A DNA stretch of 64,000 nt from Cyanobium usitatum str. Tous. Lineage in GTDB: Bacteria; Cyanobacteriota; Cyanobacteriia; PCC-6307; Cyanobiaceae. Below are positions 1-64,000 of this stretch, one piece after another. Numbering within the stretch: the stretch's first letter is position 1; each line of letters starts with the position of its first letter. The notes under the pieces are model-generated. The model saw only the letters and a program-made list of their open reading frames with translations, did no database searches and had not been told where the DNA came from. The position numbers and the translations under genes are program-made. The stretch lies in contig NZ_OY986431.1 in the NCBI RefSeq assembly GCF_963920485.1, forward strand, positions 1,798,001 through 1,862,000. The letters run 5' to 3'.

Positions 1-692
1 ATCAGGGTGATCGGCGTGCGCAGCTCATGGGCCACGCCATCCACGAAGGAGCGCTGCCGCTCCCAGGACGCCCGCAAGCGCTCCTGCAGGTCATTGAAGG
101 CCTCGGCGATGGGCTGCAGCTCCTCTGGCTGCTCAGCCACGGGGATCTGATTGGAGGGCAGGGGCGGCGCCTGGGTGGCGGCGAGCTGGGCGGTGAATTC
201 CTGCAGGGGCTGCACCAGGCCACGCTGCAGCACCAGGCGCAGCAGCCCACTGGTAAACAAGCTTGACAAGCCGGCAGCAATCACCAGCAGCCAAAGAGCC
301 AGCCACTCCTGCTGCACGGAGGCCGTCACGTTTTGCTCCACCTGCAGGGTGGCGCTGCTGCCATCTGCCACTTCCAGCGGCTGCCGGCTCACCAGCCACT
401 CCTGGCCGCCGCGGCTTTGCAGGGCAGCCGTGCTGGCGGCCTGCAAAGGCACAAGCATTAACTGCAGGCGCAGGCCTGGCAGCAGCGCAGCATTAAGCAG
501 GGGCTGCAACTGGGAACGCTCGCTGGCCCTGCTGCCGAGCTCGGCAACCAGCTGCTCAGCCAGCTGAAGATGGGCGGCTGTGCGCTGCTGGAACGCGATC
601 TGCTGGTTAAACAGCAGCAGCAGGCTGTAGCCAGCTACCACCGCCAGCAGGGAGGTGCTCTGCAACCAGATGCGCAGCGGTGAGATCCGCAA
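1..692 (-). CDS. Sensor histidine kinase, N-terminal part (runs off the window)
   Basis: The minus strand encodes the first ~230 residues of a membrane sensor kinase that would autophosphorylate on histidine and pass the phosphate to a response regulator. A hydrophobic segment lies at about residues 10-30, then a ~100-residue sensing region, a second membrane segment, a HAMP-like linker, and at the window edge the H-box A-H-E-L-R-T-P-I-T whose His is the phosphoacceptor. The ATPase domain lies outside the window. The TTG at 690-692 was chosen because GAAGAG lies just upstream and no better-placed ATG exists. It is divergent from the pilin gene at 791, so a link to pilus control is possible, but that is inference. 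Confidence 0.8.
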   Translation of the reverse strand, partial: MRISPLRIWLQSTSLLAVVAGYSLLLLFNQQIAFQQRTAAHLQLAEQLVAELGSRASERSQLQPLLNAALLPGLRLQLMLVPLQAASTAALQSRGGQEWLVSRQPLEVADGSSATLQVEQNVTASVQQEWLALWLLVIAAGLSSLFTSGLLRLVLQRGLVQPLQEFTAQLAATQAPPLPSNQIPVAEQPEELQPIAEAFNDLQERLRASWERQRSFVDGVAHELRTPITL

Positions 693-790
693 CGGTCAGC
701 TCTTCAGGGGATTCTCAGATTCTGCTCAGCTTCCTTTGGTTGGTGGTGGCGGCCAAGGGAGCAATACTTGCCAAAGCACGTCTAATTCCC

Positions 791-1267
791 ATGGCCTCCC
801 GCCTTCAGAGCAGATTTCTGGCCCAACGCGCCCTGTTCCAGCGCCTGCAAAGCACTAAGAAGGGCAACAAGCTTCAGGCCGGCTTCACGTTGGTTGAGCT
901 GCTGATTGTTATAATTATTATCGGCATTCTGGCTGCCATTGCCCTTCCTGCCTTTCTTAACCAACAAAGTCGAGCCAGAATAAATGGCGCCCAAAGTAGT
1001 GCAATGTCAGCAGCACGAGCCTGTGCAGCAGCTCAGGTTACCGGTGACCAAGCTTCCGCAACACCAGCTTCAACAGCTGCAACTACTGGAACTTGTGAAG
1101 CCGCGGGCACACTTAGCACCTTTACTTCGGGTAATACTTCATTTGGCACAACAACTGCAGCTGTAGCGACAGTGGCAACCTCTGGATCGGCTCAACTCAC
1201 CACATGCGCAGCCGCCCCTGGCTTCACTGCCGGCACTGCGCCCATATGCAATCCGGTCAAGGTATGA
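791..1267 (+). CDS. Type IV major-pilin-like prepilin
   Basis: A 158-residue prepilin. After a long positively charged leader (31 residues) comes the prepilin peptidase site A-G|F-T-L-V-E-L-L with the conserved Glu at mature position 5, then a hydrophobic stretch of I, V, L and A that anchors the subunit and forms the pilus core. The rest is rich in Ala, Thr and Ser with Cys residues near the C-terminus that could form a disulfide loop. It would be cleaved by PilD and assembled into type IV pili (motility, DNA uptake or adhesion). The ATG at 791 is the most plausible start, although no strong ribosome site precedes it; the frame stays open upstream. Confidence 0.82.
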   Translation: MASRLQSRFLAQRALFQRLQSTKKGNKLQAGFTLVELLIVIIIIGILAAIALPAFLNQQSRARINGAQSSAMSAARACAAAQVTGDQASATPASTAATTGTCEAAGTLSTFTSGNTSFGTTTAAVATVATSGSAQLTTCAAAPGFTAGTAPICNPVKV

Positions 1268-1294
1268 CGACTAGCGAATAAAAACATATCTTTA

Positions 1295-2511
1295 GGAGTT
1301 TGCTGAAAAAGCCAGACGACTGCGGGAGAATGGTCCAAGGGAATTGAGTGGATGCGCTACCAGCAGGAACTGATCGTTCCCCTGCTCTCGTACATCTCCA
1401 AAGAAGACCGCATCCCAGCCACCCATCCCCTGCGGCAGGTGCGGCGGCTGGCCGGTCAGGCCTTCGATCGACTGAACCCGACCTTCTGCAAGATCTATCC
1501 CGAGGGCGGCAGGCCCTCAATTCCGCCAGAGTAGATGCTGCTGGCTCTGTTGCTGCAGGCGATCTACTGCATCCGTTCGGAGCGGATGCTGATCTAGCAG
1601 CTCGACTACAACCTGCTGTTCCGCTGGTTTGTTGGCTTCAACCCCGACGACCCGGTTTGGCATTCCACCACGTTCACGAAAATCGGGACCGACTGCTGAA
1701 CGAGGAGCTCATGGCCAAGTTCCTCGAACTCCTGCTTGCAGCGCATGAGGTCAAGCCTCTGCTGAGTTCGGAGCACTTCTCGGTGGATGGCACCCTGCTA
1801 CGGGCCTGGGCGTCACACAGCTCACAGGAGTGGATCGATGGGCTGGATGATGCCCCACCATCGCCCAGTTTTGGCGAAGGGTTTGGCGAGGCAAGCGGCG
1901 GAAAGAAGCGCGCCAAGGGTGCCTTCCGCGGCCTGTTGCTATCCAACCAAATCCACCGCTCCACAAGCGATGGAGAAGCCCGTCTTTTCAAGAAGGCTCC
2001 TGGCGTCAGCGCTTTCTTGAGCTTTCTGGGGCACTGCGTCATGGAGATCCGCAACGGCCTGTTGGTCGCCAGTGAAGTCAGCCAGGCCACCGGCAGGGCG
2101 GAGAGAGACGCCGCGCTGCGGATGGCCCGTTCGCTCCGTGGCACGCACCAGAAAACCCTGGGTGCCAACAAGGGCCACGACAGCCGGGAGTTCGTGGCCG
2201 ACCTGCGCATTAACGGCATCACGCCCCATGTGGCGCAGAACCTCACGCGCAGCGGTGGATCCGCGATTGATGGCCGCACCGCCCGCCACCAGATTTACGC
2301 CCAATCGATCAACGCGAGGAAGCGGATCGAGCAGGTATTCGGCTGGATCAAACAGGCCGCTGCCCTCGGGCAACTCAAGGCCAGAGGCCGATCAAAGGTG
2401 GGAGCGGTGTTCCGGCTGCATGTCGTGGCAGACAACCTGATCCGCATCACCAATCCGCTCAGAAGCCAGAGTGTGACAGCATGAAGCAGGTAATCAGGGG
2501 CCCAAAACTCC
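1295..2511 (+). mobile_element. Decayed IS5/IS1182-type insertion sequence (approximate limits)
   Basis: The element is defined by the broken transposase at 1352-2484. The left flank carries GGAGTTTGCTGAA (1295-1307). The right flank carries CCCAAAACTCC (2501-2511), which matches the complement of the left motif only in part (shared AAACTCC core), so the terminal repeats are eroded or the true ends lie nearby. No target-site duplication could be recognised. Limits are therefore approximate. Confidence 0.5.
1352..2484 (+). pseudogene. IS5/IS1182-family transposase, inactivated
   Basis: This was a DDE transposase with a DUF772-type N-terminus. The first ~60 codons are intact and then stop at an in-frame TAG (1532-1534), where the reading suggests an original CAG. 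A second TAG follows about 20 codons later. Near 1680 a one-base loss in an A run shifts the frame, and the remaining ~265 codons stay open to 2484. The C-terminal part still shows F-S-V-D-G-T (first Asp) and I-E-Q-V-F-G-W-I-K (Glu). The block usually written G-A-D-K-x-Y-D reads G-A-N-K-G-H-D, so the middle catalytic Asp also seems lost. It cannot make a working transposase. Confidence 0.85.
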
Positions 2512-2536
2512 GCCAACCAGCCTCCAAACCAGGTAT

Positions 2537-2917
2537 TCAGGCTTGACAAAGATGCTGGCCAGCCTTGGAGGCGATCAACCTGATTGGCGAGGAGCAACAA
2601 CGGACATGAAGTGGTCGCAAGGAAGGCTTTGCCTCGTTTTTTAGCAGCCTCCTAGGGCGGAGCCCAGCCCCTGGCCTTACTGGCGAAGATCCACCGCCAG
2701 TAAGGCCCAGCACCACAACGGGAAAGGGGTCGGGCATATTGCGCCGCAAAGCACCAGGCACTTCCACCAGCAAGATCGCTCCAGCCGACAGGCAGGCGTA
2801 GGCGATCACGTCGCTGCCCTCCATGGCCCGCTGCTGCAGCCAGCGGTTCAACGCGGCGTTACCGCAGTCGAAACCTTCCAGCTGATGCTGCGGGCCGAGG
2901 GGCTCAGGCGGGCGCAT
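2537..2917 (-). pseudogene. GNAT acetyltransferase toxin (TacT-like), truncated remnant
   Basis: From the ATG at 2915-2917 the reading resembles the N-terminus of TacT-type toxins, which acetylate aminoacyl-tRNA: G-F-D-C-G-N-A-A-L-N-R-W-L, then a jump past the usual middle segment to S-A-G-A and the typical R-R-N-M-P-D-P-F-P-V-V-V-L-G. After that the family sequence stops: the acetyl-CoA-binding R-G-x-G-x-G region and everything beyond are missing and replaced by unrelated coding that contains a 13-bp inverted repeat (2673-2707). The start overlaps the end of the antitoxin remnant by 14 bases, as in intact TacA-TacT operons. A working enzyme is unlikely. Confidence 0.65.
2673..2707. repeat. 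Perfect 13-bp inverted repeat with 9-base loop
   Basis: GGCCTTACTGGCG at 2673-2685 is repeated exactly as its complement at 2695-2707. It lies just where the TacT-like remnant loses similarity to its family. There is no following T run on either strand, so a simple terminator is not indicated. It may be the core of a small mobile or palindromic element that broke the toxin gene. Confidence 0.6.
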
Positions 2918-3173
2918 GCCAGGGCTGCGGTATGGCGAGCAGTCGCTCGATGCTGGCCTGATCCTGGGAGACAGCGCGGGGATCCTCCACATCAGCCAGC
3001 AGGGCCGTTGTCTGCTCTGGCGTCAGGGAAAACAGCGTGCGATCCACAAGCACATCCCGCGCCCGCGCCTGGCAGCTGCGCAGGATGAATTCGGTGCGGC
3101 TGATGCCTTCCGCTGCAGCGGCTTGGTCAATCATCTGACGCTGCTCGGTCGCTTGCTCAGGGCCGGTCTCTAA
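2904..3173 (-). pseudogene. DUF1778 (TacA-like) antitoxin lacking its N-terminus
   Basis: The ~85 C-terminal residues match DUF1778 antitoxins, the ribbon-helix-helix partners of TacT toxins: A-A-A-A-E-G-I-S-R-T-E-F-I-L, then R-A-R-D-V-L-V-D-R-T-L-F and a typical acidic tail that would wrap the toxin. No start codon precedes the similarity; upstream the frame runs straight into the 3' end of the amidase gene (stop at 3170). The first ~15 residues, including the DNA-binding strand, appear deleted. It may still be read from an upstream alternative codon, but remnant is the simplest view. Confidence 0.65.
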
Positions 3174-4054
3174 CCACCCCGCCGCTCCAGCAGGCGGAAG
3201 GGGTCGTAGGCCAAGCTGATGCCAAGCTCCTCGGCAAATTCCAGCACCCGGCACCAGGCGCGGTTTTGGCGCACGATGCCCCGCAGGATCACAGGGGCGC
3301 TGCTGCGCTCGAGGGTCATCTCAAACAGGGGCCAGCCCACCGAGGCCTGCACCGCATCGTCTTGAAAGCGAGGCACCACATCAAGGGCACCCACCAGGAT
3401 GCGGCGATGGCTGGCATCCCACTGGAAGGGCAATTCGTAGCGCTCCAGCAGGGCGGTGGCCAGGGCCCAGCTGCTGCCATTGGCATCGATCTCGGTGGCC
3501 AGCGGCAAGCCGCGAGCCTCAATGCTGCCGGCACGGCGAAACTGCAGCGGCGCTGGCCCCGAGGCAGCCTCCCCACTCAGGAGCTGGCGCACCCGCTCGC
3601 GCAGCTGCTCGCCGCCGGTAGGCGGGCCGCCCTTCTCCAACTGCAGCAGATCCCAGCGTTCACCGGTGCCGCCCCAGATCACCGGCCCGTAGTTGTCGTG
3701 CATCACGCGGCCGTCGCGGTTGGCGGCCGCCTCGGCGTGGGTCATCAGCCGCTGAATGCTGATCTGATCGGCACTCCAGCCCCAGCTGCGGGCTACTGCA
3801 GCGGCCTCCTGGCAGAGGGATTCCAGCTGGGGCTTGGCGGGCGGAATGGTCCACGGGTCTGGCCGGCCGCCCATGCAGGCACAGCTAAGCGCCACTGCAT
3901 TGGTGTTACGCCGCCAGGTGTGGGCGGGCAGGTCGGCGCCATAGCTGTGCAGGCGATGCACCTGGCCATCACCGCCGATGATCGAGTGGTACAGGCCGCT
4001 GCGCACCCAGTTGTAGGGGGTGGCCGTCCAGTGCAAATAGATGGTGGCAGACAT
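3170..4054 (-). CDS. N-acetylmuramoyl-L-alanine amidase-like protein
   Basis: A 294-residue protein whose first ~150 residues resemble the amidase_2/PGRP fold that cleaves the amide bond between muramic acid and L-Ala in peptidoglycan. Features seen: L-H-W-T-A at the start, Y-H-S-I-I-G-G-D-G (a zinc-ligand His region), H-T-W-R-R-N-T, and M-T-H-A-E-A-A with a further His. The C-terminal ~110 residues are not recognised. The ATG at 4052-4054 was chosen because the domain begins directly after it. No signal peptide is evident, so phage- or element-type lysis and cell-wall remodelling are both possible. An 18-base piece of its 3' end recurs at 6312-6329. Confidence 0.65.
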   Translation of the reverse strand: MSATIYLHWTATPYNWVRSGLYHSIIGGDGQVHRLHSYGADLPAHTWRRNTNAVALSCACMGGRPDPWTIPPAKPQLESLCQEAAAVARSWGWSADQISIQRLMTHAEAAANRDGRVMHDNYGPVIWGGTGERWDLLQLEKGGPPTGGEQLRERVRQLLSGEAASGPAPLQFRRAGSIEARGLPLATEIDANGSSWALATALLERYELPFQWDASHRRILVGALDVVPRFQDDAVQASVGWPLFEMTLERSSAPVILRGIVRQNRAWCRVLEFAEELGISLAYDPFRLLERRGG

Positions 4055-4157
4055 CACCGTTAAAAAAAGCGGGATCCAGGCGGCGTCCTTAATTTGGCAG
4101 CGCCGATGGCGCCCAGTGCCGTGGGCGTTCGATCGCGGGCTGATCCCCACAAGAGCA

Positions 4158-4175
4158 GTACAGTAAAACGTACGT
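4158..4175. promoter_or_regulatory. Possible YefM operator (paired GTAC boxes)
   Basis: GTAC at 4158 and 4170 form an inverted pair 12 bases apart, and the second lies in the palindrome ACGTACGT (4168-4175). They sit about 25 bases before yefM. YefM-YoeB repressors are known to bind palindromes with a TGTACA core, so autoregulation here is plausible but inferred. Confidence 0.4.
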
Positions 4176-4197
4176 CTGCTAGCAGGGCTTAAAGCCG

Positions 4198-4455
4198 ATG
4201 GACGCGATCTCCTACAGCACCGCCCGTGCCCATTTGGCGGGCACGATGAACAAGGTGTGTGAAAACCATGAACCAGTAGTGATCACACGCCGCGGCGAGC
4301 CCGCCGTGGTGATGCTCTCCCTAGCCGATTACAAGGCAATGGAGGAAACCACCTTTCTCCTGCGCAGCCCGGCCAACGCCCAGCGCCTGCTCCGCTCTAT
4401 CGCCTGCCTGAACGGCGGTGGCGGAGAAGAACACGATCTACTGCCGTGCGACTGA
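4198..4455 (+). CDS. yefM: YefM/Phd-family antitoxin
   Basis: An 85-residue antitoxin of the Phd/YefM family. The N-terminus M-D-A-I-S-Y-S-T-A-R-A-H-L is the typical DNA-binding segment, followed by E-P-V-V-I-T-R-R-G-E-P-A-V-V-M-L-S, the family hallmark, and an extended C-terminus that would bind and block the toxin. It overlaps the toxin gene by 10 bases, giving translational coupling. A complex with YoeB usually represses the operon through upstream palindromes, candidates for which lie at 4158-4175. Confidence 0.88.
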   Translation: MDAISYSTARAHLAGTMNKVCENHEPVVITRRGEPAVVMLSLADYKAMEETTFLLRSPANAQRLLRSIACLNGGGGEEHDLLPCD

Positions 4456-4700
4456 TTTTCTCCCCAGAGGCCTGGGAGGACTACATGCACTGGCAGCAAC
4501 ACGATCGCAAGATCCTGCAGCGCATCAACCGACTGATCAACGAGATCCGCCGAGATCCCTTCGCGGGGATCGGCAAACCCGAGCCCCTTCGCCACGCCCT
4601 AACCTGCTACTGGTCGCGGCGCATCGACGCTGAACATCGCATCGTCTACTCCATCAACGCGGGCGACCTGCTGATCGCCCAGCTCCGTCACCACTACTGA
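4446..4700 (+). CDS. yoeB: YoeB-family mRNA interferase toxin
   Basis: An 84-residue RelE-superfamily toxin that binds the ribosome A site and cuts mRNA. The start is the GTG at 4446, inside the antitoxin gene. The sequence matches YoeB throughout: F-S-P-E-A-W-E-D-Y near the start, L-I-N-E-I-R-R-D-P-F-x-G-I-G-K-P-E-P-L in the middle, W-S-R-R-I-D-A-E-H-R-I-V-Y, and the C-terminal L-R-H-H-Y with the catalytic His and terminal Tyr kept. Length is normal, so the module looks intact. Confidence 0.9.
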   Translation: MRLIFSPEAWEDYMHWQQHDRKILQRINRLINEIRRDPFAGIGKPEPLRHALTCYWSRRIDAEHRIVYSINAGDLLIAQLRHHY

Positions 4701-4728
4701 CTGCTGAAGCGGATCAGCAGGTGAGTGA

Positions 4729-6078
4729 TCAGGTCTGGTCATCCAACAGCCAGTCAATGGCGGGTCGCCAGCGCAGCCGACGAGCGGCGTCGCCAAGATC
4801 GGGCGGCCGAGCATCGAGGCTGATCAACACAGGCTCTGCAGAGCGGCCTGTCGGTGTGTCGGCCAGCTCCAGTAAAGAGGTGACTTCCCGCTCGCGTGTG
4901 TCGGCGTCGTGGAGGCTGGCACACACCTGTACCAGCAGCTTCTGGCCATCGGGCAGCAACGCCAGGGCATCCACCTCGCGTCCGCTCTCACTGCGCAGGT
5001 AAGAGAGTTCTGCGCCGCGACGCCGCAGTTCCACCATCACCACGGTTTCCAGGGCATGGCCAAGGTTGGCTCGGCCGCTGCGGTCGTAGAGCGGGATCAG
5101 GCCCGGATCGATCGGGTAGATCTTGCGGGGCAGACTCTGCGTGCGGCGCAGGGAGCCGCCCCCCGCCACCAGGCTGGTGATCAGAAAGGCCTGCTCCAGA
5201 TGCTGCACCAACTCTGTGAGGTGCTCCCGGCTGATGGCCAGGCCCTGGGAGCGCATGGCTTGGTGCAATTTGTTCACACTGAAAGCACCACCGGCATGGG
5301 CCAGCAGCTGACGCACCAGCCACTGCAAGGCTAGAGGGTTGCGAATGTTGTGCCGCTCCATCACATCGCGCAGCACCGTGCTGTCGACATAGCTGAGCAG
5401 CAGTGATCGGCGGCTGCGAGCATCGAGGCCCTGCACCTCGGGAAAACCACCCTCGAGCAGATAGCGCTCCAGCTGGTGCTGAAGCGAAGACCGCTCTGCG
5501 CTCGACCAGTGCTCGGCTGTGATGCTGGGCTCCAACCGCTGATGCCGTAGGGCCTCCCGAAAGCTGAACGGCCACAGCAGGGTTTCCACGGCCCGACCGC
5601 GCAGGTTGGTGGCAATCTCTGCCGACAACATCTGGGCGGAGGAACCGCTCACCACAACATCGAGGGGTTCGGTGTCGATCACCCGGCGCACAAACCCTTC
5701 CCAGCCGGGGATCACCTGCACCTCATCGAGGAACAGGCAGGGCCGAAGCTTCCCTGGCTGCGGCTGCCGCCACTGGGGATGCAGGGAAAACCAGATCTCC
5801 AGGTAGGCGTCGAGCAGCTCAGGGCCGGCGCCGATCAGGCGTTCATCCTCGAGGCTGACCCAAGGAAGGCCCGAGCGCTCCATACCCGGGTTCGCCAGGC
5901 GATCGCCGAGCTCCTGCCAGAGCAGGCTGGTCTTGCCGCTGCGGCGCATGCCGATCACCGCCAGCACCTTGCCGGCTACGCGCGGGATCCAGGTGTCGCG
6001 GCGTGTGAGCACGGGCAAGGGCATGGTGATGCCATCCACCAGCTTCTGCCGCAGCAAACGCAGAAGGTTGTCTTCCAT
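4729..6078 (-). CDS. AAA_14 / DUF4143 ATPase
   Basis: A 449-residue protein with an N-terminal P-loop ATPase (Walker A G-M-R-R-S-G-K-T-S at about residue 43; Walker B C-L-F-L-D-E-V-Q near 115; sensor-like V-V-S-G-S-S-A) and a C-terminal DUF4143 domain containing R-R-R-G-A-E-L-S-Y-L-R-S and E-V-D-A-L, a PD-(D/E)XK-like arrangement. Members of this family are common in bacterial accessory DNA and are often near TA or defence genes; their cellular role is unsettled. It is a single gene between the YefM-YoeB pair (convergent) and the pilin operon. Full length and apparently intact. Confidence 0.85.
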   Translation of the reverse strand: MEDNLLRLLRQKLVDGITMPLPVLTRRDTWIPRVAGKVLAVIGMRRSGKTSLLWQELGDRLANPGMERSGLPWVSLEDERLIGAGPELLDAYLEIWFSLHPQWRQPQPGKLRPCLFLDEVQVIPGWEGFVRRVIDTEPLDVVVSGSSAQMLSAEIATNLRGRAVETLLWPFSFREALRHQRLEPSITAEHWSSAERSSLQHQLERYLLEGGFPEVQGLDARSRRSLLLSYVDSTVLRDVMERHNIRNPLALQWLVRQLLAHAGGAFSVNKLHQAMRSQGLAISREHLTELVQHLEQAFLITSLVAGGGSLRRTQSLPRKIYPIDPGLIPLYDRSGRANLGHALETVVMVELRRRGAELSYLRSESGREVDALALLPDGQKLLVQVCASLHDADTREREVTSLLELADTPTGRSAEPVLISLDARPPDLGDAARRLRWRPAIDWLLDDQT

Positions 6079-6269
6079 AGCGACAACCTAATGGGATTTC
6101 TTGCCGCAGACCGCGACAAGGTGAGGCTCATGCCCTATTCTCCCGCCCAGATCGACTGCAGTCACTGGGATCTGGGCAGATTTCCGGGCGTCTGTGGAGA
6201 AGCGGGCGGTGGGGTGGGGCTGCACCGGGGTTCGTTCCGGCTGGGACGCCTCGGCAATGTGGGCGCCTC

Positions 6270-6305
6270 CCTGAATCTGTACAGCTTGTACTGAATTCAG
6301 GAGGG
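6270..6305. repeat. GTAC-centred inverted repeat, copy 1
   Basis: CCTGAAT (6270-6276) and ATTCAGG (6295-6301) are inverted arms; flanking CCTCC and GGAGGG extend the pairing. The centre reads CTGTACAGCTTGTACT. A similar block lies at 10872-10907. This copy follows the 3' end of the minor-pilin operon and could act as a transcription stop, but it has no T run. Confidence 0.5.
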
Positions 6306-6311
6306 CTTTCA

Positions 6312-6329
6312 CCACCCCGCCGCTCCAGC
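6312..6329. repeat. 18-base exact repeat of the amidase 3' end
   Basis: CCACCCCGCCGCTCCAGC here is identical to 3174-3191, the last codons of the amidase gene (L-E-R-R-G-G on the minus strand). It suggests that a fragment of that gene end was copied here during past rearrangement of this accessory stretch. Confidence 0.5.
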
Positions 6330-6340
6330 CGGCAGCTTGC

Positions 6341-6898
6341 TTAATTTGCCCCAATGGCCACCGGCAAGCGGGAGCTCAGCCGCCCCCCATCGGCCCAGGC
6401 CTGCGCCAATTCCAGCTGCAGCACCCCCGCGCCAGCGGGCTGGGCCCGGAAGCCAGCGCTGGCCGCCAGGGCATCGAGCACCACCCGGTTTTGGGCTGCG
6501 CCGCTGCCCAGCTCGCCATGCAGGCCATAGGCCGGTCCGCAGCGCATCAGCACCTGGCCCCGCCAGATCGGTTCAGCCGGCTTACCTAATGAATAGGTGA
6601 TCGGGCCAGAGGCCGTATCGAGATGCAGCACCACGCTGCGGCCCGCCAGGTTGCAGGCCGGCGCCAGCGCGGCCGGATCAGCGAGGCCCCGGGCTTGAAG
6701 CAGGTCGCCCCGCACCAGCTCCAGCGTGCGCCGGGCCACGGCCCGCTCGCGCAGCACCCGCGCAAAGCGCTGACCGCTAGTGAGCTCGGCCAAAACAGCC
6801 TGCAAAAGCAGCCCGCTTAGCGAGCAACCAATCAAAAGAGCAAGCAGCAGCTCCACCAGGGAAAAGCCCCTGGCGTTTGCCTTGGCAATCGCTTTCAT
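6341..6898 (-). CDS. Minor prepilin (PilW-like position)
   Basis: A 185-residue prepilin with a short leader ending R-G|F-S-L-V-E-L-L, conserved Glu5 and a hydrophobic helix. It is the last gene of a four-gene operon on the minus strand and starts at an ATGA overlap with the stop of the preceding gene (6895-6898). Minor pilins of this kind prime pilus assembly and form the tip complex of type IV pili or pseudopili. Two Cys (C-N-L-A-G and R-C-G-P) could form a disulfide. The operon order suggests a FimT/PilV/PilW/PilX-like set, but assignment to one named subunit is not certain. Confidence 0.75.
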   Translation of the reverse strand: MKAIAKANARGFSLVELLLALLIGCSLSGLLLQAVLAELTSGQRFARVLRERAVARRTLELVRGDLLQARGLADPAALAPACNLAGRSVVLHLDTASGPITYSLGKPAEPIWRGQVLMRCGPAYGLHGELGSGAAQNRVVLDALAASAGFRAQPAGAGVLQLELAQAWADGGRLSSRLPVAIGAN

Positions 6899-7425
6899 AG
6901 TGCCCCATCGGCAAGGCAGGCACTGCTGCTGGGTGGGCCGTCCAGGGGGCCGGTGTAGCGACCCAAGCGGCTCACCCCCAGCGGCAGCGACACCACCAGG
7001 CAGCGGCGCAGTTCCGTGCCAGGCGCAGCGATCACCACCGTGCCGCCATCGAGAATCAGTCCGTTGCTGCTGAAACGCAGGGCCCCGGGCAGGTTGTGCT
7101 GGAGCGTCACGGCGTCGCTGTCTTGCTGCTCGCTGCTGGCCACCACTGCCGCCAGACAGCCGGCCAGGCTGCCGCCACTGGGTTCGCTCCAACCGCTGGC
7201 ACCGAGCTCAAGAGCACAGGGCTGGCCATGGCTCTGGGCTTGCCGGCGCGCAGCCTCCAGGCCCACCCCGAGCCGGCGGCTGGCCGCCTCCACCCGCATT
7301 CGGGCCAGGCTGCGTTGGCCGCCATCTATGGCCAGGCTGGTCAGCAAGCCCAGCACCGCCACCGCCACCAGGAGCTCGGCCAGGCTGAAGCCTGAGCTGG
7401 CCTGGCTTTGCTCAAAGCGCCGCAT
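6895..7425 (-). CDS. Minor prepilin, GspH/FimT-like
   Basis: A 176-residue prepilin. Start ATG at 7423-7425. The leader ends S-G|F-S-L-A-E-L-L-V-A with Glu5 present, followed by a hydrophobic helix and a GspH/FimT-like body (G-L-E-A-A-R-R-Q-A-Q-S and a late disulfide-type Cys pair). In FimT-type subunits the body can bind DNA during uptake, but no such function is visible here. It overlaps both neighbours (14 bases upstream, 4 bases downstream), which means tight translational coupling within the operon. Confidence 0.75.
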   Translation of the reverse strand: MRRFEQSQASSGFSLAELLVAVAVLGLLTSLAIDGGQRSLARMRVEAASRRLGVGLEAARRQAQSHGQPCALELGASGWSEPSGGSLAGCLAAVVASSEQQDSDAVTLQHNLPGALRFSSNGLILDGGTVVIAAPGTELRRCLVVSLPLGVSRLGRYTGPLDGPPSSSACLADGAL

Positions 7426-7822
7426 CGCTCGGCTCCGCTGCAGGTTGGGATCCACACAAGCCGTAGGCCGCTGGGCTGAGCCAGCGCTGGCGCTGCACAC
7501 CTCCGGCGGTAGCAACCTGCAACCGCACCAGGGCACCGGGCTCGGCGCTCACCTGGCGCACAATGCCCTCGCCACTGGGCAGGCTTTGCAAATGGGCCGC
7601 AAGCCAGCTGCTGGCGGCCGTGCAATCAGCCGCGATCGTTGTGCCGGCCAGGGCCGTGAGCTGGGCCTGGCTAGCCAGGAGCGCTGCCTCCAGCTGGGCC
7701 GCGTGCTGCTGCTGGGCTTCCGCCTGTCGCGCCCAGCTGGCGCTGCCCGACCACAACTGCAAGGAGCAACTAGAGGACGTCACAAACATCGCCGAAGCCA
7801 CCATCGCTTCCACCAAGTTCAT
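7412..7822 (-). CDS. Small pilin-like protein, PilV-type N-terminus
   Basis: A 136-residue protein starting M-N-L-V-E-A-M-V-A-S-A-M-F, i.e. a prepilin-like hydrophobic helix with the conserved Glu, but with almost no leader: the ATG lies only 4 residues before the Glu. Either it is made already short or its signal is atypical. The body is Gln/Ala-rich with four Cys. It begins with ATGA overlapping the stop of the upstream gene (7819-7822), so it belongs to the operon. Confidence 0.65.
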   Translation of the reverse strand: MNLVEAMVASAMFVTSSSCSLQLWSGSASWARQAEAQQQHAAQLEAALLASQAQLTALAGTTIAADCTAASSWLAAHLQSLPSGEGIVRQVSAEPGALVRLQVATAGGVQRQRWLSPAAYGLCGSQPAAEPSDAAL

Positions 7823-8325
7823 GGCGCTACCCCATTGCTGGTGCGACCGCGCATACCCAGCTCCCGCACTGCCAGCAGCTGCTGGCTGCCGGGGCCTTCA
7901 GGGGTTACGGGGCGGGAAAGCTCCAGGCCATAGGCCGCCCGCAGGGCGCGGGGCTGCTCAGCCGTGGGCTGCAGTTCCAAGGTGGCGGCAGCGCGGCCCC
8001 GCTGCAGGCCGCTGGCAGCAAGGGCGACATCCCAATGGGGGCCATCAAAAGCCACCAAGCGATAGGCCACCGGGCCCACCTGGCCGGTTTGGCCCACGGC
8101 GGGGGTTACTGGCGCCGCCAGCAGGTGCTGGGCGGCCGACATCAACTGATCTTCCGCCTGTCGCAACCGCTGGCCGGCCTGCACCTGGCTGCGGGCCTGC
8201 AGCGCTGCGGCCTGCAGCGAAACGCTGCTGAGCACTAGCAGCAGCGAGGCTGTGGCAGAGAGGGGCAACACAAAACCAGCCGCCATCGGAGGGGGGCTAG
8301 CTAGGGAACGGGGGAACCGGGCCAT
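7819..8325 (-). CDS. PilX-like membrane-anchored minor pilin (first gene of operon)
   Basis: A 168-residue protein with one hydrophobic N-terminal segment (A-A-G-F-V-L-P-L-S-A-T-A-S-L-L-L) and an extracytoplasmic Gln/Ala-rich body, like PilX/GspK-type pilus tip proteins that lack Glu5. Start chosen at the ATG 8323-8325; the ATG at 8284-8286 just before the hydrophobic stretch is an alternative. It heads the four-gene operon that runs to 6341. Function is inferred from architecture and position rather than from strong similarity. Confidence 0.6.
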   Translation of the reverse strand: MARFPRSLASPPPMAAGFVLPLSATASLLLVLSSVSLQAAALQARSQVQAGQRLRQAEDQLMSAAQHLLAAPVTPAVGQTGQVGPVAYRLVAFDGPHWDVALAASGLQRGRAAATLELQPTAEQPRALRAAYGLELSRPVTPEGPGSQQLLAVRELGMRGRTSNGVAP

Positions 8326-8500
8326 GGGGCACCTGGCGCACAACGACGCGATCAGTGTTCCCACGGGCGGCAAAATCCTTGAAGCGGCGCTAATTTGCGG
8401 GGAATAGTGAGATCAAATGCGCCCCCCGGTGCGAGCTTTGCTGCAACGACCGGTGCGGTCCTGGTAGAAGCAGGAGCGACGGGAGCATCCGCGCTCGCAA

Positions 8501-10150
8501 GTGCGCAAGCCATTGCTACTGGCGCTGCTACTGCTCACGGCAGTGCTGGCCTGGTACCTGGGCCGCGACCTATTGGTGTTCGCCGCGCTGCTGGCAGTTG
8601 TGCTGCTGGTGCGCGCCAAAGTGATGCTGGAGCGGCGGCGCCAAAACCTACGCGAACTGCAGCTCGAGCAGACCTCAAGCCGGCGGCTGCGGCAGACCAG
8701 CCGCAACCTCGATGCGGTGCTGCAGCAGCTGGGCATGCCGCCCGACAGCTTTAAGCGCAGTGAGATCAACTTCAAGGTGAACCAGCTGGCCAGCCGCATA
8801 GAGTGGCTGCTGGAATCAGCGCGGTCGCTTGCGCTACTAGATTCACTCACCCAGCTGCCAAATCGGCGTCATTTCATTGAGCAGGTGCAGATCGAATCTG
8901 CCCGCTCAAAGCGCTCGCGTAAGCGCTTTGCGGTGTTGTTTATTGATGTCGATAAGTTCAAAGCGATCAACGACACCTACGGCCACGCCACCGGCGACCG
9001 GGCCCTGGTGGCGGTTTCGCAACGGCTCAAAGACACGATTCGGGCTGGCGATTTCCTCTCCCGCCTGGGTGGCGATGAATTTGCGGTGTTGATGGATCTC
9101 TCGGCGATTAAGAACAACTCGGAGCAAACCCTCAAGGCCCACGCCCATTTGTTTGCCTGCCGAATCATGGCGATGTTTGAGGAGCTAGCCAACCTCGACA
9201 ATGTCAGCATCGATATCGATATCAGCATTGGTGTAAATGTGGTAGATCCCGACTCCAGCGATCCAGAAGCCATATTGCGCCAGTCAGACCTGGCGATGGA
9301 TCAAGCCAAGAGCCAGCAACACGCCCGGGTAGCCGTATTCGATGTAGCCACTGCCAAGGGCGGCTACGACGACTACCAGCTCTACGCCGACCTCAAAGAT
9401 GCCCTGCGCCAAGGCGGCTTGAGCATGGCTTTTCAGCCGGTGGTGGATGGGGAGAAAAGGCTGCGCGGCGTAGAAGCCCTGGCCCGCTGGCGCCACCCCA
9501 GCCGGGGCATCATCGGCCCGGATGTGTTTCTTGATATCGCCGAGCGCTACCGGATGATGCGGGAACTTGGTGAGCACCTTTTCCAGCTGAGCCTCGATGG
9601 CTTCCTTGCCCTTGATGGCGCCCTGCAGCAGCCCGGGCTGAGGCTCTCCAGCAACGTGAGCCCGTCGCAATTAAGTGATCCCCAGCTGCAGGCTCGGCTG
9701 CTGGGCATGCTGGAGCGCACCGGCGTCGATCCCAAAAGGGTGACCCTGGAGATAACAGAGGCATCAATTCTGGATCGCTCCGCCACCACCGAAGCAAATC
9801 TGCAGGCCTTACGCGCCGCGGGCATCGAGCTATCGCTGGATGACTTCGGCACCGGCTACTCCTCACTCAACTTGATCAATACGCTGCAGCCAAACGAGAT
9901 CAAAATCGATCGCTCCTTTGTACTGGCTCTGCATACCGATCCATACGCCCGCCAGATCGTCGAAGTAATCGCCGGCATGTCCACCCAGATGCCCCTGCAC
10001 CTAGTAGCCGAAGGAGTAGAAGATGAGGCAACCTTCCAAGCCCTGCGCAAACTGGGCATTCAATACTTCCAAGGCTATTTATTCAGCAAACCCCTACCCG
10101 TTGCAGAGCTCGCCGCTTGCTACGGCGCAGCCATTAGTGCTGGCACCTAG
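8501..10150 (+). CDS. GGDEF-EAL cyclic di-GMP enzyme
   Basis: A 549-residue membrane protein. Two hydrophobic segments (about residues 5-20 and 24-38) are followed by a coiled linker, a GGDEF domain (G-G-D-E-F at 190-194) and an EAL domain (E-A-L at 325-327). The GGDEF active site is intact and is preceded by R-A-G-D at 181-184, the inhibitory I-site spacing. EAL catalytic features are also kept: N385, L-E-I-T-E near 416-420, D-D-F-G-T-G at 447-452, the K of I-K-I-D and a late V-A-E-G-V-E. It may make and break c-di-GMP, a signal for the switch between motility and surface attachment. Starts at GTG 8501, divergent from the pilin operon. Confidence 0.88.
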   Translation: MRKPLLLALLLLTAVLAWYLGRDLLVFAALLAVVLLVRAKVMLERRRQNLRELQLEQTSSRRLRQTSRNLDAVLQQLGMPPDSFKRSEINFKVNQLASRIEWLLESARSLALLDSLTQLPNRRHFIEQVQIESARSKRSRKRFAVLFIDVDKFKAINDTYGHATGDRALVAVSQRLKDTIRAGDFLSRLGGDEFAVLMDLSAIKNNSEQTLKAHAHLFACRIMAMFEELANLDNVSIDIDISIGVNVVDPDSSDPEAILRQSDLAMDQAKSQQHARVAVFDVATAKGGYDDYQLYADLKDALRQGGLSMAFQPVVDGEKRLRGVEALARWRHPSRGIIGPDVFLDIAERYRMMRELGEHLFQLSLDGFLALDGALQQPGLRLSSNVSPSQLSDPQLQARLLGMLERTGVDPKRVTLEITEASILDRSATTEANLQALRAAGIELSLDDFGTGYSSLNLINTLQPNEIKIDRSFVLALHTDPYARQIVEVIAGMSTQMPLHLVAEGVEDEATFQALRKLGIQYFQGYLFSKPLPVAELAACYGAAISAGT

Positions 10151-10179
10151 GGCCGTCGAAGGCTGTACAAGATTCTTAA

Positions 10180-10878
10180 ATGCTCTCCGACAAGCTGTTC
10201 TTCTGGCTGTTCCAGAACAATCCCGACCGGATCCTCTCGCTAGTTGAGGGGCTTCCTGCTGATGCCGCCGGTTACACCTTTTCAGCACCCGCACTGAAAG
10301 AGCGCGAATATCGACTCGACGGTCAATTCTGCAACAGGAGCCCAGCATCAATGCTTGGCGAGTAGTGGTGATCGCCCCGTCGCGTCAGCTCCATTTTGGG
10401 GCAGTGGAGCCGGTGGCTGAATTTCTGGAGCATCGCGTGCGCTGGGTGGAACTGCTGCCTGAGCACTGGCCGCCCAACGCATCTCTGGCTGTTGCGTCAG
10501 CAAGCGGCAGCCAAGAGCATTCCCTGGACAGCGGAGCTCGATGATGTGATCGCCGCTATCTTGGTGACACGCTTTCCAACCCGATCTATCCCGGAGGTAT
10601 GCGCCATGGGCGGCATCACCGTTGAAGACTTCACCCAAAGCCGCATCTACAAAGAGATCGTGGGCATTGGCTTCGCCGAAGGAGAAGCGCGAGGCAAAGC
10701 AATCGGCGAAGCCCGCGTCACCCTGCGTCTGCTGAGCCGGCGCTGCGGCCCATTGAACGCCGACACCACTGCCCAGATCGAGGCACTGCCGCTGGAGCAA
10801 CTCGAGGCACTGGCGGAAGCCCTGCTCGATATTCAGGGGCCGGACGACCTGGCCGCCTGGTTCGCGGCACTCTCCTGA
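10180..10878 (+). pseudogene. DUF2887/DUF4351 (Rpn-like) protein, frameshifted and internally deleted
   Basis: Three pieces of one gene can be read. The N-terminus (10180-10330) matches DUF2887: L-F-F-W-L-F-Q-N-N-P-D and A-A-G-Y-T-F-S-A. About 45 residues of the nuclease-like core are missing. The middle continues in another frame (about 10345-10480: W-R-V-V-V-I-A-P-S-R-Q). The C-terminus returns to the first frame (about 10510-10878) with I-P-E-V, F-T-Q-S-R-I-Y-K-E-I and a DUF4351 tail. Intact relatives resemble transposase-like recombination-promoting nucleases. TGTACA-containing motifs flank it (about 10163 and 10884). Confidence 0.75.
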
Positions 10879-10907
10879 TTTCCGTACAGCTGTACAGAAT
10901 TCGGGAG
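10872..10907. repeat. GTAC-centred inverted repeat, copy 2
   Basis: The perfect 12-bp palindrome GTACAGCTGTAC (10884-10895) sits between CTCCTGA and TCGGGAG arms and is followed by GAATTC. It closely matches the element at 6270-6305. It covers the stop codon of the DUF2887 pseudogene and precedes the 3' end of lepA. Confidence 0.5.
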
Positions 10908-10950
10908 GCAAAATTTTTGAGACCCGTCACCACCAGCGACCAGCAGCGCC

Positions 10951-12759
10951 CTACTGGTTCAGCTTGAGCACGGCCATGAAGGCTTCTTGGGGCACGTCGA
11001 CTTTGCCCATGGCCTTCATGCGCTTTTTGCCCTTGGCTTGCTTTTGCAGCAACTTTTTCTTGCGGGAGATGTCACCGCCATAGCATTTGGCAAGCACATC
11101 TTTACGCATGGCACTGATGCTTTCGGAGGCAATGATGCGGCTACCGATCGATGCCTGGATCGGAATCTTGAATTGCTGGCGGGGGATCAGCTCCTTGAGT
11201 TTCTCCACCAAACCCTTACCCACGTTGTAGGCCTTATCGCGATGCACAATCGTGGTGAGGGGATCGGCCTTTTCGGCATTTATCAATACATCAAGGCGCA
11301 CCAACTCATTTTTGCGGTAGCCGATCAGGCTGTATTCCATTGAGGCATAGCCCTTGGTGCGCGACTTCATCTGGTCAAAGAAGTCTGTAACCACCTCAGC
11401 CAGCGGCATCTCGTAGTGGAGGGTTACCCGATCGGTGGTGATGTATTTCATATCGATGAATTCACCGCGCCGCTCCTGGCACAGCTCCATCAAGGCGCCG
11501 TTATAGATATTCGGGGTATAAATTTCGAGCTTCACATAGGGCTCTTCTATGGATTCACGCTTTTGCGGGTCAGGCAGGGTGGCTGGATTGTCCACCATCA
11601 TGATGGTGTTATCGAGCATGTTCACCTGATAGATCACCGATGGCGCGGTAACGATCAAATCAAGGTTGTATTCCCGCTCCAGCCGCTCCTGCACGATTTC
11701 CATGTGCAGCAAGCCGAGGAAGCCGCAACGGAAACCAAAGCCCATGGCGCTGCTGGTTTCCGGCTCATATTTGAGCGCGGCATCAGAGAGCTGGAGCTTG
11801 TCTAGGGCTTCGCGCAGATCAGGGTATTGGTCAGCATCGGTGGGAAACAGGCCGCAGAACACCATGGGCTTGGCCTCGGTGTAACCGGGCAGCGGCTCAG
11901 CGGCAGGATTTGATGCCAGCGTGATGGTGTCGCCAACACGGGCATCGGCCACGGCCTTGATCGAGGCGGCCATGTAACCCACCTCGCCAGCATGGAGTGA
12001 ATCCACCTGGCGCTGATCGGGCGCCATCACGCCCACCTCATCCAGTTCCACCACCTTGCCGCTGGCCATCAGCAGCACCTTGTCGCGCTTGCTAATCGAG
12101 CCGGAGATCACGCGGAAATACACGATCACGCCCCGGTAGGCGTCGTAGTAGGAGTCGAATATCAGGGCCCGCAGCGGCTCGGCCACTTTGTCGGCGGGAG
12201 CCGGAACCCGATCCACCACAGCCTGGAGGATTGCAGGCACTCCGAGGCCTGTTTTGGCCGAGCAATGGATTGCATTGGAGCAGTCGAGCCCGATAATTGC
12301 CTCAATTTCTTCAGCGATGCGGTCTGCATCAGCACCAGGCAGATCGATCTTGTTGAGAACAGGAATGATCTCAAGATTGTTTTCAAGGGCCAGGTAGACA
12401 TTGGCCAGGGTTTGGGCTTCCACCCCCTGGCTGGCATCTACTACCAGCAGGGCGCCTTCACAAGCCTGCAATGAACGGCTTACTTCGTAGGAGAAGTCGA
12501 CGTGCCCAGGGGTATCAATCAGGTTGAGGATGTAGACCTCGCCATCGGCCGCGGTGTATTCCATGCGGGCGGGCTGGAGCTTGATGGTGATGCCGCGTTC
12601 GCGCTCCAGCTCCATGTTGTCGAGAAACTGCGCCTGCATATCGCGAGCCGCAACGGTGCCCGTATCCTGCAGGAGCCGGTCGGCCAGGGTTGATTTCCCA
12701 TGGTCGATGTGGGCGATGATGCAAAAATTACGGATCCGCTGAACGGGAACGTCAGTCAT
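10951..12759 (-). CDS. lepA: Elongation factor 4 (LepA), ribosomal back-translocase
   Basis: A 602-residue translational GTPase that acts on stalled or mis-translocated ribosomes. The G1 loop A-H-I-D-H-G-K-S-T is at residues 16-24, followed by R-G-I-T-I (switch 1), D-T-P-G-H-V-D-F (G3) and N-K-I-D (G4). Elongation-factor domains II, III and V follow, and the LepA-specific C-terminal domain ends with [12 protein letters not shown]. Length is typical and the start (ATG at 12757-12759) fits the family. It is transcribed alone. No oddities. Confidence 0.97.
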
Positions 12760-12922
12760 CGCGCCGGCGGAGGCTTCATGGGTGCTCCTGCCAGCCTAGG
12801 AGACGGAAGCCTGGGGCGAAACGGCCAGCTGGCCTACCAATCGAGAGATCGCCTCCAACTACCCGCAAAGAAATCGACAAACCTATAGGATTGCCAATTA
12901 GTTATCAAGCAAAACTATATTC

Positions 12923-13525
12923 ATGGATCAGTCGCACCTTCCCAAGCCGCAAGCCCGAGAGGATCGCCGGCTTGTGAATCGGGATGAGGCTCTGAACCTG
13001 CTGTTTGCCGCAGCCCAGGATGTGGCAAGGGAGGAGGGCAAGCTGGCTGATGGCGTGTATGGCTCCCTGGAGCAGTCGCACATCAGTTCCACCAGCTTCA
13101 CGCTGAAGAGTGCCAGTGGCCAGATGATTGCCCGGGTGTCCCTGGCTAAGGCAAGGGAGGTGATCGGTATTCGGCGTCAGATTGCGCGAGATATTACCCG
13201 CAATGCAGGGCTGGAGATCACACCTTATGCAAACGACCAATCAAATAAACGTAATTTACGTAATCTCCCTGAGGAAATCCGGGCGATTACCTGGGCGATC
13301 AGCAGTGGCCGTAGGTTTCCGGCTAAGGGCTACCAGAGGCGCGACATCTGGATCGGTCTGCTGCTTTTGATCCCAGGCATCATCCCAGGGGTGCTGTATC
13401 TGGGCTGGATCGCGCAGAAGCGCCGTCGCTATGAAAAAAGACTCAAAGAGCTGGTAACTCGCTGGCGTACCAACGGGCGGCAGGAGCCTGCTGCGAACCT
13501 ATTCGCCCATTTCCACCTGGACTAA
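12923..13525 (+). CDS. Hypothetical single-span membrane protein
   Basis: A 200-residue protein not recognised as a known family. The first ~140 residues are charged and soluble; one membrane segment (I-W-I-G-L-L-L-L-I-P-G-I-I-P-G-V) follows at about residues 149-172, and the tail is strongly basic (Q-K-R-R-R-Y-E-K-R) with R-W-R-T-N-G-R. It lies 53 bases before nfu on the same strand. A decayed, membrane-segment-deleted relative lies at about 14159-14357, so the gene was once duplicated. Confidence 0.65.
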   Translation: MDQSHLPKPQAREDRRLVNRDEALNLLFAAAQDVAREEGKLADGVYGSLEQSHISSTSFTLKSASGQMIARVSLAKAREVIGIRRQIARDITRNAGLEITPYANDQSNKRNLRNLPEEIRAITWAISSGRRFPAKGYQRRDIWIGLLLLIPGIIPGVLYLGWIAQKRRRYEKRLKELVTRWRTNGRQEPAANLFAHFHLD

Positions 13526-13578
13526 GCCAGGCACTGGCCCAGCCGTCCTAAGCTGCAGCACCATACCGGCTGGCCCAA

Positions 13579-13851
13579 ATGAGCAGCGAAACCACTAGCG
13601 CAGCCCCCGCCCAAGACCCCCACGCCCTGACGCTGGAAAACGTGGAGCGCACCCTCGATGAGCTGCGCCCCTACCTAATGGCCGACGGCGGCAACGTGGA
13701 AGTGGTGGAAATCGACGGCCCGATCGTGAAAGTGCGCCTGCAGGGCGCCTGCGGCAGCTGCCCGAGCAGCACGATGACGCTCAAGATGGGGATTGAGCGC
13801 AAGCTAAGGGAGGCGATTCCCGAGGTGAGCGAGGTCATTCAAGTTATATAA
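13579..13851 (+). CDS. nfu: NfuA/NifU-C-type iron-sulfur scaffold protein
   Basis: A 90-residue Nfu domain protein that holds a transient [4Fe-4S] cluster and passes it to apo-proteins; in cyanobacteria it serves photosystem I and other Fe-S enzymes. The core [11 protein letters not shown] and the cluster-binding C-G-S-C-P-S-S are present, with the expected C-terminal helix ([11 protein letters not shown]). A second, shortened copy is at 19123-19299 with about 94% identity over ~135 bases. Confidence 0.92.
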
Positions 13852-14158
13852 ACCAACCAAGTCGAAATACCAATCAATTCCAGCCGCTGGCCATCGATTC
13901 ACCACAATAAATGCACAACCAGGGCTTCCATTGCTGGAGCCTCAAAATATAATTAAGCCCGGCTTACGACTGCCCAGCGACCTATGACTTAGCAAGTCAA
14001 CTAGGGGCTCCTGGGAAGGCATCATCTTTGAGATTGTACCAATCTCAAAGAGCGATATGCGTCGAACCGGCCTTGACCAGGACAATTGACGCTTGCTTCA
14101 GCTGCCGAGCACCACAGATTCACAGACGTCACCTTCCTAGACGCATTGGGAAAATGAA
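13852..14158. other. Intergenic stretch without a recognisable gene
   Basis: About 300 bases between nfu and the decayed membrane-protein copy, more AT-rich than its surroundings. Apart from the perfect inverted repeat at 14025-14051 and a short palindrome GACTTAGCAAGTC near 13986, nothing was recognised. It most likely holds eroded remains of the duplicated block. Confidence 0.4.
14025..14051. repeat. Perfect 12-bp inverted repeat, 3-base loop
   Basis: TCTTTGAGATTG (14025-14036) is followed by TAC and then CAATCTCAAAGA (14040-14051). It would form a strong hairpin, but no T run follows on either strand. It lies between nfu and the decayed gene copy and could be a small palindromic element or protein site. 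Confidence 0.55.
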
Positions 14159-14357
14159 TTGCTCAAGCACCTGCGGCTCTGTGATGAGGAAATGCGGGCT
14201 CTGGCGTGGGCCATCAGCCAGGGGGTCTTGGGTATGGCTAATCCGTCGTTATGTGGCCTACCGCAAATCTGTTGAAGATCTCATTCTTCGCTGGCGCATG
14301 AATGGCAAACGAGACCCCGACCCGTGCTTTTTCAAGCTTTACAGCCGAAAAGGGTAG
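14159..14357 (+). pseudogene. Decayed copy of the 12923-13525 membrane-protein gene
   Basis: In one frame 14165-14225 reads L-R-L-C-D-E-E-M-R-A-L-A-W-A-I-S-Q-G, matching L-R-N-L-P-E-E-I-R-A-I-T-W-A-I-S-S-G of the intact gene. In another frame 14230-14357 reads W-L-I-R-R-Y-V-A-Y-R-K-S-V-E-D-L-I-L-R-W with R-M-N-G-K-R, matching its C-terminus. The N-terminal half and the membrane segment are missing and a frameshift separates the two parts, so it is a remnant. Confidence 0.7.
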
Positions 14358-14494
14358 TCAGGCGTTAACAACCATCACAAAGGTGTCCATGCTGAGCACT
14401 GCCGTTTGCGGGCACCTTCCCCAGCCCTAGGCTGAATCCAGCACCCCTGGCAAAGTCAACGAAGAAGCCGGGATCCTTCAGTGGAGTAGTGAGG

Positions 14495-17248
14495 ATGTCT
14501 GGCCCCTTGAACCGACGCCTGCGAGTGGCCAAGGTGCTGATGCATGCTCTCGTCGCCAGTCGGCGCTCCGAAGATCACGGTGTAATCACCGTGGCAGTGG
14601 GAATCGTGGCGGCCCTGGTGCTGATCCTCAGCGGTGCGGCGATCGTGCAGTTGAGCAGCGGCAACCTGCGCGGGGTTTTTGCCTCCTCCGACACCCGCCA
14701 GGCGCGAGGGGCTGCGGCCGAGGGCACGGATCTGATGATCGACACCTGGAACCAGCCCCAGAACCGTCGGCTGCTCGTATCGGGCCAGACCCCCACCACC
14801 TGGAACGCAGCCAACCTCAGAAGCCCCTGTTTTGAGTCAACCACCAACACCCGGCCCGGCCCCAACAATGACGGACTTCCCGATCAAGCCGCCATCAATT
14901 TGGGTGATGGCCAGTGGCGCAATGTGGTGAGCGGAGCAGTGGCCACTGCCACGCAGGATGGGCGGCAGTTCAGGCTGGTTCGGATCAGTTTCACCGCCTC
15001 AAACGGCGGCGCCACCCCCAATCCCCGCGGCCTGCGGCGCACCGCAACCCCTGGGGCTGCCGCCACCGGCGACACCCTGCCCGCGGGAGTCACCAGCTGG
15101 GACCAGCTGGTGAACCTCGATGATCCGGATGGTCTCGGCAACGCCCAGCCCGGGAGCAACAGGGGCTTTGTGGTGCTGGAGGTGGAGGGACGAGTGGTGC
15201 GCAATGGCCAGGTGATAGCCAACTCCCGAGAAACCCGCGAATTCGAGGTGCTGCCCAAGTGCTGCGGCGCCTCGGTGGGAAGCAACAACTCCGGCGGCAT
15301 GAACTACGCAGGCACCACTGGCTCGCTGGGCTCAGACAGCCGCGTGTGCAATCTCCAGTATGGAGTGGTTACAGGCTTCAACGATGGCTGGCATTGGTCG
15401 TATTTCGCCAACGACCAATTCACCCAGAGGAATCCCATCACAGGCGCGGTGGAGCGCTATTCGCCGATTCTTGGCGTGGTGGCAAACCCTGGCGATCTCT
15501 TCGAGCGCAGTAACTGCCGGGTGCGACCCGGCCGGGGCAAACTTGAATCTGGGGACTGCCCGGAAACATTCCAATCAGGCGATCCACGCGGCAACGATTC
15601 CAGCTTCAACACCAACATCCGTGGTGCTGGTGCACCCGATGCTGCTGAGCTGATCTGCCAGCAAACAGGCACTCCCAGATATTTTTCTGGTCCTGAATCT
15701 GATATCCGCGGCACATCGGCATCATGTTCACCGATCGTGCCTCTCCAAGCGACGGCCTTTCCCAACGTCAACGACTTTGTCCTCGGATGGACCGCAGGCT
15801 GGGGACCAAGAAACATCATCACCCTGGCTACGGCCACCACCAACCAAGTGGCCAATGCAGCCATCTGGCCCAGCCTCAGCACCGACAACGGCGACGGCAC
15901 AAGACCCAACAGCCAGGCCACCCTTCGCCTGCGCACCAACAATGAGGCCAACCGGCAGCGGGTGGAGCTCTGCTTGACCGATAAGACAGCGGCAAGCTCC
16001 GACAACTGCACCGCCAACACCTGGCTGAATGTGACAGCTTCTGAGGCACCGAACAGCAACTTCTACGGGCTCGGAGCCAGCGCCACGGACAGCCAGGTCT
16101 TCCTCGGCGCAAACAACCTTTCAAACACTCCAGCTACAAATTTAATAATACTTGGCAACGCGACCAAAGCAAATACCCAATTGTTCAGAGACGTCAACCT
16201 CGACAGCTTTTCAGGGCCGCGACTGCAGACGCCATTCCTGGAGTTTGCCGTGCAAAAATCAGCTGCCTTTGATACTAACGATCTGCTAATTATAGAGGCA
16301 TCGCCTGATAACGGAACCACCTTCTATCCGCTGACCTCCGCATCCATCCCGGGAAGCGCCATCACAACAAACGCAGCTGGCACAACATTCCGCCTAGGGC
16401 TTCCATTTTCCGGTTCCAACGTTCGCATCCGGTTTCGCGATGGAAACGGATGGGCCACCGGTGAAAACATCACAATTACCGACCTCGAGATCAGTTCCGT
16501 CAATCCCCCGGCGGCAAGCACGCAATCCCTCTATCCGATCTTCCGCGGCCCCTGGTGTCAGTTCAGCAGCAGCTCCCCCGTCACGGCCGAGCCGGGCTTC
16601 CATTGCATCGGTCCCACCGTCAACCAATTCGACGGCGGTCGCGTGTTCATCGACACCACCGGCGGCCCCTTGAGTTTTGTTTATAACGAACCCACCGAAA
16701 CCGACCGGCGATTCGGCATTGCCAATACGGCAAATCCGGAACGCTTCATCTTCCTTTCGCAGTCACCCGCCCAATTCACCCACGTCTTTTGCCCCTCCAT
16801 CGTATCCGAATGCGCCAACGTCATCGATGATCAAACCTACAATTTCTCCGCCGTTGGCGAGCCTGATCGACTCAACTTCTTCGGTCGCAACACTGGATCA
16901 GCCGGCCAGGAACAGAACGTTTCAATTACAACGCCGTTTGGACAAACCGCCAAGGTAGGTGGCGTGTGGTTCTATCTACCCCAGGGGTTCGTGGAACTCA
17001 CCATCAATGACTCTGGAGCAGCCGGCAGCGTTCCAGCAGGCTTCTACACCAACAACGAAGACAACTGGAGCTTCTACGGCCGAATCTGGGTGAAGAACTT
17101 CAAGCCCTTCGGCGCATTCCACCTGAGACTGCCCGATTCCAGGGTGGCTGGGGCTGGCGCCCTGGGGGTTGCCAACCCCGCCCAGTTCACCTCCCAGAGC
17201 GGTGTCGACTGGGTCGCCCGTGCCACCACCAGTGCCCGACTTTGGTGA
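14495..17248 (+). CDS. Large pilus-operon protein, likely pilus-tip or adhesin-like
   Basis: A 917-residue protein that opens an operon with three prepilins. After a ~30-residue basic N-terminus comes one hydrophobic segment (V-I-T-V-A-V-G-I-V-A-A-L-V-L-I-L-S-G) like the anchor of PilX-type proteins, then ~850 residues that should lie outside the membrane, rich in Asn, Thr, Gly and Ser with scattered Cys pairs (C-C-G-A, C-R-V-R, C-P-E). No catalytic motif was seen. The ATG at 14495 fits the GGAG nine bases upstream; a GTG at 14489 is in frame. Its stop overlaps the next start. Position suggests an adhesive tip component presented by minor pilins; this is inference. Confidence 0.7.
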   Translation: MSGPLNRRLRVAKVLMHALVASRRSEDHGVITVAVGIVAALVLILSGAAIVQLSSGNLRGVFASSDTRQARGAAAEGTDLMIDTWNQPQNRRLLVSGQTPTTWNAANLRSPCFESTTNTRPGPNNDGLPDQAAINLGDGQWRNVVSGAVATATQDGRQFRLVRISFTASNGGATPNPRGLRRTATPGAAATGDTLPAGVTSWDQLVNLDDPDGLGNAQPGSNRGFVVLEVEGRVVRNGQVIANSRETREFEVLPKCCGASVGSNNSGGMNYAGTTGSLGSDSRVCNLQYGVVTGFNDGWHWSYFANDQFTQRNPITGAVERYSPILGVVANPGDLFERSNCRVRPGRGKLESGDCPETFQSGDPRGNDSSFNTNIRGAGAPDAAELICQQTGTPRYFSGPESDIRGTSASCSPIVPLQATAFPNVNDFVLGWTAGWGPRNIITLATATTNQVANAAIWPSLSTDNGDGTRPNSQATLRLRTNNEANRQRVELCLTDKTAASSDNCTANTWLNVTASEAPNSNFYGLGASATDSQVFLGANNLSNTPATNLIILGNATKANTQLFRDVNLDSFSGPRLQTPFLEFAVQKSAAFDTNDLLIIEASPDNGTTFYPLTSASIPGSAITTNAAGTTFRLGLPFSGSNVRIRFRDGNGWATGENITITDLEISSVNPPAASTQSLYPIFRGPWCQFSSSSPVTAEPGFHCIGPTVNQFDGGRVFIDTTGGPLSFVYNEPTETDRRFGIANTANPERFIFLSQSPAQFTHVFCPSIVSECANVIDDQTYNFSAVGEPDRLNFFGRNTGSAGQEQNVSITTPFGQTAKVGGVWFYLPQGFVELTINDSGAAGSVPAGFYTNNEDNWSFYGRIWVKNFKPFGAFHLRLPDSRVAGAGALGVANPAQFTSQSGVDWVARATTSARLW

Positions 17249-17895
17249 CCTTCCCACAGCGCGTGCAGCGGCGCCTCCGGGAGCTGCATCCCCAGGAACG
17301 GGGTGGCTTTCTGGTTGAGGCGTTGGTGGTGAGCGTGATCGTGACCGTTGCCCTGCTCGGCACACTCAGCGTGTTCAATATTTCCTCCCAGCTGCGCAAT
17401 CGGGCAGGTGAACGCAGCCAACTCAACGACGCCATCGACGCCGATCTGGCAGCCATTGAGGATCGGGCTGCAGACCTCACCTGTTGCACCGGAGTGTGCA
17501 GGCTGGGCTTGGCCGGCGTGACCACAGACAACACGGCCCCCTTCACCCAGCCGTGCAACACCGCCAATCGACGCGACGATCGCTATTTCTACCCTCAACT
17601 TGATTCGGATACTCTGACTGCCGGCAGTGAGGCGGAAACCGTGGATGCCCTCTGCCGGGAACCCGTGCGCGGAATCATCAGCGATGCCGTGTTGATCGAG
17701 TTCAACACCATCCCGGTCAATGGCGCCCTCACGACAGGCGGTGGCGCCCGGGCTCCGATCGTGCGCCTCAACAGCGTTCAGAACCAGCTGGGCAATCAGA
17801 ACATCCTTCAGGTCACTTACACCGACACCAACAGCGGGAACGCGGTCGTGCGCGTCGCGCGCGTGGTGCCCCCCATGGCCCGCTTCTGCCCATGA
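17245..17895 (+). CDS. PilV-like minor prepilin
   Basis: A 216-residue prepilin with the cleavage region R-G-G|F-L-V-E-A-L-V-V-S, conserved Glu5 and a hydrophobic helix, followed by a body with C-C-T-G-V-C and other Cys. The GTG at 17245 overlaps the stop of the preceding large gene (GTGA); a TTG at 17242 is an alternative. It overlaps the next gene by 4 bases. PilV-type subunits help form the tip complex of type IV pili. Confidence 0.75.
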   Translation: MTFPQRVQRRLRELHPQERGGFLVEALVVSVIVTVALLGTLSVFNISSQLRNRAGERSQLNDAIDADLAAIEDRAADLTCCTGVCRLGLAGVTTDNTAPFTQPCNTANRRDDRYFYPQLDSDTLTAGSEAETVDALCREPVRGIISDAVLIEFNTIPVNGALTTGGGARAPIVRLNSVQNQLGNQNILQVTYTDTNSGNAVVRVARVVPPMARFCP

Positions 17896-18455
17896 CGCGT
17901 CCTCGACCTCCCAGCAGCGGCTTCAGCCTTCCGGAAATGTTGATCACGGTGGTGATCCTCGGCGTGATCGCTGCCATTGGAACCGACTCCCTGGTGAACC
18001 TCGCCCGGCGCGAGCGCGCCAACTCTGTGACCACCGAACTGACGGGTTGGCTCGATCAGGTGAGTCGCGATGCCAGCCGCTTCAATGCCCAGGCCGGTGG
18101 CGCCCTCTGCACCGTGACCATCAGCACCGGCACCGTAGCCGTCGGAGCCCAGCTGGCCAGGATCGAACCCGCTGCCTGCGCCTCCCAAAACATCCTCACG
18201 CTGTCGGACCTCTACGCCAACAACGCCAGCGCCACTATCACCGGCACCCCATCCCAGTTTGTGTTCACCCCACGCGGCACCCTCTCCACCACCACCAACG
18301 CCGCTCTTCCCAACGGCCAGGTGCTGATCAACATCAACGTGAACAATGAGCGTCCCCTCCGGTGCATACGCCTAGTGGGCCTGATCGGGGTGCTGGAGGT
18401 GGGGCGCAACAACGCGGCCGCAACGGGTGCCTGCACCGAGTGGGGTCGGGTGTAA
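17892..18455 (+). CDS. FimT/GspH-like minor prepilin
   Basis: A 187-residue prepilin with an eight-residue proline-rich leader and the site S-G|F-S-L-P-E-M-L-I-T, Glu5 kept, then a hydrophobic helix and an Ala/Thr/Asn-rich body with Cys at A-L-C-T, A-C-A-S, L-R-C-I and G-A-C-T. It starts with ATGA overlap at 17892-17895, so it is coupled to the PilV-like gene. Confidence 0.75.
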   Translation: MTRPRPPSSGFSLPEMLITVVILGVIAAIGTDSLVNLARRERANSVTTELTGWLDQVSRDASRFNAQAGGALCTVTISTGTVAVGAQLARIEPAACASQNILTLSDLYANNASATITGTPSQFVFTPRGTLSTTTNAALPNGQVLININVNNERPLRCIRLVGLIGVLEVGRNNAAATGACTEWGRV

Positions 18456-18459
18456 CGCA

Positions 18460-19113
18460 ATGACCAATCCCGTCTCCAGCCCGAAGCTCCCCAGGCCCCA
18501 GGCCCCATCCCAGCACGGGTTCACCCTCGTGGAACTGCTGGTGGCCCTGGCGATCAGCGCCCTGTTCGTGCCCCTGATCTGGAGCAGCATTCAGGGAGCC
18601 ATTCGATTTTTCGAAGCCAACCTCTGGCAGGTGCAGCTTGAGCGTGATCTCAACCGTGTTTCAACCCTTCTCGATGCGGAGGCGGTGGATGCCTGTGTGT
18701 TCGGCACCACCGCCGCGCCAGCCGCCTGCGCCGCAGCCGCTCCCGTGTGCGCCGCAGCAGCAAACCAACTGCGCATGCGCGTGACCCTGTTGGATGCCAA
18801 CAGTGTTCCCACCGGCGCCGATGCGGTGATCCTTTACACCCGCAACACGGCGACCAACGAGCTCCTCCGCTCTGGCCCCCAGATCCTGGCAAACGGCCGG
18901 CTCGATCCCGCCAACACCGCCGCCAACGACCAGCTGGTGATGCGTGGCGTCACCGGCTTCGCCGTGACCCCCAACAACGACTGTGACACCGCCACCGTGA
19001 CCATCACCGCTACCCCTGTGGCCCCCAACACCTTCACCACTACGCAGGGATTCGGCAATCCCGTGACCCGCACTATCGGCCTGCGCACCGGCTCTCGCCC
19101 TTATGTGGACTGA
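18460..19113 (+). CDS. PilW-like minor prepilin
   Basis: A 217-residue prepilin with a longer leader ending H-G|F-T-L-V-E-L-L-V-A and Glu5 present. A hydrophobic helix and a body with several Cys (D-A-C-V, A-A-C-A, P-V-C-A) follow. The ATG at 18460 lies 4 bases after the preceding stop. It is the last pilin gene of the operon; only 9 bases separate it from the shortened nfu copy at 19123. Confidence 0.75.
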   Translation: MTNPVSSPKLPRPQAPSQHGFTLVELLVALAISALFVPLIWSSIQGAIRFFEANLWQVQLERDLNRVSTLLDAEAVDACVFGTTAAPAACAAAAPVCAAAANQLRMRVTLLDANSVPTGADAVILYTRNTATNELLRSGPQILANGRLDPANTAANDQLVMRGVTGFAVTPNNDCDTATVTITATPVAPNTFTTTQGFGNPVTRTIGLRTGSRPYVD

Positions 19114-19122
19114 GTTGCATCC

Positions 19123-19299
19123 ATGTCCAGCCCCCCCGATGAGCTGCGCCCCTATCTGATGGCCGACGGCGGGAACGTGGAAGTGGTGGAAATCGACGGC
19201 CCCATCGTGAAGGTGCGCCTGCAGGGCGCCTGCGGCGGCTGCCCCAGCAGCACGATGACGCTCAAGATGGGAGTCGCCGAAGTGGTGCAGGTGCTCTGA
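19123..19299 (+). CDS. Shortened second copy of nfu
   Basis: Encodes 58 residues: M-S-S-P-P joined to [14 protein letters not shown], the cluster motif C-G-G-C-P-S-S, then [11 protein letters not shown]. Compared with the gene at 13579 it lacks ~18 N-terminal residues and eleven residues of the C-terminal helix, and one motif residue is Gly instead of Ser. The two motif Cys remain. It may be a small working scaffold or a frame-retaining relic. Nucleotide identity with the full copy is about 94% over the shared ~135 bases. Confidence 0.65.
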
Positions 19300-19355
19300 G
19301 CACCACGGGGCACCACTCCGTTGGCTTTTAGGCTCCCCCCAACCGCCCCGCCCCC

Positions 19356-20633
19356 GTGCTCGACCAGCGCCTCCTGCGCGACAGCCCTGAGCTGATCACC
19401 ACCCAGCTGGCCCGCCGGGGCATGGCGCTAGACCTCGCTCCACTGCAGCAAATCGCCCGCCAGGAGCGCGATCTCGAGGAGCAGCGCAGCAATCTTCAAG
19501 CCGAGGGCAACCGCATCGGCAAGGCGGTGGGGCAGCTGATTCAAGGCGGATCTGCGCCAAACAGCCCCGAGGTGCAGGCCCTGCGCGACCAGGGCAACGC
19601 CATCAAGCAGCAGGTGGCAGCACTTGAGGAGCAGGAAAAAGCTCTGGAGCTGCAGCTGCGCGATGCCCTATCGGCCCTGCCCAACCTGCCCTCGCCCGAG
19701 GCGCCCGATGGTCGCAGCGAAGCCGACAACATCGAAATCAAGCGTTGGGGCAGCCCCCGCATCGAAGCCGGACTGCAGGAGCACTGGCAGATCGGGGAGC
19801 GGCTGGGGCTGTTTGAAACCGAGCGCTCCGTGCGCATCGCCCAGAGCCGTTTCATCACCCTGATGGGTGCTGGCGCCCGCCTGGAGCGGTCCCTGATCAG
19901 CTTCATGCTCGATCTGCACACCGCCAAGGGCTACCGGGAGGTGATGCCGCCAATCCTGGTGAATTCCGCCAGTCTCACGGGTTCGGGCCAGCTGCCCAAA
20001 TTCGCCGAGGAGAGCTTCCGCTGCGCCGACGACGACCTCTGGCTCACCCCCACCGCCGAGGTGCCCCTCACCTCCCTGCACCGCGATGAGGTGCTTCCTG
20101 CCGAGCAGCTGCCGCTCAAATACGCCGCCTACACCCCCTGCTTCCGCCGCGAAGCCGGCAGCTACGGCCGCGACACCCGTGGCCTGATCCGCCTGCACCA
20201 GTTCAACAAGGTGGAGCTCTACTGGTTTTGCCATCCCGACCACTCCGCCGCTGCCCACCAGCAGATCACCGCTGACGCAGAAGCCGTGCTGGAGGCCCTC
20301 GAGCTGCCCTACCGCAAGATCGAGCTCTGCACCGGTGACATGGGCTTCTCCGCCGCCCGCACCTACGACCTCGAGGTGTGGCTGCCCGGCGCCGGCTCCT
20401 ACCGCGAGATCTCCAGCTGCTCGGTGTGCAACGACTTCCAGTCCCGCCGCTCCGCCATCCGCTTCAAAGACGGCAAAAACACCCGCCTGCTCCACACCCT
20501 CAACGGCTCCGGCCTCGCCATCGGCCGCACCATGGCCGCCCTACTCGAAACCGGCCAGCAGGCTGATGGCTCCGTCAAGCTCCCCGCCGCCCTTGTGCCC
20601 TACTTCGGCGGCGACACGATCGCTGGGGGGTGA
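19356..20633 (+). CDS. serS: Seryl-tRNA synthetase
   Basis: A 425-residue class II synthetase that charges tRNA-Ser. The N-terminal ~110 residues form the charged antiparallel coiled coil that grips the long tRNA-Ser arm. The catalytic domain shows T-A-E-V-P-L, motif 2 F-R-R-E-A-G-S-Y-G-R-D-T-R-G and motif 3 G-S-G-L-A-I-G-R-T. The start is the GTG at 19356, which fits the family N-terminus M-L-D-Q-R-L-L-R. Gene order serS-rseP-rpsN-pnp is seen in related cyanobacteria, here with TA genes and a broken porin gene between serS and rseP. Confidence 0.97.
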   Translation: MLDQRLLRDSPELITTQLARRGMALDLAPLQQIARQERDLEEQRSNLQAEGNRIGKAVGQLIQGGSAPNSPEVQALRDQGNAIKQQVAALEEQEKALELQLRDALSALPNLPSPEAPDGRSEADNIEIKRWGSPRIEAGLQEHWQIGERLGLFETERSVRIAQSRFITLMGAGARLERSLISFMLDLHTAKGYREVMPPILVNSASLTGSGQLPKFAEESFRCADDDLWLTPTAEVPLTSLHRDEVLPAEQLPLKYAAYTPCFRREAGSYGRDTRGLIRLHQFNKVELYWFCHPDHSAAAHQQITADAEAVLEALELPYRKIELCTGDMGFSAARTYDLEVWLPGAGSYREISSCSVCNDFQSRRSAIRFKDGKNTRLLHTLNGSGLAIGRTMAALLETGQQADGSVKLPAALVPYFGGDTIAGG

Positions 20634-20656
20634 GGGGGGGAGCTGAAAGGGTTAGG

Positions 20657-21058
20657 TCAGGAGACAGACGCAGGCAACGAAGCAGCCAAGTCTGGGAAGG
20701 CCTTCAAAAGGGCCTGATCCTCCGTGACCAGAGGCACATCCAATTGCCGGGCTGCGGCGACGAACTCACAGTCGTAGGAACTGCAGCGGCTGATGCTCAC
20801 CAACTCCAGAACATGCTCAGAACTGACGGATTCGTCGTGAGCCGACAGAATCGCTTCTGCCGCCTGCATTAACGCAACAGCATCAGACCGTTGCAAGAGA
20901 TCACGTCGGAGATAGCCGGTGAGCACGTTGCGAAACTCGCTGCGCCACAGCGGCGGGGCTGCCCATTCGCGATCCTTCAACAACAGGGCCTCTGCCAGTT
21001 CCGTCTTGGGACCAGGAAGCAACAGATAGGCCAACACATTGGTGTCGACAACAATCAC
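20657..21058 (-). CDS. PIN-domain toxin (VapC/FitB-like)
   Basis: A 133-residue PIN-domain RNase toxin. The first acidic site is M-I-V-V-D-T-N-V-L-A-Y-L, followed by S-E-F-R-N-V-L, S-S-Y-D-C-E-F-V-A-A-A and V-T-E-D, giving the usual cluster of metal-binding acids. Length is normal. Its ATG overlaps the stop of the antitoxin gene by 4 bases. It would cleave RNA when released from the antitoxin. Confidence 0.85.
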   Translation of the reverse strand: MIVVDTNVLAYLLLPGPKTELAEALLLKDREWAAPPLWRSEFRNVLTGYLRRDLLQRSDAVALMQAAEAILSAHDESVSSEHVLELVSISRCSSYDCEFVAAARQLDVPLVTEDQALLKAFPDLAASLPASVS

Positions 21059-21300
21059 GGGCGGCCTTCCCGTTTGAACGCATCAATCGCATCGGGATCA
21101 AAGACGTGGGGCCCGAGACTGCCGCGCAAGAGCCGGATTTGCGCAAGCTCCTCCTCCGCAGAGGGAACAGCAACGCCAAGACCTGCCTCGAGGCAAACGA
21201 TCGCCTCATTGTTGAGGCTGCGCCGGTGCTGCTTGGCGGCAGCCTCAAGCCGCGCGTGAAGGGCGGCGGGCAGGTTTTTCAAAGTCAGCGTCTTAGCCAT
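21055..21300 (-). CDS. Ribbon-helix-helix antitoxin (VapB/FitA-like)
   Basis: An 81-residue antitoxin with the FitA-like start T-L-T-L-K-N-L-P-A-A-L-H-A-R-L followed by H-R-R-S-L-N-N-E-A, typical of ribbon-helix-helix DNA binders. The C-terminal acidic and hydrophobic part would block the PIN toxin encoded next. An inverted repeat ATGGCAACCAGCCAT begins at its start codon (21299-21313) and recurs at 21462-21476; both could be operators. Confidence 0.82.
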   Translation of the reverse strand: MAKTLTLKNLPAALHARLEAAAKQHRRSLNNEAIVCLEAGLGVAVPSAEEELAQIRLLRGSLGPHVFDPDAIDAFKREGRP

Positions 21301-21313
21301 GGCAACCAGCCAT
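21299..21313. promoter_or_regulatory. Possible antitoxin operator, copy 1
   Basis: ATGGCAACCAGCCAT has ATGGC/GCCAT inverted arms around a 5-base centre. It overlaps the start of the ribbon-helix-helix antitoxin gene. An identical copy lies 163 bases away. Autoregulation is inferred from position and repetition only. Confidence 0.35.
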
Positions 21314-21461
21314 CCGGCGGCGATCCATCTATTACAGCGCCAAGCGGGCCTTTCCGGTAAGCAGATCTTGAATCGCCTCCAGGAGGTTGTATTGGCAAAG
21401 ACTTGGCGATTTTGGCAATACCCCCGCTACGGGGTGATGAAGGTGGAAATTCGTTAGCGTG

Positions 21462-21476
21462 ATGGCAACCAGCCAT
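21462..21476. promoter_or_regulatory. Possible antitoxin operator, copy 2
   Basis: Identical to 21299-21313. It lies upstream of the decayed addiction-module gene at 21500, so it may be a second operator for the antitoxin or part of a duplicated promoter. Confidence 0.35.
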
Positions 21477-21499
21477 GTGGCCTGCCCAAAGGATCCACA

Positions 21500-21712
21500 A
21501 CCCTCACCGACCTGCTGGCCCTACACGCAACCGAGCGTTTGGAGTTCGCCATGGGCTTGTCGCAAAGCCTTGATCACGCGGAGCAGGAACAAGCCTTGGC
21601 TGTAACCCCAGCCCTGATCACGGAGATGGAACGACGCTGGAGCTGGCATCAGCACCACCCTGAAGAGACCCTCAGCTGAGAGCTTGTGCGCCAAGAACTT
21701 GGTCTGGAGTGA
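21500..21712 (+). pseudogene. Addiction-module antitoxin component, broken by TGA
   Basis: The frame reads L-T-D-L-L-A-L-H-A-T-E-R-L-E-F-A, then V-T-P-A-L-I-T-E-M-E-R-R, and near the end L-S-(TGA)-E-L-V-R-Q-E-L-G-L-E. This follows the pattern of the small putative addiction-module proteins, in which a Trp stands where the TGA (21677-21679) is found. A TGG to TGA change therefore truncated it. No start codon or partner toxin is evident. Confidence 0.6.
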
Positions 21713-21714
21713 CG

Positions 21715-21954
21715 ATGGATCAAACCCAACACCTGAGCACCCAACTGGAAAGGATGGAGCGTCTCGTGGATGCCGACAGCGACGCCATCCTGTTTCGCCA
21801 CCCCAGCCTGCGGGGCATACCCGATCTGGTGCTGGAAGGGGATGGGTACACCCTGGAGTTCATGGGCCCCACCCTGCTCTGCGTCGACATCCGCAACCAA
21901 AGCGGTCTTGCCAAGCTGCTGGCTGAGGATGGAGATCGCGGAAGTCCTGGTTGA
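21715..21954 (+). CDS. Small hypothetical protein
   Basis: A 79-residue protein starting M-D-Q-T-Q-H-L-S-T-Q, with no recognised domain. The ATG at 21715 lies just after the stop of the decayed addiction-module gene. Its 3' end overlaps a HEPN-like fragment on the other strand. A truncated copy of its first ~30 bases fused to an internal piece (matching codons of P-T-L-L-C) is seen at 22391-22445, so the sequence has been duplicated locally. Confidence 0.4.
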   Translation: MDQTQHLSTQLERMERLVDADSDAILFRHPSLRGIPDLVLEGDGYTLEFMGPTLLCVDIRNQSGLAKLLAEDGDRGSPG

Positions 21955-22030
21955 GTCGCTTGGTGGCTTCTCCAATCACTTCTAGACAACGAACCACCGC
22001 ATCCTGGAGATAGTCGGTCTCTTCATCCCA
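21936..22030 (-). pseudogene. HEPN (DUF86/HepT-like) toxin fragment
   Basis: On the minus strand, in a frame other than that of the downstream small gene, the reading is D-Y-L-Q-D-A-V-V-R-C-L-E-V-I-G-E-A-T-K-R, the central helix of HepT-type HEPN RNases, and then L-H-P. The N-terminal helix and the catalytic R-N-x-x-x-H motif are missing, and there is no start codon. It follows the MntA-like gene, the normal position for its toxin partner, so the toxin of this pair has been lost. Confidence 0.6.
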
Positions 22031-22313
22031 GGGCGACGGCTTCCGCTTCCACCCGCTGGCGCAGAGATGGTTTGAGGTTGCGGCGGCGAATCAGATCCAC
22101 CTTCTGTTGCAGCAGATCCTCCAGCTCCAGCTTCAGAGCGGAGTGGTCCAACAGACTGGTGCCCTGCGGGAGATCAACCAGCAGATCGACATCGCTGCCG
22201 GCGCGCGCCTGGTCACGCGCTACCGAGCCAAATACCGCCAGGTTGCTGGCTCCGTACTGGGCGAGCAGGGCCTCTAGCTGGGGAGTAAGCGCCTTGAGCT
22301 CAGCGAGTTGCAT
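22023..22313 (-). CDS. MNT-domain nucleotidyltransferase (MntA-like antitoxin)
   Basis: A 96-residue minimal nucleotidyltransferase. The motif G-S-V-A-R-D-Q-A-R-A-G-S-D-V-D-L-L-V holds the catalytic Gly-Ser and the two Asp. In HEPN-MNT pairs such enzymes AMPylate and silence the HEPN toxin. Start ATG at 22311-22313; the longer open frame upstream is unlike the family. Its HEPN partner survives only as a fragment at 21936-22030, so this is an orphan antitoxin. Confidence 0.82.
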   Translation of the reverse strand: MQLAELKALTPQLEALLAQYGASNLAVFGSVARDQARAGSDVDLLVDLPQGTSLLDHSALKLELEDLLQQKVDLIRRRNLKPSLRQRVEAEAVALG

Positions 22314-22390
22314 GGGGTCTGTTGAGCCTGGCGCCACTGTATCGAGTCCGCTCAGTGCGGGCTTCCCCGTCACCAACCGCCCAGTAGCAG

Positions 22391-22445
22391 GACGATGGAC
22401 AAAGCCAACACCTGAGCACCCACCCTGCTCTGCGGCGCCATCCGC
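22391..22445 (+). repeat. Truncated duplicate of the 21711-21880 sequence
   Basis: GACGATGGACAAAGCCAACA and the following CCTGAGCACCCA nearly copy the start of the small gene at 21715 with its upstream GACG. They are then joined directly to CCCTGCTCTGCG and CATCCGC, which match its codons near 21870-21890. An internal deletion of roughly 120 bases explains the structure. Confidence 0.55.
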
Positions 22446-22573
22446 TACGGCCCAAGGGCACCGACCGGCACCACCCCCTTCGATCACCACAGCACCTGCA
22501 GATCCCAACAGCTCCCGCAGTTCGCCATTCACGATCCGGGGGCTATAAGCAGGCTCTCAGGCTCACTGATGCG

Positions 22574-22628
22574 GGAAAAACCGGCATCTTAATGCGGTAA
22601 ATGCGGAGCTTCTAATCCGGTTTTTGCC
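22574..22628. repeat. Imperfect inverted repeat with tandem ATGCGG units
   Basis: GGAAAAACCGG (22574-22584) pairs with CCGGTTTTTGCC (22617-22628), with one mismatch. Between them are AATGCGGTA and AATGCGGAG in tandem. It lies between the MntA-like gene and the MazF gene. It could be a regulator site or the remains of a palindromic element; no gene is present. Confidence 0.4.
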
Positions 22629-22663
22629 GGCCTAGTGATGGGGCTTAAGGGCCAGCCACCCCG

Positions 22664-23005
22664 TTAAGCGGCAAACATCTGCTGAAGCACATCCAGCACT
22701 CGGGCCAGGGTCTCCGCCTCCAAACTCCCCAGCCGTTTGAGCAACCGCTCGCGATCCACGGTTCGCAACTGATCGGGCACCACGTGGCCCGATCGGCCCT
22801 CAAAGCGGCAGGGCACCCGAAACACGTAGTCAAAGCTGCCAGAGGTGAGTGGCGCCACGATGAAGGTGCCCAGGTGGCCATTGAGTTCATCGGGCGACAC
22901 CACCACACACGGCCGAGTCTTGCGGATCTCCTGGCCGCGGGTGGGATTCAGCGCCACCAAGTACACCTCCCCACGGTGCACGGGCTCCTGGCTCACCAAG
23001 TCCAC
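22664..23005 (-). CDS. mazF: MazF/PemK-family mRNA interferase toxin
   Basis: A 113-residue sequence-specific mRNA endonuclease. The N-terminal R-G-E-V-Y-L-V-A-L-N-P-T-R-G-Q-E-I-R-K-T and R-P-C-V-V-V-S are hallmarks of the CcdB/MazF fold; V-A-P-L-T-S and the C-terminal Q-L-R-T-V-D-R-E-R-L are also typical. Its start overlaps the antitoxin gene by 13 bases. It looks intact. Confidence 0.92.
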   Translation of the reverse strand: MDLVSQEPVHRGEVYLVALNPTRGQEIRKTRPCVVVSPDELNGHLGTFIVAPLTSGSFDYVFRVPCRFEGRSGHVVPDQLRTVDRERLLKRLGSLEAETLARVLDVLQQMFAA

Positions 23006-23241
23006 TCCCTATCATCAAAGCTGGTGGAGGTGGGCTCATCCAGCAACCCTTCAGGGGACCTGGATGCGGCCGAGTCCTCCCAACCAAGCCGCGGCAAGAC
23101 AATCGGCCTGATCGAGAGAAGGCCAGGCTCAACCGTGAGTTCCACCTCCTCTTCCAGGCCCGCCTGCTGCAGCACCGGCTTGCTCAAGCGCAGCCCGCGG
23201 GAATTGCCAATCCGCACCAACTTGGCCCTCACCTCGCACAC
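22993..23241 (-). CDS. mazE: MazE/AbrB-fold antitoxin
   Basis: An 82-residue antitoxin whose N-terminus K-L-V-R-I-G-N-S-R-G-L-R-L-S-K is the swapped-hairpin AbrB/MazE DNA-binding fold; the acidic, flexible C-terminus would bind MazF. It is the first gene of the pair and likely represses its own promoter with MazF as co-repressor, as is known for the family. Confidence 0.88.
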   Translation of the reverse strand: MCEVRAKLVRIGNSRGLRLSKPVLQQAGLEEEVELTVEPGLLSIRPIVLPRLGWEDSAASRSPEGLLDEPTSTSFDDREWTW

Positions 23242-23334
23242 CCCAAGACGTAATCACATTGTAACCACGTTCTGAGCAAGCTTGATCTTGTAGCGATCTA
23301 GTTCGGCCAATTTCTTCTTGCACTGGTCACAGAT

Positions 23335-23346
23335 CCCCCCCCCCCC
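23335..23346. repeat. Run of twelve C
   Basis: Twelve consecutive C residues in an intergenic stretch (23242-23519). On the minus strand they encode Gly codons before a short open reading I-C-D-Q-C-K-K-K-L-A-E-L-D-R-Y-K, which has no start codon. Homopolymers of this length can slip during replication, or may be a sequencing artefact. Confidence 0.6.
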
Positions 23347-23444
23347 ATCAAGCCGCTTCCATTAACTGGTTCACAGCAAATGGGTTGGGTTGCACTTCTG
23401 CTACCACAGCTCGGGTTCGGCGGGGAACACACGGCTGCAGCGAG

Positions 23445-23470
23445 TGGACTTAGCCAAGACTTAGTTCAGC
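23445..23470. repeat. ACTTAG direct-repeat element, copy 1
   Basis: A 26-base sequence (TGGACTTAGCCAAGACTTAG then TTCAGC) identical to 24380-24405. It contains CTTAG twice with an 11-base period, like two binding half-sites for one DNA-binding dimer. The two copies bracket the broken porin-like gene. Confidence 0.65.
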
Positions 23471-23519
23471 TCCAAAAAGTGCCTGGCGCCCCCTGTGCCC
23501 GTGAGCGATGCCGCCTCAG

Positions 23520-24329
23520 CTACTTAGGAAACAAAAACTGAATCTGAGCCCGAATCGTGACATCACCAAAAATGTCGGGCTTCACCACATTGGCGTAGGC
23601 CTGCAGCGAGGCATTGATCGGTTGCGTACCGATGCGAAACAAGCGACCCACACCGCCGCCCACCGGCAGAATCCACTGGTCACCACTAGCCGCCCGCCAG
23701 TTGGCGGTGACGATCGGCGCGGTCACCAGATACCAGCCCTGGCGCAGGTTGTAGTTAATGAAGGGCTGCAGCAAAAAGGCGCTCACCGAGCTGCGATCGC
23801 TATCGCCCGCAAAAGACCAGATGTTGTTCACCAGTGCCCCAGCCACCCAGGGGCCCTTGCTGTACACCGCCACCGCCGCCGGCCCCGCAGACCACTTGCC
23901 CCGGCCCAGGCTGCTATCGCTAGCGGTTGGCAATACCAAAGTGGGACCAAAACCAAAGGTCCAAGCGCCCCTGCCCTTGGGCACAAAGAAGAAGGTGGGG
24001 TTGAGATCGCCTATGCCATTTTGATTGCCCGTCGCCGTGGGCTGGCTAAGCACCGGCAGAATCGTGCGAGTCACCAAAGTGAGATCTGGGCTGAGCGAAA
24101 ACGGCACCACTGGCTGAATATTCAGCAGGCTCTGGGTTTTGTTTTCATTGGGCCCAATGCCCGGGGTGAGGTTGTACTGAAACGGAACGCTGATCAAATT
24201 TGAGACAGGGTTCTGGGCCTCTGCCGCCAGTGCCTAGGTTTGGGCTTCTTGCTCTGCTGGTGCGGGCTCTGCTGCTGCGGGCAGTTGCAGCAGGGTCGCG
24301 CAGATCAGGGCACTCAAGAAGCGACTCAT
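23520..24329 (-). pseudogene. Outer-membrane transporter-like protein interrupted by an amber codon
   Basis: From ATG 24327-24329 the reading begins with a clear signal peptide (M-S-R-F-L-S-A-L-I-C-A-T-L-L-Q-L-P-A-A-A), then E-P-A-P-A-E-Q-E-A-Q-T and an in-frame TAG at 24234-24236 (codon 32). The same frame continues for ~237 residues with alternating beta-strand patterns (V-P-F-Q-Y-N-L, G-I-G-D-L-N-P-T-F-F-F, terminal Q-I-Q-F-L-F-P-K) like the neuromedin-U/phenol-MetA-type outer-membrane proteins. A TTG at 24197 could start the barrel part, but it would lack the export signal. One base change separates it from an intact gene, so decay is recent or the stop is read through. Confidence 0.7.
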
Positions 24330-24379
24330 ATGGGTAAAAACAACTACTGCTGAGGCGGGATCTTAAGGGTCGCGCTGAC

Positions 24380-24405
24380 TGGACTTAGCCAAGACTTAGT
24401 TCAGC
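24380..24405. repeat. ACTTAG direct-repeat element, copy 2
   Basis: Identical to 23445-23470. It lies between the divergent porin-like gene (start 24329) and rseP (start 24478), where a regulator could act on either. The 11-base period of CTTAG resembles the layout of PhoB boxes, but the bases differ from the usual cyanobacterial consensus. Confidence 0.6.
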
Positions 24406-24477
24406 GCCAAAGCGTGCATACCGCCCCCTCCACCCAAACAAACCCGGCACAATGGACGCATTAATAGCGGGGCCTGG

Positions 24478-25566
24478 ATGGGCGTTCTCACAGCACTGGC
24501 GATCCTGGCGGGGCTGATCGTGGTGCATGAGGCGGGGCACTTCTTTGCCGCCACCTGGCAGGGGATTCGCGTCAGCAGCTTTTCGATCGGCTTTGGGCCA
24601 GTGCTGTTCGAGCGCCAGCGCCGCGGTGTGCAATTCGCCCTGCGGGCCATTCCCCTGGGCGGCTTCGTGGCCTTTCCCGATGACGATGAAGACAGCCCCA
24701 TCCCCAAAAACGACCCGGACCTGCTCAGCAACCGGCCCCTTCCCCAGCGGGCCCTGGTGATCGCCGCCGGGGTGCTGGCCAACATGCTGCTCGCCTATGC
24801 GGTGCTGCTCGGCCAGGGCCTGGTGCTTGGCATCCCAGCTGGTTTCAGCGCCAGCCCCGGCGTGCTGGTGAGTGGCGTCCAACCTGGCCTAGCCGCCGCA
24901 GCTGCCGGCCTGCAGCCGGGCGATCGCATCTTGAGCCTCAATGGCAGCGATCTTGGCGGCGGCCAAAGCGCCGTTGCCGCCTTGGTGGAGCGCATCAAGG
25001 CCGCCCCCGATCAAACCCTGCGCCTGGAAGCCGAGCGCAACGGCCAAACCCTGCCCCTCCAGCTCACCCCCGCCGACCTCGGCGGCGTTGGCCGCATCGG
25101 CGCCCAGCTGCAACCCAATGGCACCGAGGCCTTCCGCCCCGCCCGCACGCCCCTGGAGCCCTTCCGCCAGGCCAACCACGACTTCGCCGCCCTCACCACT
25201 CGCACCGTGGAAGGGTTCGTGACCCTCGCCACCCACTTCGGCGAGACCGCCGGCCAGGTGTCTGGCCCCGTAAAAATTGTGGAGATGGGGGCGTCGCTGG
25301 CCAAGCAGGGCGGCAGCAGCCTGTTCATCTTCACCGCCTTGATCTCGATCAACCTGGCGGTGCTCAATGCCCTGCCGCTGCCCCTGCTCGATGGCGGTCA
25401 GTTTGTGTTTCTGCTGCTCGAGGGCCTGCGGGGTAAGCCCCTGCCCGAGCGCTTTCAGATGGCCTTCATGCAGTCGGGCTTTGTCTTCCTGGTGGGCTTA
25501 AGCGTGGTGCTGATCGTCAAGGACACCTCCCAGCTGCCGGTCGTGCAGCAGCTGCTTGGGCGCTGA
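24478..25566 (+). CDS. rseP: Site-2 intramembrane metalloprotease (RseP family)
   Basis: A 362-residue membrane protease that cuts transmembrane segments of anti-sigma factors or other regulators. The zinc motif H-E-A-G-H lies in the first membrane helix (about residues 17-21). A PDZ-like domain in the middle includes G-L-Q-P-G-D-R-I-L-S-L-N-G, and the third zinc ligand is in L-L-D-G-G-Q near residue 305. Four membrane segments are expected. It is followed 56 bases later by rpsN, matching the conserved picocyanobacterial order. Confidence 0.95.
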   Translation: MGVLTALAILAGLIVVHEAGHFFAATWQGIRVSSFSIGFGPVLFERQRRGVQFALRAIPLGGFVAFPDDDEDSPIPKNDPDLLSNRPLPQRALVIAAGVLANMLLAYAVLLGQGLVLGIPAGFSASPGVLVSGVQPGLAAAAAGLQPGDRILSLNGSDLGGGQSAVAALVERIKAAPDQTLRLEAERNGQTLPLQLTPADLGGVGRIGAQLQPNGTEAFRPARTPLEPFRQANHDFAALTTRTVEGFVTLATHFGETAGQVSGPVKIVEMGASLAKQGGSSLFIFTALISINLAVLNALPLPLLDGGQFVFLLLEGLRGKPLPERFQMAFMQSGFVFLVGLSVVLIVKDTSQLPVVQQLLGR

Positions 25567-25622
25567 GCCTCACCACCGCAAGGTAAGCTCGAAAGCACTT
25601 AACCGATCGCAGTTCAGGCCGC

Positions 25623-25925
25623 ATGGCGAAGAAGTCGATGATTGCGCGCGATGTCAAGCGCAAGAAGATGGTTGAGCGTTTTGCCGCCAAGCGCTCTGCC
25701 CTCAAGGCAGCCTTCGACGCCGCTGCAGATCCAATGGAGCGTCTGGAAATCCACCGCAAAATCCAGCTGCTGCCCCGCAACAGCGCCCCCAACCGCGTGC
25801 GCAACCGCTGCTGGGCCACCGGCAAGCCCCGCGGCTACTACCGCGATTTCGGCCTGTGCCGCAACCAGCTCCGCGAGCGCGCCCACAAGGGTGAGCTGCC
25901 TGGAGTGGTCAAGTCTTCCTGGTAA
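25623..25925 (+). CDS. rpsN: 30S ribosomal protein S14
   Basis: A 100-residue S14 of the zinc-free type, needed for assembly of the small-subunit head. Starts M-A-K-K-S-M-I-A-R and has the conserved R-N-R-C-W-x-T-G-K-P-R-G-Y and [10 protein letters not shown] block. A strong terminator follows at 25941-25966. Confidence 0.97.
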
Positions 25926-25940
25926 TCAGCTAAAGATTCC

Positions 25941-25966
25941 AAAGGCGCCTACGGGCGCTTTTTTTA
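25941..25966 (+). terminator. Rho-independent terminator after rpsN
   Basis: AAAGGCGCC, a short loop and GGGCGCTTTTTTT form a GC stem followed by a run of seven T, 15 bases after the rpsN stop. Confidence 0.85.
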
Positions 25967-26068
25967 TGGCCAAGCAAGCCCATAAACGCGATAAAAAGCG
26001 AAGGATGCCCCAGTAGTAACTGCCTAAATGCGAGAATGGTCCCTGACAACAACAGGACATAAGCGCAC

Positions 26069-28195
26069 GTGCAAGGACAAACTCAGTCGATCTCCTTCGA
26101 TGGTCGGGAGATCCGGCTGACCACCGGTCGGTTCGCCCCCCAGGCTGGGGGCTCGGTGATGGTTGAGTGTGGTGATACCTCGGTTTTGGTCACCGCCACC
26201 CGCTCCGGCGGTCGCCCAGGCATCGATTTTCTGCCCCTAACCTGCGATTACGAAGAGCGTCTCTACGCCGCCGGACGCATTCCTGGCAGCTTTTTCCGCC
26301 GCGAAGGCCGTCCCTCTGAGCGGGCGATCCTCACCTGCCGCCTGATCGATCGGCCGATCCGGCCCCTATTCCCCAGCTGGATGCGCGACGACATCCAGAT
26401 CGTGGCCACCTGCCTCTCGCTCGATGAGCGCGTGCCACCCGATGTGCTCGCCGTCACCGGCGCCTCGATGGCAACCCTGCTGGCCGGCATCCCCTTCTAT
26501 GGCCCCATGGCCACCGTGCGGGTGGGTCTGCTCGGCGACGACTTCGTGCTCAACCCCAGCTTCCGCGAAATCGAGCGCAGCGAGCTTGATCTGGTGGTAG
26601 CTGGCACGCCCCAGGGCGTGGTGATGGTGGAAGCCGGTGCCAACCAGCTGCCCGAGCAGGACGTGATCGAAGCGATCGACTTCGGCTACGAAGCGGTGTG
26701 CGAACTGATCAAGGCGCAGCAAAACCTGCTCAAGGAGCTCGGCATCGAGCAGGTGATCCCCGAACCCCAGGTCATCGACCCCACCCTGCCCAACTTCCTT
26801 GAACAGGAATGTGCCGGTGGCATCGGTGAGGTGCTCAAGCAGTTCTCCCAAACCAAAACCGAACGCGACGAGAAGCTCGACGCCATCAAGGCCGAGGTAA
26901 GCGAGAAGATCGCCGCTCTAGCCGAAGACGACCCGATCCGCTCCGCCTCCAGCGGCAAGGCCCTGGGCAACAGCTACAAGGACCTGACCAAAAAGCTGAT
27001 GCGCGCCCAAATCCTCCAGGAGGGCAAGCGTGTCGATGGCCGCAACCTTGATGAAGTGCGGCCGATCAGCGCCGCCGCCGGCGTACTGCCCAAGCGGGTG
27101 CACGGCTCAGCGTTGTTCCAGCGCGGCCTCACCCAGGTGCTCTCCTGCGCCACCCTCGGCACCCCGAGCGACTCCCAGGAAATGGACGACCTCAACCCGT
27201 CCACCGAGAAGCACTACCTCCACCACTACAACTTCCCCCCCTACTCCACCGGCGAAACCAAGCCGATGCGCTCCCCCGGCCGCCGCGAAATTGGTCACGG
27301 CGCCCTGGCTGAGCGGGCGATTGTGCCCGTGCTGCCCAACAAGGAGTCCTTCCCCTACGTGCTGCGCGTGGTGTCGGAGTGCCTCAGCTCCAACGGCTCC
27401 ACCTCGATGGGTTCGGTGTGCGGCAGCACCCTCGCTCTGATGGATGCGGGCGTGCCCCTCAAGGCACCAGTGAGCGGCGCCGCCATGGGCCTGATCAAGG
27501 AGGGCGAGGAGGTGCGCATCCTCACCGACATCCAAGGCATCGAAGATTTCCTTGGCGACATGGACTTCAAGGTGGCCGGCACCGAAAAGGGCATCACCGC
27601 CCTGCAGATGGACATGAAGATCACGGGTTTGAATATCAAAACCGTGGCTGAAGCCGTTAACCAGGCCCGTCCCGCCCGGCTACACATCCTCGAGAAAATG
27701 CTCGAGGCGATCGACAAGCCCCGCGACACCATGTCGCCCCACGCCCCGCGCCTGCTCAGCTTCCGGATTGATCCGGAGCTGATCGGCACCGTGATCGGCC
27801 CCGGCGGCCGCACGATCAAGGGCATCACCGAGCGCACCAACACCAAGATCGACATCGAAGATGGCGGCATCGTCACGATTGCCAGCCACGATGGCGCTGC
27901 AGCCGAGGAGGCCCAGCGCATCATTGAAGGCCTCACCCGCCGCATCAGCGAGGGAGAGGTGTTCAGCGGTGCCGTCACCCGCGTCATCCCGATCGGTGCC
28001 TTCGTTGAGATCCTGCCGGGCAAGGAGGGCATGATCCACATCTCCCAGCTCTCGGAATCCCGGGTGGAAAAGGTGGAAGATGTAGTGAACGTTGGCGATC
28101 CGGTCACCGTGCGGGTGCGCGAAATCGACAACCGCGGACGTATCAACCTCACCCTGCGCGGCGTGCCCCAAAGCGAAGCCCCTGCACCGGAGTGA
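26069..28195 (+). CDS. pnp: Polynucleotide phosphorylase
   Basis: A 708-residue 3'-to-5' exoribonuclease that degrades RNA with phosphate and can add tails. Two RNase PH-like domains (first with [11 protein letters not shown], second with the active-site stretch F-P-P-Y-S-T-G-E and R-R-E-I-G-H-G) flank an alpha-helical linker, followed by a KH domain (I-G-P-G-G-R-T-I-K) and a C-terminal S1 domain. The start is GTG at 26069. Length is normal and a terminator follows at 28250. Confidence 0.97.
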
Positions 28196-28249
28196 TTGCA
28201 AGGAAGGGCTGCTAAGTGGCCCTTTCAAAATTTGCCCCCAAGCACCTAA

Positions 28250-28276
28250 AGCCGGCCCTGCGGGACCGGCTTTTTA
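28250..28276 (+). terminator. Rho-independent terminator after pnp
   Basis: AAGCCGGCCCTGCGGGACCGGCTTTTT: a GC-rich stem with a small loop and T run about 55 bases after the pnp stop. Confidence 0.8.
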
Positions 28277-28361
28277 TTGGATATCAACGCTATGAGTGAG
28301 CTGGCCGTAGCGCCAACTAACAACTGAAGACCGGGGAGGGACCAACAACATTTTTAGAGCT

Positions 28362-28384
28362 TGGCTAAGTCCTAGCTAAGTCCA
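28362..28384. repeat. ACTTAG direct-repeat element, copy 3 (inverted)
   Basis: The complement reads TGGACTTAGCTAGGACTTAG then CCA, matching copies 1 and 2 at most positions and keeping the 11-base CTTAG period. It lies in the 234-base gap between pnp and cysQ (convergent 3' ends), which makes a promoter role less likely for this copy. Confidence 0.5.
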
Positions 28385-28429
28385 CCACAAAAAAGCGACC
28401 ACTCCACTCCAGCCACCACCCTCAGGCCC

Positions 28430-29365
28430 TCAAACAACAAAACCGGGATCAATCACAGCCAGCGCCGCCGCCGCCCGCGCGCACAGCTCGGCATGGGCTG
28501 GGCCGTGGCTGGCGATTAAACAGCCGGCCTGGCGTACGTCACCGCTGTTGTAGGCCAGAGCGCGGCCATCGGCATGGCTGAAGGCGCCACCAGCGGCGCG
28601 CAACACCGCCTCAGGAGCGGCCATATCCCAATCCTTCGGGGCGCTCTTGCCCGAAAGGGAGATATAGAGATCCGTCTCACCGCGCAGGATCGTGGCCACC
28701 TTGCCGCCGACGCTGCCGATCGCCTTGGTGTCGCCCAGGGCCAGGGCCGCCAGCAGCTGCTCGAGTCGCTGGTCGCGGTGGTTGCGGCTGGCCACCAGCA
28801 CCAGCTCGCCGAGAGCTCGCCGGCCACTAAGCCGCACCGGGCTGCGCTCGCCCGCTCGGCTTTCACACCAGGCCTCTCCGGCCGAGCCCGCCAACCCTGG
28901 CATCACGCCCAGCCACAGCTCCTCCAGCTCCGGCAGCAGCACCACCCCCAGCACCGGTTCGCCGCCGTGCACCAGGGCCAGATGCACCGCATATTCGCCC
29001 GTGCCCTGCAGGAAGTCCTTGGTGCCATCGAGGGGGTCGAGGATCCACAGCCACTCCGCCGCCAGGGGCTCGCCTTCAGTGAGCTGCTCCTTGGCGGTTT
29101 CCTCGCTCAGCACGGTCCACTCCGCCGCGGGGAAGGTTGCGGCCAGGCCCTCCAGCAACCACTGGTTCACGGCCAGATCCGCCGCACTCACCGGGCCCTC
29201 GCCGCCCTCATCCACGCTCAACGCCGGCGGGAAGCCATAGGGGGGCTGCTCGCCGCGGCCATAGGCCAGCAAGATGTCGGCCGCGCCCCAGCTCAGCCGC
29301 CGCAGCTCCACCAGCAAGGCTTCGAGCGCAATGCCTGAGGGCAGGGGGAGGGCAGCCGGCATCAT
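28430..29365 (-). CDS. cysQ: 3'(2'),5'-bisphosphate nucleotidase (CysQ / inositol monophosphatase family)
   Basis: A 311-residue Mg-dependent phosphatase of the inositol-monophosphatase superfamily. Motifs: S-E-E-T for the first metal-binding Glu, D-P-L-D-G-T-K-D-F for the central metal site, and K-D-W-D-M-A-A-P-E near the C-terminus. In CysQ the substrate is PAP(S) from sulfate assimilation; substrate choice here is by family resemblance. It is divergent from rsmI, whose alternative start overlaps it. Confidence 0.88.
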   Translation of the reverse strand: MMPAALPLPSGIALEALLVELRRLSWGAADILLAYGRGEQPPYGFPPALSVDEGGEGPVSAADLAVNQWLLEGLAATFPAAEWTVLSEETAKEQLTEGEPLAAEWLWILDPLDGTKDFLQGTGEYAVHLALVHGGEPVLGVVLLPELEELWLGVMPGLAGSAGEAWCESRAGERSPVRLSGRRALGELVLVASRNHRDQRLEQLLAALALGDTKAIGSVGGKVATILRGETDLYISLSGKSAPKDWDMAAPEAVLRAAGGAFSHADGRALAYNSGDVRQAGCLIASHGPAHAELCARAAAALAVIDPGFVV

Positions 29366-29408
29366 GGGTTGGCAGGGTTCAGCATTTTGCAGGAGCCCAC
29401 CCCAAGCC

Positions 29409-30272
29409 GTGCAAGCCCCCGAACCCGCCCCCGGCGTGCTCTACCTAGTGGGCACCCCCATCGGCAACCTGGCCGACCTCTCGCCCCGCGCCCGCCAGGT
29501 GCTCGCCGGCGTGCAACGCATCGCCTGCGAAGACACTCGCCGCAGCGGCCTGCTGCTGCATCAGCTCGGCCTGCGCCAAAAAGAGCAGGGGCCGCGGCTG
29601 GTGAGCTTCCACGCCCACAACCAAACCGCCCGCATCCCCGAACTGCTCGCGGCCCTCGCCGCCGGCGAAGCCCTGGCCGTGATCAGTGACGCCGGGCTGC
29701 CGGGCATCTCCGATCCCGGCGAGGTGCTGGTGGCGGCCGCCCGCACAGCTGGGCACAACGTGATCTGCATTCCCGGCCCCAGCGCCGTCACCACAGCCCT
29801 AGTGAGCAGTGGCCTGCCGTGCGGTCGCTTCTGCTTTGAGGGCTTCCTGCCGCCCAAGACCAACCAACGCCGTCAGCGACTGCAGGAATTGCAAACTGAG
29901 CAGCGCACCATGGTGCTGTTTGAAGCCCCGCACCGCCTGCTAGATCTGCTCGACGATCTACTGGCGGTGCTGGGTGATCGGCCCCTGCGCGTCGCCCGCG
30001 AACTCACCAAAAAGCACGAAGAGCAGGTGGGTCCCAGCGTGAGCGCAGCCATCGAGCACTTCCGCCGCACGCCACCCCAGGGGGAATGCACCCTGGTGTT
30101 GGCAGGCGCCCTGCCGCCAGAGCCCCTGGCCTGGGATAGCGCTGCCCTCAGCGCCGAGCTGCAGGAGCTGCAGCGGGCCGGCCACAGCAGCAACGCCGCC
30201 GCCAAGCTGCTGGCCGAGCGCACCGGCCACAGCAAGCGGGAGCTCTACGCCCTGCTGCACCAGGAGCCCTGA
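29409..30272 (+). CDS. rsmI: 16S rRNA 2'-O-ribose C1402 methyltransferase
   Basis: A 287-residue SAM-dependent methyltransferase of the tetrapyrrole-methylase fold that modifies C1402 in the ribosomal P site. The N-terminal L-Y-L-V-G-T-P-I-G-N-L-A-D-L is diagnostic; G-L-P-G-I-S-D-P-G and I-P-G-P-S-A follow, and the C-terminus has S-K-R-E-L-Y. The GTG at 29409 places the start ~9 residues before the conserved strand, as expected; an ATG at 29364 would add 15 residues and overlap the divergent cysQ gene. Confidence 0.93.
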   Translation: MQAPEPAPGVLYLVGTPIGNLADLSPRARQVLAGVQRIACEDTRRSGLLLHQLGLRQKEQGPRLVSFHAHNQTARIPELLAALAAGEALAVISDAGLPGISDPGEVLVAAARTAGHNVICIPGPSAVTTALVSSGLPCGRFCFEGFLPPKTNQRRQRLQELQTEQRTMVLFEAPHRLLDLLDDLLAVLGDRPLRVARELTKKHEEQVGPSVSAAIEHFRRTPPQGECTLVLAGALPPEPLAWDSAALSAELQELQRAGHSSNAAAKLLAERTGHSKRELYALLHQEP

Positions 30273-30311
30273 CCGGGCAGACTGCCGCCACAGCGATTAC
30301 CTGGTCAACTG

Positions 30312-30551
30312 ATGGTCGTGCGCCTACGCCTGCTTGCATCCAGCCTGCTGGGCGGTGGCTTGCTGCTAGCGATCCTCTGCCTGGGTGCTCAAAACCTCGA
30401 CCAGCGCCCCAGCCTCAACCTGGGCTTTGCCCGCAGCACCCCCCTGCCAGCCGGTTTTCTGGTGGGCATCGCTCTAGTGATTGGCGTGCTCAGTGGCGGC
30501 TGCAGCGCCGCCCTGCTCGCCCCCCGCAACGAGCAACTGCCTGGCGATTAA
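30312..30551 (+). CDS. Small membrane protein, LapA/DUF1049-like
   Basis: A 79-residue protein with two membrane segments (residues ~8-28 and ~47-67) around a short polar loop containing Q-N-L-D and L-N-L-G-F, as in the LapA/DUF1049 family of inner-membrane proteins. Function unknown. It follows rsmI by 39 bases on the same strand. Confidence 0.65.
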   Translation: MVVRLRLLASSLLGGGLLLAILCLGAQNLDQRPSLNLGFARSTPLPAGFLVGIALVIGVLSGGCSAALLAPRNEQLPGD

Positions 30552-30561
30552 TTCCCGGCGA

Positions 30562-31335
30562 TTAACTGCCGGGCAAGGAGTACAGGCTGCCCTCCATCAC
30601 CACCCGGCTGATGCCCTGGGCAATCAGGTAAGGCGCCGTGCGCTCCAGGATGCGGGTGTCTGGCACCTTGATCACTCGCTGGGTGCGGCCGCAGTGGCGT
30701 TTGGCCTGGCGGGGATTAGCAAACACCATCAGGGCCTGGCGCTCCTCTTCGCCAGCGGGTAGCTGGCCAAGTTCAGGGAAGTCCTTGAGCGGCTTGGCCT
30801 GGAGCTCCACTGTTTTATCCACCAGCATGTAGACGCTGGCTGGAAGGGGCGCATCGGCCAGGGGCTGGCATTGGGCCGGCTCACCAACGTGATCCACCAG
30901 CAGTAGCGGCACGGCCACAAACTGGTCAGCTAGGTCGTCGTCAGCGAAGTCGAGATCATTGGCGTCATCGCCAAAATCATCGGCGTCATCGATTGCCAGC
31001 ACCGCATGGTCGTCGTCATCGCCGGCCGGCTCTGGCAGCTCAGGCTCCAGGGGGTCAGGGTCTGTAGGTTCAGGCTCTGATGCAACTAGTTCTGGAACAA
31101 CTAGTTCTGGAACGGCTTGTTCTGGAGAATCCTGTTCTGGAGAAAGCTTGAGCGGCCGGTTGCGTTGCTGCTTGAGCTGCTCGTATTCAGCTGGCTCCAG
31201 CCCAGCCTTAACAACGCGGCTCACGGTGTTGGTGCTGCAGCCATAGGCCTCAGCCAGCTCGGCGCTGCCTTCACCAGCGCGGTAGCGAGCCACGATCTCG
31301 ATCTTCTGGCTGTCAGTGAGCCGGGTGGCAGCCAT
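30562..31335 (-). CDS. HTH protein with long acidic linker
   Basis: A 257-residue protein of unknown function. Residues 1-45 form a transposase/sigma-like helix-turn-helix (Q-K-I-E-I-V-A-R-Y-R, A-Y-G-C-S-T-N-T-V-S-R-V-V). Residues ~70-140 are a low-complexity acidic linker of repeated Pro-Glu-Leu units and D-D-D-D stretches. The C-terminal ~110 residues (V-Y-M-L-V-D-K-T-V-E-L and R-Q-A-K-R-H-C-G-R-T-Q-R-V) form a separate domain not recognised. It may be a DNA-binding regulator. Linker DNA contains near-tandem repeats of GTTCTGGA. Confidence 0.65.
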   Translation of the reverse strand: MAATRLTDSQKIEIVARYRAGEGSAELAEAYGCSTNTVSRVVKAGLEPAEYEQLKQQRNRPLKLSPEQDSPEQAVPELVVPELVASEPEPTDPDPLEPELPEPAGDDDDHAVLAIDDADDFGDDANDLDFADDDLADQFVAVPLLLVDHVGEPAQCQPLADAPLPASVYMLVDKTVELQAKPLKDFPELGQLPAGEEERQALMVFANPRQAKRHCGRTQRVIKVPDTRILERTAPYLIAQGISRVVMEGSLYSLPGS

Positions 31336-31385
31336 GGGACGGGTGTTGCGCAGCAGGCCAGTGTAGGCCGAAAGAGCCAGCTGGT

Positions 31386-31619
31386 TCAGGGGGTTGGTGG
31401 TTTGACGTTCGGGCAGGTGGCACCGTTGAACTTCGAGGCGATGCGCGCTGAGCCCTTTTGATAGATCGTTTGGGCTTTTTGGGTATCACCCGCAGCCTGG
31501 GCGGCACTGAGCTTGCCGGCAAATTTGCCGCAGGCCTCGTCCAAGCTCACCGCCTGGGCGCCCAAGGGCGCCGCAAGGGCTAGCAGGCCAGCAACAGAGA
31601 GCAGCAAGAAGAAACGCAT
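31386..31619 (-). CDS. Small secreted protein
   Basis: A 77-residue protein with an N-terminal signal peptide (M-R-F-F-L-L-L-S-V-A-G-L-L-A-L-A-A-P, cleavage likely after A-Q-A) and a short mature part with two Cys (E-A-C-G and A-T-C-P) that could pair. It is not assigned to a known family. The ATG at 31617-31619 was chosen because the signal peptide starts there. Confidence 0.6.
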   Translation of the reverse strand: MRFFLLLSVAGLLALAAPLGAQAVSLDEACGKFAGKLSAAQAAGDTQKAQTIYQKGSARIASKFNGATCPNVKPPTP

Positions 31620-31702
31620 TTCAAAAAAGATCACTGCAGCCACTTTGGCGCCAGGGCCGCAGTTGTGAGGCACCCACCTGCTGAGCGATCATGGCAACGG
31701 CT

Positions 31703-31776
31703 GCTCCCTTAGCTCAGCCGGATAGAGCAGCTGCCTTCTAAGCAGCCGGTCGTTGGTTCGAATCCAACAGGGGGCG
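31703..31776 (+). tRNA. tRNA-Arg (anticodon TCT)
   Basis: The cloverleaf is complete: acceptor GCTCCCT/AGGGGGC, D arm GCTC/GAGC, anticodon stem GCTGC/GCAGC around loop CTTCTAA with anticodon TCT, and T arm GTTGG/CCAAC with TTCGAAT. The CCA end is not encoded. It reads AGA codons. A decayed integrase follows directly, so it may have served as an attachment site. Confidence 0.95.
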
Positions 31777-31789
31777 TTAAAGAAAACCA

Positions 31790-32360
31790 AGCGGTGAAAT
31801 CAAGCAAACGACCTGGGAACGGCTCTACAAGCCGCGCATGGCGCTGGTCCTCAAGACAGCGAAAGGGCCACCGGCTGCCCGCGATGGAACCCAACTGCTG
31901 GAAGCGCAGGCTGATCTTTGGAGCCAGCGCCCTGGCTGCCGCACCAGAAGACTGCAAATCCAGTAAACCGCCGCACTGCTGCGCTGGGCGGTCAGCCAGA
32001 AGCGCTTCCAGCCCAATGGGCTCCGCCGCCTGACCTCTCCACGATCATCAGTCGGTCACGGGAAAGCCGAGCGGTCACGACGCCGATTGCCGTGCCAGAC
32101 ATCCTGGCGATGGTTCAGGCCATCCCCGACCCCCGCTGGCGGTTTGCCTTCCAACTACTCAGCGCCTTCGGCCTGCGCCCATAAGAGCGGCAGCATCTGC
32201 AGCTTCGTCAGCAGTACGAAGCACAGGGAGAAAAGCTGGTGCTCTACTCCTGCCGGCACAGCTACGCCCACCGGGCCCACGTGATCTGTGATCTGCCACC
32301 CAAGGTGGTGGCCCTTGAGACGTTCAGCACATATGCGGCCTGCTGGGTACTGAGCTCGAT
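31790..32360 (+). pseudogene. Tyrosine-recombinase (phage-type integrase) remnant
   Basis: Across changing frames the reading follows cyanobacterial integrases. The arm/core-binding part shows T-W-E-R-L-Y-K-P-R-M-A-L-V-L and D-G-T-Q-L-L-E-A-Q, interrupted by TAA near 31968, then L-L-R-W-A-V-S-Q-K-R-F. The catalytic part shows I-P-D-P-R-W-R-F-A-F-Q-L-L-S-A-F-G-L-R-P (Arg I region, followed by a stop) and S-C-R-H-S-Y-A-H-R (the H-x-x-R box with a shifted second residue), then D-L-P-P-K-V-V-A. The nucleophilic Tyr region is not recognisable. Several stops and frameshifts make it inactive. Confidence 0.75.
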
Positions 32361-32400
32361 GGAGGGCAGAGATGTCATCGGCAACCTGTGGAATGGCGTC

Positions 32401-32823
32401 TCAATTCAGTGCAGGAAGCAGGCCGAGGGCTCTTGATGCTTGTTGCATCCGAATATCGAAGCTGGCCAGCTGGGTGCAACGGCTGTGCAGCGCCACCGCC
32501 AGATGCAAGGCATCACCGGCCCGCAGACCCAGTGCAGAATCCTGCAGCAGATCGGCTGCCTGGCGAAAGCGGTCACGATCCACAGGGCGTAGTTCAACAC
32601 CGCCCTGGAGCAGGCGCTCGAACTGCTGACCAGCGGCCTGCCGGTCCGCATGACTGAGGCCGTGGTGGCGCTGCTTGAGGCTTAGGGCGCTGTGGGTCTC
32701 CGTAATTAGCCAGTCGCTGCTGAACAGGGGTTCGGAGCACTGTTCAAACCAGTTGAGCGCTTGCGGACTGCGTTCTTCCGGGGTCAGCAGCGCCACCACA
32801 ACGCTGGTGTCGAGGTAGATCAT
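32401..32823 (-). CDS. PIN-domain toxin (VapC-like)
   Basis: A 140-residue PIN-domain RNase toxin with M-I-Y-L-D-T-S-V-V-V-A-L-L (first Asp), E-T-H-S-A-L (Glu), L-R-A-G-D-A-L-H-L-A-V-A (third acid) and a late S-F-D. It follows the antitoxin gene by 13 bases. It appears intact. Confidence 0.85.
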   Translation of the reverse strand: MIYLDTSVVVALLTPEERSPQALNWFEQCSEPLFSSDWLITETHSALSLKQRHHGLSHADRQAAGQQFERLLQGGVELRPVDRDRFRQAADLLQDSALGLRAGDALHLAVALHSRCTQLASFDIRMQQASRALGLLPALN

Positions 32824-32836
32824 CGAGCGATCAGCA

Positions 32837-33160
32837 TTACCAGCGTTCCCCGGCGCGGCATTCCTCCATCACCGAAGGGGTTAGAGGCAGGGTGGCCTGA
32901 AGCTGGCGCAGATCAGCGACAAGAGCCGAGCGATCAAGCTTGTGCAGGGGTTCGAGGCTAAGTCGGCCGTCAGAGCCAACAACAATCTCGATCTGATCAC
33001 CTTCCCGTAGTCCTGCCTGACGCAGGCAATCAGCAGGCAGCCGAACGGCCAGGCTGTTGCCCCAGCGCCGGATCGCTTGCTGAAAGTGCCTGCCCGTATC
33101 AGCGGGCTGACTCTCGGATTTGGATTGCGACACGGAACCAGGCCGACCTTTTATCAGCAC
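32837..33160 (-). CDS. AbrB-fold antitoxin (VapB-like)
   Basis: A 107-residue antitoxin. The AbrB/SpoVT swapped hairpin I-R-R-W-G-N-S-L-A-V-R-L-P and G-L-R-E-G-D-Q-I-E-I-V begins near residue 29, so the first ~25 residues may be extra and a downstream start (for example GTG in G-S-V-S-Q) is possible. The C-terminal part is acidic and would bind the PIN toxin. Confidence 0.75.
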   Translation of the reverse strand: MLIKGRPGSVSQSKSESQPADTGRHFQQAIRRWGNSLAVRLPADCLRQAGLREGDQIEIVVGSDGRLSLEPLHKLDRSALVADLRQLQATLPLTPSVMEECRAGERW

Positions 33161-33205
33161 GGTAGAGACACGACTCTACGTCCGCCCGACTGGCAGCGGT
33201 CACCT

Positions 33206-33394
33206 CTAAAAGTACCGCCGGCTCCAGCCCATTATCGTGGCCTCCACGTTTTCCAGGTGCCACTGCAGCGGCCCCCTGCCATGGGTGCAGCCCCAACGCC
33301 TGTAGTGCTTGCCCGGGGTGAGCACCCCCCGCAGCCGCAGCTGGCGCAGGGTTTCGCGGCTCATCCCCAGACCGCCATGGAGGAGCAGATGCAC
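33206..33394 (-). CDS. Small HTH protein, excisionase-like
   Basis: A 62-residue protein with L-G-M-S-R-E-T-L-R-Q-L-R-L-R-G-V-L at its centre, a helix-turn-helix of the kind found in MerR/excisionase-like factors, then G-K-H-Y-R-R-W-G-C and E-N-V-E-A. The GTG at 33392-33394 gives this length; the frame is open further upstream. Its nearness to a decayed integrase suggests a directionality factor from the same lost element. Confidence 0.45.
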   Translation of the reverse strand: MHLLLHGGLGMSRETLRQLRLRGVLTPGKHYRRWGCTHGRGPLQWHLENVEATIMGWSRRYF

Positions 33395-33437
33395 CAGCCG
33401 GCTTCTGCTCGAACCTTGATTTGGTCCGCGCCCAATT

Positions 33438-33453
33438 AAAGGGAGCTCCCTTT
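33438..33453. repeat. Perfect 16-bp palindrome
   Basis: AAAGGGAGCTCCCTTT is fully symmetric. It sits between the small HTH gene (its upstream side) and the 3' end of the DUF6880 gene. An operator for the HTH protein or a stop signal for DUF6880 are both possible. Confidence 0.5.
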
Positions 33454-33478
33454 CCCTTAAATAAAAGGCCCTGGCCCG

Positions 33479-34819
33479 TCAGCGCTCCACCAGAGACCAG
33501 AAGCTCCAGCGGCCGCCAAAGACTTCCCGAACGCGACCCACGAAGCTCTCGTGGCGCTCCACGCCCTGCCAGTCGTCGATGCGCGCGGCCAGCAGCTCAC
33601 AGCTGCCCAGGTGCTCGGCGGCGTGCCGGTAGCGCTTGGTGCGGCCCGTCGACAGGGCAAAAACCAACATCGACCGCAGCAGCAGCGTGGCGGCGAGCGG
33701 CTGCTCAGCGCTGAGCCGCTCAGCCGCTGGGGCAAGGATTTCGTAGGCCTCACCATCCCAGTCGGGCCCATGGGCGAGCACTAGGCGCCCAGCCCGCGCC
33801 ACTGCGGGCCAGCGCACGAAGAAATCGAGGGCCAGCAGACGCATGGGATGGTCCTCTGCCACCGCAAAAGCCCGCTCCTCCGCCTCTACGTCCTCGAAGG
33901 CAGCAAGCCGTTTGAGGTGTTGGCGCAAATGGCTAGCCGAGAGGGTTTTGGCAAAACAAGCCCAGCGCAACTGCTGGGCCTCGTCGTTGCGGCCCAGGGC
34001 CTCGAGCACGGCGATGCGGGTGTCGTCCCACTCGGGGGAATGCCAGGCAGCCGCAGCCCTGGCCGCGCCATCCAGCACAGCCAGGGCTTGCTGGCTGCGG
34101 CCCGCCTGCAGCAAATGGGCTGCCACATCGGCAGCGGTGGGGGGCCAGGCCAATTGCTTGGCATCAAACTGGGCCACATAGCCATCCACATCACCCAGGC
34201 ATGCAGCGATCTGCAGCAGGGCAGGGTGACCATCGCAGGCACCCCGCTCGCGGCAGCCTTGCTCGAGAAATCGCAGGCCCGAATCGCCAAGGGCATCGGC
34301 CACCGCCGGGACCAAGTCGTCAAATTGGCCGTAGCCGTTTTCAAACACCAGCTCCAGCAGCTGCTCAGCCAGCGCTTCGGCGGGCACGGCGGCCGCGCTG
34401 GCCAGCGGCCCGAGGTCAACCACGGCCCTCTGGAACAGGCCAATCACGGTGCCCGTGCTGTCGGAGCAGCGATCGAGCACACCATCTGCCAGCTCGAGAA
34501 AACGCAGCAGCAACTCCAGAGCCAGCGGCGGATCCACTGCCGCCACCGCTCCAGCAATCGCCTGGTGCTGGGCCTCCAGCTCGAGCACCAAGGCTTTGCG
34601 CTTGCGCGAATCAACAAAGGTGGTGGCACGGGCCAAGGCTGCCAAGCGCTTGCGCACCTCCTGGGCCGCTCCGGCGGCACCCTCAGCCGCAGCTAGCGCC
34701 AGCCGCAAGCGGCGCTGCATCACCGCACTGCCAGCACTCACCTCAATCAGCAATTCGGCGAGGACGGCCGCGCCTAGGCCTTCGAGGTTTTTGGCATTAA
34801 GGGTGCGCTTGGCAGCCAT
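33479..34819 (-). CDS. DUF6880 family protein
   Basis: A 446-residue, almost wholly alpha-helical, Ala/Leu-rich protein resembling DUF6880, a family of unknown function with TPR-like helical repeats. Visible marks are the N-terminal M-A-A-K-R-T-L-N-A-K-N-L-E-x-L-G and helical pairs such as L-L-Q-A-G-R-S-Q-Q-A-L-A-V-L. No catalytic motif was found. It overlaps the end of the upstream LysR-type gene by 46 bases, so the two may be co-expressed. Confidence 0.7.
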   Translation of the reverse strand: MAAKRTLNAKNLEGLGAAVLAELLIEVSAGSAVMQRRLRLALAAAEGAAGAAQEVRKRLAALARATTFVDSRKRKALVLELEAQHQAIAGAVAAVDPPLALELLLRFLELADGVLDRCSDSTGTVIGLFQRAVVDLGPLASAAAVPAEALAEQLLELVFENGYGQFDDLVPAVADALGDSGLRFLEQGCRERGACDGHPALLQIAACLGDVDGYVAQFDAKQLAWPPTAADVAAHLLQAGRSQQALAVLDGAARAAAAWHSPEWDDTRIAVLEALGRNDEAQQLRWACFAKTLSASHLRQHLKRLAAFEDVEAEERAFAVAEDHPMRLLALDFFVRWPAVARAGRLVLAHGPDWDGEAYEILAPAAERLSAEQPLAATLLLRSMLVFALSTGRTKRYRHAAEHLGSCELLAARIDDWQGVERHESFVGRVREVFGGRWSFWSLVER

Positions 34820-35742
34820 TGCTCTTTAAAGGGCTGGTCGCTTGGGGCAGCACTTGGGTGCTCGACCCCGTCTAACACCACCAGCTCTGGAGCGGCGCCG
34901 GCAAGGCTCTGCAAACGCGAACGCAGTTCCGCCAGCAACTGCAGCGTTTGGGGCGCACGCTCGTATTGCCGTGGCACGAGGAGGGCATCGCCAACCTCAA
35001 CAGGCAGCTTTAGGGGCAGCACCCTGCAGCAATCGCCACTAAGAAGTAGGGAGAGGGGAGTTGCGAAACCAACAAGGAGATCTTCCCTATTTATCTGCCC
35101 AAGCCAGGAAGGATCCCGAATCCGTTTGGGGGTGCCGGCGTCCCACAAACCACAGGCTTCCAGAACAGCCTGAAATTTAGGAAAGGCGCCATTAGGCAGC
35201 GGCATACAGGGATAGGCAGCCACATCAGCAAATGTCACCTGCTCACCAAGCTCCAGCAACGGGTGAGCTTGATCGACCACCAGCCAAATCGGCATTCGGC
35301 TCAAGCCAATGCAGGCAATGGTGGGGTCAGTGGCAGCCGGCACATCGGGATAGGAAGCGACCCAGGCGTCGATCACCCCTTCTCTCAGCAGCTGCAGCGG
35401 CCTTTCGTATTCATGAAAGTGAAAACATCCAGCAATCCAACCTGCTGGAGCCGGCTCACAGAGCAACGGGCCAGACCAGTGCTGCGCCTCCAGACGCAAA
35501 GGCCTGCCATGGCTCCACCGCACCGCTTGGTGAACGCGGCGCTCAAGATTTAGCAGGGTCGTATCACCCTTGAAGTTCCACTCGGAACCGCCCCTAGCCA
35601 GGGAGAGTCCAAACACCTCAGCGCACCTGCGACTCAACCGACTCACGCTGGACTGACCGATCCCAAGCTTGGCTTCAACCTGATGGCCCGTGCGCAGCCA
35701 AATCAGACCGTCTAAAGCGGTTAGCCAATCAAGCTCGACCAC
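34774..35742 (-). CDS. LysR-type transcriptional regulator (tandem copy 2)
   Basis: A ~322-residue regulator. The N-terminal helix-turn-helix reads L-T-A-L-D-G-L-I-W-L-R-T and G-I-G-Q-S-S-V-S-R-L-S-R-R, aligning with that of the neighbour at 35850. A periplasmic-binding-like effector domain follows with H-P-L-L-E-L-G and F-A-D-V-A. The GTG at 35740-35742 was chosen because it aligns with the neighbour's start; a longer open frame upstream is hydrophobic and unlikely. The C-terminal ~35 residues are extra relative to its neighbour and overlap the DUF6880 start. Confidence 0.75.
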   Translation of the reverse strand: MVELDWLTALDGLIWLRTGHQVEAKLGIGQSSVSRLSRRCAEVFGLSLARGGSEWNFKGDTTLLNLERRVHQAVRWSHGRPLRLEAQHWSGPLLCEPAPAGWIAGCFHFHEYERPLQLLREGVIDAWVASYPDVPAATDPTIACIGLSRMPIWLVVDQAHPLLELGEQVTFADVAAYPCMPLPNGAFPKFQAVLEACGLWDAGTPKRIRDPSWLGQINREDLLVGFATPLSLLLSGDCCRVLPLKLPVEVGDALLVPRQYERAPQTLQLLAELRSRLQSLAGAAPELVVLDGVEHPSAAPSDQPFKEQWLPSAPLMPKTSKA

Positions 35743-35849
35743 CTCCCACCTCCTCAACCCCAAACAAACTGGAATAATTCTGACGCAAAAAAGCAAAAAC
35801 GCCAGGCCGAGCGTAACGAACCAAGCAAAATCTTTCAGTTTCTGCATAA

Positions 35850-36737
35850 TTAATCATTTGCGGCCTGCTTGTGCAGCTGGATATCGCCGTAGCGCTCAGC
35901 CAAACCAGCGAGACGGGAAAGCAGCAAAGCCTGCAAGGCAAGCAAACGGGGATGATCAATAAAATCTCGGCGGCATACAAGAACCTCCCCAGAAGCAAAT
36001 GGCAACTCCAAGGGAAGCTTGACTAGATCACCCCCAGAAACTTCCATGCTGAGTGAAGTGGCATAGCCAATAGTGAGCTCCGCCTCCGTTTTGCCCTCCC
36101 AATTTTCGCGCTTATAGCGAAACATTCGCACGTGATCATTCCAGAAGCCGAGCTTCTTTAGGCAAGCCTCAACTTGGGGATAGGAGCCTGGTGGCAGCGC
36201 AAGGGTTGGATATTGGGCAATATCAGCAAAGGACAGCTGAGCTTGATTAATCAAAGGATGACCCGGCCTAACAACAAAAAATACCGGCATCTTCGATAGC
36301 TCAATCGAAGTCAACTCCGGGTCGCCGGCAGGTGGGCCATCAGGCAAGCCAGTGAGGCAGACATCAACAATCCGCTCCCTAACTAGCTGAAAATTACGCG
36401 GCACTCCAACAATATTGGCAAGGCCAAGAATCCAACTATCTGGCACAGGAGTGCACAACAAGGGGCCTGACCAATAGGGGGCCTCCAGGCGCAGGGGCCT
36501 ACGCCCCTGCCACCTCGCAACTTGATGAACGCCGCGCTCCAGCGCCAAGATCGTCGAATCGCCAACGGTGTTCCACTCGCCCTCGCTGCGTTGGAAGTCA
36601 AGACCAAAAAGATCGAGACATTTTCGCGATTGCCTGCTGACGGTGGCCTGACTTAGGCCGAAGCGCTTAGAGACCTCTTCACACGTGCGCAGCCACTGCA
36701 GGGCGTCGAGCGCCGTAAGCGCATCAAGATCAACCAA
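35850..36737 (-). CDS. LysR-type transcriptional regulator (tandem copy 1)
   Basis: A 295-residue paralogue of the next gene. Helix-turn-helix: L-T-A-L-D-A-L-Q-W-L-R-T and G-L-S-Q-A-T-V-S-R-Q-S-R-K; effector domain: H-P-L-I-N-Q-A-Q-L-S-F-A-D-I-A-Q-Y. Starts at TTG 36735-36737. The pair shares architecture and many aligned positions, which indicates tandem duplication. The divergent gene upstream (36822) is a natural candidate target. The effector is unknown. Confidence 0.78.
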   Translation of the reverse strand: MVDLDALTALDALQWLRTCEEVSKRFGLSQATVSRQSRKCLDLFGLDFQRSEGEWNTVGDSTILALERGVHQVARWQGRRPLRLEAPYWSGPLLCTPVPDSWILGLANIVGVPRNFQLVRERIVDVCLTGLPDGPPAGDPELTSIELSKMPVFFVVRPGHPLINQAQLSFADIAQYPTLALPPGSYPQVEACLKKLGFWNDHVRMFRYKRENWEGKTEAELTIGYATSLSMEVSGGDLVKLPLELPFASGEVLVCRRDFIDHPRLLALQALLLSRLAGLAERYGDIQLHKQAAND

Positions 36738-36821
36738 TTCCGCAAAAACTGACGGTCGACCTTAAGCCAGGCCTGAGCTATGACAGGCTTTATCGACTCT
36801 TAAGCCCAACTTCAGTACGTC

Positions 36822-37337
36822 ATGGGGGGTGAAGGTCGCTTTCAAAAACTGAACACGAACGACCGGCGCAGCGGAGGCGAACGGCGCGATAGCGACCAAC
36901 AACGCGGCGTTCAAGATTGGCTCAAAGATGAACAGCGAGAAGATCGCCGCAGTGGCCTCGATCGGCGCAGCGGCCTCAGCCGTAGGGGCTCGGCCGACAA
37001 CCGGCAAGACGAACGCAAAGTCATTCCCTTCGCCATTGCCCCCCGCGGCTCCCTGCGCACTGCCGATGGGAGTCAGTGGGTCATCACCCTGTGGGACCTG
37101 AGCCGCACAGGGCTTTGCGTGATCGCAAACGGCCAGGTGGATCTGCCGGTGGCCACCAGCTGCGAACTCACCCTTACCGAGGTGGTGGGCGCGGGCATGG
37201 TCAGCTTCCAGGCCCAGTTGATGTGGTTTTCAGGCGATGCCTTTCAGACCTATTTAGGCATGAAATTTGAATTGCCACCTGAGCTGCCACCAGGCACCTT
37301 TTTGGAGCGCTATCTCAAGGCCAACTTCGACGTCTGA
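36822..37337 (+). CDS. PilZ-like domain protein with Arg-rich N-terminus
   Basis: A 171-residue protein. Residues 1-65 are very rich in Arg, Asp, Ser and Gly with repeated D-R-R-S-G units (R-R-S-G-G-E-R-R, D-R-R-S-G-L-D-R-R-S-G). Residues ~70-165 resemble a PilZ beta-barrel (W-D-L-S-R-T-G-L-C-V with the D/N-x-S-x-x-G pattern), the fold that binds c-di-GMP. The Arg motif normally preceding the barrel may be supplied by the Arg-rich region. Its stop overlaps the next start (TGATG). Confidence 0.7.
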   Translation: MGGEGRFQKLNTNDRRSGGERRDSDQQRGVQDWLKDEQREDRRSGLDRRSGLSRRGSADNRQDERKVIPFAIAPRGSLRTADGSQWVITLWDLSRTGLCVIANGQVDLPVATSCELTLTEVVGAGMVSFQAQLMWFSGDAFQTYLGMKFELPPELPPGTFLERYLKANFDV

Positions 37338-37882
37338 TGCCCAATAGCGAAATTCCCAGTGGCGAACAGGCGCTGGCCCTTGAGCAGATCAGCCGTCGCC
37401 AGGGCTCCGGAATTACGGCAGAGCAGCTGTTGGGCCGCTGGCGGCTCCAGCTGCTCTGGAGCAAGGGCAGGGCCCAACCCAACCCCGCCACGGCAGCCCT
37501 GCTGCGGGGCCTGCAGGCAAGTTTGAGCATCGCCACTCGAGACGTCAATCCAGACGACCCTTCTCTGGAAACGAGTGAGCTAACGGTGCTGAACAGCGTT
37601 CAGCTCGGGGCGTTGCAGCTGCGCTTCAGCGGCAGCGGCAATCTGCAGGGCCGCAGGCCTTTGTTGGAGTTTTGGTTTGACCAACTGGAATTGCGGCTCG
37701 GTCGCCAAAGCCTCTGGAGTCAAGCGATCAGCCGCCAGCCACAGCCACGCCGGCGCCCATTTTTCGCTCTGATCGCTCGCTCAGGCGCCACCGAGAACAG
37801 TTGGCTGCTGGCCAGGGGGCGGGGCGGCGGCTTAGCCCTGTGGGTTCTCGATCCCGAGCTGGAAAAAGCAAGCGACGCCTAG
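37337..37882 (+). CDS. Conserved hypothetical protein coupled to the PilZ-like gene
   Basis: A 181-residue protein not confidently assigned. It has L-L-G-R-W-R-L-Q-L-L-W near residue 31, L-G-A-L-Q-L-R-F-S-G-S-G in the middle and F-F-A-L-I-A and L-A-L-W-V-L later, a strand pattern loosely like the PAP/fibrillin lipocalin-type proteins of cyanobacteria and plastids. It starts within the stop of the PilZ-like gene, so the two are translated together. Confidence 0.6.
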   Translation: MPNSEIPSGEQALALEQISRRQGSGITAEQLLGRWRLQLLWSKGRAQPNPATAALLRGLQASLSIATRDVNPDDPSLETSELTVLNSVQLGALQLRFSGSGNLQGRRPLLEFWFDQLELRLGRQSLWSQAISRQPQPRRRPFFALIARSGATENSWLLARGRGGGLALWVLDPELEKASDA

Positions 37883-38112
37883 TGGACGGCGCTCAACTCC
37901 CGCTGCAGCAAGGCGAATAAATAATCGGGCTCGCGGTATTGAGTTGGCAGGCAGTTGTGCAGAATCTCCAGCCGCTGCCAGCAAACCGTGCGGCGCACCT
38001 TGGCGATCGTCTTGCCCTCGCGAATCAACAGGCGCATTGCCTTGCAATAAAGCGGATAGTTCGCTTCCAACTCACCAATGGTGAGACCTGGCGTGGAGAT
38101 AGAGGTGGTCAT
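37879..38112 (-). CDS. Small hypothetical protein
   Basis: A 77-residue protein without a known domain, starting M-T-T-S-I-S-T-P-G-L-T-I-G-E-L-E-A-N-Y, with a Cys- and Arg-containing middle (V-R-R-T-V-C-W-Q-R-L-E-I-L) and Y-R-E-P-D-Y-L-F. It is convergent with the previous gene, with a 4-base overlap. The ATG at 38110-38112 is chosen because the longer frame looks non-native. Confidence 0.55.
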   Translation of the reverse strand: MTTSISTPGLTIGELEANYPLYCKAMRLLIREGKTIAKVRRTVCWQRLEILHNCLPTQYREPDYLFALLQRELSAVH

Positions 38113-38218
38113 GGCACTCCGGCTGGGCGGCCGCACTGAACCCAATGGGGCCTGGCATGAGTGTGCGCTGCTGGGCAGGTTTACCGAGCCCCCCATACGG
38201 GGACAATATGTAAGGCGC

Positions 38219-38905
38219 TCAGAGCTGCACCATGCCGCAGCGCATGCCCTTGAGCACAGCCTGCAACCTGTTATTGACGTCGAGAGTCTTCAGCAGGCGC
38301 TTGGTGTAAGTCTTGGCTGTTTCCTCGCTCACCACCAAGCGCTCGGCAATCTCCCGATCGGTGAGGCCGCTGGCCAGCAGATCCAGCACTTCGTATTCCC
38401 GCTTAGTGAGCCTTGGGCAGCTCAGGTAGGGCAGGGTGCCGGAACGCAGTGAAGGGCTGCGGTAAAAGTGCTGCCCCATCACCGCCAGCACCGCTGCCTG
38501 CAGGGGCCGCTGATCGCCGATGAAATCGGCTTCCGCCACTACGGCCTCCAGCCAGGAAGCCTCAACGTATTGGGCCGGGATCACATCCCCCAGGGCCAGC
38601 ACCACCACCCGCAAGCCCTGATGGGCACTGCGAGCCTTGCGGGCCAGCTCGAAGCCATTGCCGTCCTCCAGGTAGTCGGTGCAGATCAACAGCTCGTAGG
38701 GCTCCCGCCCCAGATAGGCCAGGCAGGTGGGCTCATCGGTGACGGCACAGCCGATGCGGGTGCGGTCTTGAAAGCTCTCGCACACTGATCGCAACAGAAA
38801 GCGACCCTTCATGGCGATCGCGACCTTGCCGCTGACCGCCACTGACAGCAGCACCTGGTCGAGGGTGGTGCCCTCCAGGCTGCTCAGAAAAGGGGTGAGA
38901 TCCAT
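38219..38905 (-). CDS. LuxR/NarL-type response regulator
   Basis: A 228-residue regulator. The N-terminal ~130 residues look like a receiver-type domain with L-L-I-C-T-D-Y-L-E-D-G-N-G in the phospho-Asp loop position. The C-terminal LuxR helix-turn-helix reads L-T-K-R-E-Y-E-V-L-D-L-L-A-S-G-L-T-D and V-S-E-E-T-A-K-T-Y-T-K-R. It lies 53 bases after hypE on the same strand, so read-through from the hydrogenase operon is possible; a role in hydrogenase control is not shown. Confidence 0.8.
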   Translation of the reverse strand: MDLTPFLSSLEGTTLDQVLLSVAVSGKVAIAMKGRFLLRSVCESFQDRTRIGCAVTDEPTCLAYLGREPYELLICTDYLEDGNGFELARKARSAHQGLRVVVLALGDVIPAQYVEASWLEAVVAEADFIGDQRPLQAAVLAVMGQHFYRSPSLRSGTLPYLSCPRLTKREYEVLDLLASGLTDREIAERLVVSEETAKTYTKRLLKTLDVNNRLQAVLKGMRCGMVQL

Positions 38906-38958
38906 CGACCCACAACTCTTGGCAGGGGCGTTGGATCACCCTAAGACAGCTGACAGGT

Positions 38959-39954
38959 TCAGCAGATGCGGGGCAGCAGCTCGCCGCTGAGGGGCAGCAG
39001 CAGGCGCTCGGTGCCAAAAGCGGTGGTGAGCAGCACCCGCGCTCCCTTGCTGGCCGGCCGCACGCTGCCGATCCAGGCTCCACCGCTGGCCGCCAGCAGG
39101 GCCTGGGCCTGATCGCGGGCCGATGGCGGCACCACCACCACAAAGCGACCCTCATTGGCCAGATGCAAGGGCTCAAAGCCCAGCAGCTCACAGGTGCGCG
39201 CCACGGGCTCCAGCACCGGCAGGCGCGCCTCCTCAATCGCCAGCTCCACCGCGGCCGCCTCCGCTAGCTCCTGCAGGGCACTGGCCAGGCCGCCGCGGGT
39301 GAGGTCGCGGAGGCAGTGAATCCGAACCCCGGCCTCCAGCAGGGCCCGCACCTGGGGCCAGAGCGGCGCGCAGTCGCTGAGCACGGGCGGCACCAGGGCC
39401 AGGCCATGGCGGGCGGCCAGGATTGCCACGCCATGGCGGCCCAGGTCGCCGCTCAGCAGCAGCTGGTCGCCCGGGCGAATCGCCGTGGGGTGGATCGGCG
39501 CCGGCGCCTCCACCACGCCGATGCCACTGGTGGTGATGAATATGCCGTCGGCCTTGCCCCGCTCCACCACCTTGGTGTCGCCGGTAACGATCGTGAGCTC
39601 GCAGGCCCGGGCCGCCGCCGCCATCGAGGCCACCAGGCGCCGCAGTAGCTCCAGCGGCAAGCCCTCCTCCAGCAGCAGCGCCACGCTGAGGTGCAGGGGC
39701 CTGGCCCCTGCCATCGCCAGATCATTGGCGGTGCCGATCACCGCCAGGCTGCCGATATCGCCTCCGGGAAATTCCAGCGGCTGCACCACATAGCCGTCGG
39801 TGCTGAAAGCGAGCGGGCCCGGGGGCAATTCGAGCCGGGCCGCATCGTGCAGCACCTGGGCCGGATCGGCGTAGAGGGCCCGCAGCTCCTGGTTGATCAG
39901 CTGCTGCATCAGGGTGCCGCCACCGCCATGGGCCAGCTGGATGCGTTCACCCAT
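38959..39954 (-). CDS. hypE: Hydrogenase maturation factor HypE
   Basis: A 331-residue AIR-synthase-like protein. HypE dehydrates a carbamoylated C-terminal Cys to the thiocyanate from which the cyanide ligands of the NiFe site are made. The C-terminus P-R-I-C keeps that Cys. The N-terminal H-G-G-G-G and G-D-T-K-V-V ATP-binding stretches are present. The gene lies 9 bases after hypD and closes the maturation operon. Confidence 0.97.
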   Translation of the reverse strand: MGERIQLAHGGGGTLMQQLINQELRALYADPAQVLHDAARLELPPGPLAFSTDGYVVQPLEFPGGDIGSLAVIGTANDLAMAGARPLHLSVALLLEEGLPLELLRRLVASMAAAARACELTIVTGDTKVVERGKADGIFITTSGIGVVEAPAPIHPTAIRPGDQLLLSGDLGRHGVAILAARHGLALVPPVLSDCAPLWPQVRALLEAGVRIHCLRDLTRGGLASALQELAEAAAVELAIEEARLPVLEPVARTCELLGFEPLHLANEGRFVVVVPPSARDQAQALLAASGGAWIGSVRPASKGARVLLTTAFGTERLLLPLSGELLPRIC

Positions 39955-39963
39955 GGCGATCCC

Positions 39964-41076
39964 TCATGGGGCCTGGCGCCGGTAGCGGTAGTAGGCGGCG
40001 CAGGCCCCTTCGCTCGACACCATCGGTGCCCCCAGCGGCCGCTCCGGGGTGCAGACCGAGCCAAAGGCCGGGCAGTCGGGGGGGATGGCCCGACCCTGCA
40101 GGATCGGGCCGCTGATGCAGGGGCTGGCTAGGGGCTCAGGCGGCGGGGCAGCCGCCGCTAAGGGCAGACCAAACCGCAGCAGCGCATCGAAGTCGCGGTA
40201 GGCCGCAGCCAGCTCATAGCCGCCGCCGGCGATGGGGCCCAAACCCCGCCAGGGTTGGTCCACCACCTCAAACACCTCCTTCAGCAAGGCCTGGGCCGAG
40301 CCGTTGCCCTGCTGGCGCACCACCCGGTCGTAGGCATTGGCAAGCGCCGGGGTGCCCGCCTCCAGCAACTGCACCAGTCGCAGCAGCCCGGCCATCACAT
40401 CGGCAGGCTCAAAGCCCGTGACCACCACCGGCACCCGGTGGCGCTGCACCAGCTGCCCGAGCTCGGCGGTGCCCATCACCGCCCCCACATGGCCCGCCGC
40501 CAAAAATCCCTGCACCTGGTTGCCGGGCTCCTGCAGCAACGCCGCCATCGCCGGCGCCACCCGCACATGGGCCAGCAGCACCGTGAGGTTGCTGAGCCCC
40601 AGGGCCCGGGCCTGGCGCAGCAGCAGGGCGGTGGCCGGTGCCGTGGTTTCAAAGCCCACCGCCAAAAACACCACCTGGCGCTCAGGGCACGCCTGGGCCA
40701 GGGCAATGGCCTGCAGGGGCGAGGTGAGCAGGCGCACGTCGCCACCGGCAGCCCGCGCGCCGAGCAGATCGGCGCCGGCGGCACTGCCTGGCACCCGCAG
40801 CATGTCGCCGTAGGAGCAGAGGATCACCTCGGGGCACGCCGCCAGCGCCAGGGCCCCATCGAGGCGCTCAGCCGGAGTCACGCACACCGGGCAGCCGGGC
40901 CCGTGAATCAACCGCAGCCCCGGCGGCAGCAGCTGGTCAAGCCCCCAACGCAGGATGGCGTGGGTCTGACCGCCGCACACCTCCATCAGGGTCCAGGGGC
41001 GGCTGGCAGTGGCAGCAAGCTGGGCCGCCAGCTCAGCTACCCGGCCATTGATTTGGCTTTGCAGGGCGGCACTCAC
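39964..41076 (-). CDS. hypD: Hydrogenase maturation factor HypD
   Basis: A 370-residue Fe-S protein that, with HypC, builds the Fe(CN)2CO group. Conserved features: M-E-V-C-G-G-Q-T-H, H-G-P-G-C-P-V-C-V, G-F-E-T-T-A-P-A-T and the C-terminal Cys motifs around C-I-S-G-P-I-L-Q-G and G-S-V-C for the [4Fe-4S] cluster. Its ATG overlaps the stop of the dihydroorotate-dehydrogenase-like gene by 4 bases. Confidence 0.97.
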   Translation of the reverse strand: MSAALQSQINGRVAELAAQLAATASRPWTLMEVCGGQTHAILRWGLDQLLPPGLRLIHGPGCPVCVTPAERLDGALALAACPEVILCSYGDMLRVPGSAAGADLLGARAAGGDVRLLTSPLQAIALAQACPERQVVFLAVGFETTAPATALLLRQARALGLSNLTVLLAHVRVAPAMAALLQEPGNQVQGFLAAGHVGAVMGTAELGQLVQRHRVPVVVTGFEPADVMAGLLRLVQLLEAGTPALANAYDRVVRQQGNGSAQALLKEVFEVVDQPWRGLGPIAGGGYELAAAYRDFDALLRFGLPLAAAAPPPEPLASPCISGPILQGRAIPPDCPAFGSVCTPERPLGAPMVSSEGACAAYYRYRRQAP

Positions 41077-42104
41077 CAGGGGCCCGGCGCCTGGCGGGCA
41101 TCGGCGGGACGGTAGCCCTGGATGGCGCGCATGTATTGGGCCCGCTCGTATTCGGCCGGATTGGGGCAGCGCTGCTGGCTCATGCAGCCGATCAGCTCCG
41201 CCACCGATGCCACCTCGTGCTCCATCAGCCAGGTGGCCAGCTCCTCCTCCAGGCCCGCCAGGCGCTCGGGGCCGTGGCGCAGCAGCGCCCCCACCACCTG
41301 GGTCACCGCAGCCCCCGCCATCAACAGCCGCACCACATCGGTGCCCCGGTGCACGCCACCACTGGCGGCCAGATCCAGGGGCTGGCGGCCGTGCAGCAGG
41401 GCAATCCAGCGCAGCGGCAGGCGCAGGTCGTGGGGGGTGGAGAGCAGCAGGTTGGGCCGCACCTCCATGGTCTCGATGTCGATGTCGGGCTGGTAGAAGC
41501 GGTTGAACAGCACCAGCCCATCAGCGCCTGCTGCCGCCAAGCGCCGGGCCATGGCGCTGAGGTTGGTGAAAAAGGGGCTCAGCTTCACCGCCAGGGGCAG
41601 GCGCACCTCGGCGCGCACCTGACGCACGATCTCCTCCACGCCCGCCTCGATGGCGGCGCTGGAGAGCTCGGGGTCGGTGGGAATGGCGTAGATGTTGAGC
41701 TCCAGCGCCGCCGCGCCAGCCGCCTCGATCCGCCGGGCCGACTCCACCCAGCGGCCAGGGCTGGTGCCGTTGAGGCTGGCGATCACCGGCACCGCCAGAT
41801 GCTTGCGGGCCTGCTCGAGATGGCGCAGGTAGAGGTCTTCCCCGCCATGGAAGATCGATGGCTCCGGCACGTAGGTGAGAGCCTCGCCATAGCTATCGGC
41901 TCCGGCCATGGCATGGCGGTGCAGGTCGAGCTGCTCCTGCTCGATCTGCTCCTCAAACAGGGAATGCAGCACAATCGCCGCTGCCCCAGCCCGCTCCAGG
42001 GCCTGCAACTGAGCCAGCTCCTCGCTGAGGGGCGCGGCAGCGCCCACCACCAGGGGGCTGCGCAGGGCCAGGCCGAGATAGGTGGTGGAGAGGTCGGGGA
42101 TCAT
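41073..42104 (-). CDS. Dihydroorotate-dehydrogenase-like flavoprotein
   Basis: A 343-residue FMN TIM-barrel protein of the DHOD-like family. Seen: T-T-Y-L-G-L-A-L-R-S-P-L-V-V-G-A-A-P near the start, N-I-Y-A-I-P (replacing the biosynthetic N-x-S-C-P-N type loop), K-L-S-P-F-F-T-N-L, N-R-F-Y-Q-P and the phosphate-binding S-G-G-V. The changed loops argue against true pyrimidine synthesis. The gene is locked between nifJ and hypD by 4-base overlaps on both sides, so it likely acts with the pyruvate oxidoreductase or hydrogenase in redox metabolism. Its substrate is unknown. Confidence 0.85.
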   Translation of the reverse strand: MIPDLSTTYLGLALRSPLVVGAAAPLSEELAQLQALERAGAAAIVLHSLFEEQIEQEQLDLHRHAMAGADSYGEALTYVPEPSIFHGGEDLYLRHLEQARKHLAVPVIASLNGTSPGRWVESARRIEAAGAAALELNIYAIPTDPELSSAAIEAGVEEIVRQVRAEVRLPLAVKLSPFFTNLSAMARRLAAAGADGLVLFNRFYQPDIDIETMEVRPNLLLSTPHDLRLPLRWIALLHGRQPLDLAASGGVHRGTDVVRLLMAGAAVTQVVGALLRHGPERLAGLEEELATWLMEHEVASVAELIGCMSQQRCPNPAEYERAQYMRAIQGYRPADARQAPGPW

Positions 42105-45100
42105 GGCTTGGGGGCTGGCTGAGCCAGAGCCCGATAGGTGGCCCAACGGCACTCCAGCTCGCGCTGGGCCTGGCGCACCAGGGCCTGGGCCCGCTCCGGC
42201 TGGCTGTAGCGCAGCATGCGGAATCGGTTTTCCTGCTCCATCGCCTCCTTGAGCGAGCGCTTTGGCGCCGGGCTGTCGAGTTGCAAGGGCGTCTCGCCGC
42301 GCTCGGCCCGACGCGGGTCGTAGCGGTAGAGCAGCCAGCGGCCCGAATCCACCGCCAGCTTCTGGTGCGCCATGCCCTGGGCCATGTCGATGCCGTGGGC
42401 GATGCAGTGGGAGTAGGCAATGATCAGCGAGGGCCCCGGGTAACTCTCGGCCTCCAGAAAAACGCGGATGGTGTGCTCGTCGCGGGCCCCCATCGCCACA
42501 CTCGCGACATAGACGGTTCCGTAGGTCATCGCCATCAGGCCCAGATCTTTTTTGGGGGCCGCCTTGCCGGCGGCGGCAAACTTGGCCACCGCCCCCCGGG
42601 GGGTGCTTTTGGAGGCCTGGCCGCCGGTGTTGGAATACACCTCGGTGTCGAGCACCAGGGCGTTGACGTCGCGGCCACTGGCCAGCACGTGGTCGAGGCC
42701 GCCAAAGCCGATGTCGTAGGCCCAGCCATCGCCCCCCACCAGCCACACGCTGGTTTTCACCAGGGCATCGGCCAGCTCCAGCAGCTGGCGGGCCTCGGGC
42801 TGCTCCATAACGGCCAAACGCGCCTTGAGCTCGGCCACCCGCTGGCGCTGCTCAACGATGCCGGCCTCATCGCCCTGGTCGGCGTTGCGGATCGCCGCGG
42901 CCAGGGAGGGCGGGAGTTGTTCTGGCTGCAGCTGGCCCGCCAACCGCTCCAACAGATCAAGGGCCATCTGGCGCTGCTGGTCGCGCGCCACCCGCATCCC
43001 ATAGCCGAATTCGGCGTTGTCTTCAAACAGGGAATTGCTCCAGGCCGGGCCCCGCCCCTCGGCGTTGGCGCTCCAGGGCGTGGTGGGCAGGTTGCCGCCG
43101 TAGATCGAACTGCAACCGGTGGCATTGGCAATCAACATCCGATCGCCAAACAGCTGGGAGGCGAGCTTGAGGTAGGGCGTTTCGCCGCAGCCGCCGCAGG
43201 CGCCGGAAAACTCAAACAAGGGCTGCTGCAGCTGCTGCTGGCCGATCTTGTGCAGGTTGAGCTCGGCGCGGGGCACCTCGGGCAGCTGCAGGAAGAAGTC
43301 CCAGTTGCCGCGGGCCTGCTCTCGCAAAGGCCGCTGCGGCGCCATGTTGATCGCCTTGCGCTTGGGCTCGCTGCGGTCGCGGGCGGGGCACACCTCCACG
43401 CAGAGGGCGCAGCCGGTGCAGTCTTCGGCGGCCACCTGGATGGTGAAGGTTTGACCGGCAAAGGCGGGGTCGCGAGCGGGGGCGGTGCGGAAGCCCTCGG
43501 GGGCTGCGGCGAAGAGCTCCGGTGCGCCCACCTTGGCGCGGATCACCGCATGGGGGCACACCAGCACGCACTTGCCGCACTGCACGCACAGGTCCGTTTC
43601 CCACACCGGCACCGCATCAGCGATGTTGCGCTTCTCCCAGCGGGCCGTGCCCACCGGCCAGGTGCCATCACAGGGCAGGGCACTCACCGGCAGGGCGTCG
43701 CCGCGGCGCTCCAGCATCGGCCCGATCACCTCCCGCACAAAATCGGGCGCCGCGGCCAGGCGGTCGTCCGGCACCGGCGCGGGGGCGGGATCGGGCAGGT
43801 CCTGCCAGGGGAGCGGCTGCAGGTGATCGAGGCTGGCATCGAGGGCGGCCAGGTTCATGGCCACCACGGCCTCGCCCTTGCGGCCATAGGTCTTGCGGAT
43901 CGAGTCACGGATGCGCTCAATCGCCTCCTGGCGGGGCAACACGCCGCTGAGGGCAAAGAAGCAGGCCTGCATCACCGTGTTGATGTGGGGCCCCATGCCC
44001 GCCTGGCGCGCCACTTGGTAGGCATTGATCTGCTGCACCTGAATCCCCTTGCTGCGGATCTGAGCGCGCAGGGCTTGCGGCAGCCGCTCCCAGGTGTCTG
44101 CTGGCGCAAAGGGGCTATTAAGCAGAAACACACCGCCGGGCTCGATGCCGGCCAGCAGATCGAAGCGCTCGACGAAATCCCACTGGTGGCAGGCCACAAA
44201 CGTGGGCCGCTGGATCAGGTAGGTGGAGCGGATCGGCTGGGGTCCAAAGCGCAGGTGCGACACCGTGACCGAACCCGACTTCTTGGAGTCGTAAACGAAA
44301 TAGCCCTGGGCATATAAATCGGTGCCCTCGCCAATGATCTTGATCGCCGCCTTGTTGGCCCCCACCGTGCCATCGGAGCCCAGGCCATAAAACACGGCCC
44401 GCACCTCAGCTGCGTCGGTATGGAAGCTGTTGTCGAGGGGCAGGGAGCGGTGGGTGAGGTCGTCGTCGATGCCCACCGTGAAGTGGTTGAGCGGGCGGGG
44501 CTGGCCAGCTGCCAGCAGGGGCCGCAAATGGTCAAACACCGCCTTCACCATCGCCGGGGTGAACTCCTTCGACGACAGCCCGTAGCGACCGCCCAGCACC
44601 GCCGGCAGTGGTGCAACTCCATGCACCGCAGCCCACTCCTCGGCCAGAACTGCCACCACATCTAGGTAGAGGGGTTCGCCGGGGGCGCCGGGCTCCTTGC
44701 AGCGATCGAGCACGGCGATCGCCCGGGTGCTGGCCGGCAGGGCCTCCACCAGCAGCCGGGCCGCAAAGGGCCGAAACAGGCGCACCTTCAGCACCCCCAC
44801 CCGCTCACCAGCGGCCTGCAGCGCCTCAGCCGCCTCCACGGCGGTCTCGCAGCCCGACCCCATCAGCACCAGCACCCGCTCGGCAGCGGCGGGGCCGACG
44901 TAGTCGTAGGGGCGGTAGGGGCGACCAGTGAGCTCGCCAAAGCGCGCCATCGCCTCGATCAGATGGTCCGGGGCCGCGTCGTAGAAGCGATTTACCGATT
45001 CGCGCGCCTGGAAGTAGACGTCTGGGTTTTGGCTGGTGCCGCGGATCACCGGCCGATTGGGGCTGAGGGCGCGGGCGCGGTGGGCCCTGATCTCCGCCGC

Positions 45101-45688
45101 GGGCATCAGCTCGAGCAGCTGGCCGTCGCTGAGCGGCTCGATCTTCTGGATCTCGTGGGAGGTGCGAAAGCCATCGAACACATGCAGGAACGGCAGCCGG
45201 CTGCGCAGGCTGAGCCGGGCAGCAATGGCGGCAAAGTCGCCCGCCTCCTGCACCGACGCCGAGCAGAGAATCCCGCAGCCGCTGCCGCGGGTGGCCATCA
45301 CATCGCTGTGATCGCCAAAGATCGACAGGCCCTGGGCCGCCAGGGAGCGGGCCGCCACGTGCAGCACCGCCGGAGTGAGCTCCCCCGCCAGCTTGTAGAG
45401 GTTGGGGATCATCAACAGCAGCCCCTGGCTGGCCGTGAAGGTGGTGGTGAGCGCCCCGGCCTGCAGGGCGCCATGCACCGTGCCGGCAGCACCCGCTTCG
45501 CTCTGCAGCTCCACCACCGCCGGCACGCTGCCCCAGAGGTTGGGCCTGGCCTCGGCCGCCCAGGCATCGGCCCACTCGCCCATCGGCGAAGCGGGGGTGA
45601 TCGGGTAGATGGCGATCACCTCATTGAGGCGGTAGGCCACCCGGGCCACGGCCTCGTTGCCATCAATCGTGAGCTGGGGGCTGCTCAT
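42101..45688 (-). CDS. nifJ: Pyruvate:ferredoxin/flavodoxin oxidoreductase
   Basis: A 1195-residue fused PFOR that oxidises pyruvate to acetyl-CoA and CO2 while reducing ferredoxin or flavodoxin. Domain order is the usual one: N-terminal pyrimidine-binding region (Y-P-I-T-P-A-S-P-M-G-E), transketolase-like and gamma regions, two [4Fe-4S] motifs C-V-Q-C-G-K-C and C-T-G-C-A-L-C (around residues 700 and 760), and the TPP domain with G-D-G-W-A-Y-D-I-G (about 986) and N-T-G-G-Q. Length is normal. It overlaps hypC by 4 bases and the next gene by 4 bases, so it is embedded in the hyp operon. PFOR supplies low-potential electrons in dark anaerobic fermentation. Confidence 0.97.
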   Translation of the reverse strand: MSSPQLTIDGNEAVARVAYRLNEVIAIYPITPASPMGEWADAWAAEARPNLWGSVPAVVELQSEAGAAGTVHGALQAGALTTTFTASQGLLLMIPNLYKLAGELTPAVLHVAARSLAAQGLSIFGDHSDVMATRGSGCGILCSASVQEAGDFAAIAARLSLRSRLPFLHVFDGFRTSHEIQKIEPLSDGQLLELMPAAEIRAHRARALSPNRPVIRGTSQNPDVYFQARESVNRFYDAAPDHLIEAMARFGELTGRPYRPYDYVGPAAAERVLVLMGSGCETAVEAAEALQAAGERVGVLKVRLFRPFAARLLVEALPASTRAIAVLDRCKEPGAPGEPLYLDVVAVLAEEWAAVHGVAPLPAVLGGRYGLSSKEFTPAMVKAVFDHLRPLLAAGQPRPLNHFTVGIDDDLTHRSLPLDNSFHTDAAEVRAVFYGLGSDGTVGANKAAIKIIGEGTDLYAQGYFVYDSKKSGSVTVSHLRFGPQPIRSTYLIQRPTFVACHQWDFVERFDLLAGIEPGGVFLLNSPFAPADTWERLPQALRAQIRSKGIQVQQINAYQVARQAGMGPHINTVMQACFFALSGVLPRQEAIERIRDSIRKTYGRKGEAVVAMNLAALDASLDHLQPLPWQDLPDPAPAPVPDDRLAAAPDFVREVIGPMLERRGDALPVSALPCDGTWPVGTARWEKRNIADAVPVWETDLCVQCGKCVLVCPHAVIRAKVGAPELFAAAPEGFRTAPARDPAFAGQTFTIQVAAEDCTGCALCVEVCPARDRSEPKRKAINMAPQRPLREQARGNWDFFLQLPEVPRAELNLHKIGQQQLQQPLFEFSGACGGCGETPYLKLASQLFGDRMLIANATGCSSIYGGNLPTTPWSANAEGRGPAWSNSLFEDNAEFGYGMRVARDQQRQMALDLLERLAGQLQPEQLPPSLAAAIRNADQGDEAGIVEQRQRVAELKARLAVMEQPEARQLLELADALVKTSVWLVGGDGWAYDIGFGGLDHVLASGRDVNALVLDTEVYSNTGGQASKSTPRGAVAKFAAAGKAAPKKDLGLMAMTYGTVYVASVAMGARDEHTIRVFLEAESYPGPSLIIAYSHCIAHGIDMAQGMAHQKLAVDSGRWLLYRYDPRRAERGETPLQLDSPAPKRSLKEAMEQENRFRMLRYSQPERAQALVRQAQRELECRWATYRALAQPAPKP

Positions 45689-45909
45689 GGCTCCTCAGCG
45701 GGATCGTCAGCGAGCACGACGCTCAGGGCCATGCCCACGTGCACCAGCACCCGATCGCCCACCACCGCCTCCGGCAGGCAGGCCAGGCTCACAACCTGGC
45801 GCACGCCACCGAAATCCACCTCGGCCTGGCGCCACAGCTCCGCATCAGGGCCGGCATCCGCCGCCGACCCGGAGATCGACAAGATCAGGCCGGGGGTGGC
45901 CAGGCACAT
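45685..45909 (-). CDS. hypC: Hydrogenase maturation chaperone HypC
   Basis: A 74-residue chaperone that works with HypD and carries the iron centre to the large subunit. It begins with the diagnostic M-C-L-A-T-P-G, whose Cys2 is essential, followed by the small barrel. It starts 17 bases after hypF and its stop overlaps the nifJ start. Confidence 0.95.
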   Translation of the reverse strand: MCLATPGLILSISGSAADAGPDAELWRQAEVDFGGVRQVVSLACLPEAVVGDRVLVHVGMALSVVLADDPAEEP

Positions 45910-45926
45910 GGGTAGGCCTCCACGCT

Positions 45927-48248
45927 CTACTTCGTTATAGGCAGGTCAGCCAGAGCTGCCCAAAGCTGGCCCAGGGCCAGGCCACCGTCGTTGCTGGGCA
46001 GCTGCTCAGCCCAGCGGGGCACCAGACCGGCCCCCCGCAGGGCTGTGGCGGTGAGCTCCAGCAGCAGGCGGTTCTGGAAGCAGCCGCCGGCCAGCAGCAC
46101 CGTGGTGGCACCAAGGCGCCCAGCCGCCTCAGCCGCCGCACTGGCCAAGCCGGCCGCCAGGGAAGCGTGGAAGCAGGCAGCGCTCTCCTGCGGCGCCACG
46201 CCCGCGTTCAACAAGCTGTGCAACAGGGGCTGCCAGTCGAGCCAGCCAAGCTCCAGCCCAGCAGCCGGCAGCAGCGGCATGGGCGCCACCTGCGGAGGCG
46301 GGGCCTGCAGGGCTAGGCCCTCCAGCAGCAGCCCAGCCTCCCCCTCAAAGCTGCTGCGCTGGCAAAGATCCAGCAGGGAGGCCGCCGCATCAAACAGGCG
46401 GCCAGTGCTGGAGCAAAGCGGGCTATGGCAGCCGCTGGCGATGGCCTGCAGCAGCAGCTGCCAGTCGCCGGGGCTGAAAGCAGCCCGGCAGGCAGCGGCC
46501 CCCGGATGGCTCAAGGACTCCGGGCCGGCCGCGGCCAGCAGCCCCAGGGCGGCGCGGCGGGGTTCGACCATGGCCCGCTCGCCGCCGGGCAGGGGAAAGG
46601 GACGCAGGCAGGCCCAACGCTCAGCCCCGCTGGGCGTGAGCCAAAGCAGCTCGCCGCCCCAGAGCCGATGGCCGCTCGCCTCGGCCGGCTCGCCATAGCC
46701 GAGGCCGTCGCAGGCCCACACCAGCAGGGGCAGCTGCAGGCCGTGCTCGGCCGCCACCGCCAGGCCGTGGGCGCGGTGGTGCTGCACCAGCTGCAACGGC
46801 AGCCCCAGCCGCCGGGCCGCCGCCGCCGCCAGCTGGTGGCTGGCGTAGCCGGGATGGCCATCGCAGGCCAGGGCAGCGAGCCCGGGGCCAGGGCGCTCCA
46901 GCAGGTGCTCGAGCCCCTCGCCCAGCAGCTGCTGGGGCAGGGGCCCGGCCAGATCGCCCAGTAGCGGCGCCAGCCAAACGCGGCCGCCGCGGGCCAGGGC
47001 CGGCGCACTTTTGAGATCACCGCCAAGGGCCAGGGCGGTGCCCGGCGGGGCCTGCAGAGCTAGGACCTGGGGGGCGTAGCCGCGGGCCCGGCGCAGCAGC
47101 ACCGGCCGCCCTTCGATCACCTGCAGCACCGAGTCGTCGAGGCGGCGGGCGATCGGGCGGTTGTGCAGCAGGAAGCCATCGGCGATGCCGGTGAGGCGAT
47201 CGAGGGCCTCGGCTGGTTCGAGGCAGAGGGGCTCGCCGCTGCGGTTGCCGCTGGTGGCCACCAGGGGGCGGCCAAAACCCACCGCCAGCAGCTGGTGCAA
47301 CGGCGAAGCCGGCAACATCATCCCCAAAGCGGCACTGCCGGGGGCCACCCCGGCGAAGGGCTGGCGCTGGCCTGGCCGCAACCGCAGCAGCACGATCGGC
47401 GCGGCCGGGTGCTGCAGCTGGAGCCTTTCAGGCTCCGATAGCTCCACCAGGGGAGCGATGGCCTCCAGATCGGCCACCAGCAGGGCCAGGGGCTTGGCCG
47501 GGCGCTGCTTGCGCTGGCGCAACCGGGCCACCGCCGCCCCGTTGCTGACATCCACGAGCAACTGGAAGCCGCCCACCCCCTGCAGGGCCAGGATTCCGCC
47601 CGCCGCCAGCAGGGCCAGGGCTGCCGCCAGCGGATCCACGCCGCCGGGCCCAGGCCCCTGCCACTGCAACTGGGGCCCGCAGGCGGGGCAGCCGATCGTT
47701 TCGGCGTGGAAGCGGCGATCGCCGGGGTCGTCAAACTCCTGCTGGCAGAGGGCGCACAGGCGGAAGCCCACCAGGCTGGTGTGGGCGCGGGCGTAGGGCT
47801 CTGCCGTGGCGATCGAGTAGCGCGGCCCGCAGCAGCTGCAGCTGATGAAGGGGTAGCGGTAGCGGCGGTTGGCAGGGTCGTGGAGTTCGGCCAGACAGGT
47901 GGGGCAGGGGGCCAGATCGGCGGCGAGGGCCGGGGCGATCAGGCCGGCACCCAGGGGTTGGCCCGATGCGGCGGCGATGCGCAGGCCAGGCGGCGCCGGA
48001 ACGAGGGGCGGGAGCCACTCGGGCGCCAGTGGCTCAAGGGCGCCGGGGGGCTGCAACGCCTCGGGCAACCGCCGCACCAGCAGCTCCAGCGAGCGGCGCT
48101 CCCCCTGCAACTCCAGCCTGACGGCGCCAGCGACGTTCTCCACCTCGCCCACCAGCAGCAGCTCGGTGGCCAGGCGATGCACCAGGGGCCGAAAACCCAC
48201 CCCCTGCACCACGCCGCGGCACCAGAGGTGCAGCCGGGCCTGCTTCAT
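45927..48248 (-). CDS. hypF: Carbamoyltransferase HypF
   Basis: A 773-residue maturation enzyme that moves the carbamoyl group of carbamoyl phosphate to HypE. Domains in order: acylphosphatase-like (G-V-V-Q-G-V-G-F-R-P), two zinc fingers (C-P-T-C, C-S-C-C, C-A-L-C, C-P-A-C), a YrdC-like domain (K-R-Q-R-P-A-K-P-L type region) and a Kae1-like C-terminal part with H-H-R-A-H and A-G-G-C-F-Q-N. The ATG at 48246-48248 overlaps the hypB stop; longer frames upstream lie inside hypB and were rejected. Confidence 0.96.
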   Translation of the reverse strand: MKQARLHLWCRGVVQGVGFRPLVHRLATELLLVGEVENVAGAVRLELQGERRSLELLVRRLPEALQPPGALEPLAPEWLPPLVPAPPGLRIAAASGQPLGAGLIAPALAADLAPCPTCLAELHDPANRRYRYPFISCSCCGPRYSIATAEPYARAHTSLVGFRLCALCQQEFDDPGDRRFHAETIGCPACGPQLQWQGPGPGGVDPLAAALALLAAGGILALQGVGGFQLLVDVSNGAAVARLRQRKQRPAKPLALLVADLEAIAPLVELSEPERLQLQHPAAPIVLLRLRPGQRQPFAGVAPGSAALGMMLPASPLHQLLAVGFGRPLVATSGNRSGEPLCLEPAEALDRLTGIADGFLLHNRPIARRLDDSVLQVIEGRPVLLRRARGYAPQVLALQAPPGTALALGGDLKSAPALARGGRVWLAPLLGDLAGPLPQQLLGEGLEHLLERPGPGLAALACDGHPGYASHQLAAAAARRLGLPLQLVQHHRAHGLAVAAEHGLQLPLLVWACDGLGYGEPAEASGHRLWGGELLWLTPSGAERWACLRPFPLPGGERAMVEPRRAALGLLAAAGPESLSHPGAAACRAAFSPGDWQLLLQAIASGCHSPLCSSTGRLFDAAASLLDLCQRSSFEGEAGLLLEGLALQAPPPQVAPMPLLPAAGLELGWLDWQPLLHSLLNAGVAPQESAACFHASLAAGLASAAAEAAGRLGATTVLLAGGCFQNRLLLELTATALRGAGLVPRWAEQLPSNDGGLALGQLWAALADLPITK

Positions 48249-48949
48249 CGCGCCAGGGCGTTGATCAGGGCGTCGAGGCCGGCGCCGCTGCGGGCCGAGG
48301 TTTCCAACACGCGGGCGTGGGGGGCCACCCGGGCGATGGCGGCGTGGGCAGCGGCGCGATCGAAGCCCACCGCCTCGGCCAGGTCGATCTTGGTGATCAG
48401 CACCAGATCGGCGCCGTGGAAGATCGGCGCGTATTTGAGCGGCTTGTCTTCTCCCTCGGTGGTGGAGAGCAGCACCACCCGCAGGCTCTCGCCCAGGTCG
48501 TAGGCGCCGGGACACACCAGGTTGCCGACGTTCTCGATCACCAGCAGCTCGAGCTGATCAAGGCTGATGCCCTGGTGATGGAGGCGATGCAGCCCCTCGG
48601 CCACCATCGGCGCCTCCAGGTGGCAGGCCTGGCCGGTGGTGATCTGCACCGCCGCCAGCCCGGCGGCCTGGAGGCGGCGGGCGTCGTTGTCGGTGGCCAG
48701 ATCGCCCACGATCACCGCCAAGCCGGCGGGATCGAGGCGCTGGGCCAGGGCTTCCAGCAGGGCGGTTTTGCCCGAGCCGGGGGAGGAGAGCAAGTTCACC
48801 ACCGTGACGCCTGCGGCTTCGAAGCGCTGGCGCAGGCCTGCTGCCTGGGCGTCGTTGCGCTGCAGCAGGGCCGTGTGCAGGGACAGCTGGCGGGTTGGTG
48901 CTGGGAGCGGCTCAGGCGCCGGCTGTCCGCAGGAGCAGTCGCGGCACAT
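48245..48949 (-). CDS. hypB: Hydrogenase nickel incorporation GTPase HypB
   Basis: A 234-residue GTPase that loads nickel into the HoxH active site together with HypA. The N-terminal M-C-R-D-C-S-C-G is a metal-binding Cys motif; there is no His-rich storage stretch. Walker A is S-S-P-G-S-G-K-T; the metal site C-H-L-E and the later N-L-V-C-P-G Cys are kept. It opens the hypB-hypF-hypC-nifJ-hypD-hypE operon; a ~200-base gap upstream may hold its own promoter. Confidence 0.96.
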   Translation of the reverse strand: MCRDCSCGQPAPEPLPAPTRQLSLHTALLQRNDAQAAGLRQRFEAAGVTVVNLLSSPGSGKTALLEALAQRLDPAGLAVIVGDLATDNDARRLQAAGLAAVQITTGQACHLEAPMVAEGLHRLHHQGISLDQLELLVIENVGNLVCPGAYDLGESLRVVLLSTTEGEDKPLKYAPIFHGADLVLITKIDLAEAVGFDRAAAHAAIARVAPHARVLETSARSGAGLDALINALAR

Positions 48950-49061
48950 GGCAGCTAAGGGCAGAGGCCGTTTCCAGGCTAGGAACGCTGGACAGTGCGG
49001 ACAGCGTCAGCAATTGATGATCAAAATGGTGAGTAGAAAGTGGTGCCCTGAAAGGTTCCCG

Positions 49062-49157
49062 ATGCGCACCACCGCCATGCAGCTCAAACAAGCCCTGCAG
49101 GCACTGGTGCAGCGGGAAAGCGCCAGGCGTCTGGCGGAGATGGCGGCGGCTTCAGCT
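49062..49157 (+). pseudogene. VapB-type antitoxin remnant
   Basis: On the plus strand the reading M-R-T-T-A-M-Q joins L-K-Q-A-L-Q-A-L-V-Q-R-E-S-A-R-R-L-A. This fuses the typical first four residues of small VapB antitoxins (M-R-T-T) to their second half, with the middle deleted. The open frame then runs into the antisense of the next vapC. It is opposite in direction to all hydrogenase genes and has no partner toxin. Confidence 0.5.
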
Positions 49158-49556
49158 AGGGCGATGCAACCGCTGCAGACGCAGAGAACTCACCAAGGCC
49201 ACGGCCTCAAAGTCGGCATCAAAGCTCACCAGCACGGCATTGTGATGCAGAGCCACGGCGGCCACCAGCAGGTCGAGGCTCAGCACCGTGCGGCCGATGG
49301 CACGGCAGTCCTGGCCCAGGACAATCGCCTGCCGCCAGAGGTCTGGCGGCGTGGCCAGGGATGGCAATGTGGCGAACTGGGCCTCTAGCCGCTGGGCCTC
49401 GTCCGGTCGGGCCGAGCGCAGGAGCTCAAAGCGCACCGGCTCGGCGAGATGGGCCGCTGGATCGAGCACAAACGGGGCGATGAACTGCTTCAAGGCCAAC
49501 GGGCTCCGGGCCCGGGTGAAGTCGATCCAGAGACTGCTATCGAGCAAGAGCGTCAT
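49152..49556 (-). CDS. PIN-domain toxin (VapC-like) inside the hydrogenase island
   Basis: A 134-residue PIN toxin: L-L-L-D-S-S-L-W-I-D-F gives the first Asp, E-P-V-R-F-E-L-L the Glu, and L-S-L-D-L-L-V-A-A-V-A the third acid, with a late S-F-D. Its ATG overlaps the antitoxin stop by 4 bases. It stands between hypA and hypB. Confidence 0.85.
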   Translation of the reverse strand: MTLLLDSSLWIDFTRARSPLALKQFIAPFVLDPAAHLAEPVRFELLRSARPDEAQRLEAQFATLPSLATPPDLWRQAIVLGQDCRAIGRTVLSLDLLVAAVALHHNAVLVSFDADFEAVALVSSLRLQRLHRPS

Positions 49557-49783
49557 CGGGCCAGCGCCTGGTCCCGGTCGCGGTCGCGCTGTCGATCAGC
49601 CTCAAAACTATCCAGCTCCACCCCCCACTCGCCGCTGAGGAAACGCTGAGCGATGCGGGCGCGTCGATGCCGCTGCAGAGCCTCCTCCATCAGTAGACGA
49701 ATGGCCGGACCTTTTTTGCGCTCACCCGTGAGCTCGAGGACTTCAACCATCTCCTCCTCGGAAAGCTCAACCGTCACTTTCAT
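49553..49783 (-). CDS. VapB-type antitoxin
   Basis: A 76-residue antitoxin of the type-II VapB group: M-K-V-T-V-E-L-S-E-E-E-M-V-E-V-L-E-L-T-G, a ribbon-helix-helix-like start, and a strongly charged C-terminus (D-R-Q-R-D-R-D-R-D) that would engage the PIN toxin. It lies 57 bases after hypA on the same strand, so hydrogenase transcription may cross it. Confidence 0.75.
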   Translation of the reverse strand: MKVTVELSEEEMVEVLELTGERKKGPAIRLLMEEALQRHRRARIAQRFLSGEWGVELDSFEADRQRDRDRDQALAR

Positions 49784-49840
49784 TGTTTTGTCTTTTAATA
49801 ATCAGATTTTGACATGGACATAGCAGGGAATCAGGCACCC

Positions 49841-50182
49841 TCACACCACCTCCAGGCTCAGTAGCCGCAGGTCGCGGCCACGCAGCAACTGACGGCTGAT
49901 CGCACCACAACGGGGACAGTCGCAGCAGCCATCCAGGGCGAGGAAGGGGGCGTCGCAGGCGGTGCAATGGCATTCGGCCGCTTCGATCTCGATGCGCAGC
50001 TCGGCGCCAGCGGCGATCGTGCCGGCCATCACCACCGTGTGAGCGAAGCGCAACGCCTCAGGCTCCACCCCGGCCAGGCTGCCGATGCGCAGGCTGATCG
50101 CCGTGATCCGGCTGGCACCCTCAGCGCTGGCCGCCGCCAGCGCCTGATCGCGCACCGCCTCCATCAAGCTGAGTTCATGCAT
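49841..50182 (-). CDS. hypA: Nickel metallochaperone HypA
   Basis: A 113-residue protein that delivers nickel to the hydrogenase with HypB. The Ni site is the N-terminal M-H-E-L (His2), and the structural zinc is bound by C-T-A-C and C-P-R-C. Its start overlaps hoxW by 8 bases. It is separated from hypB by a VapBC pair, unlike the usual hypA-hypB adjacency. Confidence 0.95.
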   Translation of the reverse strand: MHELSLMEAVRDQALAAASAEGASRITAISLRIGSLAGVEPEALRFAHTVVMAGTIAAGAELRIEIEAAECHCTACDAPFLALDGCCDCPRCGAISRQLLRGRDLRLLSLEVV

Positions 50183-50606
50183 GGCGCGCCAGCCAACCCT
50201 TCATGAGCTCCTGGGCCTGGGGCAAAGCGGCCTGGAGCTCAGCCGAGAGCGTGGTGCCGTGCTCGAAGCGCGTCGCCGGCACCTGGAGCAGGTGGGCTGC
50301 AGGGGCGCGGCCGTAGAGCGCCTGGCTGATAGCCAGCAGCTGGGGCGGCTCGAGCCGGTGGCTCTCGGCCGCACCAGCGGCAAGCGAGATCACTGTGATC
50401 CGGGGAGCCGCGCCGGCCGGCGCCAGCCAGGCATCGATAAACAACACCGCCTCCAGCTCGGCCAGCTCCGCAGCCAGCTCAGGGGTGAGCTGCTGGACGC
50501 TGCGGCCTCCCACCTGTTCGGCCAGCAGTGCCCCAACGCCGTCGTCGCCGCGGAGGGAATTGCCGATGCCGATCACCAGGGGGGTGCGCTGGTGGCGGGC
50601 GGGCAT
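50175..50606 (-). CDS. hoxW: Hydrogenase maturation protease HoxW
   Basis: A 143-residue nickel-dependent endopeptidase of the HybD/HoxW family that removes the C-terminal tail of HoxH once nickel is in place. Seen: V-I-G-I-G-N-S-L-R-G-D-D-G-V-G (metal acid), A-V-L-F-I-D-A-W (second acid) and E-S-H-R-L-E-P-P-Q-L (His). The ATG at 50604-50606 was chosen because the conserved strand begins right after it. HoxH at 52357 has a cleavable tail, so substrate and protease are both present. Confidence 0.9.
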   Translation of the reverse strand: MPARHQRTPLVIGIGNSLRGDDGVGALLAEQVGGRSVQQLTPELAAELAELEAVLFIDAWLAPAGAAPRITVISLAAGAAESHRLEPPQLLAISQALYGRAPAAHLLQVPATRFEHGTTLSAELQAALPQAQELMKGWLARHA

Positions 50607-50643
50607 GGGCAGAAGGAAGGGATTCAGACTCAGGGATCCTGAC

Positions 50644-51072
50644 TCAGGGATTGAGAAGGTTTTCAAGGCTCTCGCCACCCGGTAATCGATAGATCCCCAA
50701 GTCGCGTCGATCGAGGGTCGCAATACGGCGGATTCCATACTGCTGGGCCACCCAGAGCAGGGAAGCATCCGCCAGGTCCATTGGCAGGTCGCCGTACTGG
50801 CGCATCCAGTTCGCCATCAACTCCAGGGCGGATCCACCGAGCTCCGCAAGGTTCAGACCACCGAGCGACACCCAGGAGAGGAAGCGCGGTGCCACATCCG
50901 CAGGGATCAGATGGCAGACCTCTGTCAAAACCGGCCAGGTGGACAAGAAAGCCCCCTGATGCAGCTCAAATAACTCAGCACAGGCCCCATGGTCCTGATC
51001 ACTGCGATCGAACCAGGCAACCAGCGGACCGGTGTCAAGCAAGGTGGCACCGCGAAACAGGGAACGACTCAC
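50644..51072 (-). CDS. PIN-domain toxin inside the hydrogenase island
   Basis: A 142-residue PIN-domain protein: L-L-D-T-G-P-L-V-A-W-F holds the first Asp, V-L-T-E-V-C-H-L the Glu, P-M-D-L-A-D-A-S-L-L the third acids, and T-L-D-R-R-D-L a late Asp. It overlaps its antitoxin by 4 bases and lies 37 bases before hoxW on the same strand. Confidence 0.85.
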   Translation of the reverse strand: MSRSLFRGATLLDTGPLVAWFDRSDQDHGACAELFELHQGAFLSTWPVLTEVCHLIPADVAPRFLSWVSLGGLNLAELGGSALELMANWMRQYGDLPMDLADASLLWVAQQYGIRRIATLDRRDLGIYRLPGGESLENLLNP

Positions 51073-51359
51073 GGCTGAGGCCCGATCTGCCGTTCCCGCT
51101 TGTGCTGATGATTCAGCTTCTGACGGAGCAGAGCGGCATGGTCCCTTCCCCGGCTGGTGGTGCCGCTGTCCGGAGCGTTGCTTGAGAAGCTGCCGACCAG
51201 GCCAAAGCGCTCCGCCAGGGCTGCCGGGCTGGTGGCTTGCTGCTGCAGCAGAGCAAGGCCGGCCTTGACGACCTCGCTTTGGCTGAGGCCGAGGACCTGG
51301 CAGAGGCTGTCGAGCCTTGCCTCACCTCCATCATCGAGGCGCACTGAAATGGTCCGCAT
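51069..51359 (-). CDS. Ribbon-helix-helix antitoxin
   Basis: A 96-residue antitoxin: M-R-T-I-S-V-R-L-D-D-G-G-E-A-R-L is the beta strand and first helix of a ribbon-helix-helix fold, with G-L-S-Q-S-E-V-V-K in the second helix. The C-terminal half is polar and would bind the PIN toxin encoded next. Confidence 0.82.
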   Translation of the reverse strand: MRTISVRLDDGGEARLDSLCQVLGLSQSEVVKAGLALLQQQATSPAALAERFGLVGSFSSNAPDSGTTSRGRDHAALLRQKLNHQHKRERQIGPQP

Positions 51360-51377
51360 GGTGCCCTCCCAAACGTA

Positions 51378-51524
51378 TTACGAGCCTTGGGGCTGGTGCG
51401 CTGCGATCTCCACTGGCAAAGGCTGGCCGGCATGGGTGATGGTGAAGAAAACGCTGGCGTTGGTGGGCAGCTGGCCCTTTTTGCGCAGGGCATCGGGTTC
51501 GATGCGGGTTTCGGCCTCGTTCAT
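51378..51524 (-). CDS. Short ORF coupled to the HEPN gene
   Basis: A 48-residue reading whose ATG overlaps the HEPN stop (ATGA at 51521-51524). It begins M-N-E-A-E-T-R-I-E-P, resembling the first residues of type I restriction HsdR subunits (M-N-E-A-E-T-R-x-E), but then departs from that family and ends H-Q-P-Q-G-S. It may be a relic of a lost hsdR gene or a genuine small third component of the TA operon. There is no domain to judge by. Confidence 0.45.
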   Translation of the reverse strand: MNEAETRIEPDALRKKGQLPTNASVFFTITHAGQPLPVEIAAHQPQGS

Positions 51525-51907
51525 GGGATCAGCGAGGCCACATGGGCAAGCAGTTCTGCGCAGAGCTGGTTCCAGGCGTCTCTGTTGAGATTGAGCGGCT
51601 CTTGCTCATCCTCATACCGAAGCCTGGCCCCAAAAGGGGTGAAGTTCTCCAATGACAGGTACGGGCTTGGATCGCCACCGAAATCCATGACCAGGCGGCA
51701 AAGCAAGGCCAGGTCATGGGTACGGGGATACTCGTGCTCAAGCGCCGCAATCCAGGCTTTCAGTGCCTTTTCGGTGGCCTGCTGGACCTGAAATCCCCAG
51801 GTGGCCTCGTCAAACAGATCGGCATCGAGCATGGACCTCGCGGCCTTGAAATCCCGATGGGCAATGCGGAGGATCCGAGCTGCTTCGCGGTGCCGGTCAG
51901 AGGGCAT
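51521..51907 (-). CDS. HEPN-domain protein (toxin of an MNT-HEPN pair)
   Basis: A ~128-residue all-helical HEPN protein. F-Q-V-Q-Q-A-T-E-K-A-L-K-A-W-I-A-A-L and R-T-H-D-L-A-L-L-C are hallmarks of the HEPN group paired with nucleotidyltransferases. The ATG at 51905-51907 follows AGGGAG closely; another ATG at 51922 is in frame. It overlaps the end of the nucleotidyltransferase gene by 11 bases. Confidence 0.82.
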   Translation of the reverse strand: MPSDRHREAARILRIAHRDFKAARSMLDADLFDEATWGFQVQQATEKALKAWIAALEHEYPRTHDLALLCRLVMDFGGDPSPYLSLENFTPFGARLRYEDEQEPLNLNRDAWNQLCAELLAHVASLIP

Positions 51908-52259
51908 AAAGCTCCCTGCCATCTCTATAAGCCTCAGTCACCACATGCTGGCTGGACAAGCGGCGCTCCTGAACCTCCCGATGGGAATAAAGGAGCAGAT
52001 CAATCGGGATCCTGTGATGGGCCAGCTTGTGTCCCAAAGACCCTGTTTCCTCAAAACGCGAATGACTGGCCAACCAGGCATCGGGCACGGTCACCAGCAG
52101 ATCAAGGTCGGAATCCGGCCGGGCGGTACCGCGGGCGCGGGAGCCAAACAGGCGCACTTCGGCGCCGGGGATAGCCGCCTGGATCTCGGCCGCGATGGAG
52201 CTCAACAGCGGCTCATCCACCTCGTAGTGATAGCTGGAGGGGCGGGCCGTGGCAGTCAT
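51897..52259 (-). CDS. MNT-domain nucleotidyltransferase (antitoxin of the HEPN pair)
   Basis: A 120-residue nucleotidyltransferase with V-R-L-F-G-S-R-A-R-G-T-A-R-P-D-S-D-L-D-L, the catalytic Gly-Ser and Asp-x-Asp motif. With the following HEPN gene it forms the two-gene pair seen in type VII-like TA systems, where the enzyme AMPylates the toxin. It begins 97 bases after hoxH on the same strand. Confidence 0.85.
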   Translation of the reverse strand: MTATARPSSYHYEVDEPLLSSIAAEIQAAIPGAEVRLFGSRARGTARPDSDLDLLVTVPDAWLASHSRFEETGSLGHKLAHHRIPIDLLLYSHREVQERRLSSQHVVTEAYRDGRELYAL

Positions 52260-52356
52260 GGAGAACATTCTGGCCGATCTCCAGGGGTGGAAGAAAAAAT
52301 GATTGGGAAGGTGGGCATGATGATTGGGACGGTGCCACAGCGATTGAGGTCGATGC

Positions 52357-53832
<1,476 letters not shown>

Positions 53833-53843
53833 AGCGATCTGCC

Positions 53844-54425
53844 TCAGCCGAAGCTCAACATGGCCTGACCTTGCGGCGGCGGCTCGCCGCGCAGCAGGGC
53901 TTCCAGAAACGCCCGGATCCGCTCCGCCGAGGGCGGACAACCCGGCAGGAAGTGATCCACCGCAATCACCTCATGCAGCGGCAGCACCCGCTCCAGCAGC
54001 TCCGGCACGATGCCGGGGGCGTGGGGGTGCTGGGCGCCGCGATCGGCCAGCTCCACATAACCGCGCTCCAGCACGCTCTGGCGGCTGCCGCCAGCCACCC
54101 CGGCCCAGAGGTTGCGCAGGCCCGGCACGTTGGCGCTCACGGCACAATCACCAAAGGACACCACCAACTTGCTGCGGGCCCGCAGCTGCAGGGCCAGCTC
54201 GAGGTTGTCGGCGTTAGCCACCGCCCCCTCCACCAGGCACAGATCCACCCCCTCGGGAAACACCTTGATGTCGCTCGCCACCGGTGAGTAGACGATCTCC
54301 ACCGCCTCGGCGAGCTCAAAGAGCCATTCATCAAGGTCGAGAAAGGACATGTGGCAGCCGCTGCAGCCGGCCAGCCACACCGTGGCGAATCGCAGCTTTG
54401 GGGGTTGCACCTGGGGAGTAGTCAT
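53844..54425 (-). CDS. hoxY: [NiFe]-hydrogenase small subunit HoxY
   Basis: A 193-residue subunit carrying the proximal [4Fe-4S] cluster that links the NiFe site to the diaphorase. Cluster Cys are in G-C-S-G-C-H, F-G-D-C-A and P-G-C-P-P. The ATG overlaps the hoxU stop by 4 bases. Length is normal for the cytoplasmic bidirectional type, with no export signal. Confidence 0.97.
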
Positions 54426-55153
54426 TGGTTGCGCCAGCGGCGGTCAGTGCGCGCTTCAGCCAGCTGCTGGGCCCGCTCGGGGTGGGGCTGCTTCTCGGCG
54501 GTGGCGTCCTGCTTACGGAACAGGGCGCCGGTGGGGCAGGCATCCACGCACTTGCCGCAGGAGGTGCAGGCTTCCACCTCGCCCCAGGGCTGGTCGAGGC
54601 CGGCAATGATCGAACAGGCGCTGCCCCTGTAGCCCACATCCCATACGTGCGCCCCCTCGATCTCATCGCACACCCGCACGCAGCGGGTGCAGAGGATGCA
54701 GCGGTGGTGATCGAGGCTGAACTGGGGATGGGAGGCGTCGACATGGCGCTGGGGGTACTGGTAGGGGAAACGGGAGTGGTCCATGCCCACCTCCACCGCC
54801 ACGTCCTGCAGCTCGCAGGAGCCATTGGCCACGCAGAAGGCACACACGTGATTTCCCTCTGCGAAGAACAGCTCCACCGCCATGCGCCGGTAGCCCTCCA
54901 ACTCCGGTGTGTGGGTATGAACCACCATCCCTTCAGCCACGGTGGTGACACAGGCCGGTTCGAGTTTGGGGTGGCCCTCAAGGGCCACCAAACAAAGTCG
55001 GCAGGCCCCCACTGGAGTGAGGCCATCGAGGTGGCAGAGGGTGGGCACCTGCAGACCGGCGCTGCGGATCGCCTGCAGCAGCGTTGCATCGGCCGCCACC
55101 GTGCAGGTTTGGCCGTTGATCTGCAGGGTGATAGTGGGTGATGCCTGGGTCAT
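54422..55153 (-). CDS. hoxU: Hydrogenase diaphorase subunit HoxU
   Basis: A 243-residue NuoG-N-like electron-transfer subunit. A [2Fe-2S] ferredoxin domain (C-H-L-D-G, G-A-C-R-L-C and A-C-V-T) is followed by the C-A-F-C...C-E-L cluster region and two [4Fe-4S] motifs C-I-L-C-T-R-C and C-T-S-C-G-K-C. It overlaps hoxF and hoxY by 4 bases each. Confidence 0.97.
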
Positions 55154-56634
55154 GGCCCAGCCCCGGCGATGGCCGCCTCATATTCAGCGCGAAAAAAGCG
55201 CAAGGTGCTCAGCACCGGATTGGGAGCCGACTGGCCCAGCCCGCAAAGGCTGGTGGCTTTGACCATGCCGCAAAGCTGCTCAAGCTGCACGAGATCCGCG
55301 CCGGTGGCGCGCCGCTCCACGAAGCGATCGAGCAGCTGCTCCAGCTGCACCGTGCCAGCCCGGCAGGGCAGGCACTTGCCGCAGCTCTCGGCCACGCAGA
55401 AGCCCATGAAATAGCGGGCCAGCTCAGGCATCGCCAGCGACTCGTCGATCACCACCATGCCGCCCGAACCCATGATTGATCCCAGCGCTTGCAGTCCCTC
55501 GTAGTCGACCGGGGTATCGAGCAGCGCCGCCGGCACGCAGCCGCCCGAGGGGCCACCGGTTTGCACCGCCTTCACCACGCCAGGGCTGCCGTTGGGGTTA
55601 GCAGGCACCCCTCCTCCCATCGTTTCAACGATGGTGCGCAGGCTGGTGCCCATCTCCACCTCGATCAAGCCGGTGTGGGTGATGGCACCAGAGAGGGCAA
55701 ACACCTTGGTGCCCTTGCTGGTTGCGGTGCCCATGGCGCCATACCAGGCGCCGCCCTGCCGCAAGATCGCCGGCACGGCAGCAAAGGTTTCAACGTTGTT
55801 GATCAAGGTGGGCAGGCCCCACAAGCCCGACACCGCCGGATAGGGCGGCCGCGGCCGCGGCGTGCCCCGCCCCCCCTCGATCGAATGCAGCAGGGCCGTT
55901 TCCTCGCCGCAAACGTAGGCCCCGGCACCGATGCGCAGCCGCATGGCAAACCCCGCCAGCAACCCCCTGGCCTCAGCAGCGGCGATGGCGCCGCGCAACC
56001 GCTCAATGGCTAGGGGGTATTCGGCCCGCACGTAAATAAAACCCTCGCTGGCCCCCACGGCATGGGCTGCAATCGCCATGCCCTCCAGCAGCCGGTGGGG
56101 ATCGCCCTCCAGCACGGCCCGGTCCATGAAGGCACCCGGGTCGCCCTCATCGGCGTTGCACACCACCACCTTGCTGCTGCCCGGCTGGGCCGCCACCAAC
56201 TGCCATTTGCGGCCGGTGGGATAGCCGGCCCCGCCGCGGCCCCGCAGCCCGCTGCGCTCCAGCTCCTCCACCACCGCCGCTGGTGCCAGCTGGCGGCAGG
56301 CGGCGAGGGCGGCGTAGGCGCCTTGGGCAAGGGCGTCGTCGAGGCAGCCCGGATCCACCAGGCCACAGCGCTCCAGCACCACCGGACGCTGCAGGCTGAA
56401 GAAGGGATGCTGCGGATCCAGCTGGCGCTCAGCGGCCACGCCGCCAAACAACTCGACGCGGCCATCGTCGTGGTCGGCGGCGGCTAGGGGACCTTGACCA
56501 CACAGCCGCAGGCAGCCCACCGACTTCACCCGCTCCGCCCCGTGCTGGGCCACCAAGCTCTGCCGCAGGGCCGCGGCCCCCGCCGCCCGGCAGGAGGTGG
56601 CATCACAACAGCGCCAGGAGATGGCCGCCTTCAT
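55150..56634 (-). CDS. hoxF: Hydrogenase diaphorase subunit HoxF
   Basis: A 494-residue NuoF-like flavoprotein that exchanges electrons with NAD(P)H. An N-terminal thioredoxin-like [2Fe-2S] region (Cys in the first 15 residues and G-C-L-R-L-C-G) precedes the FMN/NADH site (R-G-R-G-G-A-G-Y-P-T-G and G-A-G-A-Y-V-C-G-E-E-T) and the [4Fe-4S] motif E-S-C-G-K-C-L-P-C-R. The ATG at 56632-56634 overlaps the hoxE stop. A longer frame upstream lies within hoxE and was rejected. Confidence 0.97.
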   Translation of the reverse strand: MKAAISWRCCDATSCRAAGAAALRQSLVAQHGAERVKSVGCLRLCGQGPLAAADHDDGRVELFGGVAAERQLDPQHPFFSLQRPVVLERCGLVDPGCLDDALAQGAYAALAACRQLAPAAVVEELERSGLRGRGGAGYPTGRKWQLVAAQPGSSKVVVCNADEGDPGAFMDRAVLEGDPHRLLEGMAIAAHAVGASEGFIYVRAEYPLAIERLRGAIAAAEARGLLAGFAMRLRIGAGAYVCGEETALLHSIEGGRGTPRPRPPYPAVSGLWGLPTLINNVETFAAVPAILRQGGAWYGAMGTATSKGTKVFALSGAITHTGLIEVEMGTSLRTIVETMGGGVPANPNGSPGVVKAVQTGGPSGGCVPAALLDTPVDYEGLQALGSIMGSGGMVVIDESLAMPELARYFMGFCVAESCGKCLPCRAGTVQLEQLLDRFVERRATGADLVQLEQLCGMVKATSLCGLGQSAPNPVLSTLRFFRAEYEAAIAGAGP

Positions 56635-57020
56635 GGTTCTGGCAGCGCAGCGGGGTCGCCGCGACCAACAGCGCCATCGAGCACCAGCACCGGCGCCTGG
56701 CCGCAGGCCCCCACACAACTGGCGGTCTCAAACGCCACCCCCCGCCGCCGCAGACCCGCCTCCAGCCGCTCCGCCCCCCGCACAAAGCAGGCGGTGCCAC
56801 GACACACCACACAGCGGTGCAATGGCGGGGGAACAAGCCGAAACAGGTGATAAAAACTGGCCACCCCCATCACGTCGCTAAGGGGTCGCTGCATGGCAAC
56901 CGCCAGCTGCTGCAGCTCAGCCCGCGGCAGGTAGCCATGCCGCTGCTGCACAGCGTGCAGGCGTTCAATCAGCGAGGCGTCCAGGGCATGGCAGCCGGGG
57001 CGATCAGGTGTCGTTACCAC
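56631..57020 (-). CDS. hoxE: Hydrogenase diaphorase subunit HoxE
   Basis: A ~129-residue NuoE-like thioredoxin-fold subunit with a [2Fe-2S] cluster (C-V-V-C-R-G-T-A-C and S-C-V-G-A-C-G). The GTG at 57018-57020 has GAGG nine bases upstream and starts just before the first family helix (L-I-E-R-L-H-A-V-Q). An ATG at 57092 would add 24 residues and overlap the preceding gene more. The protein is shorter than many HoxE sequences. It is the first hox gene of the cluster. Confidence 0.9.
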   Translation of the reverse strand: MVTTPDRPGCHALDASLIERLHAVQQRHGYLPRAELQQLAVAMQRPLSDVMGVASFYHLFRLVPPPLHRCVVCRGTACFVRGAERLEAGLRRRGVAFETASCVGACGQAPVLVLDGAVGRGDPAALPEP

Positions 57021-57288
57021 CGAGGTCGTCCTCAAAGCCCTGATCGGGATCGAACTCGCTCCAGCCGGGGCTGGCGTCGTTAACAAGTCCATAGCGGGCC
57101 GCCTCGTCATCCATCTGGGTATTGCCGGTGGGACGGGTGTCGCAGCTGATGCCGCCATCGGCGGCGGGCTGGCAGTTGTCAAACTCCACCCCGGCCCGGC
57201 CTGGCTGCCCTACGAGCAAAGCAGTGCTGATGGCCCCCACTGCAAGGGCTGATCGAAATATCGGAGCCATGGGAAATATCCGTGCCAT
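57004..57288 (-). CDS. Small exported acidic protein upstream of hoxE
   Basis: A 94-residue protein with a signal peptide (M-A-P-I-F-R-S-A-L-A-V-G-A-I-S-T-A-L-L, likely cleaved after G-R-A-G) and an acidic mature part with two Cys (D-N-C-Q and S-C-D-T) and C-terminal F-D-P-D-Q-G-F-E-D-D. The family is not recognised. Starts at ATG 57288 or 57270. Its end overlaps the hoxE start by 17 bases, so it may be the first gene of the hox transcript. Confidence 0.6.
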   Translation of the reverse strand: MARIFPMAPIFRSALAVGAISTALLVGQPGRAGVEFDNCQPAADGGISCDTRPTGNTQMDDEAARYGLVNDASPGWSEFDPDQGFEDDLGGNDT

Positions 57289-57346
57289 GGGGATCGGCAA
57301 CCAGAACGGCTTACTGGGATGATGGCTCCGGTTTGGCCTCTGAGCG

Positions 57347-57460
57347 ATGTACACGGACTGGACTGCCGTGATTTTGCTGCTGTTAACTGCGGCGCCCTTG
57401 GCCGTGGTGGTGGCTACCGCAGCCTTTTTCATCTGGCGGAAGAAGAGGCAGAAAGGCTGA
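57347..57460 (+). CDS. 37-residue single-span membrane peptide
   Basis: Reads M-Y-T-D-W-T-A-V-I-L-L-L-L-T-A-A-P-L-A-V then V-V-V-A-T-A-A-F-F-I-W-R and the basic end R-K-K-R-Q-K-G: one membrane helix flanked by a charged tail, the layout of small thylakoid or complex-associated peptides. It does not match the photosystem or NDH small subunits I know. It overlaps the end of the convergent zinc-ribbon gene by 32 bases. Confidence 0.5.
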   Translation: MYTDWTAVILLLLTAAPLAVVVATAAFFIWRKKRQKG

Positions 57461-57662
57461 CCTGCAGCCCAGCCCGTCCTTGAAGAATGGCGGCGACGGT
57501 GGTAGCACCCATGGCGTGCAGCACCTTGCCCTGACCTAAGCAATCAAGGCAGGTGCGATAGCGCTGATCGTCCAGACGCAGCATGCCGCTGCCTCCGCAT
57601 TGCTGACAGCGGCAGGAATTTGCTTGGCTTGACAGCTGCAGGGGCCCATCGGAGTAGGTCAT
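57429..57662 (-). CDS. DnaJ-type zinc-ribbon small protein
   Basis: A 77-residue protein with C-R-C-Q-Q-C-G-G-S-G and C-L-D-C-L-G-Q-G, two C-x-x-C-x-G-x-G motifs that would bind one zinc as in the DnaJ cysteine-rich domain. There is no J domain. Such small proteins are common in cyanobacteria and some act as chaperone-like assembly factors for photosynthetic complexes; the role here is unknown. Confidence 0.65.
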   Translation of the reverse strand: MTYSDGPLQLSSQANSCRCQQCGGSGMLRLDDQRYRTCLDCLGQGKVLHAMGATTVAAILQGRAGLQVSLSASSSAR

Positions 57663-57739
57663 CGAAATGTCCCCATTCGGGGACTTAGCGCTATCCGCCA
57701 GTGTGATGCGCTTTTCCCCACTTGATCCCGAAACCTTCC

Positions 57740-58735
57740 TTAAGCCTGGGCGCCGCGGAGGAGCTGGTCCAGCCGCTCTGAGCTGAGTTGCTGCAGTAAT
57801 TCAGCGGCTGAAAGGCAGCTGCCCGCTGGCAGCAAAGCCGCACTGGCTGCCAGCTGGCCCACCACTGCCGCTGCGTCCATGCCGCGCTGCTGGTAACTCG
57901 CGAGCCCCTCGGCGCCCTCTCGCTTGCTGAGCCGCCGCCCGCCGCCATCGCACCAAAGCGGCACATGGCCGTAGCGGGGCGGGGCCGCGCCCAGGGCAGC
58001 CATCACGGCCACCTGGGCACCAGTGGCACTCCAGAGGTCGTCACCGCGCACCACATCGCTGATTCCCAAAACCAGCTCATCCACCGCCGTGGCCAGGTGA
58101 TAAGCGAGGTAACCATCAGCCCGGCGCAACACCACATCACCAACAGCCGCTGGCCCATCGAGCTCCCCAGGAGCGCCATAGCTCTCCAGCCAATGCAGGC
58201 TCCCGGGCTCCAGCCGCAAGCGCCAGCTGGGCAGCCGCCCCTGCACCGGCCCCCAGCCGCCACTGGCAGCCCGGCAGGTGCCCGGATACACGGCAGCAGC
58301 GCCGTGGGGCGCAGAGATATGGGCCAGCAGGCGGCGACTGCAGTGGCAGGGATAGAGCAAGCCCTGGCGCCGCAGGGCTGACAGGGCCGTGGCATAGAGC
58401 CCGCGCCGCTCGCTCTGGCGCAGCACCGGACCGTCCCAATCAAGGCCAAGCCAGGCCAGATCGGCCAGGATCGATGTCTCAGCACCGGCCCGATTGCGGG
58501 GCGTGTCGAGGTCGTCGAGGCGTAGCAACCAGGCGCCCCCCCGCAGCCGGGCGTGCAGCCAACTCAGCAGGGCCGTGCGCAGGTTGCCGCGGTGCAGAGC
58601 GCCGGTGGGGGATGGGGCGAAACGGCCGCGATACCCCCGCTGGCGCTGGGCCAGGCCTGCCTCAACCAGGGCCTGCAGGGGGGATGGCAACGGCACAGCA
58701 GCCAGCAGGGGGGGAAGCATCACTTGGGGGCTCAC
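57740..58735 (-). CDS. gluQ: Glutamyl-queuosine tRNA(Asp) synthetase
   Basis: A 331-residue GluRS-like enzyme lacking the anticodon-binding domain; it attaches glutamate to queuosine in tRNA-Asp. The HIGH-type motif is F-A-P-S-P-T-G-A-L-H-R-G-N-L; the zinc site has C-H-C; the KMSKS-type motif is R-R-L-S-K-R-E-G. Truncation after the catalytic core separates it from full GluRS. The first ATG gives ~35 residues before the conserved strand; a start nearer G-R-F-A-P is possible. Confidence 0.92.
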   Translation of the reverse strand: MSPQVMLPPLLAAVPLPSPLQALVEAGLAQRQRGYRGRFAPSPTGALHRGNLRTALLSWLHARLRGGAWLLRLDDLDTPRNRAGAETSILADLAWLGLDWDGPVLRQSERRGLYATALSALRRQGLLYPCHCSRRLLAHISAPHGAAAVYPGTCRAASGGWGPVQGRLPSWRLRLEPGSLHWLESYGAPGELDGPAAVGDVVLRRADGYLAYHLATAVDELVLGISDVVRGDDLWSATGAQVAVMAALGAAPPRYGHVPLWCDGGGRRLSKREGAEGLASYQQRGMDAAAVVGQLAASAALLPAGSCLSAAELLQQLSSERLDQLLRGAQA

Positions 58736-58748
58736 TCTGCCGTGGGCA

Positions 58749-58776
58749 CAAAAAAAGCGGCCCCGAGGGGCCGCCG
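58749..58776 (-). terminator. Rho-independent terminator of the HU gene
   Basis: On the minus strand a GC stem (CGGCCCC / GGGGCCG) is followed by TTTTTTT, 25 bases after the HU stop. Confidence 0.85.
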
Positions 58777-58800
58777 TGGCAGGAATTACCTGAAACCAGA

Positions 58801-59076
58801 TCAGCCCTGGACGCGGTCTTTGAACATCTTGCCGGCGGTGAAGGCAGGCACCCGCTTGGCGGGGATCTTGATCTTCTCGCCGGTCTTGGGGTTCAGGCCC
58901 TGGCGGGCAGAGCGCTCACGGGGCTCGAAGGAGCCGAAGCCCAGGATTGACACCTTCTTGCCTTCCACGACCGAGTCGATGATGGTTTCAATGGCGGCGT
59001 CGACGACTTGGGAGACGTCGGTCTTAGTGAGCTCGGTGCGGGCGGCAACGAGGTTGACGAGATCAGCTTTGTTCAT
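58801..59076 (-). CDS. hup: DNA-binding protein HU
   Basis: A 91-residue histone-like protein that bends and compacts DNA. It starts M-N-K-A-D-L-V-N-L-V-A and has the conserved G-F-G-S-F-E-P-R-E-R-S-A-R and N-P-K-T-G-E-K-I-K-I-P block that grips the minor groove. Usual length; a strong terminator follows. Confidence 0.96.
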   Translation of the reverse strand: MNKADLVNLVAARTELTKTDVSQVVDAAIETIIDSVVEGKKVSILGFGSFEPRERSARQGLNPKTGEKIKIPAKRVPAFTAGKMFKDRVQG

Positions 59077-59244
59077 GGGAATAGAAAGCCTCGGGGGTGG
59101 CGGTCGTGTTGCGACGAAAGGTGGCGAGTCGGAAAACCCCGACCGGCCCTGAGATGAGCGCGCCAATGGTATGGGGCTCTGGACGCTGCTGCAACACAAA
59201 AGTGCTCTGCCGCAACGGTTTTCGTGACAATTTCCCCACATGGC

Positions 59245-59925
59245 TCAAAAGACGAGCCCAGCCAGCAGCTCCGCACCCCCATGGACGAGCTTGTCGCCCC
59301 GCAGGGCACCAAGCCCGCCACCACTGGCGATCCAGTCGGGAGAGCCCGCTGGCAACCAACTGCGCAGCCGCTCCAAACTGGCCAGCTGGCGGGGCCAGTG
59401 GAAGGTGCGCGCCGTGCGCAAGGGCGCCAGCACAGCTGGTCCGGTTGGTAACAGCAAGCGCCCACAAAACAGGCCATCGACTGCTCCAGCACGCACCAGC
59501 AGCACGCAGGAGCCGGGCGTGGGCCCTGGGGTCCAGAGCAGCTGGAGCCCGGGAGCCAGGGTCAGCTGCTCGCCAAAGGTGCTGCACCCCTGCACACCCG
59601 GCAGCAGGTAGGCCTCCTGCTCCTGCACCAGCACAGACCAGCCCAGGGCCTCCTGCCAGCGCCGGCAGCGGCCGTGGCCCTCGCGGCTAGTGAGCACGAG
59701 CCGGCCTGGCCCCACCAGCTCAGTGCGCTGGCGCAACATCGCCAGATTCGCCTCAGTGAATCCCGGACAATCCACCAGCAGATCTCCGCTACCCCCGTAG
59801 GCAGACGCCTCCAGCAGCCAGCTGCTTCCCCCCTGGCTATCGCGGCTGGGGGCGAACAGCCACAGACCAGGGCGCACCAGCTGGGGCGGCCGGCCGGTTT
59901 CGGGGGGTTGGGTCAACTGGGTCAA
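59245..59925 (-). CDS. Metallo-beta-lactamase-fold-like protein without the usual metal motif
   Basis: A 226-residue protein with the strand pattern of the metallo-beta-lactamase fold (G-S-S-W-L-L-E, L-L-V-D-C-P-G-F, L-L-W-T-P-G-P-T-P-G-S and D-G-L-F-C-G-R-L-L). Where the H-x-H-x-D-H metal motif should be, the text reads L-T-S-R-E-G-H-G-R-C, so at most one ligand remains. It may be a non-hydrolytic relative. It stands alone. Confidence 0.7.
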   Translation of the reverse strand: MTQLTQPPETGRPPQLVRPGLWLFAPSRDSQGGSSWLLEASAYGGSGDLLVDCPGFTEANLAMLRQRTELVGPGRLVLTSREGHGRCRRWQEALGWSVLVQEQEAYLLPGVQGCSTFGEQLTLAPGLQLLWTPGPTPGSCVLLVRAGAVDGLFCGRLLLPTGPAVLAPLRTARTFHWPRQLASLERLRSWLPAGSPDWIASGGGLGALRGDKLVHGGAELLAGLVF

Positions 59926-60050
59926 CTTGTTTAAGCAGGTGGCGCGAGCAAGGGGTGGAGCCCAATCCGTCCGGAGACGGGCACCGCAGGCAACTGCCTG
60001 CTGCCCCAGACCAGATTCGCGCCTAGCGTCATCGCAGCAGGCTCGGCCCC

Positions 60051-62174
60051 TTGACGGTCCAATTCAACAGTCCTGAGCTAGCTCCACCGCCGAATCACCA
60101 CCAAGGGATTCACATCGGCCAGCCCTGGCCGCTGGGGGCAAGCCTCACCAGCCGGGGTGTCAATTTTTCAGTGGTAGCCCCTCTGGCCACCCGCATTGAG
60201 CTGCTGCTGTTCGCCGACGGCGAGGCGAGCGAACCAACGCGGGTGGTGGAACTGGACCAGCGGCACCGCTCGGCTGATCACTGGCATGTGGAGGTGGAGG
60301 GTCTGGGCTTGGGCAGCTGTTACGGCTACCGGGCATTTGGGCCACTGCAGCCGGGCGGCCATGGCTTCAACCCGTCCAAGGTGCTGCTCGACCCCTGTGC
60401 CCGAGCGATAGCCGGCTGGCACGGCTATCGGCGTGGCGGCGCCGTTGGGGCGGCACCCAACACCGGCCACTGCCTCAAGGGAGTAGTAACCGAGCGCGAC
60501 CGCTTTGATTTCAGCCACGCCCCCCGGCCGCGCCACAGCTGGCAGAAGAGCGTCATCTACGAGATGCACGTCGGTGGCTTCACCCAGGGACCGGGTTGTC
60601 CCGTGCCGGCCCAGCTGCAGGGCAGCTTGCTGGGCCTGATCCCCACCATTCCCTACCTGAAGGATCTGGGCATCACCACCATCGAGCTGCTGCCGGTGAT
60701 GGCCTTCGATCCCAACGACGCCCCGGCCGGACGCCACAACTATTGGGGCTACAGCCCCTTGAGCTGGATGGCGCCCCATCCCGACTATCTGGTGGGCGAT
60801 GACCCGCTCAGCGGCCGCGACCAGGTGCGGCAACTGGTGACCGCCTGCCACCGGGCCGGCATCGAAGTACTACTGGATGTGGTCTACAACCACACCACCG
60901 AGGGCAATCAGGATGGGCCCACCCTCAGCTGGCGCGGCTTCTGCGACCGCCTCTACTACCAGCAGAGCGCCAAAGGCGATTACCAAGATGTGAGCGGCTG
61001 CGGCAACACCATTGCGGCCAACCGGCCGCTGGTGCGGCGGCTGATTCTGGAATCACTGCGCTGCTGGGCCACGGAGCTGGGCATTGATGGCTTCCGCTTC
61101 GACCTGGGCATCGCCCTCAGCCGCGGCGACAACCTGGCCCCCCTGGACTCGCCGCCCTTATTCGAGGACATGGAGGCCGATCCAGACCTAGGCGACCTGA
61201 AACTGATCAGCGAACCCTGGGACTGCGGCGGCCTTTATCGCCTCGCCGACTTCCCCGCCCGCCGGGTGGCCACCTGGAACGGTCGCTTCCGCGACGACCT
61301 GCGTCGCTTTTGGAAGGGTGATGAAAAAACCTGCTGGACCATGGCCCAGCGCCTCAGTGGCAGCCCAGACCTTTTCACCAACACGCCGGTGCATCCAGGT
61401 CAGTGCATCACCTTCCTGACCGCCCACGACGGCTTCACCCTGGCCGATCTGGTGAGCTTCAACGGCAAGCACAACCTGGCCAACGGCGAGGACAACCGCG
61501 ACGGCGACAACCACAACAACACCTGGAACCACGGTGTGGAGGGCCCCAGCTCCGATTCCGCCATCACGGCCCTGCGCGAGCGCCAGCTGCGCAACCTGCT
61601 CACAAGCCTGCTGCTCGCACCGGGAGTACCGATGCTGTTGATGGGTGATGAGGTGCGCCGCAGCCAGGGCGGCAACAACAACACCTGGTGCCAGAACAAC
61701 CCCCTCGGCTGGATGCACTGGCAACCAGATACTGGCGACCTGGCCCTGCGCCTGTTTCTGCAACGCCTGCTGCAATTGCGGGCCCATCTAGCCGGGCTGT
61801 TCAACCCCGAGCTGCCCCTTGATGACAAACCCCAGCGGCGCAGCGGCGATCGGGGCCACCTCTGGCGCCAGTGGCACGGGGTCGAATTAGCCAACCCGGA
61901 CTGGGCGAGCTGGTCCCACACCCTGGCCTGGAGCCTCAATGACAGTCACCAGGGCCCCTTGGTTTGGTGCGGCATGAACGCCTACAGCAAGGCCATGCAC
62001 TTTGAGCTGCCCAGCTGCCGCCAGGGCTGGCTGAGGGTGATTGATACGGCCCTACCCCCCGGCGAAGACCTGCCTTCCCAGCCTGAGGCGTGGCTACCCG
62101 CCGGCGCACCCCTGCAAAGCCGCAGCCTGATGCTGCTGGTGGCGGCCCCGCTGCTGGAAGGCCGGAAGCTTTAA
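60051..62174 (+). CDS. glgX: Glycogen debranching enzyme (isoamylase type)
   Basis: A 707-residue GH13 enzyme that cuts alpha-1,6 branches of glycogen. An N-terminal CBM48 domain (W-P-L-G-A-S-L-T-S-R-G-V-N-F-S) precedes the barrel with D-V-V-Y-N-H-T, G-F-R-F-D-L (nucleophile Asp), I-S-E-P-W-D (acid Glu) and T-A-H-D-G-F-T (third Asp). The start is TTG 60051; no nearer ATG fits. Glycogen breakdown supplies pyruvate in the dark, which links loosely to the PFOR-hydrogenase genes. Confidence 0.92.
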   Translation: MTVQFNSPELAPPPNHHQGIHIGQPWPLGASLTSRGVNFSVVAPLATRIELLLFADGEASEPTRVVELDQRHRSADHWHVEVEGLGLGSCYGYRAFGPLQPGGHGFNPSKVLLDPCARAIAGWHGYRRGGAVGAAPNTGHCLKGVVTERDRFDFSHAPRPRHSWQKSVIYEMHVGGFTQGPGCPVPAQLQGSLLGLIPTIPYLKDLGITTIELLPVMAFDPNDAPAGRHNYWGYSPLSWMAPHPDYLVGDDPLSGRDQVRQLVTACHRAGIEVLLDVVYNHTTEGNQDGPTLSWRGFCDRLYYQQSAKGDYQDVSGCGNTIAANRPLVRRLILESLRCWATELGIDGFRFDLGIALSRGDNLAPLDSPPLFEDMEADPDLGDLKLISEPWDCGGLYRLADFPARRVATWNGRFRDDLRRFWKGDEKTCWTMAQRLSGSPDLFTNTPVHPGQCITFLTAHDGFTLADLVSFNGKHNLANGEDNRDGDNHNNTWNHGVEGPSSDSAITALRERQLRNLLTSLLLAPGVPMLLMGDEVRRSQGGNNNTWCQNNPLGWMHWQPDTGDLALRLFLQRLLQLRAHLAGLFNPELPLDDKPQRRSGDRGHLWRQWHGVELANPDWASWSHTLAWSLNDSHQGPLVWCGMNAYSKAMHFELPSCRQGWLRVIDTALPPGEDLPSQPEAWLPAGAPLQSRSLMLLVAAPLLEGRKL

Positions 62175-62176
62175 AG

Positions 62177-62247
<71 letters not shown>

Positions 62248-62250
62248 AGC

Positions 62251-62264
62251 AGTACATGTGTACG
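62251..62264. promoter_or_regulatory. LexA-box-like palindrome
   Basis: AGTACATGTGTACG fits the cyanobacterial LexA consensus RGTACNNNDGTWCB at every position. It lies between tRNA-Gly and the symporter gene (start 62346). Binding is inferred from the match alone, and one such match in 64 kb could arise by chance. Confidence 0.4.
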
Positions 62265-62345
62265 AATCACATGCTCTGATGATGTTACCTAAGTAACTCA
62301 GCTCAGCCATTATGGCCTGCCCACCCCAAGCCCCAAGCGGCCCCG

Positions 62346-63710
62346 ATGATTACAGCTGAAGAACCAAGCTTGGGGCAGGCAGCCCGGCGTCGCCTGCTGT
62401 GGAGCTATGGCCTCGGCGACATCGGCACCGGCATGGCTGCCACCCAGCTGGGCTTCTACCTATTTGTTTTTTACACTGGCGTGGTCGGGCTGCCGGCCTG
62501 GATGGCGGGCCTGGTGCTGATGGTGCTGAAGGTGTGGGATGGCATCAACGACCCCCTAGTGGGCTGGCTCAGCGACCACACCAAGCACCCCTGGGGCCCT
62601 CGGCTGCCCTGGATGGCTGGCAGCGCCCTTCCCCTAGGCCTGGCGCTGGTTGCGATGTGGTGGGTGCCGCCGGGGGGGAACTGGCAGAAGTTCGCGATTT
62701 TGGTGGCGATTCAGCTGGTGGCCATGGGGCTGTACACCTGCGTCAACCTGCCTTACTCAGCCCTGGCCTCCGAGCTCACCAGTTCCACCCAGCTGCGCAC
62801 CCAGCTGAATGCCAGCCGCTTCACCGGATCGATCCTGGCTGGATTAGCCGGCTTGGTGCTGGGGGCCCTGCTGGTGGGCCAGGGCGCGGAGGGCTACCTA
62901 CGTATGGGCTGGGTGTCCGGAATTGTCCTCACGGTGTTCACCCTGCTGTGCTGCTGGGGCTTAGCCCCCTTCGCGCGCAACTGCCAGCGCCCTACGGGCC
63001 ACCCGGAACCGATCCGGCGCCAGCTGCAGCGCGTCGCCGCCAACCCTCGCTTTCTCAAGGTGCTGGGGCTTTACCTGCTGCTCTGGTGTGCCCTGCAGCT
63101 GATGCAGCCGGTGTCGCTGATTTTCCTGGCCGTGGTGATGCAGCTACCGGAGAGCTGGAGCACCTGGATCCTGATTCCCTTCCAGCTCAGTGCCCTGGCG
63201 GGGCTGCAACTGTGGAGCCGGGTGGCAGGGAGCCACGGCCGCGTCTGCGCCCTGCGCTGGGGCACGGGTCTGTGGATTGCCGGCTGCCTGGGAGCCAGCC
63301 TGCTGGTGCCCCTCGATGGCAGCACTGCCCCCCTGGGCAGCTTCAGCAATGGCATCTCCCTGGGCCTACTGGTGCTCACGATCATGGTTACGGGCCTGGG
63401 GGCCTCCACCGCCTACCTGATCCCCTGGGCCCTGTTGCCCGACGCAATCGATGCCGATCCCGACAAACCGGCCGGGCTCTACACCGCCTGGATGGTGGTG
63501 ACTCAGAAACTGGGCATCGGTGTGGCCGTGTTTGCCCTTGGTAACGGCTTGAGCCTCAGCGGCTACCAGGCCGCCCAGGGACTGGCCCAGCCGACTACTG
63601 CCCTCACCACCATCCGCCTATGCATGGGCCTGATTCCGGCCGTGCTGATCGCCGCTGGCCTGCTGGTGATGCGACGCTGGCCGGAGAAAGGCCTGCACCG
63701 CCAGCCATGA
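62346..63710 (+). CDS. GPH/MelB-type sugar:cation symporter (MFS)
   Basis: A 454-residue membrane protein with about twelve membrane helices. The N-terminal Y-G-L-G-D-I-G-T-G and D-G-I-N-D-P-L-V-G-W-L-S-D are the signature of the glycoside-pentoside-hexuronide symporters (first Asp pair binds the cation). The substrate is not visible from sequence. Its stop overlaps the start of the MlaE-type permease gene (ATGA), so the two may be coupled. Confidence 0.88.
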   Translation: MITAEEPSLGQAARRRLLWSYGLGDIGTGMAATQLGFYLFVFYTGVVGLPAWMAGLVLMVLKVWDGINDPLVGWLSDHTKHPWGPRLPWMAGSALPLGLALVAMWWVPPGGNWQKFAILVAIQLVAMGLYTCVNLPYSALASELTSSTQLRTQLNASRFTGSILAGLAGLVLGALLVGQGAEGYLRMGWVSGIVLTVFTLLCCWGLAPFARNCQRPTGHPEPIRRQLQRVAANPRFLKVLGLYLLLWCALQLMQPVSLIFLAVVMQLPESWSTWILIPFQLSALAGLQLWSRVAGSHGRVCALRWGTGLWIAGCLGASLLVPLDGSTAPLGSFSNGISLGLLVLTIMVTGLGASTAYLIPWALLPDAIDADPDKPAGLYTAWMVVTQKLGIGVAVFALGNGLSLSGYQAAQGLAQPTTALTTIRLCMGLIPAVLIAAGLLVMRRWPEKGLHRQP

Positions 63711-64000
63711 AGCGCCCCGCCTGGCTGACAACACCGCGCTGGCTGCGGCGCCTGGGAGCCAGCCTGCTGGTTGGCGGCCAGGCGGTGAGCGCCATCGCCA
63801 AGGGGCGCATCGGCTTCAACGATCTGATGCAAGAGCTGATGGAAGCCGGCCCTGGCAGCTTCCTGATCGTGCTGATCACGGCCTTGGCTGCGGGCACCGT
63901 GTTCAACATCCAGGTGGCTGCGGAACTCTCCAAACAGGGCGCCAGCGCCACGGTGGGCGGTCTATTGGCCCTGGGGCTGTCACGGGAGATCGCGCCCCTG
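63707..64000 (+). CDS. MlaE-family lipid-transport permease, N-terminal part (runs off the window)
   Basis: The first 98 residues of an MlaE/YrbE-type ABC permease: an amphipathic basic N-terminus, G-F-N-D-L-M-Q-E-L-M-E-A-G, a first membrane helix (F-L-I-V-L-I-T-A-L-A-A-G-T-V-F) and the family stretch G-G-L-L-A-L-G-L-S-R-E-I-A-P-L at the window edge. Such permeases move phospholipids between membranes. Confidence 0.88.
   Translation, partial: MKRPAWLTTPRWLRRLGASLLVGGQAVSAIAKGRIGFNDLMQELMEAGPGSFLIVLITALAAGTVFNIQVAAELSKQGASATVGGLLALGLSREIAPL

Follow-up and report, generated by a model that had tools for sequence, protein, structure and literature searches.

Introduction

ComZ of Thermus thermophilus is described as a tip pilin that binds DNA and has a pilin fold with a solenoid before the last strand (PMC6561018). 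GspK, GspI and GspJ are likewise reported to form a tip (PMC6561018, PMC8179133). PilB of Streptococcus sanguinis is presented as a modular pilin with a C-terminal vWA module and is argued to be at the tip, and the modules carried by modular pilins include carbohydrate-binding modules (PMC8179133). In Synechocystis, the pilA9-slr2019 operon, with slr2018, is reported to be needed entire for flocculation (PMC6755745). According to a 2025 review of cyanobacterial pili, the composition of the filaments is little known, minor pilins of the tip complex are hard to tell, and the role of minor pilins needs fuller understanding (PMC12288463). Our literature search, which left most subscription papers outside its scope, found nothing on Cyanobium minor pilins and, by title among the matches listed, nothing on ComZ-like pilins of cyanobacteria. 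Here we describe a four-gene operon whose first product, a protein of 917 amino acids (the head), is best read, from its N-terminus and predicted structure, as a pilin that takes the GspK/PilX position, the K member of a minor-pilin set.

Results

Operon layout and gene neighbourhood

The locus lies in a stretch of 64,000 nucleotides (the window, to which all positions refer) from a freshwater picocyanobacterium, and its features are listed in Table 1. A sequence-only reading had proposed a translationally coupled pilus-tip operon, and all four reading frames were found where it had placed them. The coupling is visible in the DNA: the TGA of the head gene overlaps the GTG of the PilV-like ORF (GTGA at 17245-17248, with an in-frame TTG also at 17242), the TGA of the PilV-like ORF overlaps the ATG of the FimT-like ORF (ATGA at 17892-17895), and the PilW-like ORF begins 4 bases past the FimT-like stop. 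Two alternative starts are possible, an in-frame GTG at 14489 for the head and a GTG at 18427 for the PilW-like ORF. The small pilins were labelled I, H and J by motif and position. Two of the three prepilins named earlier, the FimT- and PilW-like ones, pass the Pfam N_methyl cut-off, while the PilV-like ORF had no Pfam match and is recognised by its readable motif. No tandem repeats were found between 13000 and 20000. The leading place of the head, noted earlier, has a parallel in the window, as a second minor-pilin set at 6341-8373 apparently also runs K-I-H-J.

Table 1. Features of the operon, its flanks and the head protein (window positions)
Feature	Position	Strand	Details
nifU, left neighbour of insertion site	13579..13851	+	
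Decayed 3' part, L019-type copy of upstream 200-aa gene	14125..14345	+	86-87% to L019, continuous with operon
Head protein, 917 aa	14495..17248	+	ATG start; predicted K-type (GspK/PilX/ComZ-like) modular tip pilin
Gly29, predicted -1 residue of prepilin peptidase site	14579..14581	+	HG/VITVA, +5 = Ala; sequence
N-terminal helix, model residues 31-54 and 58-85	14585..14749	+	AlphaFold2; pLDDT <50 at 21-34, 46-62
Pilin-like strands, model residues 156-256	14960..15262	+	pLDDT 77-88 in most blocks, low at 208-221
Reelin/CBM-like beta-sandwich, residues about 520-670	16052..16504	+	fold matches of AlphaFold2 model
C-terminal beta region, residues 688-880	16556..17134	+	AlphaFold2 model
C-terminal strand, residues 904-910, DWVAR region	17204..17224	+	AlphaFold2 model
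Prepilin-like ORF, I/PilV position	17245..17895	+	GG/FLVEAL readable
Prepilin, H/FimT position	17892..18455	+	GF-SLPEM; Pfam N_methyl 26.4 bits (cut-off 21.2)
Prepilin, J/PilW position	18460..19113	+	GF-TLVEL; Pfam N_methyl 31.4 bits (cut-off 21.2)
Decayed second nifU copy	19130..19271	+	93.7% to intact nifU at 13649-13790
serS, right neighbour of insertion site	19356..20633	+	

The head belongs to a family: a profile search was positive in 70 of 251 genomes of the same taxonomic family, a count that includes the window's own genome and some genomes that had supplied rows of the profile. A search with the single protein found it in 6 of 60 genomes. The gene order head-PV-FT-PW was intact in 15 of 26 public-genome loci and partial in 7, and the other 4 loci lie on contigs that break off shortly after the head. 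Four of the 26 loci (L021, L035, L038 and L039) are not independent, because they are apparently the same genomes as sources of the query alignment (G020, G014, G012 and G007). As the order is kept whole or in part in the loci whose contig continues, the operon is not a chance arrangement. Most loci (22/26) adjoin lepA, nifU, serS, rseP or pnp.

The head has a prepilin-type N-terminus

The leader of the head is basic and ends in Gly29, which is followed by a hydrophobic helix; Glu is absent at +5. Among 23 aligned heads, all 22 that have the region (the window included; L044 is without a start) carry a Gly ahead of the hydrophobic stretch, and none of the 22 has Glu at +5, also when the alternative Gly of nine rows is considered. 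These sites were picked by script, and the nine rows (L020, L024-L027, L030, L032, L033 and L039) were re-read by eye. A missing Glu at +5 is typical of minor pilins in the K position (GspK/PilX), and the head gene is followed by genes for I-, H- and J-type pilins, the usual company of K-type minor pilins. It looks like a K (GspK/PilX/ComZ) member because it has its own prepilin-type N-terminus and a predicted pilin-like fold.

Sequence searches gave little. The head matched no family in Pfam or NCBIfam, so that the earlier statement that it has no known domain holds at that level, and the Pfam models PilX_N and T2SSK matched none of the 23 heads. The profile comparison with the PilY1 and PilX families that had been proposed earlier was run, and neither family matched. 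The head is thus placed in the K-type by position and predicted fold, outside the curated PilX_N and T2SSK families. DUF7305 matched 3 of the 23 heads, each below cut-off, which bears on the C-terminal beta region, and Pfam Reelin_subrepeat-B was above cut-off in one relative (L022), which bears on the sandwich described below. Against PDB sequences, phmmer with the head gave two weak matches only (E 0.22 and 1.4), and the profile of 23 heads matched four entries (reelin, E 0.015 and 0.025; hyaluronate lyase, E 0.024; Pvc11, E 0.086), with ComZ not among them.

Predicted structure of the head

We modelled the window head with AlphaFold2 (mean pLDDT 62.5, 23-row alignment) and, because its solenoid is interrupted, also the short head of L038 (567 aa, from the same site in Cyanobium usitatum; mean pLDDT 58.3, 21 rows). 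These modest models support a pilin fold, a solenoid and a sandwich in the head. The region of the short head that matches residues 688-880 was modelled as a beta-solenoid like those of ice-binding proteins and ComZ, and the L038 head aligned with ice-binding solenoids at VIA Z 11.8-12.3. As in ComZ, the pilin sheet may end with a late strand, for which the predicted strand 904-910 is a candidate.

Compared with ComZ (6qvi), the window head gave VIA Z 9.3 (309 aligned, rmsd 11.0) and the L038 head Z 10.7 (314 of 498 aligned, rmsd 10.5; next row Z 6.3). Both alignments extend over the two domains of ComZ but are flexible (rmsd 10.5-11). The ComZ match is weakened by a caution of the tool: Z values of repeats, a solenoid among them, tend to be high, and one below about 13 may mean a common arrangement only. 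Matches of the L038 head to the pilins 7o5y (Z 5.6) and 6qvf (Z 4.7) run from its N-terminal part to the last strand, which fits the ComZ topology given in PMC6561018. ComZ was found by VIA only and was absent among the Foldseek matches listed for both heads; Foldseek gave nothing below E 0.001 for the L038 head. Folds missing from match lists were not counted as evidence.

The sandwich at residues 520-670 matched reelin best in VIA (Z 11.2, 122 aligned, rmsd 3.0), ahead of CBM4/15/29 (Z 8.5-9.1), and Foldseek ranked CBM4-2 (E 4.6e-4, rmsd 12.6) first for the window head, followed by a xanthanase (E 5.7e-4, rmsd 4.0) and then by CBM29 (E 6.4e-4, rmsd 12.0). In the model, the segment has the jelly-roll beta-sandwich fold of carbohydrate-binding modules, and sugar binding is putative: the sandwich also matches reelin, meprin, ephrin receptor and Cry toxins, whose titles indicate no sugar binding. 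About 15 of the 23 aligned heads have residues in its columns. By predicted structure the head is a modular pilin, that is, a pilin module with an extra domain. The sequence-only reading had seen no resemblance in the large protein; by sequence it has weak reelin and lyase matches and none to ComZ, but its predicted fold resembles ComZ and CBM/reelin domains.

Replacement of the cassette

The cassette in the window replaced an earlier version. This follows from discordant trees, decayed copies of neighbouring genes on both flanks (Table 1) and empty sites. LepA of the window is 100% identical to that of C. usitatum and the lepA tree groups the two, whereas the cassette goes together with that of a distant MAG, and the FT pilin tree groups the window with L019 at 100/100. 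Of the 12 genomes of the same genus that were examined, six have nifU directly beside serS, and in these six the head family gave no match among the up to three candidates scored per genome. At the same chromosomal spot, relatives carry a different version of the cassette or none.

Exchange within the head gene is likely but not proven. GC3 differs along the head (0.53-0.80) and between it, its pilins (0.77-0.81) and serS (0.85), so codon use may account for part of the synonymous-site difference that separates the head from the pilins. Where GC3 is close to that of the pilins (head residues 151-300, 0.76-0.80), fourfold sites nonetheless differed at 33 of 72 positions compared with 48 of 338 in the pilins, counts for which the Fisher test treats sites as independent. 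The background, however, is uneven, as serS (38/195) and lepA (109/274) themselves differ twofold.

Discussion

We think it probable that the type IV pilus of the cell has an alternative, exchangeable tip complex, specified by this operon, whose K-type pilin would present a glycan- or surface-binding module; a pilus-tip role had been suggested earlier and is supported here. The head would be a prepilin in the GspK/PilX position, cut after Gly29 by prepilin peptidase, with the architecture of Thermus ComZ (a beta-solenoid inserted before the last pilin strand) and an additional CBM/reelin-like beta-sandwich. Together with its I-, H- and J-type partner pilins it may initiate pilus assembly and remain at the tip, where sandwich and solenoid could contact a glycan or surface in adhesion to cells, particles or mucilage. 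Recombination beside nifU/serS would move the cassette among strains, which could switch pilus specificity with motor and major pilin unchanged.

Could the head instead cap a competence pilus and bind DNA for uptake, with the sandwich as an accessory? Its ComZ-like predicted fold, the DNA binding reported for ComZ (PMC6561018) and a ComEC gene in the genome point that way. Yet the head is patchily distributed in its family and gave no match in the six empty-site genomes, the CBM-like module is extra, and the second minor-pilin set could serve competence, which together make a DNA-receptor tip rather unlikely. We regard as improbable that these are minor pilins of a type II-like secretion pseudopilus with the head capturing substrates at its tip: T2SS pseudopili are also capped by K-type pilins (PMC6561018), and the FT pilin resembles NCBIfam GspG/GspH weakly, far below cut-offs, but the T2SSF search found one 420-aa frame with two half-domains, a single PilC-type platform protein, a major-pilin-like gene lies at 680-1267, and ComZ and modular pilins are nearer likenesses.

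The earlier comparison with PilY1-type adhesins rested on a large exported protein, beta-rich in our models, coupled to minor pilins. The large protein itself, however, has a prepilin-type leader, and its model gave pilin-like strands and a likeness to ComZ. The PilY1 family (PF05567) was not found in the genome by a search whose positives were 1 of 194 genomes from the class and 0 of 14 control genomes, the latter set being too silent to decide the matter by itself, and no PilY1 beta-propeller Pfam match was seen in the head. We therefore rejected PilY1 as the identity of the head, and a non-pilin tip adhesin of this type is very improbable.

If the locus does encode an exchangeable adhesive tip, the cassette offers a genetic basis for strain differences in adhesion, aggregation and recognition in freshwater picocyanobacteria. 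The tip-complex question becomes testable here, because the four genes form a defined set that close relatives have or lack and whose alleles are swapped among them. More tentatively, the nifU-serS-rseP neighbourhood of these organisms may be an exchange site for whole pilus-tip cassettes, with recombination inside the head gene exchanging the exposed module while the pilin base is conserved; strains might thus alter pilus specificity, in recognition of a partner, a particle, a grazer or a phage, much like phages that exchange their tail fibres.

With PilY1/PilC the locus shares the concept of minor pilins accompanied by a large adhesin at the tip, but PilY1/PilC is a non-pilin with a different domain. 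GspK/PilX share with the head the hydrophobic helix after Gly, a +5 position without Glu and I-, H- and J-like pilins encoded alongside; the head, however, has no match to their Pfam families and is several times larger. The Synechocystis pilA9-slr2019 operon is also a cyanobacterial minor-pilin operon, a likeness by description, and there slr2018 is listed behind the pilins, whereas the head comes first here (PMC6755745). Modular tip pilins are already known, and the head is best read as a variant of them. Like PilB of S. sanguinis it bears a non-pilin module, but its modules appear between pilin strands and its N-terminal motif is missed by the usual models. ComZ, as described in PMC6561018, is likewise a very large K-type pilin encoded beside other minor pilins, with a solenoid nearest to ice-binding proteins; the modest models (pLDDT 58-62) suggest for the heads a similar insertion of a beta-solenoid into a pilin fold before the last strand. 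The head differs from ComZ in its extra CBM/reelin-like sandwich and in its place in an exchangeable cassette, and no sequence match to ComZ was found in the profile comparison with PDB sequences. It would take the ComZ architecture into a new context, combined with a CBM-like module.

The operon and its first protein

The sequence-only reading had described an operon of a large protein followed by prepilin genes, and all four genes were found where it had placed them, with start and stop codons of consecutive genes overlapping or almost abutting in the window DNA. The genome carrying the window is a single contig of 2.66 Mb, in which only five N_methyl matches were obtained, every one within the window. 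In the first protein of the operon (the head), residues 1-29 are basic with Gly last, a hydrophobic helix comes next and Ala stands at +5. All 22 heads having the N-terminal region, the window's included, show a Gly before the hydrophobic stretch, and none of the 22 has Glu at +5 (23 heads were aligned; L044 starts too late and was left out of these counts). K-position pilins (GspK/PilX) typically lack Glu5. On the grounds of the Gly before the hydrophobic helix and the missing Glu at +5, we read the head as a putative pilin-like protein in the K position. A second minor-pilin set has a small K-like first protein (184 aa, GFVLPLSATASLLL), also without Glu at +5, and a third member that matches GspH; its gene order, apparently identical as read from motifs, supports the K assignment. 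Pilin frames resembling this set occur near lepA in several other same-genus genomes. Control of pili through c-di-GMP by the GGDEF-EAL protein is conceivable.

Features of the window (window positions)
Feature	Position	Strand	Remark
Major-pilin-like gene	680-1267		
DDE transposase (DDE_Tnp_1)	1348-2484	+	Directly downstream of major-pilin-like gene
Second minor-pilin set	6341-8373	-	Apparent K-I-H-J order, read from motifs
GGDEF-EAL protein	8501-10150	+	Between second minor-pilin set and lepA
200-aa gene	12923-13525	+	Adjoins nifU
Head (917 aa)	14495-17248	+	ORF, operon gene 1
PilV-like pilin (PV)	17245-17895	+	ORF, operon gene 2
FimT-like pilin (FT)	17892-18455	+	ORF, operon gene 3
PilW-like pilin (PW)	18460-19113	+	ORF, operon gene 4

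Distribution and insertion sites

Six aligned heads served as the query for a scan of GTDB genomes, which yielded 26 loci; four of these (L021, L035, L038 and L039) apparently belong to genomes that had supplied the queries. The named genera are Cyanobium, Synechococcus, Vulcanococcus and Aphanothece, with Microcystis elabens also present. The order head-PV-FT-PW is complete in 15/26 loci and partial in seven, and the contig ends shortly after the head in the other four; Synechococcus sp. CS-1328 has a tandem pair of head cassettes, each with its own pilins (L034, 3266-11313). Complete heads are either long (about 830-1120 aa) or short (about 560-655 aa). Heads are cut or interrupted at five of the 26 loci (L030, L037, L041-L043); the frames of L037, L041, L042 and L043 stop early (211-365 aa stop to stop), which may reflect decay, a frameshift, an assembly error or the end of a contig. 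When genomes of Cyanobiaceae, the family of the window, were searched with a profile built from 23 heads, 70 of 251 matched (own genome counted; an even draw from a larger group, at most three candidates scored per genome). In the class, 39/291 genomes matched, five of them from that family; matches outside it were weak (E 4e-14 or worse). These usually spanned either the N-terminal part or the solenoid region at the C-terminus, and most of the frames measured about 400-700 aa, with some of 230-270 and some of 1,700-2,500.

The cassette lies between serS and rseP at 10/26 loci (one, L032, retains serS fragments only), between nifU and serS at six, between rseP and pnp at one (L022) and between lepA and nifU at one (L019); four loci have one such flanking gene and a contig end on the other side, and four have none. 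Among 12 of 15 same-genus genomes (serS is absent or cut in the remaining three), four carry the cassette between nifU and serS, six have an empty site with these genes about 40-60 bases apart (L057-L060, L063, L064), and two carry it elsewhere near lepA (L061, L062). In the window the two genes are 5.5 kb apart. The cassette runs in the same direction as serS in the window and G012 and opposite to it in G005, G014 and G007, and at six loci (L020, L024, L025, L026, L029, L033) a second pilin set lies across serS from it. The 200-aa gene adjoins every examined nifU-serS cassette but that of L042 and is missing from all six genomes in which the site is empty.

Probable replacement or insertion of the cassette and a probably mosaic head gene

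LepA of the window is 100% identical to that of C. usitatum str. Tous (L038), and blocks of at least 900 bases shared with that same contig (L016) are 85-95% identical, so the window genome is, judged by these sequences, a near relative of C. usitatum. The lepA tree groups them as well. In the FT tree, by contrast, the window pairs at 100/100 with the MAG L019, which shares 94% identity in lepA. The pilins of L019 match the three of the window at 88-89% identity and its head at 69%; against C. usitatum, PV is 28%, FT 36% and the head 27% identical, and no PW counterpart was detected in that comparison. Homology to C. usitatum ends at 13835 and restarts at 19347, a nifU copy excepted. The block 14125-19118 tracks L019 and includes a decayed remnant of that MAG's 200-aa gene; the decayed nifU copy that follows is 93.7% identical to the host's own nifU versus 83.1% to that of L019. 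The simplest reading is that the cassette was replaced or inserted by recombination.

Compared with L019, the window has differences at 48/338 fourfold sites in the pilins and 12/60 in head residues 1-100 versus 152/300 in residues 101-917 (32/50 within 520-670), with 38/195 in serS and 109/274 in lepA, a contrast that codon use and uneven background partly confound. The pattern fits a head whose exposed part has been exchanged while its base was conserved.

Predicted fold

The model of the window head (23 rows, mean pLDDT 62.5) has helices at 31-85, strands at 156-256 and 550-667 and more strands to 910; the alignment columns of the predicted beta-sandwich (about residues 520-670) are occupied in about 15 of the 23 aligned heads. 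Foldseek placed CBM4-2 first (E 4.6e-4 at rmsd 12.6), then a xanthanase (E 5.7e-4 at rmsd 4.0) and then CBM29 (E 6.4e-4 at rmsd 12.0). VIA matched reelin (Z 11.2, rmsd 3.0 over 122 aligned), CBM15 and CBM4-2 (both Z 9.1) and ComZ, the Thermus tip pilin (Z 9.3, residues 56-912, 309 aligned, rmsd 11.0). Reelin_subrepeat-B was above cut-off in the L022 head (E 1.4e-6) and weak in L021, and DUF7305 fell under cut-off in three short heads.

For the short head of L038 (21 rows, pLDDT 58.3), VIA gave ice-binding solenoids (Z up to 12.3, residues 257-527) and ComZ (Z 10.7, residues 70-562, 314 aligned of 498, rmsd 10.5), although repeats can score Z of about 13 from shared arrangement, which counts against the likeness to either. 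The row after ComZ was haemolysin A (Z 6.3), and the pilins 7o5y (Z 5.6) and 6qvf (Z 4.7) cover the N-terminal part through the last strand. Foldseek with the L038 model returned nothing below E 0.001, which also speaks against this likeness, and a profile of the heads run against PDB sequences did not find ComZ.

Possible function and comparison with known systems

The genome search returned one PilC-type platform protein and ComEC; PilY1 was not found. The earlier idea of a possible pilus-tip system is partly borne out: the operon is real, but the likeness to PilY1-type adhesins is not supported, as the large protein itself appears pilin-like. The main rival explanation of its role is a DNA receptor. 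Most likely, however, the head forms a glycan- or surface-binding pilus tip; this ranking follows from the genome content and from work on other pili: in Synechocystis the minor-pilin operon pilA9-slr2019 is required for flocculation (PMC6755745), according to a review the function of a pilus is defined by its set of minor pilins (PMC12288463), and modular pilins carrying lectin-like or vWA modules have been described (PMC8179133). What is said here of the head's tip position, processing and ligand is inferred. The reading we favour is that the head is a modular pilin like ComZ that carries a CBM-like insert, and that its cassette is swapped between strains.
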